A stretch of DNA of 64,000 nt, taken from positions 525,783 to 589,782 of the forward strand of contig ML978122.1 in NCBI GenBank assembly GCA_010015805.1, in the 5' to 3' direction. The notes below the pieces were generated by a model. It had not been told where the DNA came from. It did not search any database and was given only the letters and a program-made list of their open reading frames with translations. Shown one piece after another: positions 1-64,000 of the stretch; the first letter of the stretch is position 1; each line of letters opens with the position of its first letter. Source of the stretch: Rhizodiscina lignyota. Taxonomy: Eukaryota; Ascomycota; Dothideomycetes; Aulographales; Rhizodiscinaceae. A program made the position numbers and the translations under genes.

Positions 1-276
1 CTATATCCGCCCCTCTTTTTTACTCCAAAACGCGCCTGCTTTAGCGGATTTTGGCGGTTTATAGTAGCTTATACGGAGTTAGGGTGGCGTTAAGTGAGGA
101 ATAGCAATTTACTAGCCTTGAGAGCCAGTAGATAGTTAAAGTATATGGGCTCGTGCCCCAATTTTTCACTAACCTTCATATCAACATCGGCATTTTATGT
201 CCCTTCAGTTCATTCCACACAGAAGACACTCCTCACATCCACAAAACTCACAAACCAGAAACCCTTCAGCGATAAA
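1..276. other. Intergenic, possible decayed repeat
   Basis: No gene is seen. Bases 1-140 are rich in TAG and TAT words and resemble the RIP-mutated transposon sequence at the far end of the window, so they may be the edge of an old repeat. No terminal repeat or coding motif could be tied to a known element. The rest is the promoter and leader of the SDR gene starting at 277. Confidence 0.3.
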
Positions 277-1065
277 ATGTCGACAATCATCCTTATTACT
301 GGTAAGAATAGTCTTGTGGTTGCATCATCGAACCAACGCTGAATTCCACCAGGAGCCAACTCTGGAGTTGGCTTTTCCTCCACGAAAGTCATCGCCTCCG
401 CTTCATCTGAGTACCACATTATTATGGCAGGACGCTCGCTCGAGAAGGTAGAAGCCGCGAAGGCTGAGATCGAGAAGACGGGCATTAAAGGATCTATCAG
501 CACCATACAGTTCGACGTCACGGACAAGTCATCTATTGATGCCGCTGTGAAGCAAGTCGAATCTGAATTCGGACACATCGATGTGCTCATCAACAACGCT
601 GGCGTTACTTCGCGGAATCCGGATCTGAAGGCACAGATTGAGGAGACCATGGCCGCAAATGTCGTTGGTCCTGCATTGGTCTCCCAGGGTTTCCAACCGT
701 TGCTATTCAAATCAAACAGACCGTACTCTATCTACGTGAGCAGCGGGCTCGGCTCGCTGGAAAGGGCCATAGAGCATCCGATTCCCAACGATCAGTGGAC
801 CGTATACAGGATGAGCAAAGCCGCCCTGGATATGCTCATGGTTCAAGAATACACGGCGCTGAGAGGAAAGGGTGTGAAGGTGTTCGCAATGTGTCCGGGT
901 CTAGTGAGATCAAACTTGAGAGGCAAGTCGGCAACGGAAGTTAGCGCTGGCGGTGCTGCTGGAGACCCAGACATCTCAGGACACACAATGTTGACCATCG
1001 TCCAGGGTGAGAGGGATGCAGATGCAGGACGTATTGTGCACAAGGATGGCACTTACAACTGGTGA
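277..1065 (+). CDS. Short-chain dehydrogenase/reductase (SDR)
   Basis: NAD(P)-dependent oxidoreductase of the classical SDR family, predicted cytosolic; substrate unknown. Exons are 277-301 and 353-1065, with a 51-bp GT-AG intron, giving 245 residues. The intron splits the cofactor motif: joining the exons gives TGANSGVG, the family's TGxxxGxG, at residues 8-15. The structural motif INNAG follows mid-protein, and the catalytic YxxxK appears as YRMSK, with an upstream VSSG serine. The length is typical for the family. The start is chosen because the 25-nt first exon supplies the first Rossmann beta-strand (MSTIILITG). It stands at the edge of the catabolic neighbourhood and could reduce or oxidise an intermediate, but nothing in the sequence fixes the substrate. 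Confidence 0.88.
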
Positions 1066-1707
1066 GGGAGAACCGATCGTCATTTCGGCGGCGTCGCCGC
1101 GAAAGTAACTATGCGAGCCTCATTAGCGGGCATGGATTGCTAACAATATCCGTGACACGACGACTTTATATGGAATAGTATTCTAATGGTTAAACTCCAC
1201 TCTGCCAACCGCAACGTTGATTCTGAGGAGATGAAGTTTATAATTGCACCGAATAGGCAATGCAGCTAATTGCGGCTCGCTATGATTATCCTGTTTTAGG
1301 CGCTTACAATGATTTTTAACGCTGTGCGTTTTAGCGTAAATATGTATGGATTTCTGCGACCAGGACCGGTCCATCGGGCATAATACGAAGAAATGCTGAT
1401 CAGAATGGGGCCACTCAACTGCCGAACGGTCCACCATCTTCTCCTATGAGGGTTAGCGTATTTCCTTAAATGGATAGGCGCAGTACGGAGTATGAGGTCC
1501 AGCTATCCTTCCGCCAAGTCGTCATCATGGAGAGCTTATTTGGAGAGCTTATTTGAACAGCTACCTACAAAACATTTGGATCCAATCGTGCCATTTCCTA
1601 TTATCCGTTGTCGCTAGAGCGTTGTGATCTTTCCTTCCCCGTCCCATTTTCCGTCCTCTCATCCAAATAGTTCTCATATCAACGGCCTTGTTTCCATATC
1701 CTCAAAC
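1066..1707. other. Intergenic, no gene seen
   Basis: About 640 bases between two same-strand genes. No convincing coding sequence is present. The short direct repeat GGAGAGCTTATTT occurs twice in tandem near 1530-1555. The last 100 bases are pyrimidine-rich, as in many fungal promoters and leaders. Confidence 0.5.
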
Positions 1708-2901
1708 ATGCCTCCTCCATTCCGAGCCGAGCATATTGGCTCTCTCATTAGACCCCAAATGCTGCTGGATGCTCGTAAAGCCGCACACATAGACCAAAAC
1801 TTCCAAGGCGTGTCACCGGAGATCAAGCAAGCTACCGAATCCGCCATCTCCGAAGTCGTGAAGCAGCAACTATCCCGCGATGTCCGCCCCCTCACTACTG
1901 GGGAGTTTGAACGTCATATCTTCTATGGTGGCTTCTTCGAGAACATTGAGGGTTTTGAGATTCGCGACCTTCCCATTCCGGAGGCATTCCGCACCAACTT
2001 TGCACCTACAGCACTCGCCAAGAAAATGGGTCACGACACTCGCGAGAGCCCAATTGCAACAGGAAAGATGAAGCGGCCTAAGAGTACGTATATGGACGAC
2101 TGGATGCACTTGAGGAATCTGTTACCGGAAGAGCAGTGGAAGGAGTGCAAGTTTACGATGCCACCTCCAACACAATCGCATATTGCTGTCAAACCTGGAA
2201 TGATTTTCACTCCCGAGTCTGGATACACGTCTGAGAAGGAGTATTTCTCCGATTTGGCAGAAATATATCGCGAGGAAATGGCAGATCTGTACGATGCCGG
2301 CCTCAGGGATATCCAGGTTGACGATCCGTATATGACATTTCTCCTGGCGGACTGGTACCTCGAAGGTTTACGTTTAGACGGCGAAGATCCGGATGATATC
2401 CTGGACATGTATATCTGGGCGCATAATGAGTGTCTGAAGAGACGTCCCGCAGACTTACATGTTGGCATCCATCTCTGCAGAGGTAACTTCGCTGGACACC
2501 ACTTCGCAAGCGGATCCTATGACAGAATTGCAAAGAAAATGTTCAGTTACCTAGATTACGACACTTATTATCTGGAATACGATACGGAGCGCGCTGGCGG
2601 CTTTGAACCTTTGAAGGATTTGCCTGTCGGGAAGAACGTGGTTCTCGGTGTGGTCTCTACCAAGACTCCGGAGCTGGAGGATGTCGACGAGTGCGTGGCG
2701 AGAATCCATGAGGCAGCTGATGTGATTGCGAACGGCCAAGGCAGGACCAGGGATGAAGTCTTGAGAGATATGGGCGTGAGCCCTCAATGTGGATTCGGCA
2801 GCTTCAGTCTGGCACAACCGATGACTGATGATCAACAGTGGGCAAAGTTAGCCCTCGTTCGGCAGATAGCGCAAAAGATATGGGGCAATGAGGCCAAATG
2901 A
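1708..2901 (+). CDS. MetE-like (cobalamin-independent methionine synthase C-terminal family) protein
   Basis: Stand-alone protein of 397 residues resembling the C-terminal catalytic barrel of cobalamin-independent methionine synthase (UROD/MetE-like superfamily). The start is the methionine before PPPFRAEHIGSL, because this RAEHIGS(L/Y)RP opening is the family's usual N-terminus; the frame stays open upstream but has no homologous sequence. Candidate zinc ligands are His255 and Cys257 (GIHLCRGN), a Glu in the YLEYD segment, and Cys361 (SPQCGFGS), matching the H-x-C, E, C pattern of MetE. The N-terminal folate-binding half of a true methionine synthase is absent. It is therefore probably a thiol-methyl or thiol-adduct transferase or lyase acting on another substrate. 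No intron is seen. Confidence 0.8.
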   Translation: MPPPFRAEHIGSLIRPQMLLDARKAAHIDQNFQGVSPEIKQATESAISEVVKQQLSRDVRPLTTGEFERHIFYGGFFENIEGFEIRDLPIPEAFRTNFAPTALAKKMGHDTRESPIATGKMKRPKSTYMDDWMHLRNLLPEEQWKECKFTMPPPTQSHIAVKPGMIFTPESGYTSEKEYFSDLAEIYREEMADLYDAGLRDIQVDDPYMTFLLADWYLEGLRLDGEDPDDILDMYIWAHNECLKRRPADLHVGIHLCRGNFAGHHFASGSYDRIAKKMFSYLDYDTYYLEYDTERAGGFEPLKDLPVGKNVVLGVVSTKTPELEDVDECVARIHEAADVIANGQGRTRDEVLRDMGVSPQCGFGSFSLAQPMTDDQQWAKLALVRQIAQKIWGNEAK

Positions 2902-2970
2902 GATATGGAGAGTCGTATGATCCCGGTAATGAAGTGTGATGGATTAGTGCAATCCTTGCAATATGTCTAT

Positions 2971-5900
2971 TTACAGCTTAACGTAATCATTCAGCTGCCA
3001 GCCGTTGGTTTCTCTCATCTTCTTGTACCAGTTCTGCACATATGGGAGCGCAACATGTGGGCCGTATGGATCCTTCACCCATGGTGCTGTTGGTGGATCC
3101 AATGAAGTCTCTTCCTTGCAGGACTTGACCAACTCTTCAAGTGTGCCGCCACGGTTGTAAGTCAATTCGGCCCAGGCCTTCGGTCTCTGACTTCTAATTT
3201 GATTCCTCAGCTCCTCCGTTGCCCTTTCGTCAACGCTCCAGTCGCCGGGATTCACAATTACTCCGTAGTTCTTCTTAGCGCCTTCAAGAGTGACCAGGCG
3301 CCTGTGCACCTCCTTTGCGACCTTTTCAGCTGGACGAGTGAGCGGATCACCGAGCCCACCACCACCCCACGTGACCCATTCGAGGACGTCTCCTGGCTTG
3401 ACGTGGACATAGTCGCATTTAGAGGCAATAACCTCTCGATCGGGAGTTGGAGTGCCATAAGTGTTGTTTCGGAAGATCGATTTCACTGAGCGAGAGCCAG
3501 GCTCGCCACCATTTACGCCCCACTGAGACGATGTCAGCATTCAGAACAAGAGACAGAAATCATGCAGGAAGACTTACCGGTTTTGTAAACCATCTATCAT
3601 CATGAATGCTGACGTCTCCTTCAGACAGGAAGCGGTACATCGTCCTCTGCGCGTTACCTCCGCGGTAGAAGCCTGGTCCGCCAGAATCTGCTACTGACTC
3701 GTTTACCTCAATAATGAGAGGGAAGTACAGTTCAATATTCTCAGTGGGGACGGATTTGATAGCTGGGAACAAACAGTGGCAGTCCGGGCCATCACCAAGA
3801 GGTCTTGCCGGAACGCCTCCAAAGCCAATCTGGTACAGTAGGAACCACTCGCCATCGGGCTTGAAACCAGAGTAAAACAGATGAGGGCTGTCGGAAAAGC
3901 CAGCGGCGCTTCGGAAAGCCGGATTACGCTGGCCCATCAGGGCTTGAATGACGTCCATGGTACGTCCGAGCAGATGTGTTCGACAACTGATGGCTGCTGG
4001 ACGAATCGGTCGCAGAATGGTACCCTCTGGTATTCTGACGTCAATGAGCTCATGGAAACCATCGTTGACAACTGCGTGTGGGTCATAAACGGCTAGCAGG
4101 AAGTAGCCGATGAACATGCGGAACATCGTCGTGGACAGGTAGTAGTTGACAGATGAGTTCGCCTGCGGAGTCGTACCGTCCCAATCGAAAACCAGCTTGT
4201 GGCCCTCTTTGTACATGGCACATTGAATAGCCAGAGGGCCATTGCCGTGGCCATCATCGTCGATGAAATCAGTGAACTCGCTGCGCTCCGTACCAATCTT
4301 TGTGTCGATTAGGTGAGCGATGGCGGACTTGTTGCGCTCAAGAAGGTCCTCAGTAGCAGCTTGGTAAACTTCGTAGCCATATCTGTCGCAGAGTTCGCAC
4401 ACTCTGACTGCGGCAGTCTTGCATGCGGCCACGAGAGCAGTGAGATCGCTATCGAACCACTCCGGAATACGGCTGTTGCGGCGGAAGATCTCGACCATAG
4501 CTGAGTTGTATTTGCCCCGCTCATACAGCTTGACACATGGAATCTGAAGGCCGTCTTCGAAAATGGTCGTAGCGTTGACGCTCATTGATCCCGGGACCTT
4601 GCCTTGGACGTCTGTTTGAAGTGACAGTTAGCAGGAGGTTAGAAAGCAAAATCATGACATGAGTGTATGACTTTACCTGTCAAATGCCCGAAATTTGCCG
4701 CCCACCCGATAATGTTCCCCTTCCACCATATGGGAAGCAGGACAATAACATCGTTCAGATGAGAAACGGCGCCTTGGATCGCATAGGTGTCGTTCGTGAC
4801 AAAAATGTCTCCCTCTTCGATGGTCCCTTTCCACATTGCCAAGAACTGAGTGATGAAACTGCCAAACTGCCCAACGAGCATTTGCCCTTTCGTATTAGTA
4901 ATGACGTTGAATTCGTCTTGTTGATCTCTGATTGCAGGAGACATGGCGCAACGGAGCATGAGGGTATCCATCTCTCTGCGAATCGAGCCAAGAGCGGATG
5001 CGACAAGAGTAGAGATGAGCGGCGAGTCCTTGACAAGCTTTATAGCAGATTCCGAAGTGTGGATGACCTCTTCTTGAAACTGTTGGTGTTCTGAATCTGC
5101 AGGCCAGATGAGTATGTTGCCCACGTTGTCAACTTCGCCCACATAGCCAGGCAGGATCAAGGTGTTCGAGTCCATCTCAGTTACGATGCAAGGTCCCTTG
5201 AGCTTGATCCCTTGCTTCGTGACCTTTGGCCTGTCCCAAATTGTGGCTTCGACACTCTCTCCGTTGTAGTAGATCGTTTGCTTGCTGACGATGGCGTCGC
5301 TTGGTGGTTCTGAGCTGGAACCATGCTCGATCGTCTGAATTTGGACTTCGCTTGAATCATCCACGACCTTAACACGGAGGCGCATCATCTCGATCTCGGC
5401 AGTCTCGAGTGAGAAGTTGAACTGCTGCTCATGCACTACTCCGAAGTATCCGCGTAAAGCCTTCAGCATCTCAGGAGTGTCAAGCTCCAAATCAGAGTGT
5501 GAAAAGTCTACAGTGAGTGATGTTGCTTGTCCTTTGTACCGCATGTCTGCCTGATAGAAGACTTTAAGCGGGGCAGTGTCGTTTGCTAGAGCTCGCTTCA
5601 TGATATCGATGCAGCTCCTCCGTAGGTCACCCAGAGTACTGCCCAGGTCTTTGTTGGTTACTTGGGAGAATGTCTTGATATAAGTGCATGATTGCTCGTG
5701 AGACATCTTCGTCGTTGCATCTCCTTGTGCGCAAAGAACTCCAGGAGAAGGGGGTACGATGACAGGGAATGAGCCCAAGAGCTTGCCAACAGCGTTGGCA
5801 TGGACGGGTCCGGCACCACCGAAGGCAACGAGTGCGAATTTGCGAGGGTCATAGCCCTGCTCGACGGAGACGAGACGCAGTGCGCCATGCATGGACTCAT

Positions 5901-7299
5901 TGACCAAGTCAATAATACCCTCAGCTGCAGCATATTTCGACATGTTCATTCTCTTCGCAACAGCCTCAACAGCGACAGTCGCGGCCTCAACGTCGAGCTT
6001 CATTTTGCCTCCAAGTAATGTTGATGGGAGATATCCCAAGACCAGATTAGCATCCGTCACAGTTGCCTGAACTCCGCCCTTGCCATAGGCAGCGGGACCC
6101 GGATTCGCACCCGCACTTTCGGGACCAACACGGAGTGTGTTGGTTAGTTCGTTGTAGACTGCGATAGATCCTCCGCCTGCTCCAACCGTGCGCACATCGA
6201 CGCAAGGAGCTCTGACTGTCAGACCTCCAACAATAGTCTCGCGGCGGACAACGGGATTAGAGCCAGGAATCAGAGCACAGTCTGTAGAAGTTCCACCCAT
6301 GTCCAAGGTAATGAGGTTCTTATATGGGGTATTCTGCGATAAAACATGGGTAACTCCTTTGACGCCTCCAGCGGGGCCACTCATCAGCATGTTAACAGGC
6401 AGTTCTCCTGCCAAATGTGTCGAGGTCAAGTCGCCATCAGACTTCAGGATGCGAATAGTGTCCGTATCGTCCGCAAGCATCTTTGACAAATTGCTTACAT
6501 ACTTCTTCACGATTGGCTTGACGATGGCGTTGGCAGCGGTGGTAACTGTTCGCTCGTACTCCTGGATCTCTGGAAGCACATCGGTGGAGGTAACAACTTC
6601 CACCGAAGGTCCAAACTCTTCATGGAGTATCTCGCGGATCGCGTCCTCATTGGTCTTATTACTGAACGAATTGAGCAAGCTCACAGCGATTGCCTCTGGC
6701 TCCTGGCGCTTCAAGTCCGCCAAGCTTGCCCTGAATTTCTCCTTGTCTATCGGCCTGATCACCTCTCCATGGATCGAGGTCCGTTCCGGAGCATCGACTG
6801 TACGCTCCAATGGGACTATTGGATCCGGCTGCTGCCAGTTGATCCAGCCTCCAAGGCCTCCGGGAATCTGTGAGCGACGGAAATTCAAGATATCTTTGTG
6901 ACCAGATGTAACGACAAGCCCAGCTTTGGCACCCTTGCCTTCGAGAATGGCGTTCGTTCCAACTGTTGTTCCGTGATGGATATACCTAATCGGCCCTTTA
7001 ATGATACATTCAGATCATGAGCGCTGGAATAGCCGCGGCATACTCAAATTTCCCATCCCAGCCCTCTAGCTCTTTCAATTGCGCTTTGACCTGGTCGACA
7101 CCATTCTTCACGCCAATACTTTGATCTTTCGTGTCTGTGAGGGTTTTTGCTCGCACTGTGCGTCCTTCGGGGGTGATCACACAAACATCTATAAAAGGCG
7201 GATTTAGCTCAATTCTGGCTGGTGAAGTGTCTGTATGAACAAACCTGTGAAGGTGCCCCCAACATCCACGCCCAATCGATACCCTTTTGGAGCCGCCAT
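2971..7299 (-). CDS. 5-oxoprolinase / N-methylhydantoinase-type HyuA-HyuB fusion
   Basis: ATP-dependent amidohydrolase opening 5-oxoproline or a hydantoin-like ring; cytosolic. Five exons (7299-7245, 7188-7044, 6985-4677, 4611-3578, 3522-2971) join in frame to 1364 residues, close to eukaryotic 5-oxoprolinases (about 1290). The N-terminal HyuA half starts with the phosphate-binding GVDVGGTFTD, split by intron 1. It continues with HHGTTVGTNAIL, split by intron 2, and DMGGTSTDCALIPG. The HyuB half follows in the same polypeptide, with FVTNDTYAIQGAVSHLNDV and a C-terminal glycine-rich region (WGVNGGEPGSR, TWGGGGLGDP). Introns are 55-65 bp. It is transcribed divergently from the amidase at 8102 across a promoter with GATA-type sites. 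Sequence alone does not decide between oxoproline and another cyclic amide. Confidence 0.9.
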
Positions 7300-8101
7300 A
7301 TTCGCAACAATCAGAGAAGCACAAGGAGACTTCAGACGGGGTCGAACAGACACTCAGGCATGACGCGACTTTTGAGAAGACGCGAATATTCTAGATCCCA
7401 CGCCATCTTCGTGACGGTTTCGCGTCCGCAGCATCCGCTTCTGCGGTTCTGGGTAACGCAATCCGAATCAAGAGTCAAGACCCTCAAGCATCTCCGCATT
7501 TCCAAAGTTACGGTAATAGCGTTCATTTCGTGGAGTGGAGATTTACTCGATCGGGAATTTGCCGACAGAGGCACAGAACGACGCTGACCATATGGGCTGG
7601 ATTTGTCCTGATACTCGGTCTGTGCCCCGATAAGAGAGTCTTGGACCCTCAAGAAATGTACGCAGACGAACCGATTCGACAAGGAAGAGGGACTTAGTTC
7701 CGTCTTGGAGAGATCGGTGGGTTGTTGTAGTAGTAGCTTGCGGACGAGGGAGTACGTAAGTTGAATGTCGTGCTAGCCCCAAAATGACTCGCTATGCGGA
7801 TAGTGGAGCCGATAAGGATCGGCTACTTGTGCCGCTATGAGCCCCCTTAAAGCTGCTAACACTCCACATCCTCACGTGTTGTCCACCATATCGCTGCGAA
7901 AAGTCGGCGGACTTCGGGATAACAGTTGAGAGCATGCCATTGGATGCCGTAATGGCCAGTCAAACACGCTGTGTACCCATGAAGATATCCGACTTCGGCA
8001 AGATTGAGCTATCATGGCTCCACAAAGAGTTGATGAACTGAGCCTCCACCTCCGATAATCTGGATCGTATGCACAAAGTGTTTGACAATTGAATCGCTAA
8101 C
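7300..8101. promoter_or_regulatory. Divergent promoter with GATA-factor-type sites
   Basis: About 800 bases between the divergent oxoprolinase/hydantoinase and amidase genes. No gene is seen; open frames here lack recognisable motifs. Three CGATAA words, which match HGATAR (the site of AreA/NIT2-type nitrogen regulators), lie at 7628-7633, 7810-7815 and 8053-8058. Such short words occur by chance, so control by nitrogen limitation is an inference that suits the genes on both sides. Confidence 0.35.
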
Positions 8102-10299
8102 ATGTCTGTCGTGTTCCTCAATAAGGGTCCTCCCACAGGTGAGCAGTTCACTTGGACGTAATCTCAATGGATTGCTGACATGAGCAGTTGATGCTGAGAC
8201 TTTGAAGGGAGTCGCCGCGCATAGCAACATTACACTTCGTCCTCAAGATGAAGAGCACTACCGCTATTTGCTAGACTCTTTTGATGCCACAGCTCAGCAA
8301 GTTGCTGATTTGCCCGCATGGACAAACCCAGAGTTGCTTCCTGAGGCTGGAACACTTCCCAGGAAGTACTGGAAAGAATCTAAAAATCCGCTGAATGCGT
8401 GGAGTCACAGAACTGAGATCAAATCATCGTCGCCAGAGAACAACAAGCTCGCTGGCAAAACATTCGCGGTCAAAGACAATGTCTCAATTGGCGGCCTTCC
8501 AATCACTGGCGGGACGTTTCCGGAGTAAGTCCTGTTATGATCTTTAATCATATCTACAAGAACGTCCTAATGCTATCTACTCGTTAGTTGTTTCAGTTTG
8601 TTGAATTGCAAAGTGTTCAGTAGCAAGGTTCAAGAGCTATGGGTCAGACTGGGGTCTTTATCTATGAGCTGTACAACATGTTTGAGGAGAACGAAGATGG
8701 TTCCAGTGCTAATGTAATTCACGTGATCAAGGTTGCTCGTGGGAAAATCAGAGTACCCAATCTCGGAGATTGATGCTGTAGTCGTGTCCCGGATTCTCCA
8801 GGCCGGAGGGATCATAGCAGGCTCGGCAACATGTGAACATTTCTCCATGTCTCCGCTATCATGGACGAGCGCCAATGGCCCTGTCCACAATCCGTGGAGA
8901 AAAGGATATACAGCCGGCGGCAGTAGCAGCGGTCCAGGAGCTTTGGTAGGTGCCGGTGTGATTAAGGCATGGAGAAAGCGTCATGGGCTGCCGCCCATTG
9001 ATGATGAACTTGGGCCCCATGTGGACATGGCAATCGGAGGTGATCAGGGCGGCAGCATCAGAATTCCGGGAGCGTACAACGGAATATACGGACTCAAACC
9101 GACGCACGGTTTGGTGCCATATACCGGAATTCTTTCCCTGAATCCCATGATCGACCACACGGGCCCAATGTGTGGCACCTTGGAAGACACAGCAGCTATG
9201 CTTGGTGTCATGGCAGGCTACGACGGTATTGATCCGAGAATGACGCCCGAATCGCCGAAGATGGATGAAGTCAAGGATTATTCCGCCATCCTGGCAAACT
9301 TTATATCCGAGAAGAAAGAGAAAGGGGAGTGGACGCCGGAGAAGTCTGGCGTCGGACTGCGTGTTGGAGTCATCAAAGAAGCATTCGAGGTCTTGGGCCT
9401 GACAGATGAAGTGAAGGCGATTGTGAAAGAAGCAGTCGAACGGTTCAAGTCAATCGGAGCTACGGTTGAGGAGGTTTCTATTCCTATGCACACAATTGGT
9501 CCCTCTATTTGGTATGTCCAGCTTGTTCATGCCCAAAGTGATCAGTTCCTTACCTGTGATCAGGACGATTGCAACGCGGATCGGTATTGCGACCCACGGC
9601 TTCCAGAACCATCCGCTTCTCCTTCTCAACCATCCCCTCCCTGGGATCAGGTAAGGCTATGTCTAAATCATACTACAAGAAATGTTCATGCTGACTTTGT
9701 AGTCCTCCACCACTTGACCAGAAGTCGTACGAGATTCTCACCAAGCACAATCCGGCTGCTGTCAATGTGATATTCAATGCGGACTTCCTGCTCCACAACC
9801 GGGAGCCGAATCTACAAGCAAAGGCCATGATGCGTACGTAATCCCGTCCTTATACGTCTGGGTGACATACTCATGTCTGCGAATTAGATGCTATCCAGCT
9901 GCGAAAAGCATACGACGACGTGCTAGCTAATTACGACGTCCTCGTGACTCCAATGAATCCGACTACGGGCTCAATGCACCCACAGTACGATCAGACTGTT
10001 GGAGAGAAAATGGCACCATCAATCGGAGGTACTTTGAACTCATGCCAGTTCAATATCACCGGACGTACGTTCCCTCTCTACATTCAGTTTTGATGATTAT
10101 GAAAATCCCACGAGACTAATAATTCATAGATCCTGGGCTTGCATTCCCAGTAGGGTGGGGAAATGTCGAGAATGGCAAAGGCAAGATGCCCATCGCTATG
10201 CAGATCGTTGGCAAACGGTTCGAGGACGACACTGTGCTCAAAGCCGCCGCAGCGTGGGAGGTTCCAGGCCTGGGTCTCGATTCTTGGGATGGCAAATAA
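8102..10299 (+). CDS. Amidase-signature family hydrolase (first of two)
   Basis: Hydrolyses a C-N amide bond to release ammonia or an amine; substrate unknown. Seven exons (8102-8138, 8188-8524, 8732-9511, 9564-9650, 9703-9833, 9888-10064, 10130-10299) join to 572 residues. The Ser-cisSer-Lys triad is complete: the lysine in FAVKDN, the cis-serine in GGSSSGPG, and the nucleophile in GGDQGGSIRIPGAYNG. A trailing MQIVGKRFEDDTVL segment is typical of fungal amidases. Intron 2 is long (207 bp), and its acceptor is chosen because it restores the frame into LLVGKSEYPISE. The start fits a short conserved leader spliced by a GTGAGC donor. It is paralogous to the amidase at 17193. Confidence 0.88.
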
Positions 10300-10838
10300 G
10301 CGAGTCTCTTGAATTGTTGAGAGTCTCGGCAGCGATACGTGTCTTGGACCCATAGAGAGAGCTACTCTGAGCATTGCGGGATAGACCGCACGCGTTGCGC
10401 TTATATCCGTAGATTGAAAGATATACTTAGATTTCTGTGAATAAACGGGCGCAATTCACGTGAGAATGATTTGTCGGGGCGGCAGCCGGCAGCCATCCCA
10501 CTTAAGTGCATCGGCACTATCGTCCCGGGGGGCTGGCCGACTTACCCGCAATATTCCTCGCTCTCTTACCTTTTGCAGTGGGCTGTACCACTTGAAAAGC
10601 TCATCCAGACCTCTAGTATATTTCTCTTATCTTACTCCTTACACAATTTGTGGCGCTGATTTCGCAATTGTACCAAAGCAGAAGCCATGGAAAACAACTG
10701 CCCAAAGGTGAAAATCCCCTGGCTGTCCGTCTGCGGAAATGCTTTGTTCTGATTGGCCAATTGCTAATCCCTGAGATGTAGGAGTACGTTCACTGTATGT
10801 TTCAAAAGATATTGTTGCAATTGAATGTCCATTTACTC
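10300..10838. other. Intergenic, no gene seen
   Basis: About 540 bases between two same-strand genes. The region probably contains the amidase 3' end and the promoter of the oxygenase. An ATG at 10687 opens only a short frame. Confidence 0.5.
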
Positions 10839-12082
10839 ATGAGTTCAAGACCATGCTGGCGGCAGGCCAGGCTCTCGTCCAATCCTCACTGGGTACGCTA
10901 CACAAATTCTTCTGAAAGGAGTGCATTTACTGATCCTCTGCAGAAAGGATGCCAAGCCAACGTTCGAGGAGATCCCAAAGATTGATATGAGCCCGATCTT
11001 CTCGGAATCACTAGAAGAGCGAAAGAAAGTAGCAGCTCAGGTTGGAAAGGCCTGCAAAGAAGTCGGCTTCTTCTATGCTGTAAACCACGGCGTCTCGGAA
11101 GAAACCATCCAAGGAGCATTCCGTGCAGTTGAGAATTGGTTCTCTCAGCCGGAGGAAGTCAAATTGGAGACGAATATCAATCAAAATAAGCACTTCAGGG
11201 GCTATGAGCCGCTTCTCTCGACGCAGCTTGACCCCAATACTAGAGGAGGTACGCTTGAAGAAAACCAATTTCTGAATTCAAACACTCACGACTCTCGCAG
11301 ATCTCAAGGAAGCATATATGATCGGCGAGGATCCGTATGATCCAGAATCTAGATGTCCAGATGATGTTAAGGAGAAGATTATGAAGAAGCATCCCGATCT
11401 GATTCCGCGAAATCAGTGGCCAAAGATCCCGACTCCTGCAAATCAAGCTCTTCGCCCGGCAGTGTACGGCTATTACAAGGAAATGGTCGACTTCGCGAGG
11501 GCCCTGTTGCGAACCTTTGCCTTGGCCCTCGACATGCCAGAGAATCACTTCGACTCAATTGCGACGTTCCCGAAGTGCAATATGCGGAGTCTGCACTACC
11601 CATCGCAAGAGTTCGCAACGGACGTTGGAATCGGCGCACACACCGACTACTCTTGCTTCACTTTGGTATGCCAGTCAACCTCATGTCCCTCCGGCCTGCA
11701 GGTCCTCAATGCAAACGGCATCTGGGTGAACGCGCCTCCAGTCGAGAGAACTTTTGTCTGCAATGTTGGCGACTTCTTCCAGGAAGCTACAGCAGGCAGG
11801 TTCCTCAGTACTGTGCACAGGGTAGTAAACAAGACTGGCTCGGAGAGGTACAGCATTCCATTCTTCTTTGCGCCCAATATGGATGCGGAGATGGCAGTTG
11901 TAGAGAGCTGCAGGGAGCCTGGTAAAGAATACCAGCCTCTCCAGGTGGGGGCATACTTTAAGAAGAGGATTGCGGCTGCGCGGTCGAAGCATCCGGATGG
12001 AACCACGCCAGAAAAGACACGAGCGGAGGATGACGGAAAGTTGATTCTGGAGACAGTGAAGCAGGTCGCTGCTGTAGCATAA
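10839..12082 (+). CDS. 2-oxoglutarate/Fe(II)-dependent dioxygenase (isopenicillin-N-synthase-like)
   Basis: Soluble oxygenase that uses 2-oxoglutarate and Fe(II) to hydroxylate a small molecule. The body from FEEIPKIDMSPIFS to the stop is clear. Proposed exons are 10839-10892, 10948-11248 and 11301-12082, giving 378 residues. The N-terminal DIOX_N part contains VGFFYAVNHGV. The iron site is HTD in GAHTDYSCF plus the distal His of STVHRVVN. The 2-oxoglutarate arginine lies in RYSIPFFF. The first exon is uncertain: the chosen ATG at 10839 joins through an AAG acceptor to keep the frame, and starts at 10797 or elsewhere cannot be excluded. The family includes HxnY of fungal nicotinate catabolism as well as many biosynthetic enzymes. 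Confidence 0.8.
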
Positions 12083-12355
12083 TCGTCTGTACACAATGTT
12101 ATCATTTCAAACATATGCGACGCCTTTGACGGCCTCTCTCGATACTGAGGCAGTAATATCAAAGTGCCCGAAGAGGAGCTAAATCGCCCATGCCGTTAAT
12201 TCAAAGAGCTCAAAAAGCGTCATGTTCAAAACAAGAAGAATTGAAGAAGCTTCCATTGCGTATAATAGTCTATCAAGCCTCCCCGCCCTCTACTATTATC
12301 GTACCAGTCTACCGTATCATTCCGTACTAGACATGCTGATCCGGTTATCCCTTGC

Positions 12356-13981
12356 TTATGTTCCGACCGAGCCGGAGTTGTCCGCACAGTCGAAGGCACC
12401 TCCAATCAGACCAGAAGCGTACGCATCAATGATCTGCTGAACCACGCCGTAAGTACCACCACCGAGGATGAACAGACCAAGGGCGATCATGCCCCAGTGC
12501 ATCAGCCAATAGGCCTTGAACAAAACGTTGCCCTTCCAGTAATCCCAGTGGTCATAAAGCCACAGCCAAGCTGGCAAGCAAATGGCCATCGGAGCGAAGC
12601 AGACGCTGCCAGTGAGGGCAATGAGGAAACTGAAGATTGGTACGGCCTCGCAGATGATAAATGCAACCGCTGCAAGTCCGATGACGGTACCAAGCCAGGT
12701 GGCCCAGTGAATGACGGTGTTATGTTGGAGATGGCGCGAGTCTCTCAGAATACGAACGAAGACGTATTTGGAAGCGACATGGAGATACAGGCACGCGGAC
12801 ACTATGAGACCAACAAGACCGATGGCGTAGGAGACGATCTTGACGGTGTGTCCAGCGCTACCGATAGACGGGTTGGCAACATACTGGCCGCACCTTCTGA
12901 GTGTTAGCACAAATCTGAGGTGCTTCTCGTTTTTGGAGAACTTACCATCTATACACAACCAGGGCAAAAGTCAAGTAGGATGCTTGCACAAGAGCCATGC
13001 ACCAGTAGACGGCCTTGTTGTACTCCTTGGGATTGCGCATCTCCGAAATCACAGGGAGGAAAGCAGAAGTTCCAGCTGATGAGACGAAGATTGTGGCGGT
13101 GGCCGTCATACCGTCGACGAAAGTCGTGCTAGGGGGTACCGCAAACCAACCAAGGTCATAATCACCTGTTGGGGGTGCTGTCGCTGGTCGGGTCCTCGTT
13201 GTCACAGCGATGCTACTCATCGTCAGCAATGGAAGCACTATTATTGTAAACACCAGTTTGACTTACACAACAATGAAGACTGCCGCGTAAATGGAAAAGA
13301 ATCCAGCATAAGTAAGCCATCCGATTTGGTGGAACTTTCGGACGCTAGCAGCAAGGACGACAATGACCGTAGCGACAAATGTGAACCAGACCGTGCAAGC
13401 TTTTGAGATATTAGCTTTAGCCACTGTTGAATGTGTCTCGATGAACTCACCTCCGTGCGTGGAGAAAACATTCAGTGCGATGGAGACACCCAAAATGCCA
13501 GAGCCAGTGCAGAGGACATATGCGACGATGAAAAGCAAGCCAACGACTTCCCTGAGTACCTTTCCGCCAAGAACGTTCGCCATGTCGGCGATACTATGGC
13601 AGCCAGCATGACGATTTCTGAAATTTCCTTGAACGATTGCAGTGTAGGTGTTCAAGAGACCCCAACCAATCACGGAGAAGCCACCACCAACTGCTCCAAG
13701 AGAGAACATCGCCGTCGGGATACTAAGCACACCAGTCGCGAAGATGACTGCAAACTGGTTAGCAATAATTGCGATTCATAGTCAAGACAGTTCTCACCCT
13801 TCAAGAAGATAATGGACGCCTTTTGCCATGATACAGTACGGAAGTCAACAACATCTTCACCCTTCTTGAAGACTTCGAATTCGTTCTCGATCTCTTTGTC
13901 GTAGATGATATCCTCCGCGTCACCCATGCTGATGCTCCGTCTGTGGATGCTCCCAATGCTTCCATCTTTTTCGCCCGTCAT
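12356..13981 (-). CDS. AAAP-family amino-acid permease (Mtr-like)
   Basis: Plasma-membrane proton symporter of the amino acid/auxin permease family, like the neutral amino-acid permease Mtr of Neurospora. Five exons (13981-13798, 13747-13451, 13399-13267, 13212-12946, 12893-12356) join to 472 residues. A hydrophilic acidic N-terminus of about 55 residues precedes the first membrane segment, with the family motif IFATGVLSIPTAMFSLGAV. About eleven membrane spans follow, including the conserved WCGQYVANPSIGSAG, itself made by splicing. Introns are 50-54 bp. Lying among amidases and ring-opening hydrolases, it may import the pathway substrate or an amino acid. It converges with the oxygenase gene ending at 12082. 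Confidence 0.9.
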
Positions 13982-15681
13982 CTTGTCGACGTTGTATTAG
14001 AGTACAATGTAAAAGTTGAACAAGGGCGAAGCCAAAGAAAATAGTGTCGTGAGGTTCGAACCGTTCGCGCGGGTCAGGCCAAACCTTCAAACGGATACCT
14101 CGAACTATGTACTAAACGGCGCGTCTCCCAACAGAGGGGTTCGTATCTAGGCCCTTGATAGCGAGGTGCGGCAGCCCATGCGCCTTATGCTTGTGTGCCT
14201 GCTTGGACAAGCCATGGCGGACAAGCATATCTACAGTGCTGACCGGGTTCATTCAACCTGGGGGAGGGATTAGCCACTTTGCACGTGGAGATGAGCGATT
14301 ATGGGAAGGAATGCCCTTATCGGTGGCATTAGTCTCAAACCGCAATTGAGCGCTGTCGTGAAAATGACAAGGGTAGATATCGCCGAGAACTCGTTGATGT
14401 ACAGGACTTCGGCAGTCTTCCGAAAAGGGAACGAGATATATTGTTGATAAGAACGGTGTTCCAAAACGACTGCATGCTCCCGCAGGATTCCGCAGGCTAT
14501 TTTCCAAATGTATTAGGAGACGACAGGCGAACAGGAAGTCCGACGGAGATGGGAATCATGGATGATAAGAAGGGAGGTCTAACCTCTTCAGCGTAAGACT
14601 CCTCTTAGTGGGGACTGCCTAGGCCTGATACAGTAAAGCGCAAGAGGACCAAAACGTAGTTAGAGTTGAACAAAACATTATCAAAGATTTGAAACGGTGT
14701 CTCTGGAGGATGGTTAGCAGGGGCTGAGATCCAGGAAACAAGCAAGCGAACGTCGATCATTCAGGCATGTTGCCTAAAGTCTCCTACTAAATTAAGATTT
14801 ATTTCTAAACTCGACAGAAGTCCACGCGAGAACTCAATCTCTCCCAAAGTTCCAGCCTCAAAGATATTGGAATTATTCCAGCTGCTATCTCTGTGGGTCT
14901 CGAAAATGCTGAGACTCGGCCAGTCGTGGACCGGGAAATTCTAGACTCATCGCACGACATGCGAATATTGGCCGGGAGGTGGCTAGCCATGATGCCACGA
15001 GTCCGCACTGCGCATGCATTCCTGCAGGTCCTGTGGCTGGTTGGAAGCGTTATCTGAACGTTCCCAGGCGCCACTCTCTCGGTTAATGTCGTATCTTTAT
15101 CTGGAGTTCCAAATGGTGAAGAAGTTCCAAAATCATACGTCCAGAACTGATAGTCCAAAAGAGGTAATTCCGATGAATTCGCCGAGGACTTGAGTCGTTC
15201 ACTCGCTCGCATAAACGTAAGTCGAGACAAAGATGGGCGGGGAAGCTTAACTCTCCCGCCGCAGGTTCCCCGCACAATGTGAATGCGCTTATTAATGGTT
15301 TGCTATCAGGGTGTGGGCCGGAAGCACTGGGGAGCGCGGAAGGCGCTTGTTCGCGTCAATATCAGAACAACCTGTCAGACTAAGCCCTAGCGAGCATCGC
15401 CTGTCAACATCCTATCATACGACCAGTCACACGGCGTGAGTGTCTCAACATATGAGGGACTATTCGAGTTGTTCTAGACTCCGCTCCAAGGGTGAACGAA
15501 GTGGCTGGGCCCAAAGATAGTAGCTGGGCATCAACATCAACATCAACACCATCGCCTAGGAACAATAGCGCGCTTTTAGTACGTTCTTAATGAATAATGC
15601 TCTCTCAAAGTATCTCGCAGTGCTTTGAAACTGATATCCATATCCCCACTGGCCATTTGATACCTTTTTTTGTTCCGTTGA
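13982..15681. other. 1.7-kb intergenic stretch, no supported gene
   Basis: The longest open frame (14805-15275, minus strand) has biased composition, no recognisable motif and no plausible splice partners. A short CATCAA triplet run lies near 15527-15550. The part next to 13981 should hold the permease promoter. Confidence 0.5.
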
Positions 15682-16806
15682 TCAAGCGCCACCCGTTCTG
15701 CTACCCGGCTTGTACGGGAACTTCTCCTTGTAGTGTTTCGCGATATTTCGTCTCGTAGTCACCCAGACATCGGGTTTGTCGTTGACGTACTTCATGAAAT
15801 TTCGTAGCGCCTCTGCTCTTCCAGCTTTGCCTGATATCCTCGAGTGTAGGGGAATGTTCATCAGTTTTCCTCCTTCTCGGTACAGCATGTCAAACGTGCT
15901 CTTCAGGTACTGCTCGTACAACTGGCCGGCGCTGGTGACGAAGCCCGGAGACATGTGGAATTTGCCGTCATTGCAATCATAGTTGTAGGGGACTACGAGC
16001 ATGCCTTTTCGCTCATTCTCTGGCAGGGAAGCCTCCCAAGGGAGATCTACCCAATACGGCACATCGTCGTTGTACGCTTCGGAGCTGTAGAGCAATTCTG
16101 AACCGCACTCTTTCCACACGATGGGGCAGAGCGCGTGTGTATTTGGAGTGCCACGGCCGAAGTAGAAGCCTACTGGCATCTCTCCGGTCGCCTGCTTCAG
16201 CGTCATGATGGTGTCCTTGATGTATTTCTTGTCTGCCTCGAGGTCATAGTCCCAGAATTCGAGCCACCGGTAACCTGCAGATCATACAGTCAGTCCTGTC
16301 ATATTGTGATTATGCCCGAGAATTGGTCTGGTATAGAGAATGTGGACAATCTTACCATGCGCGCCAATTTCGTGACCTTCCCGAATACATGCTTTTGAGA
16401 AGGGCTCATTCCGCTCCATAGCTTTGGCAATAGCCCAAATTGTCATTTGCCATCCAAACTCCTTCATCAGCCGCATTATACGCCACACTCCGGATCGACT
16501 ACCGTATTCAAAGTCATGCTCGGTATTTAGGTGCCTGCCTCCCGTCTTGACACCTCCAGCGGATCCCTTCTCCCACAAGTAGGGCTCCATAACATCATCT
16601 CCATCCGCAACGTTGCGCTCACCACCCTCTTCGTAGTTCAGGATGAACGAAACCGCTATGCGAGCGCCGTTCGGCCATTGGGGATCGTGTGACTCTTCTC
16701 CGAATCCTATGCGTCTTTTAGTTACAACTCCTCTGCCAGCTGGATGATAGATCGGCTCACCTATGAAGTCCCGCGGAATTTGACAGTTCTCTTCAACATG
16801 GACCAT
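15682..16806 (-). CDS. PuuE / cyclic-imidase-like polysaccharide-deacetylase-fold hydrolase
   Basis: Hydrolase of the NodB/polysaccharide-deacetylase fold. It belongs to the subgroup that opens cyclic ureides or imides (PuuE allantoinase; the family of fungal cyclic imide hydrolase HxnM) rather than chitin. Exons 16806-16761, 16706-16356 and 16274-15682 join to 329 residues, the size of PuuE. Key segments are RDFIGFGEESHDPQWPNG (made by splicing), VSFILNYEEGGE, HDFEYGSRSGVWR and EIGAHGYRWLEF, the last also crossing an intron. The bulk matches PuuE-type order, with YFGRGTPNT and a C-terminal IPLHSRISGKAGR. The start follows from the RDFxG motif position. It is divergent from the amidase at 17193, which could act on its open-chain amide product. 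Confidence 0.85.
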
Positions 16807-17192
16807 GATGGGCAACAAATTACATGAACTGAATGAAATTCAATCTACTTACCAGTATGAAAATCTCAAGGTAAATCTACTTTCATTGCTCCGGTGGTTA
16901 TCGGCTACTACTGGATCGAGGAATGAGCGAAGACGGAGCTACCCTGGTTCTCGAAGGAGCTATGACACAACAAAATCCAACGACGTACATCTCTTTCCCT
17001 TATCGCGGACGTCAGGCTTCGCCTGGGATACACACGTCAACATACTCTTCCGCAATAACCGAAGTCACGATGCGAATTCGGCGGTACACCAGCAGTGGGA
17101 CGACTTAGCCTGGAACGCGATGATCCGAAGATGCCGAGAAATGCCCAAGTATCGCGGCGCGTCATGGTGTTCGAGGACAGACGCGTCGTACA
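16807..17192. promoter_or_regulatory. Divergent promoter region between PuuE-like gene and second amidase
   Basis: 386 bases separate the start codons of two divergently read hydrolase genes. Shared control is plausible from geometry alone. No specific operator could be defined. Confidence 0.4.
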
Positions 17193-18971
17193 ATGTCTGT
17201 CTTTTCAGTGACACCTAAGGATGGTAATCCTGTCTCTGCGGCAGTCCTCGATGACTGCTGCAAGACGTTGGGGGTCACTGTCAAAGAAGATGAGCACGAG
17301 GACTACCGGAAGCTGCTCGCAGTCTTCCACGAATCGGCTGAAGAGCTGATGGCCCTGCCAGGTAATGATCGAAAGTCCAATTGTAGAATAATTTAATACT
17401 GACGATGTAGATTATGAACCTCCTGTGGACCTCGAGAGATTCCCTCGCAGAAACCTTCATTTCCCCGACAAGAAGGATAACGAATATGGTGCCTGGGCAT
17501 GGAAGTTCGACCTCAAAGACATTAGGCCTTCGATGACCAAGGGGCTATTAGCCGGGAAGAGACTTGCTTTAAAGGACAACATAGCTGTCAAAGATGTCCC
17601 AATGCTTGTTGGTACAGATTTCTTCAAGGGTTTTGTGCCGGTGAGATGCAATGATTATACTTGATATCCCCCGAATCCAAGACTAATAGGTATGAATTCA
17701 GACCACCGATGCTACTGTTGTCACGCGCATTCTCGAGGCCGGGGGTCACATCTTGGGCAAGGCCGTATGCGAGAACATGTGTCACAGCGGGACATCACAC
17801 TCGGCGGCCACTGGTGTGGTCGAGAATCCACATGTGAAAGGTTACAGCTCAGGAGGCAGTTCAAGTGGCAGCGGTGTGCTTGTTTCGTTGGGCGAAGTGG
17901 ACATGGCAATCGGTGCAGACCAAGGCGGCTCTGTCCGAATACCCAGCTGCAATTGTGGCATTGTTGGACTCAAGCCGACATTCGGGCTCATTCCCTACAC
18001 AGCTTGCGGCTCGAATGAGCCAACCAACGACCATCTGGGCCCAATGACGAAATCCGTGCTCGATAATGCGTATCTTCTTCAGGCAATTGCAGGCAATGAC
18101 AACATCGATGATCGAAGTTTCGCTGCTCCGCATCCTCAGAATATACCCAGATACGGTGATAATCTGGCGAGACGCCCCAATCCCACGAATCTGAAGGGCA
18201 TGCGGTTTGGCATCATCTCTGAGTCTCTTACAAGTGCAGTCGTAGATCCTCGCGTAAAGGCCACCATCCTCGCAGCTGCGGAGACATTCAAGAAGCTCGG
18301 TGCAGAAGTCATCGAGGTCAGCATCCCAATCCACAAGAAAGGGACTGCGATCTGGACGTAAGACCATAAATTTACTCCGATCATATGGCCACACACGCTG
18401 ACATGATATGAACAGTGGCGTCAGCAAAGTGGGCGGCTACCTTGCCAAGTCATCTGGCCCGTTCGGACGCCGTGGCTACCAAATGATCGATCTGCAACAG
18501 CGCATGTGGCCATTGAGGCAGGAAGGCTGGGACAATGCATACGTCTCGACGAAGAACATATACTTGAACGGAGTCTATGCTCTGACTGCATTCCCCGAAT
18601 TATTATCGAAGGCAACGAATCTTTCCAGGCAACTCAGAGACTCGTATGACGCCGTTCTCAGCGACGTCGACCTCTTGCTCACTCCAACACTACCTTATGT
18701 CGCGACCAGCCACAGCGCTCCCGATGCCACTCCACTGGACCAGATTGCGAAGCAAGTCGGGCTCACCAGCTCGACCGCTCAATTCAATCAGACTGGGCAC
18801 CCTGCACTTACGCTGCCATGCGGCATGCTGGAGGTCCTAGAAGGACCCGAGAAGGGTTCTGGGAAGAAACTTCCGGTGGGCTTGCAGATCATCGGAAAAT
18901 GGTGGGATGAAGAGACTGTGTACAAAGCAGCATATGCATGGGAGCTGTCCAGCGATTGGAAGAATTTGTAA
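17193..18971 (+). CDS. Amidase-signature family hydrolase (second of two)
   Basis: Amide hydrolase, cytosolic, substrate unknown. Exons 17193-17361, 17411-17640, 17702-18357 and 18416-18971 join to 536 residues. The catalytic triad is complete: the lysine of LALKDN, the cis-serine of GYSSGGSSSGSG, and the nucleophile of GADQGGSVRIPSCNCG. The C-terminal KLPVGLQIIGKWWDEETVY segment is typical. It shares overall order with the amidase at 8102 but is clearly diverged, with different spacing, so the two probably act on different amides. Introns are 49-61 bp with standard donors. Its place opposite the cyclic-imidase-like gene suggests it cleaves the amide left after ring opening, as HxnN is thought to do in nicotinate breakdown. 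That role is inferred. Confidence 0.9.
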
Positions 18972-19425
18972 TGAGATTAGACCTAGTGAGCCTCTGTTCA
19001 CAGTTTTCTCACGCGAATACTGTAGTTTGGCTCTTAGATGATAAATGAGAACTTTATGCGTCATGGACTCATGCATCAAGGGACCTCTTTGCCCTTTCGC
19101 TTATTCAGTGTCAACCGTGAGATTCTCCTGCGTACTTTCCTCGAAATTGAAGCCACGCCGCAAGTGTCTGTTTGACGGTTGCAGAAGAATTGCATCGCAG
19201 CGAAGAGTAGCTGTTCTAGCTTCTAGCTCAGCCAAATGGAATTTTTTAGTCATATCTTAGTCACGCAGTGTTCGCCCTCAATATGAAATTCCGGGCGACT
19301 GCAATTTGCACTTTCTTTCATTCTCCGATTAAAAATGGGATATCCGTGATTTCCCTACTACCAAGACGATCTTTCTGTGTCACGCCAATACTTTCCTTTC
19401 CAATGAAATCGCGTGCCGTATTACA
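18972..19425. other. Intergenic, no gene seen
   Basis: 454 bases between two same-strand genes. They should hold the amidase 3' region and the promoter of the downstream SDR gene. No motif stands out. Confidence 0.5.
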
Positions 19426-20214
19426 ATGACAGAAAGCAAGACAAATATCTTGATCACTGGGGCCGCATCCGGGATTGGATTATGCTTCCTTGAACATTTC
19501 CGAAGACAAGCGAATACATGGACTATCGCCGTTGATAGAATGGAGATCCCAATCAGCAGGACTTTAGATGACTCTTGGATGAGCGTTCACGCAGATCTTA
19601 CAGACGAGATTTCGCTCCGGAACGTAATGCGAGAAATTGGCGATATCCCAATTCATCTCGTGATACATAGCGCTGGCATTAGAGGCCTCATGCCGCCAGT
19701 CTCCGAAGTAAACGATGTGCCGAGCAGAGAGACATGGCAAGCGATAACCACCTCGAAATTGGTGGAGACCTTCAATATCAACACGGCCGCAACCTTCTCG
19801 TTGCTGAAGATGCTAATGGGCCGCCTCATTTGGGCTGGCACGAATGATGTTTGGATGGCCGATGAGAATGGACATCCAACGGCTCGCTGTCCTTGGGTTT
19901 TCGCTCCGAAAGTTGTCATCATGACATCTCGAATGGGATCAGTCTCTTACAACTCGGTTGGTGGAGCATATGCGTATCGCGCTAGCAAAGCTGCACTTAA
20001 TGCAATCGTTAAGAGCTTCAGCATAGACATGCCGGAAATACTGTTTGCCTTAGTACATCCGGGCAGAGTAGAGACTGGCCTTGTCGAATTCAAAGAGGAG
20101 AGGGCAATGGGAGCTGAGGAGAGCGTTGGAGACATGCTGAAGCTTATTGAGCGCCTTGAGCTTAAAGACAGCGGAAGATTCATGGACAGATTTGGAGAAG
20201 ATATTGGGTGGTGA
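19426..20214 (+). CDS. Short-chain dehydrogenase/reductase (SDR), intronless
   Basis: NAD(P)-dependent oxidoreductase of 262 residues in a single exon. The cofactor motif is ITGAASGIG at residues 10-18 (TGxxxGIG). The usual NNAG is replaced by HSAG (VIHSAGIRG), as in several C-factor-like SDRs. The catalytic set is a serine in IMTSRMGS and YRASK for YxxxK. An HPGRVETGL segment after the active site is typical of this branch (the more common form is HPGWVxT). A 30-residue insertion in the middle (RLIWAGTNDVWMADENG) is unusual and may shape the substrate pocket. It lies downstream of the amidase on the same strand and is a candidate ketoreductase of the local pathway. Confidence 0.88.
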   Translation: MTESKTNILITGAASGIGLCFLEHFRRQANTWTIAVDRMEIPISRTLDDSWMSVHADLTDEISLRNVMREIGDIPIHLVIHSAGIRGLMPPVSEVNDVPSRETWQAITTSKLVETFNINTAATFSLLKMLMGRLIWAGTNDVWMADENGHPTARCPWVFAPKVVIMTSRMGSVSYNSVGGAYAYRASKAALNAIVKSFSIDMPEILFALVHPGRVETGLVEFKEERAMGAEESVGDMLKLIERLELKDSGRFMDRFGEDIGW

Positions 20215-20236
20215 AACGGCAGGCGTTCCATCTACG

Positions 20237-20510
20237 TTCACCTTCTTCCGCAGGGCTCGCACTGTGCGCGAAATTCGACCTATATTCGAATTTCACCTTC
20301 TTCTACGGAGCTTGCGCTATGTACGCAAGTTGGCCTGTATTCAAAGTTTACCTTCTTCGAAGAAGTTCGCAATATGCGCACACATTACACGATGTACCGA
20401 CTCACCTCGCGCGAACTATCTCGCACTACGCATGGATGTTAGACTATTTGCGGAGTTCATCTTCTTCGAGGGAGCTCACACTGCTACTATATGGATCCAG
20501 CTCACTGTTC
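20237..20510. repeat. Degenerate 55-bp tandem repeat, about five units
   Basis: Units begin at about 20237, 20292, 20347, 20401 and 20456. Each opens with a TTCACCTTCTTC-like box (TTTACC or TTCATC in later units), followed by a GAGCTCGCACT-like box. Unit 4 is the most degenerate. The spacing of the clear units is exactly 55 bp. The array starts 22 bp after the SDR stop codon, so it may lie in the 3' untranslated region. Confidence 0.7.
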
Positions 20511-21102
20511 ACATACCCCAGCCAATCTACATAGACGACCAGGTTTCTTTGTACATAAACGTCCACGGGCGCCAAGAATTTGGCACCTGCTGCTGCAAGC
20601 AATTGTTCCTTTGTCTTTGGCTTATCACCCCGAGAACTGTTTAATTATATATAGATACATAGAACAAGCTTTACCTTAAATAAACCACTTAGCGGTATCG
20701 TATATCTGAAAGTGAGCGATGTTATTATTACCTACATTCACTTCAACTACGCGTCGATTGATTCGTGTTCCAGTAGATAATTTGTGGTATCTATTCCCTA
20801 TGATTTGTACTTTAAGGAGTAGCAACTACTAAAGGTGGCAAAGTAGTTATATATCTCACTTCGCATGGAGAGCTAATCCCTGACAGAACGGGAGATCGAC
20901 ACAGGGTGCTGGAGCTTTGACATTGGCCCCACGATCATCGGGAGTCGGCATCGGCGCACGGTTGCGAAATACCACCGTCTGCCGTGCTTGCTTTCTAACT
21001 TCGCGACCTGGCCGCCTGGAATTCCAGAGACGGTGTCAGCTATAAGAAGATGAAATTATTCTCTGCTACGTGAAAGCTCACCCTCAATTTTCTCCAGCGA
21101 CA
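20511..21102. other. Intergenic with AT-rich block
   Basis: No gene is seen. Bases 20640-20870 are clearly richer in A and T than the surroundings and contain TATATATAG-type words, perhaps a decayed repeat. The segment after 20900 returns to normal composition and leads into the flavin-reductase-like gene. Confidence 0.4.
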
Positions 21103-21954
21103 ATGTTTTACGAACCGGGAAAGACGGAGCATGGCCTCCCCTATGATCCATTCAAAGTAAGCTCAACAGTAATGTTCTTACGTCTTATTACTCCAATTTA
21201 TATTGCATCATGATTGTTTACGCTGGCTGGCTAGGCATGCGTCGTCCCACGGCCCATTGGCTGGATCTCCACAGTTTCCTCCTCCGGCATATACAACCTA
21301 GCGCCGTTCTCCCAGTTCAATAATCTCACCTTCGACCCTCCATATGTCATGTTCTCCGCAAACCAAACTACCACAAGTATGCGGAAAGACTCCGTCGTCA
21401 ATGCTGAATCCACGGGAAAGTTCTGCTGGAGCTTGGCGACCTGGGATCTGCGAGAGCAGGTCAACATTTCCAGCGAAGAAGTGCCCCCAGACGTCGACGA
21501 ATTTGAGCGCGCAGAGCTTGAGAAAGAGTGGAGCGCGGTGTTGCCCGAAGGCAAAGAGGGCAAGGTGCCAATGGTCAAGGCCAGCCCGGTGAAATTTGAG
21601 TGCTTGTATCATTCCACAGTGCGGTTACCTGGTAACCCACCTATGGGAACTGTAGATGTCATAATTGGCCGTGTGGTGGGGATACATGTGTCAGACGACG
21701 TGATAACAGATGGGAAAGTGGATATCACCAAGACACAACCGATTGCCAGATGTGGATATTATCAGTATGCGGTAGTGAGGGAGACGTTCGACATGATCAT
21801 ACCGGGCATGAATGAGTTGATTAGGAGTGGAATGGAGGGTAGTGCGAAGAAGAACAAGGCAGCAGCAGAAGGATCTCAGATTGCTGAAGTCGGCATCAAT
21901 ACTGCGACGAATGGCCAATCGAAACAGCGCACTCTAGGCGCTCCAAAGGTATGA
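21103..21954 (+). CDS. Flavin-reductase-like FMN-binding split-barrel protein (DIM6/NTAB family)
   Basis: FMN-binding split-barrel protein of 257 residues. Exons 21103-21156 and 21235-21954 are separated by a 78-bp intron. The family signature is VVPRPIGWIST directly after the intron, followed by NLAPFSQFNNLTFDPPYVMFS, which forms the flavin-binding strands. The mid-protein E-rich loop and a conserved KFECLYHSTVRLPGN segment are usual in fungal members. The lysine-rich C-terminal 35 residues look disordered. Such proteins reduce flavin for partner monooxygenases or carry out unknown reductions. It is the last member of the catabolic neighbourhood and may support an oxygenase, but a direct link is not shown by sequence. 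Confidence 0.85.
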
Positions 21955-22132
21955 ACGTAGCTGGGTGAAGAGTAGATTTCTGAGCCAGAAGGCTCGCCAG
22001 GACGATACCCAGTCTTGCGTTGAACCAATCTATACATGAGCGCCATTGTACTCCACGCTACAGGTCCTATCCAAAGCCGGGTGATTTGCACTCATTTATC
22101 GTGTCAGTATCGTGAAACGTGATTCTCATCCA

Positions 22133-22987
22133 TTAAGGCCCCTCTTGACTCTTCGACACCTCGTCGCCAGCATCCACCACGACCCTCCCCAGTGTATCCA
22201 TCCCCCTCCTCAAGCCCTCCACAAGTTGTCCCATGGCAGCTACATTATCACCTCCAAGAGCCTTCCTCTTCATCTCATACATCTGCTCCGCCCTGATCTC
22301 ATGCTCTCTCCTTCCATGCGACGCACTCTCTGCAGCATCCATGCCCTCAACCTTGAGCATCAGTCCCGGAGCCACTCCGTCGTCAGCGGCCTGACTGGCA
22401 TCGAACGTAGGGGCATTCCGTAGGTTTGTGCCGGTAACAGCCCAATCGGCACTCAAACTCTTCGCACTCACCACGCTCTGCCCGTCCGCTGCCATGTCCA
22501 TCAGCACGTATTGCTCCACAACTCCCGGTCGTCGCGGAGGCAGCGCCGCATCTCTTGGCAGCTCATCACCAGCTCTGGTGACGAGCCCTTGGCCTTCTGA
22601 ATCTATTCGTCGTAATGTCGCCGTAGCCACTTCGTCTGCGCCCAGACTCCTCAGACTCGCTGCGGTGATGACCTCTGGATCGTCGTCGCTGAAAACATAA
22701 TGCACGGACGGGTGCGTTACCTCCCGTGTGCCGGCATCTTCGACAATCGCGAAAAAAGGCTGGAAACTTCGCGGAGGACGGAGTTGGTCGTCGGTGACAG
22801 AGATGTAGGGGGCTGCAGATGCGCCGCCGGAGTCGAGACCCGGCGGGAGCGGGAGGTCGTCTTTTAGCGCGGGAGATGCGCGAGCGGAAGAGGTTCGGGA
22901 GGTTGTTCGGGGGTTGTCTTCGTTTGGGAAGACGGATGGGAGGAGAGGTGAGGATGTGGAGTGGCGGTGAGGTTGGTGAGAAGTCAT
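22133..22987 (-). CDS. Conserved-looking fungal protein of unknown function
   Basis: Single-exon frame of 284 residues on the minus strand; family not recognised. The start is the ATG opening MTSHQPHRHST; the frame continues upstream without a better ATG. The first 70 residues are Ser/Pro/Thr-rich and probably disordered. A folded-looking middle (residues about 80-200) contains FFAIVEDAGTREVTHPSVHYVFSDDD as two separate stretches and an RRPGVVEQYVLMDM segment. A helical C-terminus (HEIRAEQMYEMKRKAL, then QLVEGLRRGMDTL) could be a coiled coil. There is no signal peptide or membrane span. Codon use is like its neighbours. Confidence 0.65.
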   Translation of the reverse strand: MTSHQPHRHSTSSPLLPSVFPNEDNPRTTSRTSSARASPALKDDLPLPPGLDSGGASAAPYISVTDDQLRPPRSFQPFFAIVEDAGTREVTHPSVHYVFSDDDPEVITAASLRSLGADEVATATLRRIDSEGQGLVTRAGDELPRDAALPPRRPGVVEQYVLMDMAADGQSVVSAKSLSADWAVTGTNLRNAPTFDASQAADDGVAPGLMLKVEGMDAAESASHGRREHEIRAEQMYEMKRKALGGDNVAAMGQLVEGLRRGMDTLGRVVVDAGDEVSKSQEGP

Positions 22988-23359
22988 TAGATGGAGGTGG
23001 GTGGAGAGTGAGGTGGAGCTGAAGCGATAGTTAATATACAGGTCACGAGACAATCTTGGGACCGTTATCAAGCGGTTTGCTTCTAGCAAAGGGGCTCGAA
23101 ATGTGCACAGCGCATTATTTGTAGCCCTTCTAACTTCTTTCTCTGGTCAACGTCTTTCGCTCATTGCCTTGTGCCTAATGCTTCGATATCAAACAAGTTC
23201 CCAAAGCCAAACACTTGAAAACCACAACCGATTCTATCTGAACTCCACAAAATGCTTGGGTATCATTGTCGTCCCATTAACTCCCAGTTCATGCCATGCG
23301 AAAAGCACCCGTATGTCCATAGTGGGCCTATTATGCAGTTTCTGAGCTCGAAGGCGAGA
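22988..23359. other. Intergenic, no gene seen
   Basis: 372 bases between two minus-strand genes. They include the promoter of the gene ending at 22133 and the 3' region of apc11. Confidence 0.5.
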
Positions 23360-23823
23360 CTAACTTTCAGCGTCCCTGGCGTCCGATCCCTTCGCTTTCC
23401 ACACTGCAGCATTTCAGCATCCCTTCACACTCGCGGGCAAAAGTGACTCAGCATACCTTGTCTGCACATCGGACATCTCTCCTGCGATGCCTCTTGCTTG
23501 ATCCAGTGGAAGATGCAATGCTGCAGCAGTACATCGTCAGCACAGTGCTGAAAGTCGCCCCATACGAGACCACCGTTGAAGAGGACCTACCATATGGAAA
23601 GAATGGTTGCAATCACCCATCACTAGCGAATACCCATCAGCACGCTACTCTCTATCACTCGCGGCTTACACCGAGACTCACATAAAGGACACTCGTCCCC
23701 TGGGAACTTGCACTTCGAGCACGTGCTATCGTACGGATTCCGACATATACCGCAGACGTCATCTTCGGGCATGTCCCAGCGCCATGCGGCGACAGCGCGC
23801 CAGTGCTTGATTGTGACTTTCAT
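23360..23823 (-). CDS. apc11: Anaphase-promoting complex subunit 11 (RING-H2)
   Basis: Catalytic RING subunit of the APC/C ubiquitin ligase, acting with the cullin-like Apc2 in mitosis; nuclear. Four exons (23823-23682, 23622-23591, 23520-23457, 23403-23360) join to 93 residues. The protein opens MKVTIKHWRAVAAWRWDMPE, nearly the family consensus. The zinc ligands follow in order: CGIC, CSKC and CPLLMGDC in the first exons, the NHSFHMHC His/Cys pair across introns 2 and 3, and CPMC before the C-terminus. The second exon is only 32 nt. Introns 1 and 2 use GTGAGT and GTAGGT donors. The last exon ends in a short lysine-rich tail (VWKAKGSD), where most orthologues have FEW-type residues, so the final splice is the least certain part. 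Confidence 0.88.
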
Positions 23824-26434
23824 AATGGCCGATTTTAATGGCGTTATGAAGATAGAACGACGCGTCGAACGCGTCGTGGCGATCTTCAACATTGCCGCGG
23901 TCTTGGCACGAGCAGTTGATACACAAAATCAACTTCATCTCCAGTCATTTTCCATTTTGTCCAGTTTCTTATTATATTTCAAAGCTATTCAGTTTCACTA
24001 CCATATCATGTCAAATGCTTCTATATTTCACCGGCGTCTCACGTGTTTACTCCGGTCCTTGAAAGAAATATAACTAACGAACTGTTATCACCCCAACCCA
24101 TATTCCAGTCTCGTACGAAATGACAAATGTCTGCGGCTGAAAGGTTTGATCCAATATGTTAATGATTCATCTTATTTCGGTCAATAGTGCCCTTGTATTT
24201 GACATGATTGTTACAGGGAAAGATTGCGGCCGCCTGCAGGGAACTGCCTTCATGGATGTCGAAGAAGCCCGAAATACATCTAACCACGACTGACTACTTA
24301 TCAGATGAGGAGTATCTAAAGGTAGAAACCAAAGACATCGCACTCTTGTGATGGAACGTGGACAACAAGTCCAAGTCGATCTTCAGGGGACGCAGTTTTG
24401 GAGTACCGCGAGAACGCCAGTAGTATTTTCTCGGCACCTTATGTTGTCAGTAACACTGACGAGCGACTTTCGGACAGCCTAACCTCCTCTTAAAGATGCG
24501 GTAAGGGCCGTAATACGAGACTCGGTCGTGAGGATCGTTTGCCGGACCTCTCAACTGGCCAATGAAATCAGTCAAATCAGTTGCAATATTCCCCGGACCT
24601 CAGTTGAGAGACATGGGTGTCGTTCGCCGGAGTGTCTAGCGTTATCAGATATTGTTTACAACTTGGACTGTATAAAGAGCTCGGAGACTCGAGAGGTGAG
24701 GTGCCAGTAGCCGTCTTCGAGACCACCAACAAGCTAGCGAAATCTCCAACAATTCTTCTGTTGTGCCCTCTTCAAAGCATACGGTATGAACTCCTCATTA
24801 GACAGAGCGACTAGCTCTACAAGCGATCAGGGATCTTATACGAGTCTTATATCGTGCAATGGTACAAAACCCACCACATATGATGGTTACCGTTAATAAC
24901 TATTGCATAGGAGACTTTGGCGATCTATTTTGGCCTTCAGAGAAGGAAGCTGGTAGTGACGGGTCCAGGTGGTCTGAAGAAGAGGGCAGTGAGACTGGCT
25001 GGTCGATGACAAACAATGCTAGGAGCTCGACAGGGGAAACCCCTTCAGCAACGCCACTCAATACAATTGAAAGGTCGAGGACGTGTGTTCAGAGCAGGTC
25101 GTCCCAAAAGCAATGCAAGCTGGAGAAAAACGGCAATCTCGATGTTGGGTTGGAACATTCATGGTCTGACGACGTTTGCCATGAATCGCGGCTGTGGCCG
25201 ATCAGCTAGACCAAATTTAGATGGGCATTCAGGGAATAAACGCCACAATTTCCCCCAGGCCTCAGCGATTAGAAGCCAGAGAACATGGATATTTGCCGGA
25301 CCCATAAAAATACTCGGTGAGCGGAAAGCAGCAGCGAGCAGGCTGCTATAAAGTGCATGCTTGCCTTTGCCGGACCTCTTTTGTCTCAAGCTCTGTTCTT
25401 CGCTGGTCGCTTGATCAGACTCTTGGCCGAACTCTCTTTGCCTGTCATGAAAGTATTGAACTGGTTACTTTGGGTCTCATCCCATCTTTACCTTAGGGAG
25501 AGGAACGCTCTGTCATTGAGCTACATGCGCTGAAATATGTCTGTACAGAATGTTGAATTTCTTATAAATTTCCACGTTCAACAAGTCCTAATACCAATCA
25601 TTCTCCTGCAACGTGGTGGCTGTGGAGCCGTTCAAATTTCTCGAGCTATAGTCATCGTTCCTTCTGCGACGTACTCCAACTAAGATTGTCCACTCTGACG
25701 CGAAATCTTTTCGCGGAAGAAATCAATGTTGTGACTTGTGGTGCAACAGACGGATGGAATGTATATAGAAAGGCCGCAGGCGTCCCGTTACGATCTTGAT
25801 GATGAAGGTCAAAGCCATTTGCTGCGGAATCGACAGCTAGCAAACACATGTATACAATCGATTGAGAGCTTAATGCTCTTCGATGTTCTAAAGATAGAAA
25901 TATGAAACGATCATTGCTCCCGGAGTAGGATATCCATGGTCGCGAATTCTCCATATTCAATAACCAATCTGCATGTCGGAAAAGAGTTGATGATTCAGCA
26001 AACTGCAGCGCAATCAATCCGGGGTATAGCTGTTCATGAGAACTATCCAATAGTTTGCGCTTCGGTCCGTCGGATTTGCGACAACTTCCCCGCGATCTCT
26101 TGTGGTAGCGTAACGGCATGCATGTTCGGAAACCTCTAGCCTCACTCCCAAGACTTCACCCCGCAAGTACATCTTCACCGTACTGCGCGTTGAGTGGTTA
26201 TCTAACGTTGTCCGCGGATCTAACTAACTCCGACGCATTGGCAATTTGCTCGTCCCAAGGTCATGGAGACTCTGGGCAGGAGCCGCTCGGCCGTCTGCGG
26301 CAATCTTGGGTCGTTTAAGAGCTTGGGAGAGCGAAGGGAAGCAAATGGCTTGGAAATGCTTGTTGGAGCCTCTGCCTTTACGTACAGCACGAGTCGTGCG
26401 AAGCCACTGAAAGTAGAATAAAGCCGCCGCGACA
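23824..26434. other. 2.6-kb stretch with no supported gene
   Basis: Open frames here (for example 24859-25209 plus and 25652-26119 minus) lack recognisable motifs, splice structure or family-like segments. Small GCCGGACC-type words recur at about 24540, 24594, 25297 and 25370. A loose inverted pair sits around 24540-24615, where GGACCTCTCAACTGG is echoed by GGACCTCAGTTGAGAG. The last few hundred bases should carry the permease promoter. Confidence 0.45.
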
Positions 26435-28091
26435 ATGGCCGATATTGAAAAGCCACACACCGAGCACGGTGAAGACGTCCTGGCCAATTCTCCTGGGGCA
26501 GACAAAGAGCAGATTGATGAGCTCAAACATTCGATCACGGTCGACACGCTGCATAATGACGAGGCAGTGAAGGTGTTGGCCAATTATACAGGCGAGCAAA
26601 CATGGACGCCAGAAGAAGAGAAGAAGCTCGTCCGCAAAATCGATTGGAGACTCCTGACGATCCTCTGCTGTACATATGGCTTGCAATACTATGACAAGGC
26701 AATGCTTTCACAGGCTGTAAGTTCACCCCCCAGAAATGTGTTAACTGTTAGTCCCTTACTCTATTATCAGGCTCTCTTCGGTCTGCGGACTGACCTCGGG
26801 CTGACGGTCGGGAACCGCTACTCCATGTCTGCCGCCATTTTCTATCTTGGTTTCATCTGCGGAGCGTATCCAGCGATCGTCTTGGCCCAACGTTACCCCA
26901 TTGAGCGAGTCATCTTCGGCATCGTCTTTCTCTGGGGTGGCTGCTTAATGTGTACAGCGGGTGTCTCTAGCTACAAGACCCTCTATGTCCAGCGCTTCTT
27001 CTTAGGGATGCTCGAATCCGGAGTATCGCCAGCATGGATGTTGGTAGTCGGCGGTTGGTACAAGAAGCAAGAGCAGGCTCTGCGTATGGGCGCTTGGTAC
27101 TCATCCACCGGCTATGTGTCGATGGTGTCGCCACTTATCAACTATGGACTGGGACACATCAAGGGATCACTGAGTCCATGGAGATATATGTACCTTGTCG
27201 CTGGGGCGATTACAATACTGTGGTCGTTTCTGATCCTCTTCATTATGCCTCCGGACCCAATTCGAGCAAAGGGCTTCTCAGATCGAGAGCGCTATATCGC
27301 CGTAGCCCGTATGCGAATCAACAACTCCGGTGTCAGGAACACGCATTTCAAGCGAGAACAATTATGGGAATTGCTCCTAGATGTCAAGTTCTGGATGGTG
27401 TTTGCTATGGCATTCCTGATACTGGTCGCCAATGGCCCGGTTTCGACGTTCACACCGATTATTATTAACGATCTCGGATTTAGCGGCCTGAATTCACTGC
27501 TGCTTATTATGCCGGCCGGCTTCATCATTGGAACCAACGAGTGGACCATTCCGTGGCTTGCGATGAAGTTCAAGGGAATGCGAGCATATCTTGTCGCCTT
27601 TGCAGTGTGCGGCACAATACTATCCAGCTGCCTCCTGTGGCAGTTGCCGCAGAGTGCCACGGGTGCCAAGCTGTTTGCCGTATACATTCTTGCGTTTTAC
27701 GGTGGAGGCTATGCTGTCCTGATGAGTATGCAAATTGCGAATACAGCAGGCTACACGAAGCGGTCTTGTGGCTCCAGTGGCATGTTTGTTGGTTACTGTC
27801 TCGGTAGAGGCCCTTGTGTTAATAGTCCATAATGGTTTGAGCTGACCATATGATGCAGGCAACTTCCTCGGTCCTCTGGTCTTTAAGGAATCCGAAGCGC
27901 CGCTCTATCCCACAGGCTGGATAACCACAGTTGTGACTTCGGCTGCAGCAGTGGTTCTCGTCATCGCCTATCGCTTTGTTTGTTACTTTGATAATAAGAA
28001 GAGGGATCAAAGTGGGGAAGAAGCGTTCGAGCACGCGTATGAGGATGACCTGACTGATAAGAAGAATCCGCAGTTCAGATACACTCTATAA
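26435..28091 (+). CDS. MFS anion:cation symporter, Dal5/allantoate-permease type
   Basis: Plasma-membrane proton symporter of the Dal5 group, whose members import allantoate, ureidosuccinate, nicotinate, small peptides and similar organic anions. Exons 26435-26716, 26771-27803 and 27859-28091 join to 515 residues with about twelve membrane spans. A 60-residue hydrophilic N-terminus precedes KLVRKIDWRLLTILCCTYG, the usual Dal5 opening. The first intron (54 bp) has no stop and is a multiple of three, so retention would add 18 residues. The family's DRERYIAVARM loop and the FGGYAV-like GGGYAVLMS segment in span 10 are present. It may feed the nearby nitrogen-catabolic genes. Confidence 0.9.
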
Positions 28092-28603
28092 TTAAGTAGA
28101 TTGATCGGTTGGCTGAGATAAGTTGAGGAGCGTAGATATCAATTCGAGGCGGCAGATGGGACTGCAAATCAGCGCCGGATGAAGATGTGGGTCGTTTCAT
28201 TAGATTGAAATATGTATAAATAAAATGAAACGATCCAACAAGAATACTCCAACCAGACCCTTTTTTGAAGGCTTTTGTGGCCTCGTATTTGATCGACAGC
28301 TCCTCTATGTCCCTTTCTCAACCCCAGTGATTGCTCTGTTGGAAGAGAGTTCATCTTCGCCATTTCGTATCGCTACTATTTCATCCCCTCTGTGACTACT
28401 CTTGTCTGTCAGTTCATGGATCCCTGAAGTGCTGAACGCCTGGTGGTCGACCCTGGCTCACAGCGCCTCTCGATGCGCTGTCGACACCCCAGCTGTCACC
28501 TCTAATGAAGAGAATACGATCAGCATTTTCCTCCATTGTCTCGTTGGTTCTCTGTTGGAGACCAGACAGATGCTGGCCAAGCGTAAAGGCCTTCTCGTCC
28601 TGT
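28092..28603. other. Convergent intergenic stretch, no gene seen
   Basis: 512 bases between the permease and the minus-strand pcc1 gene. A minus-strand open frame (28414-28716) overlaps the pcc1 end in another frame and is not supported. Confidence 0.5.
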
Positions 28604-29069
28604 TCAAACCTCGCCATCCAACGCCTCGAGACCTTGAGCCCCTGCAACGCTCTCCTTCCCAGGCAGAGCCAGCACATCTGTATCCAGCTCTTCCATAGCA
28701 CCAAGGACGACTCCAAGGCTCTCGAAGAACCCGTTCGTAGCTACACGCAGCATTCGAGGTGTGGTGGCCGAGTAGAGAACTCGCAGAACAGAATTTTCAC
28801 TGGCCTCGTCGACTCGGGCGCCATTCTCTCTGCTTGCACCGTTGCCGTTCGTATCAAAAGAGGATGAACGTGCAGGCACTTTCACGGAAAAGGATCTCCG
28901 TACAAATTGAGAGAGTTCTGGGTCGACTGAGAGCGCTCGAAGTGCGATTGCTGCATGGCGGCCTGAAGGGAAGGGTATGTGGATGTCTCTGCTACGTGGT
29001 CAGTCGCTGTTTGGCTCTACGTGCAACTTGAACGTACAGCACACACGGAAATTCGGTATTTGAAGCCAT
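28604..29069 (-). CDS. pcc1: KEOPS/EKC complex subunit Pcc1
   Basis: Small dimerisation subunit of the KEOPS complex, which makes the t6A modification of tRNA and also affects telomeres and transcription. Exons 29069-29038 and 28988-28604, split by a 49-bp intron, give 138 residues. The first exon encodes MASNTEFPCV, and the splice produces LDIHIPFPSGRHAAIALRAL, the Pcc1 opening strand. SVDPELSQFVRRSFSV, LRVLYSATTPRMLRVATN and FFESLGVVLGAMEELD follow in family order. A low-complexity insertion of about 25 residues (SSSFDTNGNGASRENGA) sits between the two halves of the domain, and the C-terminus runs about 24 residues past the usual end. Without the first exon the gene looks like a short unrelated frame. 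Confidence 0.88.
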
Positions 29070-29499
29070 TTAGGCTACAAGCAGACCTCTTCCACACGGT
29101 GGGGTTGCTACTCCAACTCCAATGCGCGCATCAGGGGCATGCGAATTGGGAGCGCGAAGCGCGGCGCGGAGCAGTCCCGCGGTCGACATTGGAAGGGTCA
29201 ACCCCGCAGTGCAAGGATTCGCGCGGGATGACGTTGGGGAATGGTAAAAGAGGGGTTCTGCATGCCGATCCATATTGCCAGATGACACGGTGACGGCATG
29301 ATACATTCACTCTTCGCACATCACATGTATGTAATGCATTCAAATAGAGCCTCCTCGCTCCGGGTAGCAGTTTAGCATTTAATAGACCGCGAAGCAAAGC
29401 GAACATAGACATTGGAGCATAATTCACTTCCTCTTTCTCCTTTCCTCAGTCAAGCTGTGGTCTCTTTCGCATAGAGCAATTCGACATACCGTAATCACA
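29070..29499. promoter_or_regulatory. Divergent promoter between pcc1 and a small mitochondrial-type protein
   Basis: 430 bases with no gene. Both flanking genes read outward, so both promoters should be here. The stretch near 29140-29240 is GC-rich. Confidence 0.4.
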
Positions 29500-29982
29500 A
29501 TGACGACTCCATCGCCCTCAGAATTCCTCACCTTTATGCGCACCGTTTCTCGTCCTGCATCGAGCTGTCTGAGGCAAAGTCTTTCAGCTCGTCCTCAAAT
29601 ACACCAATCAATCGCATCTCGCTCCTTCGCCTCAGCTTCAGTTCGACAAGCTACCAGCGATCCAAAGCAAAAAGAGCATGTCACCACCAAGAACGAAAGG
29701 CTCGATGTCCAGAGCGACTCCTCAGCGGAAGCGAAGGCGTATGTCACACTATAGCACATAGTACCACCCCTGTTTTCTTGTGATTCCTCTCTTTGTGTAC
29801 CAATCACACCTTTGGATGGGCACTAACGAGCGGCTCACAGGTCGAGAACACGCGGTGAAGGTGGTTCTGCGACAACGCAGTCTGACGAGAGGAATAGTAC
29901 TGCGAAAGCGAAGAAAGACCATCCAGAGGCGCCAGACGTCGTGATCGGGATGCAAGATGAGCGAGGACGGAAGGGTCACTGA
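29500..29982 (+). CDS. Small, probably mitochondrial protein of unknown function
   Basis: Exons 29500-29738 and 29841-29982 join to 126 residues; the second exon is too short and frame-shifted to be obvious alone. The first 50 residues are rich in Arg, Ser and Ala without acidic residues after position 8 (FMRTVSRPASSCLRQSLSAR, then SIASRSFASASVRQ), as in a mitochondrial presequence with an RSFAS cleavage-type site. The mature part is hydrophilic and Lys/Asp/Glu-rich. It ends in PDVVIGMQDERGRKGH, which looks like a conserved motif of a small fungal family, though I cannot name it. The GTATGT donor and CACAG acceptor are standard. Confidence 0.72.
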
Positions 29983-30500
29983 AACTAAGTGATGGTAGAC
30001 TTTCTTTTCAAAGATTTCATTTTTAGTATTCCCAATTCCTCCTCAGAAGCACCAGCCGCTTGGTGCTTGTTTCGAGGAGTGAGGCCGATTCCTGAGCGTT
30101 CAAGCAAAAACATTGTACTTTTAGAGAAGAAGTGGACGGGTCCTTGTACGACAAGGACCCAAAAGGACAAACAAAACACCCGATGTGAAAAGCAATTGCC
30201 GACCAACCCTCATCAAATGGTTTTCAATGACATGACATGTGTCGAACTGAAGTGATTCAAAATCCCAGACCTCGTCAACATTCAGGAACATTTCTTTATC
30301 ACTTCAGTTCCACACATTGCCATGCCATTGAAAACCATTTGATGGAACAAGAAACAAAAGAAAAAAGCAACCACCGACACTCTCCACCCACATCCGCCCC
30401 AAACTCATGTGGCTCGTCGGCCCTTCATCTTCTTCCAGAAGCCCTCCTTTGATCCGGATTGGCCGGATCGAGACGACTGTAATGTAGTAAGCAGTAACTG
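29983..30500. other. Convergent intergenic stretch
   Basis: No gene is seen. A near-perfect inverted pair is formed by AAATGGTTTTCAATG at about 30217-30231 and its complement CATTGAAAACCATTT at about 30326-30340. It may form a stem shared by the 3' ends of the two converging genes. Confidence 0.45.
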
Positions 30501-32850
30501 TTACTCTTTACGAGGATGGGTAGCTGCCTTCGAGCCCTCTCCTTCGCCCTTGGACGAAAACTGCACGATCGACAACGCCTTTGCCTCTGCCATCATGGCC
30601 TCAAATTCTTCGTCGCGTTCCAGCGACTGGTCATCTGTCTGCACCGGCAGACTCGCATACGCCTCGGCCTTCGACATATGCTTGGCCTTCTTCTTTCCCG
30701 CCTGCGCAGGCTTCACGTCTTCTCTGCCTTCGGATGGGATGGGCAGGATGGGCACTGCTCTGGCCTTGCCTTTACCCTTGTACGGGCGATTGTCCTCCAT
30801 AGCCTCCGGCTGAGCCTTCTCCGTAGCTTCTTGGTCTGTGGACACATTTAATAGATCGGGTGGAATGAGCAATCCTTGATCCTTCCATTTACCTTTGGAC
30901 AGTGGGTACAACTCGTGCTTGCCGGTGCCGGACAGAGCCTTTGCCTTTGACTCTTCGTTGCCTTGGGATTGGAGGCCCATTTCAGCCGCAGCTTTGGCCT
31001 TCTGTTTAGCCTTGTACGTCTCCATGAAGCGTTTCATGTCTTCATCGCTTGAGGATTCGTTGTCGTCAGGGTCGTCGAAGCCTGTGAACTTGCTCTCCTT
31101 CACCATGTTGAAGAGGCCCTTCAGCTTCGCTTCTTCACTCTCCGATTCGTCGTCGTTAGTCTCGACCAGCTCCGGCGTCGCTTTTGCTTTGCCTTTGCCC
31201 TTGTACGATTGCTTGCCCATCATCGTGTCGAACAGAGTCTTCGGCTTTGCTTCTTTGCTTTTGGATTGATCCTTGTCAGGCATGGCCAACTCCGGCACCT
31301 CTTTTGCTTTGCCTTTGCCCTTGTACCAGCGCTTGTGAATCGGAGTCTCCCGGAGAATCCTCTCGTCTTCTTCGGTTGGGGGTCGCGGGGTGAAGCCCAG
31401 GAATCCGGACACCAGCGCCTTCTCCAAAGCGTTCGGATCCTCGCCCTCTTCAGCCTTCTCCCAAACTGCTTTGACAGTCTCCTTCTTGTCCTTCTCGTAG
31501 ACATACTTGCTGTCGTAAAGATCCACATTTGCCTTCATCGCTGCCAGCTCGCGGTCGAACCTCTCCTCGCTTGTGGCTTCGTACTCGCGCAGGTCTAAGG
31601 CCAGCTCGTCGAGCACGGCCTTCATTTCCATAGCTTTTGGCGAGTCGGCTCCGAGAATCTTCACGAGATAAATGTATCCCTTTCTTGCGCTGTTGTAGGC
31701 ATACGTCACATGTCCCAACTCCTGAAAGACTCCCGCTAGGCCCATGTGTCTATCGAGTGTCAGTGATGTCAAGTGTTTAGCATTGGGAAAAAGGGCCACT
31801 CACATTTCACCCAGTTGAGGAGTCACGAGACCCTCGTCAATCATCAAACCTGCGGCTTGCATCAACAGGAAGCTCTGGCCGTTGAGTTCAGATCGACGAT
31901 CCCTATATGGCTTCTTGTGTCCCGGAGGTCCATGCTTTCCCTCTTCCAGCGAGTCGTTGATCTCTCGCAGGCGGTATCTCCGCATCATACTACGCGCAGC
32001 GAAGCAGTTCGGGTCCAGCACACCGTTCGATCCTGGGCCGACACACGCCGGGCAGGCGCAGCGGAAGCCGTAGTGCTGCAGCTCCCACTTTCGCATTGCA
32101 GGATCATAGAAGATGTCACAGTATGTCACCTCGATTTCTTCGCCCTTCTCAATATCGTAAATCGCATGCACGGTCTCCATGCCCTTGCCGTTGTCGAGAT
32201 TCTGATTCCAAGCGAAGTGGGCGTTCGGGACGCACGAGTGATTGATCCTACTCGCAGTTGGGAAGACTGCCGCTCCCTGACCGTTGTCACCCCACGTCAT
32301 TGCGTTGGTCATGAAGACGCTCATAGCAGTCTTCTCTGGCCCGGTGCGTGCATCATGCAGTTCCTGAATACGCTGCTTCTCGCGTTCAGGGATATTCGGG
32401 AAGATCTTGGACGGCCAGAGTTCAGTTGGCTGGCCATGGGCAGAAGCGAGTGAAAAGAAGATCTCATGCTCGGCTGCCGTCTTGTCACAAAGAGCTTCCT
32501 CGATATCCTTCTTCAAGTAGTGACCGAACGGAATGACGACCAGCGGGGACTCGGCAAGAATGCGCGTTCCGTAGGGGATATACTCTGTTGCGAACATACC
32601 GAGTCCGTGGTTTTCGGTTTGGCGGATCTCGAAGACGGTGTTCGCGATCTTCATAGTTTCGAATTTTCTGCAAAGGTTAACTGAAGGCTCTATCATTGCG
32701 TTGGGCGCATATTCACTCAGCATACTCTTTCTGCCACTCCGTAGGAGTGTCTCTGATGCGGAGTCTGTCCATTGTGGGACCAGCTTCACGCGCTACCTGC
32801 GCCAGGTACTCCATAGATTGAAGGTATTCATCGAGAGTAGGATCCATCAT
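30501..32850 (-). CDS. SET-domain protein with repetitive basic C-terminal tail
   Basis: Probable protein-lysine methyltransferase. Exons 32850-32726, 32667-31804 and 31749-30501 join to 745 residues. The SET domain covers about residues 45-260, with GLGMFATEYIPYGTRIL at the start and the pseudoknot pieces RINHSCVPNAHFAWN and GEEIEVTYCDIFYD. A post-SET CACPAC cysteine cluster follows. This arrangement is of the SmyD/fungal SET type, but no MYND finger is seen. A helical region (residues about 330-420) follows. The last 300 residues are disordered, Lys/Glu-rich and carry three YKGKGKA(K/R) repeats, each followed by a VPEL- or TPEL-like motif. The tail could bind nucleic acid or chromatin. The first ATG of MMDPTLDEYL is chosen; the second ATG is equally possible. 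Confidence 0.85.
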
Positions 32851-33221
32851 GAAAGGTAAATCGAGAGAGAGAGAAGCAGTGTCTTCCTCGGAAAGGAGAG
32901 TTGAAGGTGTGTGCTTGGGAAGAGGTGGAAAGAGAATTTGAAGGTGAGGTGTTGAAAGTTTTTGCAGCCTGCAATTTACCTTGAGCAAAATTGCATCACA
33001 TCCAAAAACGGAAAGCACGCGAGGAGCGGGACGCGAGATTGGCCACCATCATCACAACAACGGCCTACCACAAGAAAGTTACGCCAATTTCGAGCCATGC
33101 GCTTGACGGCCTACACACTGCTCTTTGATTTTACCCCGCTGTCTTGCCTGTGGAATCTATCCAGCCGTCTATTTGCCTACGCGTATTTGTGCCACTGCAG
33201 CTTCGGCCGGTCCGTGGGCCA
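32851..33221. other. Intergenic, no gene seen
   Basis: 371 bases between two minus-strand genes. They contain the SET gene promoter, with a GA-rich run at about 32860-32945, and the trpC 3' end. Confidence 0.5.
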
Positions 33222-35621
33222 TCAACCACCTGAGATAACCAGTTTCGCAGCCCTGATGAACGCCTGAATCTTTTCGATACTTTGCTGTCCATCCTCTTCA
33301 ACACCACTGCTCACGTCCACACCGGCTATCCTCGGCTCAAGGTCCCCAAGCTGTGCTAACACATCTCTTACATTACCTGGATTCAGGCCGCCAGCAAGCA
33401 GCACATTAACACCTTCATCTTTCTTCAGCGCCTCTTTAACCATAGTAAGATTGAGAGATGTTCCCGTGCCGCCAATACCTGAGTCAAAGAGCGCAAGTGA
33501 ATGATATCCTCTCAAGCCCATACCAGGTTCTCCTGGAGCGAACCTTCGGATGACCGGTACCGGAATAAGATTTGCCCATTCCACAGGTTCAGAGCCGTGC
33601 AGTTGGACGACATCGAGGTTCAGTAGTTTCTGCTGCTCCAGAATATACTCCAGCGGCTGATCCAGAAATACGCCGACCAGGACTGCCCGGTCTGGATGAT
33701 GGAAGAAGTTACTGGCAGTATACACGTTCCAGTTCGACGCCACGCCTCGGGGATTACTCAAAGGTTTCAATTTGTTTGTGCGATGCGGTTTGGGAGTAGA
33801 GTGTACTGTCTCAGAGATGGCAATGGCGACTTCTCTTGAGACGCAGCGCTTCCGTCCAGTGACAAGGATCATACCAATGGCATCTGCGCCAGCCTCTATA
33901 GCAGCTTTTGCTGCCGCTGGTGAACGAGTGCCACAAATCTTGACAAGCAGTTCCTGTCGTTGCTTTGTATCAGGTTTGGAGTCCCCACCAAGAAGCTCGT
34001 AGATGAATTGGGTCGTGTCTGCAGCCCGCATTAGAGCCTCTCCCACAAGCACAGCACCGACACCATTCTTCTGATAAGGTTCGACATCTTTCGGGCCGGA
34101 AATTCCACTCAAGGCGCACACGACAGTGTCCTCCGGTACCAAGCTCATGAGGCGGCTGGTGGTATCAAGGTCTACCTCGAAGTTGGTCAAATTTCGATTG
34201 TTGACGCCGATGACTTTTGAGCCCAAATTTACGGCGATGCGCATTTCATCGACCGTGTTCACTTCAACTAACGGCTCCATGCCCAGAGCCTGAGAGTAGA
34301 GGTACAACGATTTCAGGGTTGCCTCGTCCAGCATCTTTACGATGAGGAGAACAGTGTCGGCTCCAGCAAGTCGTGCTTCCAGAATTTGGTATTCATCGAA
34401 GATGAATTCCTTCCTCAGAACTGCCGGCCTATTTCGCATTCCTTGCAGGCTTTGACGAACTGCCCGAAGGTCGTCGATGCTTCCTTTGAACCACTCAGGC
34501 TCCGTGAGGACAGAGATGACACTGGCTCCTGCTAAAGCATACGTCCTTGCTTGTGCTGGAGCACATGCTGTGAGCGAGATGATGCCTTTTGAGGGAGATG
34601 CGCGCTTGATCTCAGCCATTAGCGATAGCCGATAAGGTGACTGCTTCAAACGCTCAGGGAAGGATATTTGCGGAGGCGCAAGATTCAAGTCGTACGACGC
34701 TTGGAAATCCGACGGTCGTTGTGATGGGATTTGCTTCTGGGCTTCAACTGCGGCTCTGCGATGATCGTAAATGCGCTCCAGGATGGAGGTCTTCTTGTCG
34801 GAGGTACTGGACCCATTGGATTTAGTTGTGGCGCCATCGACTCCATTTGCTGCACTCGCAGATTTCGATGTCGCCTGATTCAAGCGCTCATTCTCGGCCC
34901 AGGTTCCGCCCTTCATTTTGAGAAAGTTCTTGAGCATTGTGCGCCCCTCAACCGTCAAGATACTCTCGGGGTGAAATTGGACACCTTCGACCAAAAGTTC
35001 TTTGTGACGGATGCCCATAATAACGCCCTTACCGCCATCCGGACCCGCTGCTACCCAGGATGACACTTCTAAGCACTCCGGCAAGGTCGGATGCGTTCCT
35101 GCCAGAGAGTGATACCTCGTAACAGGGATGTCCTGTGGTATGCTCTCGTAGACGCCTTTTCCATCATGCCGGAGCGGAGATGTCTTGCCATGCAAAATCT
35201 CTCCGGTCACGTCCACATTACCGCCAAAAACTTCATATATGCATTGTCTGGATATATAGTGAGACAAATAATCGAAGAAAGGGCTGTTGGAAAATACATA
35301 CTGTCCCATGCAAACGCCGAAAACTGGAATCTTCCCGCTGAAGTGCGCAATTGCATCTTTGCTGATTCCCGCATCGGTTTCAGGATGGCCGGGACCTGGG
35401 CTAATGACAAGCTGAGTGGGTTTCAAGGCAATGAGTTCATCCAGAGTGATCTCATCGTTCCGGTATACGGATACTGTAGCTCCTTCGAGCACGAAGTATT
35501 GGTACACATTCCAGGTGAAGGAGTCATAATTGTCAATCAGCACAAGATTCGACGCAGTAGCGACCGGCGCTGCTGCAGTCGGTTGGACTGCAGTCTGGTC
35601 TATAAGGTCCAATGCCGGCAT
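33222..35621 (-). CDS. trpC: Trifunctional tryptophan biosynthesis protein TrpC (GATase-IGPS-PRAI)
   Basis: Carries three activities of tryptophan synthesis on one chain: glutamine amidotransferase for anthranilate synthase, indole-3-glycerol-phosphate synthase and phosphoribosylanthranilate isomerase. Exons 35621-35302 and 35247-33222 give 781 residues. The amidotransferase has [20 protein letters not shown] and the nucleophile in GVCMGQQC, which only forms after removal of the 54-bp intron, plus GVQFHPES. The synthase has [27 protein letters not shown] and GVNNRNL. The isomerase has [12 protein letters not shown] and the C-terminal GVDVSSGVE. The start is the ATG before PALDLIDQT. The intron keeps the reading frame open and has no stop, so intron retention would yield an inactive amidotransferase but intact downstream domains. 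Confidence 0.95.
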
Positions 35622-36198
35622 TCTGATGGATGAACGACAGACTGAGAGGTTATGGCAAAAATGAGACGAGCAATGGAAGATCCCAAAGCTGTAAGGGGGC
35701 AATACTCATCGGGCTTGGCACGTTTAAAAAGACAAATTCAACTCGGCGACCGACTTTCCACCGCGGTTATTCCGACATCGATCCGACGCATGCAGGGGCA
35801 AGTGCGCCACTTCAAGCCCTGAAGCCACAGGTACATAAGCCCAACCATCAACCAGCCGTCTCTCATTAGGGTATTCATCACTCACTTACGTCCTGCCACG
35901 CAACATGCACGGCGTATGGCGGACGATTCCATACACCTGCCTTAGCTCATGCTGTCTGCAGCCGCCGGACAGGCGTAATCAGTGGGCTCGATCGGGAAGG
36001 TTAGAGTCGCTTCTTCCCAAATTTGTTCCGTCTGACGAGAGGCAGCTGTGGTAAGTTGCGAGATTGCAGATCGCGTAAGAGGAAAAACCCTGACATTCCT
36101 TTACTTCTACGTCTCGCTTACAAGTTCTCGTTCCCAATATTTCCGTCGTCAAGTTATCTTCTAAACTATAACTTGGTTGAAGGAAGTCTTTAATCGCC
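35622..36198. promoter_or_regulatory. Divergent promoter between trpC and LanC-like gene
   Basis: 577 bases with no gene. Both neighbours read outward. No TGACTC general-control (Gcn4/CpcA) site was located with confidence. Confidence 0.35.
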
Positions 36199-37374
36199 AT
36201 GCCGAAGCTCGCTTACATGAAGAACGACCCATCGGTCCTCTTAACAGTCTCGCAGACAGAAGTGGATGATGATCTAATTGAACTGCTCACCAGTGCGGTT
36301 CAGAAATTCCCACCGAGTGACGCCTGGAAGTCAGTAAGAGTTGGTGTTGGTGGGATATACTGCGGTCGGACAGGAGTGGCGTATTTGTTCATGAATGTCG
36401 ACAAAACAAGGCCCAATCTCGAAATCGAAGGAAAACGTCCAATCCAATGGGCCGCTGCATATTTGTCTGGCGACCGAGAGCCGGAGCCGATAACAACGTT
36501 GTCATGCGGGATCTTCAACGAGGAACTCAGCTTCTGCGCTGTAGCCGCAGCCTTCTACAAAGACACTGCATATGTGCAGAAGCTTCTCAAATACCTAGAT
36601 GAGATTGTTTCTTCGAATGAGGGCGCATTTGAGTACTGTTATGGACGTGCTGGACTTCTCTACCTGCTTCGTTTGGTCCGGTCGTGGTTCCCCGAATCAG
36701 CAGAACTCGTTAACCCAGGGATGGACTCGGTAATTGAGAATATAATGGCGAATGGCCCACCATGGATTCTTGACATGGGAGGAACGAATGACTTCGGGAC
36801 TGTACGGTACGATTTTGTCGGGCCAGGGCACGGTCGGATGGGCATAATCGTACAAATATTGCTGAGTAATTCTACGTACGCCTCGAAACTTGAATCGGCG
36901 CTCATTGAGCTGCTGGATATCCAACAGGAGGACGGAAACTGGCCAGACCAGTGGCCCGGATCTCAAGCGTCTGAAAAGAACCGGCACCTTGTCCAGTGGT
37001 GTCATGGAGCCCCAGGAATGGTGCAGTGTCTCGTTGCCATTCGTGAGTTTTTCCCACACCTGCAATCGAGAATCGATGATTCGATTGCGGAAGGAAGACG
37101 AATTACTTGGGAGAAAGGGCTCTTGATCAAAGAGCCCAACTTTTGTCACGGGACTACTGGAAATGCCTTTGCATTTCCGCCTGGCGAGAAAAGAGACCAT
37201 TTCTTGGCGCACACTACCGAGCAAAGAGTGCAAGAAGGATATGCCGCTGGAGCCATTGAGAATTGTGATTATGGTATAACGTGGAGTGTTGCTTTTGGAG
37301 GCATAAGCCGAGCAGTCGGCTGGCTGTGGAGGGATAAAGAGCGAGGCTGCTACCTTGGCTTTGATGACGTCTAA
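36199..37374 (+). CDS. LanC-like (lanthionine synthetase C-like) protein
   Basis: Single-exon protein of 391 residues with the alpha/alpha-toroid LanC fold. Repeated G-rich turn motifs mark the barrel: GVGGIYCGRTGVAYLF, EYCYGRAGLLYLL, DFVGPGHGRMGIIVQIL, QWCHGAPGMVQCL and NFCHGTTGNAFAF. The zinc ligands expected from bacterial LanC and animal LANCL proteins are present: Cys in WCHGAPG, then the Cys-His pair of FCHGTTG. Eukaryotic LanC-like proteins add glutathione to dehydrated Ser or Thr residues in damaged proteins; that is the best guess here. No precursor peptide or LanB-type dehydratase gene is next to it, so lanthipeptide production is not supported. Confidence 0.9.
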   Translation: MPKLAYMKNDPSVLLTVSQTEVDDDLIELLTSAVQKFPPSDAWKSVRVGVGGIYCGRTGVAYLFMNVDKTRPNLEIEGKRPIQWAAAYLSGDREPEPITTLSCGIFNEELSFCAVAAAFYKDTAYVQKLLKYLDEIVSSNEGAFEYCYGRAGLLYLLRLVRSWFPESAELVNPGMDSVIENIMANGPPWILDMGGTNDFGTVRYDFVGPGHGRMGIIVQILLSNSTYASKLESALIELLDIQQEDGNWPDQWPGSQASEKNRHLVQWCHGAPGMVQCLVAIREFFPHLQSRIDDSIAEGRRITWEKGLLIKEPNFCHGTTGNAFAFPPGEKRDHFLAHTTEQRVQEGYAAGAIENCDYGITWSVAFGGISRAVGWLWRDKERGCYLGFDDV

Positions 37375-38643
37375 TGCTGGAGCAGAACATTCATCCTGTA
37401 TGGAAACAGTGCGGGCCCGTTCGGCGCTGGAGGGCGGAACGGCAATCCACCAGTCTCGAGCTGCATGAGGAAGACCACGTGCGGAAGCGCACCCAAGTAG
37501 TAATTGTCGAACTACCGCTCCGGCTACGGAGCGAGGACGGCTTCAGAGACTAGCGTTATCTCCATAAGAAGCTCGGTCGTCTTGCGCAAACATTATGGTT
37601 AATACAGAACATCTCCTTTGTGTCAGTTAGGACGTCCAACCGGCGCAATAAAGCACTCATATAGCTCAGTAGCTGAAAGATGACCTCGTCCCAGTTGATC
37701 GCTTCCATGGACTCCTCCGAGCCAACGAGTCTCTGCCAACCACTACACTAACATCGCCCTTCGTTACAAGATTATCTGTTCCGCGTAGCATTCCTGGACC
37801 CCCTCATAGGCTCAGAACTCAAAGTTCGGGCTGACTATGCTCGTGAAATGGATCATATACTGCTTGATTTCCAGAGACTTGCTTTTGCAAAGGAGGTCAT
37901 TGCAGAGACCACACCCAATATTCATGAAAACGTAATTAAACGTCTCCGAAACTTGTAATCGGGAAAGGATAAATGGAGATATATCGAAATTTTGGAGATT
38001 GGCAGAATGGAGGAGGCTTGTAAGGTAAAGGAACATAAAGAAGGTCCAAAGAAAGTATAACAGCCGCGACTGAGAAGGGTTTAGCGTTGTGATCGACTTA
38101 AGATGCGCTTATGTCAGCGAGATCTTGAAACTTGACTCTGAAACTCTGTGCAACTTCGCCGGACGCATTCCAACTTTAAAATCACCCGCAGTCGCCTGAC
38201 GGGCCTGCGCTCCGTATTACATTCAACAACTTCTACAGCCCCTTCTAGCCTCGTTCTTGCTCCGCGCTTCCCGCAACAATGATGCTGAGATGTTTCCTTG
38301 TACAGTTCACGATTCCTGCTCTCTCCGACCCCTGATCAAAGGAATATTAGATGCGTGGAGAATACTGTTCTACTGGCCAACTTTATGTCAGGGTGGCGTG
38401 TCTAAAAGGGCACCCGAGCCAGTGACGATGCTATTACATTCGTCATCCGGGAGGTGTGATTCATGGTAGCCCCACTTCTATCCGTCCAGTGGGAGATGGA
38501 TCATATGTCCGAAATTGGGCATATAGAGCCGGTAGTCACATGTCTGCGTACGATAAACATGTCCGTCGAGTTGAGGCAATTCGACAACGTTTTGTTGCTC
38601 GAATAATCGTCGATTGGTCGTCAACTCTCTTTTTTTAATCACA
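37375..38643. other. 1.3-kb intergenic stretch before the split oxygenase locus
   Basis: No supported gene. The short open frames have no motifs. The final several hundred bases should hold the promoter of the first oxygenase subunit gene. Confidence 0.5.
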
Positions 38644-39816
38644 ATGGAGGGCCTCACGAGAACCCTTCCTGCTTCATGGTATCGCAGCGAGCCGCTGTAT
38701 AAGCTCGAGCGGAGAGCTGTTTTCTTGAAGGTCTGCTTCTACTTCGCTTCCTCAGAGATGCGTTATAGTAGTATGCTAACTCAATGGTCCAGGCTTGGTA
38801 CCTACTCGGACCCGTCACGAAATTCACGAAAGTTGGAGAGGATGTTTCGTACGAGATGGCGCAGGTCAAGTTGACCGTTCGACGTTCTTCGGAGGATGTG
38901 AAGAGCATAAAGGTCTATGCGGACGCCGATGTAGGTCTCTCTCGCGCCTAAGGGATAAAAGTGCAGGGCGATTGAGCTGTTATCGTAGGGTTCTGAGCTG
39001 CGGAGCCACTTGACGCGCACCGGATTGCTCTTCTCTACCATTTCGGACGAAGCTGGACCCTTCGAGGAGTTCTTCCCGGACCTGGAGAAGCTTCTTGATC
39101 GCGTTGACTTCACAAAGCTTCCGCACAAGAGGAGCATCAAGTATCCAGGCGTCTTCAACTGGAAAACAATGTGAGTGTAGATGCATAGAACGTGAATCTC
39201 GCCGCTGACAGACGAAGGGTCGATGGATATCAGGAGTGCCTTCACTGCCAGTACACTCACCCAAGCTTTTCCGTGTACTACCCGCCGACAACGTATGCGG
39301 TAAAAGACTTCCAAAACTTTTCACAGCACATTGCAGATCCGGACAAGCCTGACGATGGATTGTTCTTGTACTTTTTCCCCAACTGTACTTTGAATGTGTA
39401 CGGCGGCGGCATGTCCTCATTCCGCGTCTGTCCAACCGAGGATCCCAATGTTACGCGGATGGAATTTGACTATTTCCATACGACGGACTCCCAAGAGGAG
39501 TTTGAGAAGTATTTTAAGTTCGTCCGGCAGGTCGCAATGGAAGACTTCGAGCTCTGCGAGAAAGCCCAAGAGAACCTACGAATTGGAATTTATACGGAAG
39601 GCATCCTGAACCCCAACAAAGAAAATGGCGTCTCTCGTACGTACACTAATTCGCTTGTGTGGACTCAACTGACTTCCGCATATAGACTATCAAAACAAAG
39701 TTCTCGAGCTCGTGACTGAGCAGTACAAGAAGGAAAAGGAGGCTGCGGAACCATCTATGCAAGCAGTTCCGCAGGAGATCCCCGTTCAGCCTGTTGTGGA
39801 ACCTACAGGCGCATGA
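38644..39816 (+). CDS. Rieske-oxygenase-family catalytic subunit lacking the Rieske cluster
   Basis: Choline-monooxygenase-like ring-hydroxylating oxygenase alpha subunit in which the [2Fe-2S] domain has lost its cluster. Exons 38644-38730, 38793-38930, 38989-39170, 39218-39636 and 39686-39816 join to 318 residues; family members with a Rieske domain run near 400. The opening ASWYRSEPLYKLERRAVF and GPVTKFTKVGEDVSYEMAQ are family-like. The stretch up to PGVFNWKTM has no Cys and no CxH or CxxH pair. The mononuclear-iron site is intact: bridging Glu and His-x4-His in QECLHCQYTHP (39234-39260), and Asp in MEDFELCEKAQ (39543-39545). Intron 1 has an unusual GTCTGC donor but a perfect TGCTAAC branch site. 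It needs electrons from another Rieske protein; the next gene is the obvious partner. Confidence 0.85.
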
Positions 39817-40197
39817 TAGCTGTCAACGTAGTGTTTGTGCCGTTGAGTCGATGATCCCGTGGTTCTTTCTAGTCCTTCATCCACGAGTCTGAGCATCTAA
39901 TTTACGTTTCGTGCGACAGAAAATACTAGACCTTGTGGTGTTCCTGCTCTTCCTCCGCTCTCTGAATTTCCATCACGTACTTTATGGATCGCACTTCCAA
40001 ATGCGGTATCCGTCTTGGCATGAGTAGTCAACAGGACCCTGGCTCAACGGTGGAGCTAAATTTGTCGATCGTATCCGCGAATCACACACTATCTTTACGT
40101 TATCTCCCACCATCTTTTTGTTTAAAGCATCTAGAAGCCTCTTTCCTACCCGCTTGTAGCTTTGTATTATCTTTCAGTTCCTGTCGATCCGCCCATC
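39817..40197. other. Spacer between the two oxygenase subunit genes
   Basis: 381 bases between the stop of the first and the ATG of the second same-strand gene. It has no coding content and is long enough for a separate promoter. Confidence 0.5.
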
Positions 40198-41682
40198 ATG
40201 TCGGACCTTATCGCCCTCCAGCCTCACATGATCTACATTCTCTTTGTTGTCTGCATCGCTTCAGTTTCATTGAACATCTACACGTATTTCGACAAGAAGA
40301 AAGCGAGTTCGCCTACAAATACCACTCCACTTCTACCGCAGACCGACGATGTTGACGTTCACGTGACTAAAGAGCCAGAACTCCCATCAGGTTGGTGGAG
40401 AGATGAATCACAATTCCAACTCGAGCGCCGCGCCATCTTCAGCAAGGTAGTGCGCCCGGTAAATTTGCCGTTGCTGCCACTGACCCATATAGACCTGGAT
40501 TTGTGTCAGCCACCGTAGTCGCTTTGGAAAGCCCGGCGACTATGTCACCTTTGAGGTCGCGGGCTTCCCATTCTTTCTTATTCTCGGGAAGGATAGTGTT
40601 GTGCGAGCATTCCATAACGTGTGCCGCCACCGAGCATACAGTGTAACCAAGAAGGCGGCTGGATCGTCTCTTGTGCTCGGCTGCAGATACCACGGCTGGA
40701 GTTACGATACAAGGGGCCGACTCACGAAGGCACCGGAGTTTGACAAAGTACCTGGCTTCGACAAGGCTCAGAACAGTTTATTCGAAATCCATGCGAGAGT
40801 CGACGCCCACGGTTTTGTCTATGTCAATTTGGACGCAAGCGAAGAAGCCGGTGACGGCGAATTGTGGGAAGTGACAAAAGTCGGCAAGCCGACAGAGATC
40901 AACCACGATTCTTGCTGGCTGCACTGCTGGGAGTTTAAAGGAAAGTTCAATTGGAAGGTTACAAGTAAGCAGAGAACCAAACTTTACTAGCTCTGGTCAA
41001 CACTGATACGCAGGAAGCTCTTAATGTTGAGGGGAATACAGACGATGCATCACCTACGTTCGGTGGCCTTCCGACAAGTCGTTTCTTCCGAGCCCTTGAA
41101 TCGTGTGGATACAGCATGACAGGCCAGCTACGCTTCTTCCCTTTGGCCACGGTCTATACGAAGAACGGCAGTCCTTTTTGGTACAAGATAACCTTTTCCC
41201 CAGACTCACCAACGCAGACAACCGTGTGGTGCGATGTGTACTCCACAAAATACACGAATGCATTCCGCTTCGAAGGCGCTGTCAAAGATGGCCTTGAGAA
41301 GGAGATGAAATCCAAGATCCACGCCTTGGAGGAGCAATACGCAGAACTGGAAGCCTCGAACACGTTCCAGGAAGAGAGCGGTACGTTCTGTAATCAGCTG
41401 AAAGTGTCTTTGGAAGCCGCGCTAATTTCCTTTCCCTTCAGGGATCCAAGCAACGATCACTACCATGGTCAAAGAGCATTTGAAGAAGGAGAGAGCTGCA
41501 GGGGAGCAGATCCATCCCGCTGCCGTACAGCAGTGCAGGAGCTCTTCCTTTGCACAGGCAGAGAAGCGTAAGTGGAGCTTGCGAGATCCCCTCGGCACGT
41601 TACTAATTCCGTAATAGTATGCCAGGAGCTTGATGCTGCTGGTGACAAATATCGACCGCGTGAAGACAGCTTGGCTTGGTAA
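40198..41682 (+). CDS. Membrane-anchored Rieske protein lacking the oxygenase catalytic iron site
   Basis: Rieske-oxygenase-family protein of 424 residues. Exons are 40198-40446, 40493-40964, 41018-41380, 41442-41567 and 41618-41682. Residues about 10-29 (HMIYILFVVCIASVSLNIY) form one membrane span, followed by a Lys-rich stop and a Pro/Asp-rich linker. The Rieske domain is complete: CRH (Cys 40622, His 40628) and CRYH (Cys 40682, His 40691), with GWSYDTRGRLTKAPEF. After FNWKVT the expected E-C-x-H-C-x4-H is missing; the sequence continues TTLNVEGNTDDASP. The distal D-x-x-x-C-E-x-x-Q segment is replaced by a Glu/Lys-rich helix. It keeps the sheet part (FFPLATVYTKNG) and seems to be an electron-transfer or scaffold partner of the gene upstream. 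Confidence 0.85.
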
Positions 41683-42686
41683 AGCTCCAGACATGCAGAG
41701 TAGTTTAAAGGAATTTCCTATGTTGCCAGCGTCTTCTTCTGGAGTTTACTAGACCTGCTCTTTTCGATGGCCAAGTCGGATGGTCATATGCCGCCTGCGG
41801 CCCCTTCAAGTGGACTTCGATTTATGAGTTTTGATGAACGGAATTGGACCGTTATTATCAATATCGAACCTTTACCATGGAGATATCGGACGAGAAAATG
41901 GAAATAGCTAAATAACATTTCCGTTCCCTGGAATTTCCGTTCTAAGTGCGAGTCTGTTTCCTCTTTAAAGTGACTGCCGCCACGCCGGAGATCCGCCATG
42001 TTCTCAACTCCGGACCCTCCCACGCGTTCGTTTGGTCCACTTGTCGAACTCTCGAATAGCGCCACCGCTGCACTCAAATTCTTCCATGCTGTATTTTTGC
42101 TGCGCTTAGTAATCTCAATTGGCACCTCGGTAGCATTTCTCCAAAGGCTACGGCTGAGCATGTCTTCAAGATAGCTTGGTGACATCAAGGAAGCGAACCG
42201 CATTCGGCAGTGGGCGCGCCCGCGATACCTCCTTTTGCCAGGACTCCGGTGCTCCAGCTTGGCAAAAGATAGAATAAATATGTTCTGATCTTGCTACTCG
42301 TATGACTAACGTATGTTCACTCGTTTCGACCAATGGGGTGTATAGCGTTGCGACGGCGCAGCTGCACACCACTAACGCCTAGAATCTTTTTCTCCGATAG
42401 TGACATCACCGGGGTCATGAGCTCCACAGCGCTCAGGCGAAGGCCTGAAAGCGTAGCAGCGGGCGAATCCTCCAATGATATCGCTTCTACCATCATCCAG
42501 CTGCAGTCGAAGTATCGGCTCATGCGAGTAGCTGTAAAGTCCGCCAGTCAAATTTGCACCCGCGGTACCACTGCACGGGCCTAAGACTGCTATGATACCA
42601 AATGATATAAAAGCAATAGGTTGACATCGTCCAGTGGGTCTCAACTTCCAAACACTCAAGCTCTCCTGCATATTTAAGTGCTTTCG
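41683..42686. other. 1-kb intergenic stretch, no supported gene
   Basis: Short minus-strand frames at 41784-42203 and 42166-42372 have a protein-like flavour but no motif, start context or splice signals that would support a gene. The end of the stretch is the promoter of the alcohol dehydrogenase. Confidence 0.45.
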
Positions 42687-44046
42687 ATGTCCAAACTCCT
42701 CGAGAAGCTCCATCTCCATCCAAAGCAGCACTCTAGTACCGATACACCCACATCAACTTCTCAGCCGACCTCATCCGAGCAATCTGAATCCGCAATGGCA
42801 TCCAATCTCCCAAAGACGTACAAGGCCGTCGTTATCGAAAAGGCCGGTGCCCCATGGACGATCAAAGATGTTGAACTCAAGATGCCGGAGCATGGCCAGA
42901 TCCTCATCAAAGTTCACGCTTGTGGTGTCTGCCACAGCGATGCAGCTGCTCAAGCTGGTCATATGGGCCCTCGGTGAGTTAATGGCTCTCTAATTCTAAA
43001 GGCCCATTGTCCGTTTAGTTCTGCAAATTGTGAAAAGTCTCCAAGATATCATTAACATAGACTAACTTTTCATATTAGCACGAAATTCCCTCTCATTCCT
43101 GGGCACGAAGTCATTGGCACTGTTGCCGCGGTTGGCCCCAATGAGCGTAAATGGAAAGAAGGCGAGCTCGTGGGTGGACCTTGGCATGGTGGTCACGACG
43201 GCATATGCAAGACTTGCATGAGAGGCGATTACCAGATGTGCGACACCGAAGAAATCAACGGCGTTACAAGAGATGGCGGTTACGCACAGTACTGTATCCT
43301 TCGGTCTGAAGCTGTTGTTCGCCTACCTGAGGGAATTGACCCGGCTGAGTACGCTCCACTGCTCTGGTAAGCATCTCCAACCGTACGAAGACGAAAATGC
43401 GAAATGCTCATTGATTTTCAGTGCTGGTGTGACAGTCTTCAATGGTATACGCAAGCTCAACATCCGACAAGGTGGCACCATCGCGGTTCAAGGTCTCGGA
43501 GGTCTCGGCCACTTAGCCCTCCAATATTCACGCAAAATGGGTTACCGCACAGTGGCGCTTTCTTCCTCGGATGCGAAGCGTGACTTTGCCATGAAGTTGG
43601 GAGCCACGGACTACGTCGATGGAAGCAAAGAGGATGCGGCAACAGCACTTCAGAAGCTTGGTGGAGCCGATCTAGTGGTTATTACCGCACCAAACCCGAC
43701 GATTATGGGCCCATTGCTGAACGGCTGTGCACCAAGAGGGAAAGTTCTGATCCTTGCTCGTACGTATCTCCGATTTCCTTGATGCTAGCTTCGGTTCTAT
43801 GAACTGACCATTGCTACAGCCGTCGGTGATGTTCCTGTCAGTACGATCGCAATGATTGGAAAAGGACTCTCAGTCCACGGGTGGCCGTCGGGTCATGCCG
43901 TCGATTCCGAGGATGCCATTGCTATGGCGCAGGAACAAGGAATCAAGGTCATGATTGAGAAGTTCCCCTTAGAGAAGGTTGCCGATGCGGTGCAGCATAT
44001 GCTGACCAGTAAGGTGCGATTCCGGGCTGTTTTGACAATGGATTGA
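42687..44046 (+). CDS. Zinc-dependent alcohol dehydrogenase (MDR family)
   Basis: NAD(P)-dependent, zinc-containing medium-chain dehydrogenase. Exons 42687-42973, 43079-43366, 43422-43759 and 43820-44046 join to 379 residues. An ATG at 42795 with a better start context would give 343 residues and matches the usual family N-terminus (MASNLPKTYKAVV), so the extra 36 Ser/Thr-rich residues may be untranslated or a targeting extension. Catalytic zinc ligands lie in CGVCHSD and GHEVIG. The structural-zinc lobe reads GICKTCMRGDYQMC, with the usual first Cys replaced. The Rossmann motif is GLGGLGHLALQ. It follows the split oxygenase pair on the same strand and could oxidise an alcohol made there; this is positional inference only. 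Confidence 0.88.
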
Positions 44047-44549
44047 ACGTAGATGATAAACAGTAGAGACTGGTTGGAACTGGCGCTTGTGTCGATATAC
44101 CAGTGATTCTAATGACGGGTTTCTTAAAACAACAGTTCTGGATTATTTTGCCTCTTCCTCTCATCTTACACTATATCAAACTCACGTGATTCGTTTCGGG
44201 AACTGAAATACCATCGCAGCCGGCGAAGATATGGAATAAAGCAAAATATCCGCGACCGACCAAGTTTAGAATGATCGCTAGCCGTTCAACCACTTGTATT
44301 GATGAATGCGATGCTTCTTCCCGCTTGCAATGTGGAGTTCCAGCTGAACAAGGCAATACTGCCATTGGATGCGCAATCCAAAACTTCTTATTGGCGAGGC
44401 TGCCGACATTGAGGCCCAAAATCAATTCAGGCTACCCATTGATAACTCAGTGATGAGTTTCTGAGGGAGGATAACAGTGTTACCACTCGCATGATGGGAT
44501 TTTAACTTTCCTTCGAACTGAACTTGAACGTGGATGGCACCATTTCGGG
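44047..44549. other. Intergenic, no gene seen
   Basis: 503 bases between two same-strand genes. No motif is supported. Confidence 0.5.
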
Positions 44550-46243
44550 ATGAGCTCGGTGGTGAATGGCACAGGAGCTGTGAACTGCACTCGCGCAGCT
44601 TCGGTTGACATTGCGAGTTACGATTGCAATTGGTGGTGGGACGCTGATTGTCCATGTCCGGCATTGATTGCTAATTCGGATATTGCTGGGCCTGGTGTAA
44701 GTGCAATACTCCGCCTCGTTAGTGTGATAATATGACATGGGACTGTGTTGACCGATGCGTAGGTTATTATTTCCTTCGTTGTCACTGCATCCTTGACCCT
44801 TGCCACTGTCGCCTTACACATCATTATTGCAGAGTTTGGACGAATGCCAAAGAACAAACTCGACGCGGCGATATGGCGCATGCTGAGATTCGATAACGAC
44901 GCAAATCGTGCTCGCCGCATATCCCATCGTCGCAGGCTCTGGAGCAATATCCTGGAGCAGATCGTAGTCAGTCTGAGCGATCAGCAGCTTGTGACAGGGC
45001 TCTCGATCCTCATTGTTGGGTGTTCCATGAACTCATACGGTACCATCGACGTTTACCATTTTGTCATTGTCACGGATCTCGCGTGGTTAAGCGCAAATAC
45101 TCATGCGATGTCTCTTATTCTAACGCGACGTTATCTGAGACAAGCCAGGAGAGACCCAAGAGACGATGATACATCAGATCATGACAGCATGTGCCTGTAT
45201 GAGTCGGATCGTGCCGGTCATCGCTCCCTCATTGGTCTGACAGCATGGCGAATGCTGTGCATATATTCAACAGTAGCGATGCTGCTCTTTGGTCTCGTCG
45301 ACACGACGTATGAAGATCTTTACGATTCGTTTGCGTGTCCAATAAGGTGCATGCCGCTCAATGATCCAGGCTCCACTTCATTGCGCGCGACGATTTTTCA
45401 AATTGCTTCCTTGACTTGGGGATATGGACGGATCCTCGCTGAGACCCTGGTATTGAGAATTCGCCTGCCGGAAAACGTGGTAACGGCAATAAAAAGGACG
45501 TGGATGGGCTGTTCCATTGTGAGAGGAATTGAATGGACCCTGATACTGCTTCTTTCGTCAACCTGGACAGTCTTTGAGCAGTTAGTTTGGTTCGGCATCG
45601 GAACATGGGTATTGTATTCGGACCTCAGTTGGGGCAGATCACTCTTGAGCAAAGAGCAGTTGCAGATAGAGAAGGAGTGGGGATTCGGACAATTGGTGCC
45701 GCTTCTCCTGCTGATGCTCCCATTTATGAATGCAGCACAGGCATACGTCGGTAAGCTTAATCTCAGCATCTGGAATCTCAATCTCTGACAAAGTCTCCAG
45801 GGCAAGCCCGAGAAGCACCTTCTCCCCATGATACAGAATCACTCGGAGTAGATCAGCCTCCTAGATTTGAAAGAGCGGTGCGAACAACTGGAGCGATCCC
45901 AATGGAAGCTGTTCCAGCTGAGGCAGTTCCAACTGGAGCAGTCCGTACTGAAACCGTTTCCACAGAAGTAACACCAAATGAAGCAATTCCGACTGTGGAA
46001 GAGAAATCGACTGAGAAAGAAATCAAACCGAGAGGAGATTTTGCCACTGAAGAGCCTCGGAGGAAACGGATCTCAACAGAAGGAATATTCGGACATAACG
46101 AATCTTTTGTATCACAGGCATTAGATAACCAACAAGGTCCTGCATTTCATGTTGATTTTGCGGATGCTCAAAATGGTGATAGGGTGATTCGACAGCGACA
46201 TACCCCTACAGGTATTGAAGAGAAACTTGTCTACGATATATAA
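44550..46243 (+). CDS. Multi-span fungal membrane protein with repetitive cytosolic tail
   Basis: Function not recognised. Exons 44550-44696, 44763-45750 and 45801-46243 join to 525 residues. The N-terminal 45 residues are Cys- and Trp-bearing (CNWWWDADCPCPAL) and likely extracellular. A first span (VISFVVTASLTLATVALHIII) is followed by about five or six more: QLVTGLSILIVGCSM, FVIVTDLAWLSANTHAM, a segment near LCIYSTVAMLLFGLV, a span at ATIFQIASLTWGYG, and WTLILLLSSTWTVFEQLVWF. The topology and the GYGRILAE-type helix resemble a large family of uncharacterised fungal integral membrane proteins. The last 145 residues are hydrophilic, with a 5-residue quasi-repeat (AVPAE, AVPTG, AVRTE) coded by a 15-bp tandem repeat around 45893-45980. 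Confidence 0.75.
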
Positions 46244-46557
46244 TGAATACTGTCTATATCGATGTGTGGCATCAGCACTCGTCATGTAAGATAAGAACTT
46301 CGATGTTCTCCTTGATGGCACAGAAAATTCAATCTTACAGGCGACAGCGCTAGGACTATTTCGGTTGGCGGCCTTTATCGTATCCCTGGTTTGGGAAGAA
46401 CGCTAATTGGCCACCCTACCGAGATATCCTCCTTGTATATCTACCGCCTTGAACCTCAAACTCAGCCTCCGCTGTGACCCTACATATTGTCGAAGCTGCT
46501 CTGAAATCACCATGATAGCTTTCCTCTTCATGGTCGCTCCTTGGCAAAGGAGTAGCC
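46244..46557. other. Intergenic, no gene seen
   Basis: 314 bases upstream of the homeodomain gene. Presumably promoter and leader. Confidence 0.45.
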
Positions 46558-48720
46558 ATGAACGAGAACTCTCATTTCAACCAGACATATGATTTGGACT
46601 CCTTTCATCTGTTAAGCCCTTCACTCTTAGATGCCCATCAGTTAAACTCGTCCCCCACGACGCAAGACCCATTTGGTATCGCCGCGGGTCTTCATGTTAG
46701 CTCATTCGAATTGCTTGATGAGAGCTTTGTACCGGGATTAGCAGCTCCACCAGATGGCTCTCCGAGCCACGGCCCGCCAATCGCGTCTCAGTGGGAAAGC
46801 CTCAATTACATTGCCGCATCTGCAGGGCATGAGGATGAGCGCAAAGAGGGTCTTAGGACTAACAGAGAAGAAAAGAACAATGAAGAAGTCGATACCGCAG
46901 TTCCATCTTCTGGAAACAACAGTGGCCTTGCGAATCCGTCCCACGCACCAGGCCTGTCCCACTTCGACGATCTCTCCATCGATCCGAAGCTCACGCTCCT
47001 GGACGCAGAAACTGATGTACTTGGTGGGACTTCTCTTAACAAACACAGCGACGGAGCAGCTCTCGAGCTGACTGTTGCGCTCCCCGCCCGCGAGAAGAAC
47101 TGTGGAAAAATAGAACTACCCAAAGGAGCAAAGACCAAGAAGCGTCGAAACAGGCTCCCAGAGAGAGCAAAGGATCAACTAAAAGCGTGGTTTGATGTTC
47201 ATAGTGATTCTCCGTACCCCTCTACAAAAGAGGCTACAGAACTGGCGGATAGAACCGGTACCACCTTCCAGCAGGTGAAGACGTGGTTCAATAACACTAG
47301 GTCACGACTCATACCAAGACGTACGTATTTTGTATATTAGTCCATACGCTTGCCATGGTAAGATAATAACAAAAGCGCTGCAGATAAGCCAGAGATACCC
47401 CAACATCCTGCGTTGACCTCTTCGGCTTTGGAGACCGTGTCAAAGGCATCGGGTAGCAACCACTCTCTGGATTCTATCAGACGGTTCCTACATGATCCAC
47501 GGAATCCCGCCGAGATCGATCTTGTGGAGAATTCTTCACTATCAGCGCTACCCGAGACAGACACGAGGCCTGCCCAGTTGAGCGAGCCGTCTTTGTGGCC
47601 TGCTGGTACCCAGCAAACCAAGGCTATCTCTGTGGCCGACAGCGATCACCTCTCTATGTTTTCTCGCAAATCTGCATTTTCACGCAAATCTGCATTTTCA
47701 AGTAAGAGCAATATCTCTGGAAGATCTTACTTTTCCTGTAAATCTTGGATATCCTCCGGTTCCTGCCAGAGCGGAAAACTTTCTGTTGTGAGTGGCATTA
47801 CTCGGCGAAGAGGAAAGCGCCAGTACTCCCGAACGATGTCTAAAGTCTCACGAAGTGCCTCCAAGTTTCCATGCACTTTTTGCTCGATCGGTTTCGATAA
47901 CGAATGGAACTGGAAGCGCCACGAAAGCACTCATGTCCCCCTTGCTGATAAGTGGATTTGCATGCCCGACAACACTCCAATCGAAAATACGATCTGCCTC
48001 TTTTGCCACTTGGGCCCTACGAGTCTCGATCCTTCTCATCTCGAGGAACACAATGTGAATTTCTGCTGCTCAAAGCCGCTTGGAGAGAGAACGTTTGGAA
48101 GAAAAGACCTACTCCAGCAACACATCGATCTCATCCATCGAAAGGGTAAGGGAAAGACGGTTAATAGTAAAGTTGTCAGCACACTCTTGGCTGGATGGCA
48201 TCAAGAGGCAACACTATCTGAATTTCACGACATGCCAGACGCGTTGTGGTGTGGTTTCTGTCACAAATTCATCAACTCCTGGAAAGAACGATTGCGACAC
48301 ATTGAGAATCATTTTTGGAACGGACGATCAATAGAAGCATGGAAACCGCTTTTTACTGACCCAGGAAATGACCGAAGATACATCAGGTGGAATGACGCTC
48401 TCGAAGTTTTCACATGGGCATTCGATGTTGTCGAAGAAAGAATCCTAGATGAACTCAAATCTGCCGTTGCCTCAAATGATTTGTGCGATCTGAAGCCCCT
48501 GTGGAAGAGGCTTGAACATATCCGCAACCTAATGCCTTGGGAAGATCTAAGTCATGTGCCCGAAACAACCTATCATTTCTGGGATGTACTCGAAACGATG
48601 GCTAACATTTCATATCCGCGACGCGCAGTCTGTTCTGAACTTCTCGGTTACGCGATTAGAATTTCTCCTAACCCAGGCATTTTAGAACACTGGAAACGAG
48701 AATTCGGCGGAACCTTGTAG
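46558..48720 (+). CDS. Homeodomain (TALE/KN type) plus C2H2 zinc-finger transcription factor
   Basis: Nuclear DNA-binding protein of 699 residues. Exons 46558-47320 and 47384-48720 are separated by a 63-bp intron. The first 190 residues are acidic and disordered. Residues about 192-254 form a homeodomain with basic arm KTKKRRNRLP, the three-residue TALE loop SPYPSTKEATELA, and recognition helix QVKTWFNNTRSR. The second exon starts with a Ser-rich linker holding an FSRKSA/FSSKS repeat. Zinc-finger segments follow: CTFC...HESTH (C-x2-C, H-x3-H), ICLFC, and CGFC...HIENH. The C-terminal 150 residues are helical with several Trp. This homeodomain-C2H2 combination is a fungal class; its targets are unknown. 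Confidence 0.87.
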
Positions 48721-49266
48721 CTCGGAGTAATACTTCAAGCCTATCTGTCAAATGCATATGCCATCATGATAATCTTTCTGTCTCATCTCGATCAGTTCAT
48801 CGATAGAAAATATGCACACGTAATTCGCAGTTCCGAGCTCTGACGTATGGAGCTGTAGGATTTTGACCAATGCCACACCCGTCTTTCGTGTCAATCAGGA
48901 TTAAAACCCGTTGATTGGAGATCAAGTCTTTCTGTGAAAGGGTGGTACAAGTACAAGGCAAGGACTAGCCAACCCGCCGACATTCGTCAGCTCAGAAAAG
49001 ACTGTCAGGAATTAGACATAATCTTTCGAGGAACATATTTTATCAGTGGTACAGTATGCCCTGTCTGAAATACGGTATCATTCTCCCTTTGGCACACATG
49101 GTAGATGGTGCTACAGTTCTTCCATGTGAAGTTTGGTCTTAACTTGATTCATTCAGTTGTAAACCAGTAACGCCATGTGATATTCCGCCACACTGACAAT
49201 CCCAATGCTCATTCTACCATCCTAGCATAATCATTTCTTGCTTGATATCCGAACCGAAATGTTCCG
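48721..49266. other. Convergent intergenic stretch, no gene seen
   Basis: 546 bases between two converging genes. No motif is supported. Confidence 0.5.
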
Positions 49267-49832
49267 CTATCCATTGAGTGGGTTCTCAGTCTCCTCCAAA
49301 ATGCCCTCCTTCACCAAGGCATCCGGCTTCGGCCGGCTCTGCAAGTGCTTGTCCAAACTGTCCCTACGCATCTGCTTCTCGAGCTCTCGCTGGTTCGCAA
49401 CAATTCCTGGTGCCGCATTCGAGTCGGGGAGGATATTACCTGTTCGTAAAACGGTCAGCCTATGCATCCTCACAATCTCACATCCTCCTCCCACTCTCTC
49501 CCCCACCTCCAACTACTGGAATCAAACACCACAGGGGGAAAGAGGTGCAACTCACGCTCCACAAGCGTATCCCGGTCCATCCTCTTCTCCAGCCCCTTCT
49601 TCAAGTTATCCGTCGCGAGCTGCCGCTCCAGCTCAATCTGCTTGCTCTGCAGCGCGGGCGCGGCGCTCGTGTCGAGCAGGATATTGCGGTTCTTCAGGTC
49701 CTGCGCCTCGGGGCGGTGCTGCAGGTGCTTCTCCAGCGAGTACCGGCGCTGCATGCCCTCGCGGACGGGCGAGATGGGGCTCTCGTCGACGGCGGGCTCG
49801 GCGGTTGTGGAGATGGGGTCGGTGGAGGCCAT
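49267..49832 (-). CDS. RPEL-repeat protein (three repeats)
   Basis: Small protein of 149 residues. Exons 49832-49556 and 49439-49267 are split by a 116-bp intron that falls inside the second repeat. Three RPEL-type motifs are evenly spaced about 37 residues apart: HRPEAQDLKNRNIL, KRMDRDTLVERNIL (made by splicing) and SRPKPDALVKEGIL. Each of the first two is followed by an SAAP- or NAAP-containing linker and a helical QxELExQ segment. RPEL motifs bind monomeric actin in animal MRTF and Phactr proteins. In fungi such short RPEL proteins are common but little studied, so actin binding is an inference. The start ATG lies at MASTDPIS; the frame extends upstream without a conserved sequence. Confidence 0.85.
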
Positions 49833-50863
49833 GATGTTAGAGTTTGGGGTGACTGTGGGGTTCTTGGAGGGTTGGTTGTTTGGAAATAAGCTGTGAGAGG
49901 ACGGAGAGCTTGTTATGTTGGAGCTTCGGAGCTTGGTGGAGGGTCGAGTGGGAGCTTCGAGGGACAGCTGCACTCCGCAAAGGGAAGGCTGTGCTAGCGG
50001 GTATGACGCAGTAGCGCGGCCGTTGATCTCGTGGGGTGATCGTGCGGCTCGAACTTGGAACGATGACAACAGCGGCTTGTTCGATTCGACCAAGCTTTGA
50101 GAGCCGTGACGTTGTGCTTTCTCTCACAACTCAGCGGCACCAAGGACTTGAAGTTTACATATCAGATCACGCGCCTGAGTCGTTGCTTTGTTTCCCTCGT
50201 GCCAGTCGTGCATGCAGGGATTTGCGGGGCAACGAGCAACAACGCATAACGGGCAGGGATCAGGCGTAGTCAGGCACGACGAGTTGGTAAATTTAGAAGA
50301 GAAAATTCTGCAAGTGTCGAGCCAAATCTTATAGATACACTTGGAATTTCGTATTATCTCAAGGTGCCCAGTACGACTTCGCGGAAGAGGTTGTTGTTCA
50401 GGGGGAGAGTGTGCATTTCTGCGAACATTGGCGTACACACATCTAGAGTTGGGATAGAGGTTGCTTCTCCGATGCTTAAATGCTTACTCGGGAGCAGTTT
50501 GGGCTAGAGAAAGGGCTCTTTCGACTTGATGAGAATACGGAATGAAAATCTGCCATCCCTGCACATGGATCTCTATGCTTTGGACCGGCAATGTGCGGAG
50601 AGATTATATTTCACATTCCGGCCTGATATCATAACCTCTGCGGAGTGGTCATTGCCAAAATCTTCCATTTTTCAAAGCTCAGCCTGTTGGCTGGTGTATG
50701 GGATATCCAAAGCGCTGTTAGCCCAGCGTCGACGCTAGGCTTCCGCGATGCATGCATGATCGCTATGCAAGTTGACTACTAGAGTATAAAAAGGTAGGTG
50801 AGAAATTTTTAAATCTAACTTCATTACGCCCAGACATGCTCATAGCTCATTACCCCAGCCGCT
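49833..50863. other. 1-kb intergenic stretch, no supported gene
   Basis: It contains the promoter of the RPEL gene. Short frames here have no motifs. Confidence 0.5.
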
Positions 50864-51336
50864 CTACGCCGTAGAGCTACACGCCGGCGCAGTGATGGTG
50901 GTCGCTGCCGAAGTGACGGTCTCGGAGCACTTCACGACGGGTCCGGCACCTTCGTTGACGGTCGTCAGAGCACAGCCCTTGCAGTCGGTGTAGCGAGGAA
51001 CAGTATGAGTAGACTTGTAATGCGTGCAAGTGCCGTCCGCAATGTTCTGGAATGGAATGCGTTCGATAGCGGTGACCGTGCAAGTCGGGCTGGGAGAGCA
51101 GATGTCGACGGTTGCGGTGGCGATGCCGCGGACAGTGGTCTTCTCCTCGCAGGGCTACAAAATAATGTCAGTAACATTCCGACTTTAAGATGGCAGCGAG
51201 GAGGCTTACGATGCCAACGCCGAGCTCGCGAGTGGTGAGAGCGCAGCCGCCGCAGTCGGTGAACTTGCTGAATGTGATGGTGGATGACAAGAAGGTGCAG
51301 TCCGTCTGGATCGGCGGCTGCTTAAGCAGGGTCTTT

Positions 51337-51344
51337 GTGCAGGT
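51337..51344. repeat. 8-bp target-site duplication, left copy
   Basis: GTGCAGGT, identical to 54792-54799 on the other side of the element. An 8-bp duplication is the hallmark of hAT insertion. Confidence 0.93.
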
Positions 51345-51740
51345 CAGCGTGGCGCTTCGACGCATCCAAACGCATCTAAACCGCGTCGGCGGGGGTCGCA
51401 TCTAAATAGCGTCGGCTTATAAATCATCGAATTGCATCGAGATTAATATATATTGAATAGATTTGCTACTGATAACAGATTCATATGGTGTTGAGCGCGC
51501 TTTGAGCGCGCTAGCGAGCGAAATTCGACGAAATTGCTGTAAATTCACTATAAATCTAAAAGCGAACAGTTAAGTTTAAACATTATAAATTAGATATTAT
51601 CTATAGTAATTAGATAGTACGAATTTGCACTGATTAGTATATCAATCCAGGTTATCGCCGTCATCTTCGCCTTCGCCTTCAGCACTCTCTAATTCTTCTT
51701 CCTTCGGATGCTAGTTCTCGAAAGGTTTAAGGCCAGCTTA

Positions 51741-54603
51741 CTCCCAACTTCGAAGGCATTCGATCGCCTCAACTGTATGTTGTTTAAGCTTAGATCTCGC
51801 CTTAGTCACTATTCTACCGGCTGCACTAAAATGACGCTCAACATCTAATGACTATACTAGGATTCCGAGGTAGTCAACGGCTATTTTGCATAGGATCGGG
51901 TATTCGTCCTTGTTAGATAGCTACTACTTGAGAATATCGATATTCTTTACAGGAATAAGGCGTTGTTCATAGCGTTCTAGCTCGCTACAAACGGTAGGTT
52001 GATCGGGCGCGAGTATATCGAGATTATCGTGCTCTAGCTTAGCATATTTCGTAAAGTAGTGACTCTCGCGCTGCTGTGTACCTGTACTAGCTAGTGCTAG
52101 AGGAAGTTGCGAGTTATTAGCATCGTTAGATACTTGAGACTCTGGCCCGAATACTGCATAGTACTTCGCGTACTCCTTATTAATAAGGCTTCTAACAGTA
52201 GTTATCTAGATACTCTTCTCCTTCTAGTACTGTTTAAACTACTGTATACCGAAGCGAGGGTCTAGGAAGGTAGTAAGGCGGTATGCTAGTGTTCGATCGG
52301 AGAGAGCGTAGTACTTATCGAGTTTCTTCTATATCGCCTCCACCACTTTTATAGCGAACCTAGAGCCCTTATCGCGCTGTATCTGCTCTTTCTTCTTCTC
52401 TAGTCTCTTAAGCATATACTCTATAGTCGGTAGCTACACCGCTAGGCTTGCATTAGTGTAATTTCCTTCAGTATATTCGGTAGCGAAGGCGAAGGGTTCT
52501 AAGAGGGTTTTGATAACGGCGAGGTCGTGCCACTCATCTTGCGAGAGTATATCAAGAGCGAGATTATGCTTATCTCGCTTCTTAGACTTATCTCGAAGAG
52601 CGCGCTGGTAGTAAATATCGATCGCATCGCGAAGTTTAAGGGCTATCCAAAATTAGCAAATAGTTAAAAAAGGCTTTCTATACGAAGAACTAGCTCTGAC
52701 ATTTTACTATATGAATTCATATAGTGAAATGTCAGAGCTAGTTCCTCGGAGGGACTTCGGAGCGATAAAGATAAAAACTAATTGAAAAAAAGGGGTCGTC
52801 ACGACTGACGGCGGCATTAATATTAACTACTACAAGTAGTATTATATCAATTATATACTAGTAGCCTAGGAGATACATCTTAGGCTTACTGTAAATTGAA
52901 TATAAAGGCTTCCTATCGTTATTGTAGTACTGTATTAATAAGAGTGATCGGAGGTGACGAATTGTAGCCAGATCAGGCTTGTTTCGCAGTAATATTATAG
53001 CAATATAAACCTGAAACATATAGCAACTTGTAAAGCAGTAATAAGAGCGAATTATAGAGTATGACTAACCTTTTTTAAGCATTGAATACGTACTGTTCTA
53101 GCGCGTGGCAACCTCTTTTACGACTATTAGAGTCTTATCTAGCTCTACTTCTTTCTCTAGCTAGAGGAAGGATTTGACGCGTTGACTAGAGGCTGTGATG
53201 TGAGTAAAGATATTCGCTACCTTCCTAATCGCATAGAGTTTACGCCTGGCTACGAGGTGTTTCGGCTTATTAGAGAGTGCATTTCGCTACGCCTGTTCTG
53301 CTAGCTCTTCCAGGTTATTATCATCAATCTCTTCTTGATCTTCCTTCTTGTAATTCATAAACAAGCCGGCCTTAACTGCTAGATTGATAATATGGCCTAA
53401 ACAACGCAGTCTCTTTATTATATAATCCCCTAGGCCTTTGTAGCGCTCGTGAAGCTCTTCTACAGCTGTATCGTTGTTGCCGGCGTTATCGAGTATATAG
53501 TAGCTAAGCATACTAGAGATTCCGTAGCGCTTTACGGTTTGGTCAACATACTTAGCGATATTCTCGCCTAAATGCCGGCTAGGAACGTGAGGAAGGCCGA
53601 TAAGGATGCTACGCCGTTCGTAGTAAGAAGTTACATAGTAAGCAATAATCCTACATAGAGAGAGGTGATTTCCGGAGCTCTATATATTAAAAGCTAGTAT
53701 AATGAGTCCTTTAGTACTATAGAGCTCAGTTCGAATAAGGCCGGCGTATAATGCTATAAACAGCAAGATAAGCTACTTAGCGATAGTATAGTAGTGACTT
53801 GGTGCGATCTGGAAGGTATTAGGATTCGCAAGATTTAGAATTAAACGATATGACTAGTGTACTGATACTCGAAATGAGATGCAGTAGAGAACAACCTAGC
53901 GGCAGTAGTGTATAATATACTACTACTGATCGACTTTAGGATAAGCTGTATTAGTCGCCTGCTTTATTAGAGCGTCGATCTAGTGTACACTCCTTAGGTA
54001 ATACGCTGAATTCGTAGTGCCTTAGAGTGAGAATTTGATGATATCGTGCATTTTACGCTTAGGATCGTGATTGAAATAGTAAGGGCATATCCAGAATCTC
54101 TTACAAGATTCACCTAGTAGCGGAGGAGGATCTTAACGCTCTTTGCCAACAATACCGTGGCTATAAATCCACGAGCGCTGCTGGCCACCTTTCGCTCCTA
54201 GTAGTGCTAGAGGAATAAGAATGAAATAGTCAAGGATCTTCTTATTGATTCGCACGCCGTAAAACAGTATAGTCGTTCGAGTATCTACTGAGCTAGCTAG
54301 ACGCTTAGAAGGTTGCTGCTTCGAATAACTCGCGTTAGGATTCGACGCTGGAGTTATATTAGTTCGGGCGCTCGAAAGCTCGCTAGCGGTAGCAATTAAC
54401 GGCGGTATATTGAAATAATAGAAGCAAGAATGACAGATTAGCAAGAAAATAAAGAGATAATAAGGTAAAGAGCAAGGTGGTTGCCACAAACGAGAGATCC
54501 TTTGGGGTGCTGAACGAGATGTCCGCCCGGAATAAAGTAAATCCGGCCTGAAACCCCCTCCCAAATACTCACCAGACCCACCCCTCTGGTTCGGCTCCAG
54601 CAT
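51741..54603 (-). pseudogene. hAT transposase pseudogene (copy A)
   Basis: Stops break the transposase into pieces. The N-terminal piece is an open frame of 156 codons (54603-54133), and its terminator sits directly before more transposase-like sequence. The RNase-H-like core shows DNAGNNDTAVEEL and RCLGHIINLAVKA (53511-53287). The C-terminal hAT dimerisation domain is recognisable at 51902-51741: YPILCKIAVDYLG, then a stop, then SLDVERHFSAAGRIVTKAR. Most stops are TAG or TAA where Gln or Trp would fit, consistent with RIP. No functional protein is expected. Confidence 0.9.
52687..52744. repeat. 58-bp near-perfect palindrome inside hAT copy A
   Basis: The two 29-base arms, starting GAACTAGCTCTGACATTT and centred on ATGAATTCAT, are reverse complements with a single mismatch. 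That mismatch is a T where the other arm predicts C before A, again a RIP-type change. It could be a tiny inverted-repeat insertion or a structural feature of the element. The matching part of copy B lies beyond the window. Confidence 0.85.
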
Positions 54604-54791
54604 CTCCGACGCTATATCTCAGCTGAACAGCTTAGGCGAATAAATTAAAAGAATATACAAAGCGTTTAGATGCATCTAGATATTATCTAAACGTCATTGA
54701 AAAGATCAGTCAGCTTCGATGCGAATAGATTCGATGCAAATGGTTCAATATCTGAAGTCTACTCCGACCGTCGCGTCGGAGCGCCACGCTG

Positions 54792-54799
54792 GTGCAGGT
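54792..54799. repeat. 8-bp target-site duplication, right copy
   Basis: GTGCAGGT, the partner of 51337-51344. It lies in the second exon of the interrupted secreted-protein gene. Confidence 0.93.
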
Positions 54800-55013
54800 C
54801 GGGGCCGGTGAGACTAGTTGGATGGCACTGCCTGGGTTGATGGACAACGGGGTGGCCGTGGAGCAGACAGGTTTAATGGGTCCTTGGAGACTTGCGGATC
54901 TGGGATGATGTCAGCCGTGAGTTGCTCAATTAAATCGAAATGAAGAATTCGTAGGACACTTACGCGAACATGGCAGAGCTCAAGAGAGCAACGGCGACAG
55001 CGAAGGACTTCAT

Positions 55014-57368
55014 TTTGAGTAGTTGCGATTATTGATTGTCCGACTTGAGAGTGGAAGGATGAAGTTAAAGGTGAGGCTAAGAAAGGCTTTAAGGACAGTT
55101 GTAGAATATTTAATAGAATCCTCTGCAATGACGTGGGCTCGGTGGGAAATCTGTGCCTAGTGCAGAAATCAAATGCAATGCAGGTGGAGCAGCAGTCTTT
55201 ATATCCTCCGACGTGATGTAAGAGGGTAGTAGGAGAGGATCCCCACAGCCAGCAGTCAGACAATGGAAGTAGGGCCAGGTACTCGGTCAAGTATGACAGG
55301 CAGCATCAGCAACGCTCTGCCCTATAAGATGGCAAGAACAGAGAAATTGAGATGACAGCATGGTCAAAGGGTTGCTGAAGGCAGTAAAAAAAAATTCGAG
55401 AATCTGGTTAGCCAGGGGTTGCACAAACACGAGTGCCACCAGAAAATGCTCCGGGGGAGGCTGGCTCACCCTGTCATCTTTCTAGCTGCAATTCGTAACC
55501 GGGATAATGGGTGTCTCCCTTTCTGCTCTGCCTCTTTGCATCGTGCACTACTGCCCTAACCACGTGGTGGGAACAGTGTGGAAAGTAGAGACCTAGAAAC
55601 TCTTACCCAAGAGTTTCTGCGGTCCTCGGCCCCTGGCGGAAGATGTATTTTTAGCCATCCAATATGTATGCACAATAGGGTGCGGGGATGGTCAAGTACG
55701 CACATGTTCGGGCCGTGGCTTGGACACAACGACGAACCGGACGGCGAGGAGGACGTCCTCGTAGCTTTTGCGAGCTTCTAGAATCCTTCAGGGCCTGTGT
55801 CGTCGTGAAGAGGGCTCGGAAAGGTGAACAAGAACGCACAAGCTCTCGCTGGCATCGTGCTCAAGCTTTCAGCCTCCCGTGCGAGTGCCGTCTTACTGGC
55901 CCACTTCAACCGGCATCGCGCAGGCCACGGAAAACGCTCGCGCATGAGAGAAATGTCTTCCAGCCTGTCGATCCCTTCTCGTCAGACCGGCCATCTGTAG
56001 GCGTCTGCATCGTCGGTCAACCTCTTCGGTTACTACTGGATGTGGCAATCTTTCGCGCCCCGTGACGATTCCTCAATATCAGCTGTCACCTTTTTGAGTG
56101 CGTTTGCGCGTTGTTGGCAAAGCACTGGATGGGAGAAATCCCACTTCGCGCGCATATTGTTGTAGGATAGAGGGCGCAGCAGCCTCGCCGCTTTACCGTA
56201 GGATCTCACTTCTCTATGCACCCCGCAATTCAACTAATCAAATTGCCGAATTTTCTTGTCTTCCGGTGCATTTTTCTCACACGAAATATACGCTGACCAC
56301 GGGGAGAAGTAGGTAAATTCGCAGTGGAGAGAAGAGGAGCATCGCGCGTGCATGAAAGCGAAATTGATGTCTTGTACTGTTTTTGCGGCACACTTTCATC
56401 GACTGCAGATCGCAGTGCAAATCTCGCTTACCTAACAACTTATTTGAAAAGCTAGTCCTGGTAGACGATCTTGAAACAACGTCAGTCTCGACAAACGCAT
56501 TGCTTGCTCACTGTCGGCCGCAGGTGTTCCGCATCGGCTTGTCCTGGTACTCATACTCGAAGAGAGAATTCCGCTTACTCTCAAATCAAGGTAGAGATTG
56601 TCTGATGAGGTCAGCAGCTTCATGTGTTCCTTATGTGGAGAAATGTCGCAGTTTATAACGGAAAAGGGTTATGAAGAGGCCTCGCGTCGGCTGGCACTTT
56701 TGAAATTGAAGAGTGAATTTATCCAACAGAGATGAAAGGAGCCGATGGCTGGACCCCCGAAGCGATGCGCGCGTGGTTCCTGACGATCTGTTCCCGTAGA
56801 GCGCCAGAGATTGGATTCCGCATGCCTGGTTACTCGGAGACGATCTCTCAGGATCGGCTCGTTGTTCTGCATAGGGACATATGTAAAGGGAGCAAATACT
56901 TCCTTTTGCGGAAAAGATGCAGCGTACAAATCTGTAAATTTCATCTGCATTTGGAGGGCATGAGCGACGATCGCAGCAATGGGGCGAATTTTTTCTCATC
57001 AGCAGTGGCTAAGACGTCGGTGTCTTCAACTGGGAACGATCGGCCACGTACGGCGTTAAGATTTTTGCTGAAACCAAATATTTAATGCACGACAGCTTTT
57101 ACGGCTATTACTGCTATTGATTTTGAGTAAGTATTCATACACTCCAAGCCTGAACACCCCTTGAGAAGAGTAGTCATTAAGGGAGTGATTCCCTTAACCT
57201 CTCAACATCATGCATATTATTCCATGCAAGAGTAGACCTAACAGGAAAGTCGATTCTCGCCCTTTCATCAATCCCACATCGCGTTTTGCGTTTCATTCTG
57301 TACCCTCATTGTTCATGTTTGCCTTGCAGAACTTGTCCATTCAAGGCGTGAATTTCGGTTGGCGACAT
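55014..57368. other. 2.4-kb intergenic stretch, no supported gene
   Basis: The first part is the promoter of the interrupted secreted-protein gene. Frames such as 55688-56065 lack motifs and splice structure. No repeat or RNA gene was recognised. Confidence 0.45.
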
Positions 57369-58540
57369 TTACGCGCCCTCGTCATCGTCACCGATACGAA
57401 TGCGGCCCTCACTAGCAAGGCCCTGGCTCCAGAATCCGCCGAGCTCAACGTTCGTCTCTGGCATACGCGAGTGCGTGACGAGCAGCCAGATGCCGAAGAT
57501 TGGCTTCGCGAGGATATCGAGAACGGCGTATGCGATGATCTCGCCGTCAACGCTGATGTGACGGCCACCATCGGCGACACCCCAGATACTGCCGGTTGTT
57601 AATCCCGAAGGTTATATACACGGTCATACAAGAGGAGACTTACACAGGATATGCAGTCCAGACAATCAGGGTGAAGGCGGCAATGGAGATGAAGAACTTG
57701 GAGACATTGCTTCCCTTGGCAAGAGAAGCTGTACGGCCATTGAGGACGAGCTGGAAGATGATAACGAGGTAGGCAATGCAAGCAATGGCGTACCTGAAAA
57801 ATGTTAATACCAGAATTGGATGCCACGCAAGGGGGTGAGTGGACAACTTACCAGCCCCACTTCTGGCCAGTGGTCTCAGATCCAAAAGCCGCAAAGAGAC
57901 CGGTCAAGATCATGGTGACGTCGGCCACGATGGCAATGAGAATGGTACCTCCATTCATGCCAGCCAGGAACGCGAGGTCCAACAGCAGCAGCGGAGTGGT
58001 CAAGGCCCAGTCCACATAGCGTGCCCAGTAGACCTGACGGTAGATATCACGTGTAGTATCGGGGAGGCCATGGTCATGTTGCTCTACGGCCTTGATGTGG
58101 TGCCATGTAACACCGTGGCCGGTGGCCATGGCAAAGTAGGAGATGGTAGCAATGATCGTAATGAGGGTAGTGAGGATATGGTAGAGGCGTTTGGACTGCC
58201 ATGAAAGTTAGCGTATATCTTTCAGAGTATCTCCTTGGAACGAGTACGTACAATTGGGATGCTCCATGACATTCCAGTGAAAATGATGGAGGCAACCAAC
58301 ATGATGACGAACACGACCCTGTAAACAAACAATTAGCAAACGGCGTGCCCATCAACAATATAGTGGTGCAGTATACCAAAGCGTAGTCTTGCCATCGTGG
58401 TGGACCTTCTGGAACTCTGGGAGATCAGGAATTACAGTTGGGAGGGGTGTAGCAGAGTGGTGTGATGATGCCGTGGACGTAGGCACCAGCAAGCTCTTGG
58501 TCTTCATGAGCATCGCAACGGGATCAACAATGTTCGACAT
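57369..58540 (-). CDS. Microbial-type rhodopsin, CarO/Nop-1-like, probable proton pump
   Basis: Seven-span retinal protein of the plasma membrane. Exons 58540-58377, 58318-58252, 58195-57852, 57793-57644 and 57588-57369 join to 314 residues. The N-terminus is hydrophilic (about 50 residues). Helix C reads ARYVDWALTTPLLLLDL: the first Asp matches the proton acceptor D85 of bacteriorhodopsin and the last Asp the donor D96. Helix F has an FTLIVWTAYPV segment, and helix G has VLDILAKPIFG with the retinal-binding lysine. With both carboxylates and the lysine present, an active light-driven proton pump is more likely than a non-pumping opsin-related protein. It lies between two inverted hAT copies. 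No carotenoid genes are in the window. Confidence 0.93.
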
Positions 58541-59464
58541 GATTTCGGCTTCCTGTGGCTCTCTCAAACCTTCCAAAATCCCAATGTAAAGGCAAATGAT
58601 GGGGACCAAAGCTTTATGAAGGTTCAGGGCGGGGTCGGTGAAGAAGAGAAGAATTGTGCAGGCTGAGGGGAGATGAGTACGACTGATGTAACAAAGAGCT
58701 CAAGTACAACCCGGGACCGGGCCTGCAGCTGCACCATACGTCAGCGCTGGACCAACCACGACTCACGCACCCTCCACGCCGGCACACTGGCTAGGCCCGA
58801 AAGCGCCGTTGGCTTTGGTGGCTTGGCGGTACATCGAAATGCTGCATTCCATCACAAATGCCATGACTTTGTCTCTCAGCCTCGTATCAAGTTCTGTCTT
58901 GACTTTGTGGCTCCAGACGCGCGTCTGGCTCTCCTCAATTCGTTGCAGGCGTTGCGACGTCACTAAATGCACCTGGGAGCTCTTTCTTTAGCTACTCGTC
59001 ACAATGCTGTTGCCTGCGTCTGCTACAAATTTTCCCCGCATTCTGCTCCTGTCGCCTCTGGTCAGCCACATCGAGTTTCGACCTTGCAGATCCTGCGGCA
59101 TCATGGGACTCGCGAGCATGCGTGCAACTGCATTTCTCCAATCACCTGAGCAATGAGTACGCACCTTTCACAGCACTATACTGTTTCTCTTACTCGATGG
59201 CGTCTGCCGCTCCTTCCGCCATCAAGGTACTCCGCCGGTCAACTTTCTCGTTATGTACAAAGGTATTTCGGCTAGAAAAGGGAAAGTCCTTCCGCCGCTG
59301 AATGTCACTGTCCAAGACTTTATGTAAACATGGGGTCGCACTGCAGGTGCGCCGGAACTGCCCATAATATACATATTCGCGCCTGCGAGGTCGCCGTGGA
59401 AAACATATCCTGAGCCGGTCCACTTTCGCTGAACGCCTCGTTCCACACTCATATCCGTCCATGT
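58541..59464. other. Intergenic stretch, no firmly supported gene
   Basis: The first part is the rhodopsin promoter. A minus-strand frame at 59222-59452 (76 codons; contains YVFHGDLAGANMYIMGSSG) reads like protein but has no known motif or clear exon partner, so it is not called. Confidence 0.4.
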
Positions 59465-62167
59465 TCAATCGCTATCGCTCATATCACCGCAGAGATCAAT
59501 GATTTCAAGCTTCCTCTTTACTCCTGCAACCTGAGGTGGCTGGTGTACATTCGCATGGTTTGAACTCACAGTGGAAAGCGGCGGATGCGCACTCTCGTCA
59601 ATTCGTTCACGTCGCGATTTCACACTGCCAATATCTTTAAGCAAAATCCACCTCTTGTAATCGTCGCCGAGAACATCCTTCATATGCGGAGACTGAAGGG
59701 AGTGAAACCATGTTTTGAACGGTTCACATGAGCTCTTCCACTCGCGAAGGTCGTCTCGAAATTCTTGAGCTGTCTTCGTGATGATCAAGGTGTGAGATCT
59801 TCCACGTCGTTCCACGTCGATGAGGAAGGAACGCAGATTTAGCTGACTTAAAAGGTGCTTCTGTCTATCTTCTGTGAGTGGATGCCGAAAGATTGGCCTG
59901 TCTGGATCGCGCAGAAACTTATTCAGCATTTGGCAATCGGAACAGCCGTCGCCCTTGATTGTCTTCCGTTCCCACCCCGTCGGAGCTTTCGGCTGTGCTC
60001 TCTTGGACTTTGCAAACGCTTCAACTACAGCTTTCAGTAACTGAATGTATATCGCGCGGACATGATTCATTGCGATATCATCCGTGTGGCCTTCGGTCCG
60101 GCAAACGAGACCCATGATCAACTTAGAGATAAACGTCGTATGTGGCCCAATACGTTTGACAAGAAACGTCGCAGAAAGGAATTCTTGTGATGTCACTTCA
60201 ATGAGCCGGTTGACCTCAGCGTATAAGTTTAAGGAAATACCCGCCTCGACCAGATGCAGGAACGTTTCGAGTCGAGCGTCCGGAGTCCCAATGCATGTGA
60301 TTGAATCGAAAGCCGGTGCGTCATGTTGTCGGCAGAAGTCTTCCGCTTTCAGAGAGAAAGTCTCAGTATTTTGCAAGATGTGGCGGTAAGACTGAGTCAG
60401 GAAGGGTTCCAGAGATGGCTCCCCCTGGACAAAGTAGAACTCTCTAACTTTATCTAGGAGTTGATCCACTTGCAGATGTTGCACAAGCGACGGAAAAACT
60501 CTGCCATGATGTTAGTTCACATGGCACTGGGCAGCTTTTTCTCAGCCCAAAGTCACTGTACTGCGTCTTATGCAGTTGGACAGCGATGAGGGCCATGAGA
60601 GCCATAGAGACATAGAAACGGACTCTGAGAAAAAGGAAAGCCGACAAGCGTACTTTTTTGGACCCCATTCATGATCGCGCAAATTCAGCAACTTAACCAT
60701 TGTGCGGATGTCCCAGAAGTCATAGCAGGTCACTTCCTCCAACCATTCGTCGAAAATTCGGTCAATCCAAGCTTCAAAGCTACGCTTAAGGTCCTCAGTT
60801 TGCAATTTTGAGCCGAGAATTACACGACACTCATGGAAATCAATGAGTTGGTTGGAACTGAATTCGCTCATTTCGGAGACTATGTCCCCCAACCTGAAGC
60901 ATGCGTTAGCCATTTATGTTTGTGGATATGAACTGGAAAGGTTGTATACCACTGTGCCCAGTCCCATGCGAATGGAGTAGTCGAATAACGCTGATGTATG
61001 AGCCCATAAACCGCGTCAAGCACTTCTGGCTGGCAGTAACCATTCCTGAAACTGGCTTTCAAGGCATTTTGGTAAGTTTCATGGGAGTCCAGCGCCACAC
61101 TCCATTCGATCCCTTTGACCAGTACAGCAGTTACAGATGTGTGGTTGCTTACGGTAGTAATACGATTGAGTAGTTTCAGGGCTGTCGTTCTCAGGCCTTC
61201 GTCGTTTGGCTGATCTAGAGCTTGCTGGCATGCAAAATCGAGCAAATTCCTGATTTCGGAGACCTCGTCGCCGAAAACTTCGTACAGTTTCTCTTTTGGC
61301 ACAAGAAGCACAACCTGCTGAAGATAAGACACGAATTTAAGCAATAGGAGATGAGAGTCCAAACGGTGTAGTTGGCGGATATACATACATTCCATGCAAA
61401 CCTGGCCCCCTTTTCATTACCGCCATTTCTGAAAGGGCACTTTTGTAGTATTTGCTGGTCCTCGACGCGCACGGAATTTGCAATCTCGCATCCCTCAGGT
61501 GTGACGACAGAACGCAGATCTAGTCGAGGACCTTCGTTGCCCGACATATCCCAACAGTCTTCGTGGGTTTCATCTATCATTTCCCGATGCATTTGTGTAA
61601 GGAACAGATAAAGGTTTTGTTCCCGACAAACTTCGCTCAACCGTTCTCCCACAACCCGATCCCTCTCTTTCAGGTTAAGCAGGGAAAGTTGTGTTTCGGC
61701 ATACGATTGGTCAAGAATGTAGATGTACATCAGACTGCAGTTAGGCCCATTGCGCCATTTTTCCAGAACCTTTTCCGAGACGTTCTTTCCGGGCGTAGAA
61801 TCTTTGGGCAGAGGGCTTCGCAGAAGTGTCGCCCTTTTCTCTGACCAGGTTATATTCGATGGCGAGCCTATAACCAGATGTGATGGGTCTGGACTCTTGT
61901 GTCACATCCGAATACCACGAGAGAATTGAAACATCGTACAGGGAAAAGGGTGCGAGCTCTACGACTCGATCGCCGCCAGCATACGACAAAGAGATCGCGC
62001 CGCCTTGATGTTGAGAGGGTAGAAACAATACGAGCTTGCCAAAAGTGCTGCAGCTCTCATCTCTTCCCGGGTTGAAGGATGCGTCGGGACCGTACAAGAC
62101 TAGCCTATACGTTTCTGCAATTGCCGTACCTTCAATACCGAGACCTTCGATTGTACGACGGAGAACG
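59465..62167 (-). pseudogene. 2OG-Fe(II)-oxygenase-like gene, 5' end cut off by hAT copy B
   Basis: The 3' portion of a large gene read right to left. Coding segments are about 62167-61770 (part of the oxygenase-like domain), 61769-61389, 61317-60950, 60893-60654 and 60500-59465; the last three joins keep frame. The oxygenase-like part has LVLYGPDASFNPGRDES, KLVLFLPSQHQGGAISL and SRPITSGYRLAIEYNL, as in large fungal proteins of this type. The iron His of HxD is replaced (PGRDES) and the distal His is Gln (DVTQES), so activity is doubtful. Near 61770-61800 the frame changes; a 75-bp intron or a one-base lesion would explain it. A helical C-terminal region of more than 600 residues ends IIDLCGDMSDSD. 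The 5' end lies beyond the window. Confidence 0.75.
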
Positions 62168-64000
62168 CAGCGTGGCGCTCCGACGCGACGGTCGGAGTAG
62201 ACTTCAGATATTGAACCATTTGCATCGAATCTATTCGCATCGAAGCTGACTGATCTTTTCAATGACGTTTAGATAATATCTAGATGCATCTAAACGCTTT
62301 GTATATTCTTTTAATTTATTCGCCTAAGCTGTTCAGCTGAGATATAGCGTCGGAGATGCTGGAGCCGAACCAGAGGGGTGGGTCTGGTGAGTATTTGGGA
62401 GGGGGTTTCAGGCCGGATTTACTTTATTCCGGGCGGACATCTCGTTCAGCACCCCAAAGGATCTCTCGTTTGTGGCAACCACCTTGCTCTTTACCTTATT
62501 ATCTCTTTATTTTCTTGCTAATCTGTCATTCTTGCTTCTATTATTTCAATATACCGCCGTTAATTGCTACCGCCAGCGAGCTTTCGAGCGCCCGAACTAA
62601 TATAACTCCAGCGTCGAATCCTAACGCGAGTTATTCGAAGCAGCAACCTTCTAAGCGTCTAGCCAGCTCAGTAGATACTCGAACGACTATACTATTTTAC
62701 GGCGTGCGAATCAATAAGAAGATCCTTGACTATTTCATTCTTATTCCTCTAGCACTACTAGGAGCGAAAGGTGGCCAGCAGCGCTCGTGGATTTATAGCC
62801 ACGGTATTGTTGGCAAAGAGCGTTAAGATCCTCCTCCGCCACTAGGTGAATCTTATAAGAGATTCTGGATATGCCCTCACTATTTCAATCACGATCCTAA
62901 GCGTAAAATGCACGATATCATCAAATTCTCACTCCAAGGCACTACGAATTCAGCGTATCACCTAAGGAGTGTACACTAGATCGACGCTCTAATAAAGCAG
63001 GCGACTAATACAGCTTATCCTAAAGTCGATCAGTAGTAGTATATTATACACTACTGCCGCTAGGTTGTTCTCTACTGCATCTCATTTCGAGTATCAGTAC
63101 ACTAGTCATATCGTTTAATTCTAAATCTTGCGAATCCTAATACCTTCCAGATCGCACCAAGTCACTACTATACTATCGCCAAGTAGCTTATCTTGCTGTT
63201 TACAGCATTATACGCCGGCCTTATTCGAACTGAGCTCTATAGTACTAAAGGACTCATTATACTAGCTTTTAATATATAGAGCTCCGGAAATCACCTCTCT
63301 CTATGTAGGATTATTGCTTACTATGTAACTTCTTACTACGAACGGCGTAGCATCCTTATCGGCCTTCCTCACGTTCCTAGCCGGCATTTAGGCGAGAATA
63401 TCGCTAAGTATGTTGACCAAACCGTAAAGCGCTACGGAATCTCTAGTATGCTTAGCTACTATATACTCGATAACGCCGGCAACAACGATACAGCTGTAGA
63501 AGAGCTTCACGAGCGCTACAAAGGCCTAGGGGATTATATAATAAAGAGACTGCGTTGTTTAGGCCACATTATCAATCTAGCAGTTAAGGCCGGCTTGTTT
63601 ATGAATTACAAGAAGGAAGATCAAGAAGAGATTAATAATAATAACCTAGAAGAGCTAGCAGAACAGGCGTAGCGAAATGCACTCTCTAATAAGCCGAAAC
63701 ACCTCGTAGCCAGGCGTAAACTCTATGCGATTAGGAAGGTAGCGAATATCTTTACTCACATCACAGCCTCTAGTCAACGCGTCAAATCCTTCCTCTAGCT
63801 AGAGAAAGAAGTAGAGCTAGATAAGACTCTAATAGTCGTAAAAGAGGTTGCCACGCGCTAGAACAGTACGTATTCAATGCTTAAAAAAGGTTAGTCATAC
63901 TCTATAATTCGCTCTTATTACTGCTTTACAAGTTGCTATATGTTTCAGGTTTATATTGCTATAATATTACTGCGAAACAAGCCTGATCTGGCTACAATTC
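62168..64000 (+). mobile_element. hAT-family DNA transposon, copy B (partial, runs off the window)
   Basis: Starts with the same terminal repeat (CAGCGTGGCGCTCCGACGC) as the right end of copy A and follows it base for base in inverted orientation to the window end (position 64000 corresponds to 52959). If 8 bp were duplicated, the left copy is GGAGAACG at 62160-62167; the other side is not visible. Differences from copy A are scattered G-to-A or C-to-T transitions in TpG/CpA context. Confidence 0.92.
62356..63897 (+). pseudogene. hAT transposase pseudogene (copy B, partial)
   Basis: Same broken structure as in copy A: an identical 156-codon first frame (62356-62826), then interrupted sequence, then the core piece with DNAGNNDTAVEEL and RCLGHIINLAVKA (63448-63672). 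In copy B a Gln codon survives at 62935 where copy A has a stop, while copy B carries two Asp-to-Asn changes near 63634-63637. No functional protein is expected. Confidence 0.88.

Follow-up and report, generated by a model that had tools for sequence, protein, structure and literature searches.

Two adjacent genes of Rhizodiscina lignyota carry complementary halves of a Rieske oxygenase

In a 64-kb window (the whole 64,000-nucleotide stretch analysed, contig ML978122.1, positions 525,783 to 589,782) of the fungus Rhizodiscina lignyota, we studied two neighbouring genes, gene 1 (38644-39816) and gene 2 (40198-41682), which lie on the same strand (+) with a 381-bp gap. The coordinates, strand, gap and in-frame splicing given by an initial annotation were all correct. 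Gene 1 keeps the bridging Glu and the His-His-Asp iron site of Rieske oxygenases (ROs) without the cluster ligands, and gene 2 keeps the CxH/CxxH Rieske motif and a membrane anchor without the iron site. Pfam, the motif scan and the splicing models agree on this division, as had been proposed, and neither gene alone encodes a complete RO with both sites on one chain (Pfam, motif scan).

Gene 1 contains four GT-AG introns and its reading frame is intact after splicing. Exon 1 (MEGLTRTLPASWY...FLK, 38644..38730, +) comes from the in-frame splicing model and has an intron position common to the second contig described below. Exon 2 (38793..38930, +), which covers the N-terminal section of what was the Rieske domain, without its ligands, and exon 3 (38989..39170, +), the linker to NWKTM, were set by the splicing model and comparison with that contig. 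Exon 4 (39218..39636, +) encodes the catalytic domain with Y140, E142, H145, H150 and D245, as indicated by Pfam, alignments, the motif scan and a fold match to CntA; exon 5 with the stop codon (39686..39816, +) is the top-scoring choice among several in-frame acceptors. Only PF00848 (1.5e-23) exceeded its curated cut-off in the Pfam scan. Sequence alignment identified E142 as the bridging residue and H145, H150 and D245 as the iron-site residues. The motif ECLHCQYTHP (E142, H145, H150; 39234..39263, +) was the sole EC.HC motif in a six-frame pattern scan of the 64-kb window, where two further matches to a looser catalytic pattern (17771 and 22537) lacked the EC.HC form. Within the ranges searched, gene 1 allowed 48 in-frame models, and the iron-site stretch was present in all 12 of those listed. 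Each gene had been said to show a remnant of the part it lost; gene 1 bears this out, since the N-terminal strips of the two proteins align (42% over 45 aa).

Gene 2 begins with an N-terminal hydrophobic helix (about aa 11-29, by hydropathy) and a linker (exon 1, 40198..40446, +). Its first donor was taken as 40447 (FSK-TW, matching the orthologue), though 40450 is also in frame and was favoured by a crude splice score. Exon 2 (40493..40964, +) encodes the Rieske domain: PF00355 (4.8e-17) was the only Pfam family above curated cut-offs, with no reductase domain, and the best solved relative was CntA (6y9c, E 2.2e-29). The cluster ligands C127, H129, C147 and H150 (CRHR...CRYH, 40622..40693, +) form the sole Rieske motif in the 64-kb window by six-frame pattern scan. 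The donor after NWK (40965, GTAAGC, phase 1) has the same position and phase in the orthologue. For the acceptor of intron 2 there were two choices, 41017 and 41041; our model takes 41017, with the crude splice score favouring 41041 and the orthologue giving no support for the choice. Exon 3 (41018..41380, +) is a fast-evolving stretch where the iron site would be expected, exon 4 (41442..41567, +) follows from the splicing model, and exon 5 (41618..41682, +) carries a C-terminal CxEL...W and the stop codon, an ending similar to that of the orthologue. There were 32 in-frame models of gene 2, and the iron site occurred in none of the 14 listed. The remnant claimed for gene 2 did not fare as well as that of gene 1. 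Taken alone, the region after NWK did not register as a catalytic domain in profile comparison, with a probability of 0.8% (E 0.066) for bacterial ROs and of 2.6% (E 0.017) for the gene 1 pair, and a structure search with its model (pLDDT 57) returned no RO and no match with E<=0.001. A catalytic relic in this region was thus confirmed neither by profile comparison nor by the low-pLDDT model. A whole-gene-2 profile alignment with bacterial ROs extends into the region (columns 57-344), and its modelled strands, followed by a long helix, bear a mere resemblance to those of gene 1.

The introns in the gene models measure 43-62 bp (77 bp if acceptor 41041 is used), too short to hold a domain, and the six-frame pattern scan found no spare Rieske or EC.HC motif in the 64-kb window; a hidden Rieske exon in gene 1 or iron-site exon in gene 2 was therefore rejected. 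A scan of 30 ORF pieces (29 drawn from the 132 that reach at least 105 aa, and one of 104 aa) revealed no RO-type reductase and no GST-like partner of the NdmE kind. At 21235-21951, 17 kb upstream of the pair, there is a frame resembling a flavin reductase, which has no match on the second contig.

That contig, NYXK01000188.1 (L006), is 70 kb long and filed under a bacterial metagenome-assembled genome (MAG), and it reads as fungal. It carries orthologues of both genes, adjacent in divergent order, with the same losses, common intron positions and open frames. Beyond the pair it showed no match to frames of the window, so the dehydrogenase at 42687, earlier suggested as a partner, is not supported as part of the conserved unit. 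With the synonymous sites of the two fungal pairs almost saturated, their comparison was confined to identities and nonsynonymous change. Gene 1 is 70% identical in the catalytic domain and 29% in the Rieske remnant, whereas gene 2 is 69% identical in the Rieske domain and 14% after NWK. Only the complementary parts are conserved, and constraint is opposite by domain in the two genes. The hydrophobic N-terminus is conserved in both gene 2 proteins (hydropathy of the helix 2.04 in the window and 1.99 in the orthologue), in line with the membrane anchor of the initial annotation. The MAG gave seven Rieske matches, one being the gene 2 orthologue and the six others lying in long open frames. Outside archaea the split pair thus has at least two instances, from searches of non-fungal collections, and further contigs carrying such pairs may exist. 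Scans of viral contigs found no relative. The scan of genome contigs gave at least 595 stretches with at least 514 relatives, 80 of which were taken.

Among the 79 prokaryotic loci in this set (the 80 less the fungal contig), the Rieske pattern was absent in eight; one of these (L015) was left out, as the contig ends before its frame does, and the remaining seven were haloarchaeal. A class-wide search gave 72 genomes with a match, with at most five candidates scored per genome. Checked by sequence, all 22 genomes examined that hold a Rieske-less RO copy also hold a Rieske-bearing RO, and in six of the 22 this partner lacks the iron-site histidines. Both His are gone in all six of these Rieske-only proteins, and the Asp is gone in four and present in two. 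In these six genomes (Natronococcus jeotgali, Natronococcus sp. A-GB7 and four relatives), where the proteins were trimmed at an MTQ/MSQ start, the two genes stand in tandem, their open frames separated by 0.55-0.67 kb, and complementary loss affects adjoining genes as in the fungal pair; unlike in the fungal window, the Rieske-less copy lies downstream, on the same strand. In five other genomes (G008, G030, G033, G034 and G036) the pairs are at least 10 kb apart, some on opposite strands. Haloarchaeal dN/dS was lowest in the retained domain. Some haloarchaeal Rieske-less copies are labelled SRPBCC protein, and a plasmid match in Haloterrigena salifodinae (H7) looks like an additional Rieske-less copy.

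In a tree of catalytic domains, the haloarchaeal copies form a group separate from fungal gene 1, whose long branch means that the tree gives no nearest two-domain relative for the gene 1 proteins. The haloarchaeal Rieske-less copies group partly with their own genome's intact copy, with six label changes on the best tree, three of them forced by well-supported branches. This grouping indicates repeated loss or gene conversion, and hence the haloarchaeal states are not one clean series. Judged from these sequences, the haloarchaeal split is of independent origin, with the same end state as the fungal pair and with intermediates.

Within the superfamily, the nearest structure and sequence match for the pair is the quaternary-ammonium RO group (CntA type). 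The top sequence matches of gene 1 fall in the CntA group shared with stachydrine demethylase, and the predicted fold of its iron-site exon matched CntA with TM 0.68-0.73 (all nine matches with E<=0.001). Ordinary ROs consist of three identical chains arranged head to tail, and each cluster hands its electron across the interface to the neighbouring chain's iron; both metal sites therefore need not share a chain. Passages on CntA place its two sites 44 A apart in one chain and 12.2 A apart across the interface, with E205 bridging them and every E205 mutant inactive, and with Y203 as an aromatic residue holding the quaternary ammonium group (PMC7948474). In our alignment, E205, H208, H213 and D323 of CntA correspond to E142, H145, H150 and D245 of gene 1. 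At the position of CntA Y203, two residues ahead of the bridging Glu, gene 1 has Y140 and its orthologue Phe. CntA Y295 corresponds to F219 of gene 1 instead of Tyr, and carnitine itself is thus not implied as the substrate; the most likely substrate would be an N-methyl compound, quaternary ammonium or otherwise. In CntA a single chain holds both sites, whereas the fungal pair has one site per chain.

These data make it quite probable, on sequence grounds, that gene 1 and gene 2 encode two obligate subunits of one hetero-oligomeric, membrane-tethered RO. The conserved second pair, the opposite constraint, and the haloarchaeal end state with its intermediates lend strong sequence support to the idea that one oxygenase is divided over two complementary chains. 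Given the complementary halves, the second adjacent pair and the independent haloarchaeal split, the two proteins very probably form a mixed complex. We infer the origin by duplication, the complex and its stoichiometry, the electron path, the substrate class and the membrane concerned, and the route would be as follows. Duplication would have come first, followed by complementary loss: the gene 1 copy would have retained the iron site but not the cluster, and the gene 2 copy, carrying an N-terminal membrane helix, would have retained the cluster but not the iron site. In a mixed ring, the cluster of gene 2 (C127, H129, C147, H150) would sit beside E142 of gene 1, which would form the bridge to the iron bound by H145, H150 and D245. 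A substrate would then be oxidised or demethylated at a membrane, with electrons supplied by a reductase.

An exchange of electrons like that of NdmC, in which gene 1 is served by any suitable donor, Rieske or ferredoxin, and gene 2 acts as one of several membrane-bound electron carriers and not as a structural subunit, is unlikely but is the strongest competitor. The relevant passages describe NdmC as a non-heme iron monooxygenase that lacks a Rieske cluster and suggest that it draws on the additional cluster of NdmD (PMC4408171), so that NdmC and gene 1 are both Rieske-less iron subunits, and the initial annotation was right to name NdmC/NdmD as a precedent. The poor conservation of gene 2 after NWK also means that this region may have left the ring. 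However, in the NdmC/NdmD/NdmE 7-methylxanthine N-demethylase of those passages the cluster is fused to an FMN/NADH reductase and a GST-like subunit is needed, whereas gene 2 combines a lone Rieske domain with a predicted membrane anchor and shows no reductase fusion; in its N-terminal and Rieske parts it has the make-up of a CntA-type RO alpha subunit, and the pair stays adjacent on both contigs though no other match connects the loci. It is improbable that both genes are pseudo-enzymes that have taken on new roles in binding, scaffolding or regulation and yield no oxygenase activity. Neither chain is catalytically complete alone, but each retained metal site is complete within a strongly conserved domain on both contigs, and exactly complementary ligand sets are not expected of pure pseudo-enzymes. 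Wrong gene models, an assembly error or pseudogenes hiding ordinary two-domain oxygenases would fit the ambiguous intron 2 acceptor of gene 2 but are very improbable and largely refuted by the same truncations, common introns and open frames on an independent contig, and by the short introns and lack of spare motifs noted above.

Split ROs as such are already known from NdmC/NdmD and from the chlorophyllide a oxygenase (CAO) of Micromonas pusilla. The latter, described in passages as two polypeptide chains (PMC9615114), is a closer eukaryotic precedent that the initial annotation missed. Compared by description, it resembles the fungal pair as a eukaryotic two-chain RO, but belongs to another RO subfamily with a plastid pigment substrate, whereas the best solved matches of the fungal pair are of the CntA type. 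In work of Kunugi from 2013, the two-chain Micromonas CAO reportedly carries the Rieske site and the iron site on separate chains. Fungal relatives, the CMO-like oxygenases, compared by description, are presented in the passages concerned as having an N-terminal Rieske domain and a CMO-type C-terminal domain (cd08883; PMC6157903). The Rieske passages of an Aspergillus sydowii paper contain no split enzyme (PMC8087790). In the open-access literature searched, with most subscription journals outside it, we recognised no fungal or haloarchaeal split RO, in line with the initial annotation, which knew of none described in fungi.

Extending this reading, we lean towards the view that ROs have repeatedly split after duplication into obligate two-gene enzymes, since it takes two adjoining subunits to complete their active site. 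The fungal pair would be one example, in which the subunit that gives electrons has moved to a membrane, and haloarchaea would show the states of the route, from one intact gene, through an intact gene with a Rieske-less copy, to the complementary split. If the reading of the fungal pair is right, fungi have a two-gene, membrane-tethered RO, of which annotation would label one half a Rieske protein and the other a ring-hydroxylating or SRPBCC protein, and either half expressed alone would fail. The route from homo-oligomer to obligate hetero-oligomer would be testable, with intact, intermediate and split forms in related archaea, and the cluster chain and the iron chain could be altered separately for the study of inter-subunit electron transfer.

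The DNA of the window is eukaryotic, its conserved frames broken by small GT-AG introns, and a long frame at 33225-35705 carries a GATase-IGPS-PRAI domain series, which we take to be that of the TRP genes of filamentous ascomycetes. Gene 1 was modelled by in-frame splicing as five exons on the + strand (38644-38730, 38793-38930, 38989-39170, 39218-39636 and 39686-39816) encoding 318 aa. Gene 2 follows after 381 bp on the same strand, with five exons (40198-40446, 40493-40964, 41018-41380, 41442-41567 and 41618-41682) encoding 424 aa in the model used. Its first donor may lie at 40447 or 40450, both in frame, and 40447 was chosen to fit the orthologue; for intron 2, acceptors at 41017 and 41041 are possible, the splice score favouring 41041. 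A LanC-like protein (PF05147, 7.4e-27) is encoded upstream of the pair in a single open frame (36181-37371, +).

The initial annotation had placed the Rieske ligands in gene 2 and the iron site in gene 1, and Pfam, alignment and pattern scans all bore this out. The only Pfam domain above the cut-off was the Rieske oxygenase (RO) catalytic domain in gene 1 (PF00848, 1.5e-23) and the Rieske domain in gene 2 (PF00355, 4.8e-17). In carnitine monooxygenase (CntA) the cluster is bound by C86, H88, C106 and H109 and the iron by H208, H213 and D323, E205 forming the bridge across the interface (PMC7948474). The aligned counterparts are C127, H129, C147 and H150 in gene 2, and H145, H150, D245 and E142 in gene 1. 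Scanning the whole window turned up one C.H...C..H pattern, absent from gene 1, and one EC.HC pattern, absent from gene 2. Searches of solved structures matched gene 2 residues 63-203 to CntA (2.2e-29) and gene 1 to stachydrine demethylase and CntA (2.7e-9 to 4.4e-9), gene 1 matching along its iron-site half and, weakly, an N-terminal strip. Among plasmid records, coverage of the query reached 80% or more in 12 of the 29 matching gene 1 and in none of the 888 matching gene 2. The N-terminal hydrophobic stretch of gene 2 scored 2.04 on the Kyte-Doolittle scale over 19 residues (1.99 in the orthologue).

We searched prokaryotic genome contigs for gene 1 relatives and took on the best 80 of 514. 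The outstanding match was NYXK01000188.1 (E 3e-85; runner-up 3e-30), a 70-kb contig filed under a deltaproteobacterial MAG. Because it carries spliced genes and, beside the matching locus, 2EXR domains (presumably a fungal family), we infer that it is contaminating fungal DNA in that species genome; BTB domains below the cut-off also occur in these neighbouring genes. The contig holds adjoining, divergent orthologues of gene 1 (aligned identity 61%) and gene 2 (37%), their start codons 687 bp apart. The gene 1 orthologues have three intron positions in common, and those of gene 2 at least two, including a phase-1 donor directly after the residues NWK. When window frames of at least 60 aa were compared with the contig (E<=1e-5), only those at gene 1 and gene 2 matched, so the pair has remained adjacent while gene order and surroundings changed. 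Among the matches listed, gene 2 adjoins gene 1 at both loci with gene 1.

Between the two pairs, gene 1 identity was 64% in the N-terminus, 29% in the Rieske remnant (28 columns), 62% in the linker, 70% in the catalytic domain and 10% in the last 21 residues. For gene 2 it was 15% in the anchor and linker, 71% in the stretch preceding the Rieske domain, 69% in that domain, 29% in residues 199-238, 14% in the region after NWK and 31% in the C-terminal tail. Nonsynonymous differences per site were 0.20-0.21 in both retained domains and 0.63 in the gene 2 region after NWK. Constraint on each protein is centred on the half that it retains. The gene 2 end (41618-41682), where CxEL...W-stop seems to form a short tail motif, is similar in the two pairs, in contrast to the region after NWK. 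When modelled with 44 relatives (pLDDT 75.6), the gene 1 iron-site exon gave nine structure matches at E<=0.001, all CntA (TM 0.68-0.73). The region after NWK gave a poor model from two sequences (pLDDT 57.4) with no structure match at that threshold, and profile comparison did not recognise it alone; with whole gene 2, alignment to bacterial ROs extends into it.

Haloarchaea offer a parallel. Among the 29 plasmid records matched by gene 1 were haloarchaeal proteins annotated as SRPBCC family; one of them, from Haloterrigena turkmenica, aligned as a Rieske-less RO. Cluster ligands were missing in seven haloarchaeal loci of the 79 prokaryotic loci from the best 80 relatives, an eighth, cut by a contig end, being left out. 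Of 125 genomes from the Natronococcus jeotgali family, 35 matched at E<=1e-30: 19 with only intact copies (all sequence-checked) and 16 with a Rieske-less copy, each of the 16 also encoding a Rieske-bearing RO (in one, split over contig ends). Adding three genomes from a class-wide draw of 391 and three from the first loci, a Rieske-bearing RO accompanied the Rieske-less copy in 22/22 haloarchaeal genomes examined.

Six genomes (Natronococcus jeotgali, Natronococcus sp. A-GB7 and four relatives) carry a complementary split, with a Rieske-only gene followed on the same strand by a Rieske-less one, 0.55-0.67 kb between open frames. In all six, a four-residue gap has removed the ECDHC motif, and both His with it, from the Rieske-bearing neighbour; the Asp ligand is gone in four. 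By its sequence this state corresponds to that of the fungal pair; other haloarchaea have an intact RO and a Rieske-less paralogue. Median dN/dS in the Rieske and catalytic parts was 0.11 and 0.62 for Rieske-only proteins (15 pairs), 0.32 and 0.085 for Rieske-less proteins (15 pairs), and 0.22 and 0.17 for 23 intact ROs (253 pairs). Since the catalytic-domain tree places the haloarchaeal ROs in a group with full support that excludes the fungal proteins, we take the two splits as independent. Copies inside one haloarchaeal genome often have similar catalytic domains in this tree, which suggests gene conversion or repeated loss.

Fungal CMO-like proteins described in a choline monooxygenase study hold both domains in one protein (PMC6157903), whereas the pair here has them on two genes. 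No split fungal or haloarchaeal RO was recognised in the open-access literature, judged mostly by titles and abstract openings and with subscription papers mostly outside. The case for a split oxygenase rests on the conserved complementary pair, in two fungal-type instances known from sequence, and on the archaeal parallel.

The CntA metal sites are separated by 44 A within a chain and by 12.2 A across the interface (PMC7948474), so a cluster-less chain could be served by a cluster-bearing neighbour. We propose that the products of gene 1 and gene 2 would form a mixed ring, productive only at interfaces that bring the cluster of gene 2 opposite the iron site of gene 1; such a ring would explain why the N-terminal strip common to both proteins has been kept and why constraint on each falls mainly on its retained half. 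The gene 2 anchor would tether the complex to a membrane, perhaps, speculatively, near a membrane-bound reductase. In a scan of 30 ORF pieces of the window we recognised no RO-type reductase; a flavin-reductase-like frame (21235-21951, +; PF01613, 1.9e-15), located some 17 kb upstream of gene 1, had no match on NYXK01000188.1. Elsewhere in the window, a single gene region (3563-7014, -) encodes both the A and the B domain of hydantoinase/oxoprolinase, with amidase frames nearby (8727-9767 and 17696-18968, +).

As to substrate, CntA Y203 binds the quaternary ammonium group (PMC7948474). A gene of the amino-acid permease family (579-1880, -, of L006, the locus of the second pair) is found some 2 kb past where the gene 2 orthologue ends; this fits such a substrate but proves nothing. 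Because Y140 of gene 1 aligns with Y203 while F219 replaces CntA Y295, our best guess is that the pair would act on a quaternary ammonium compound other than carnitine.
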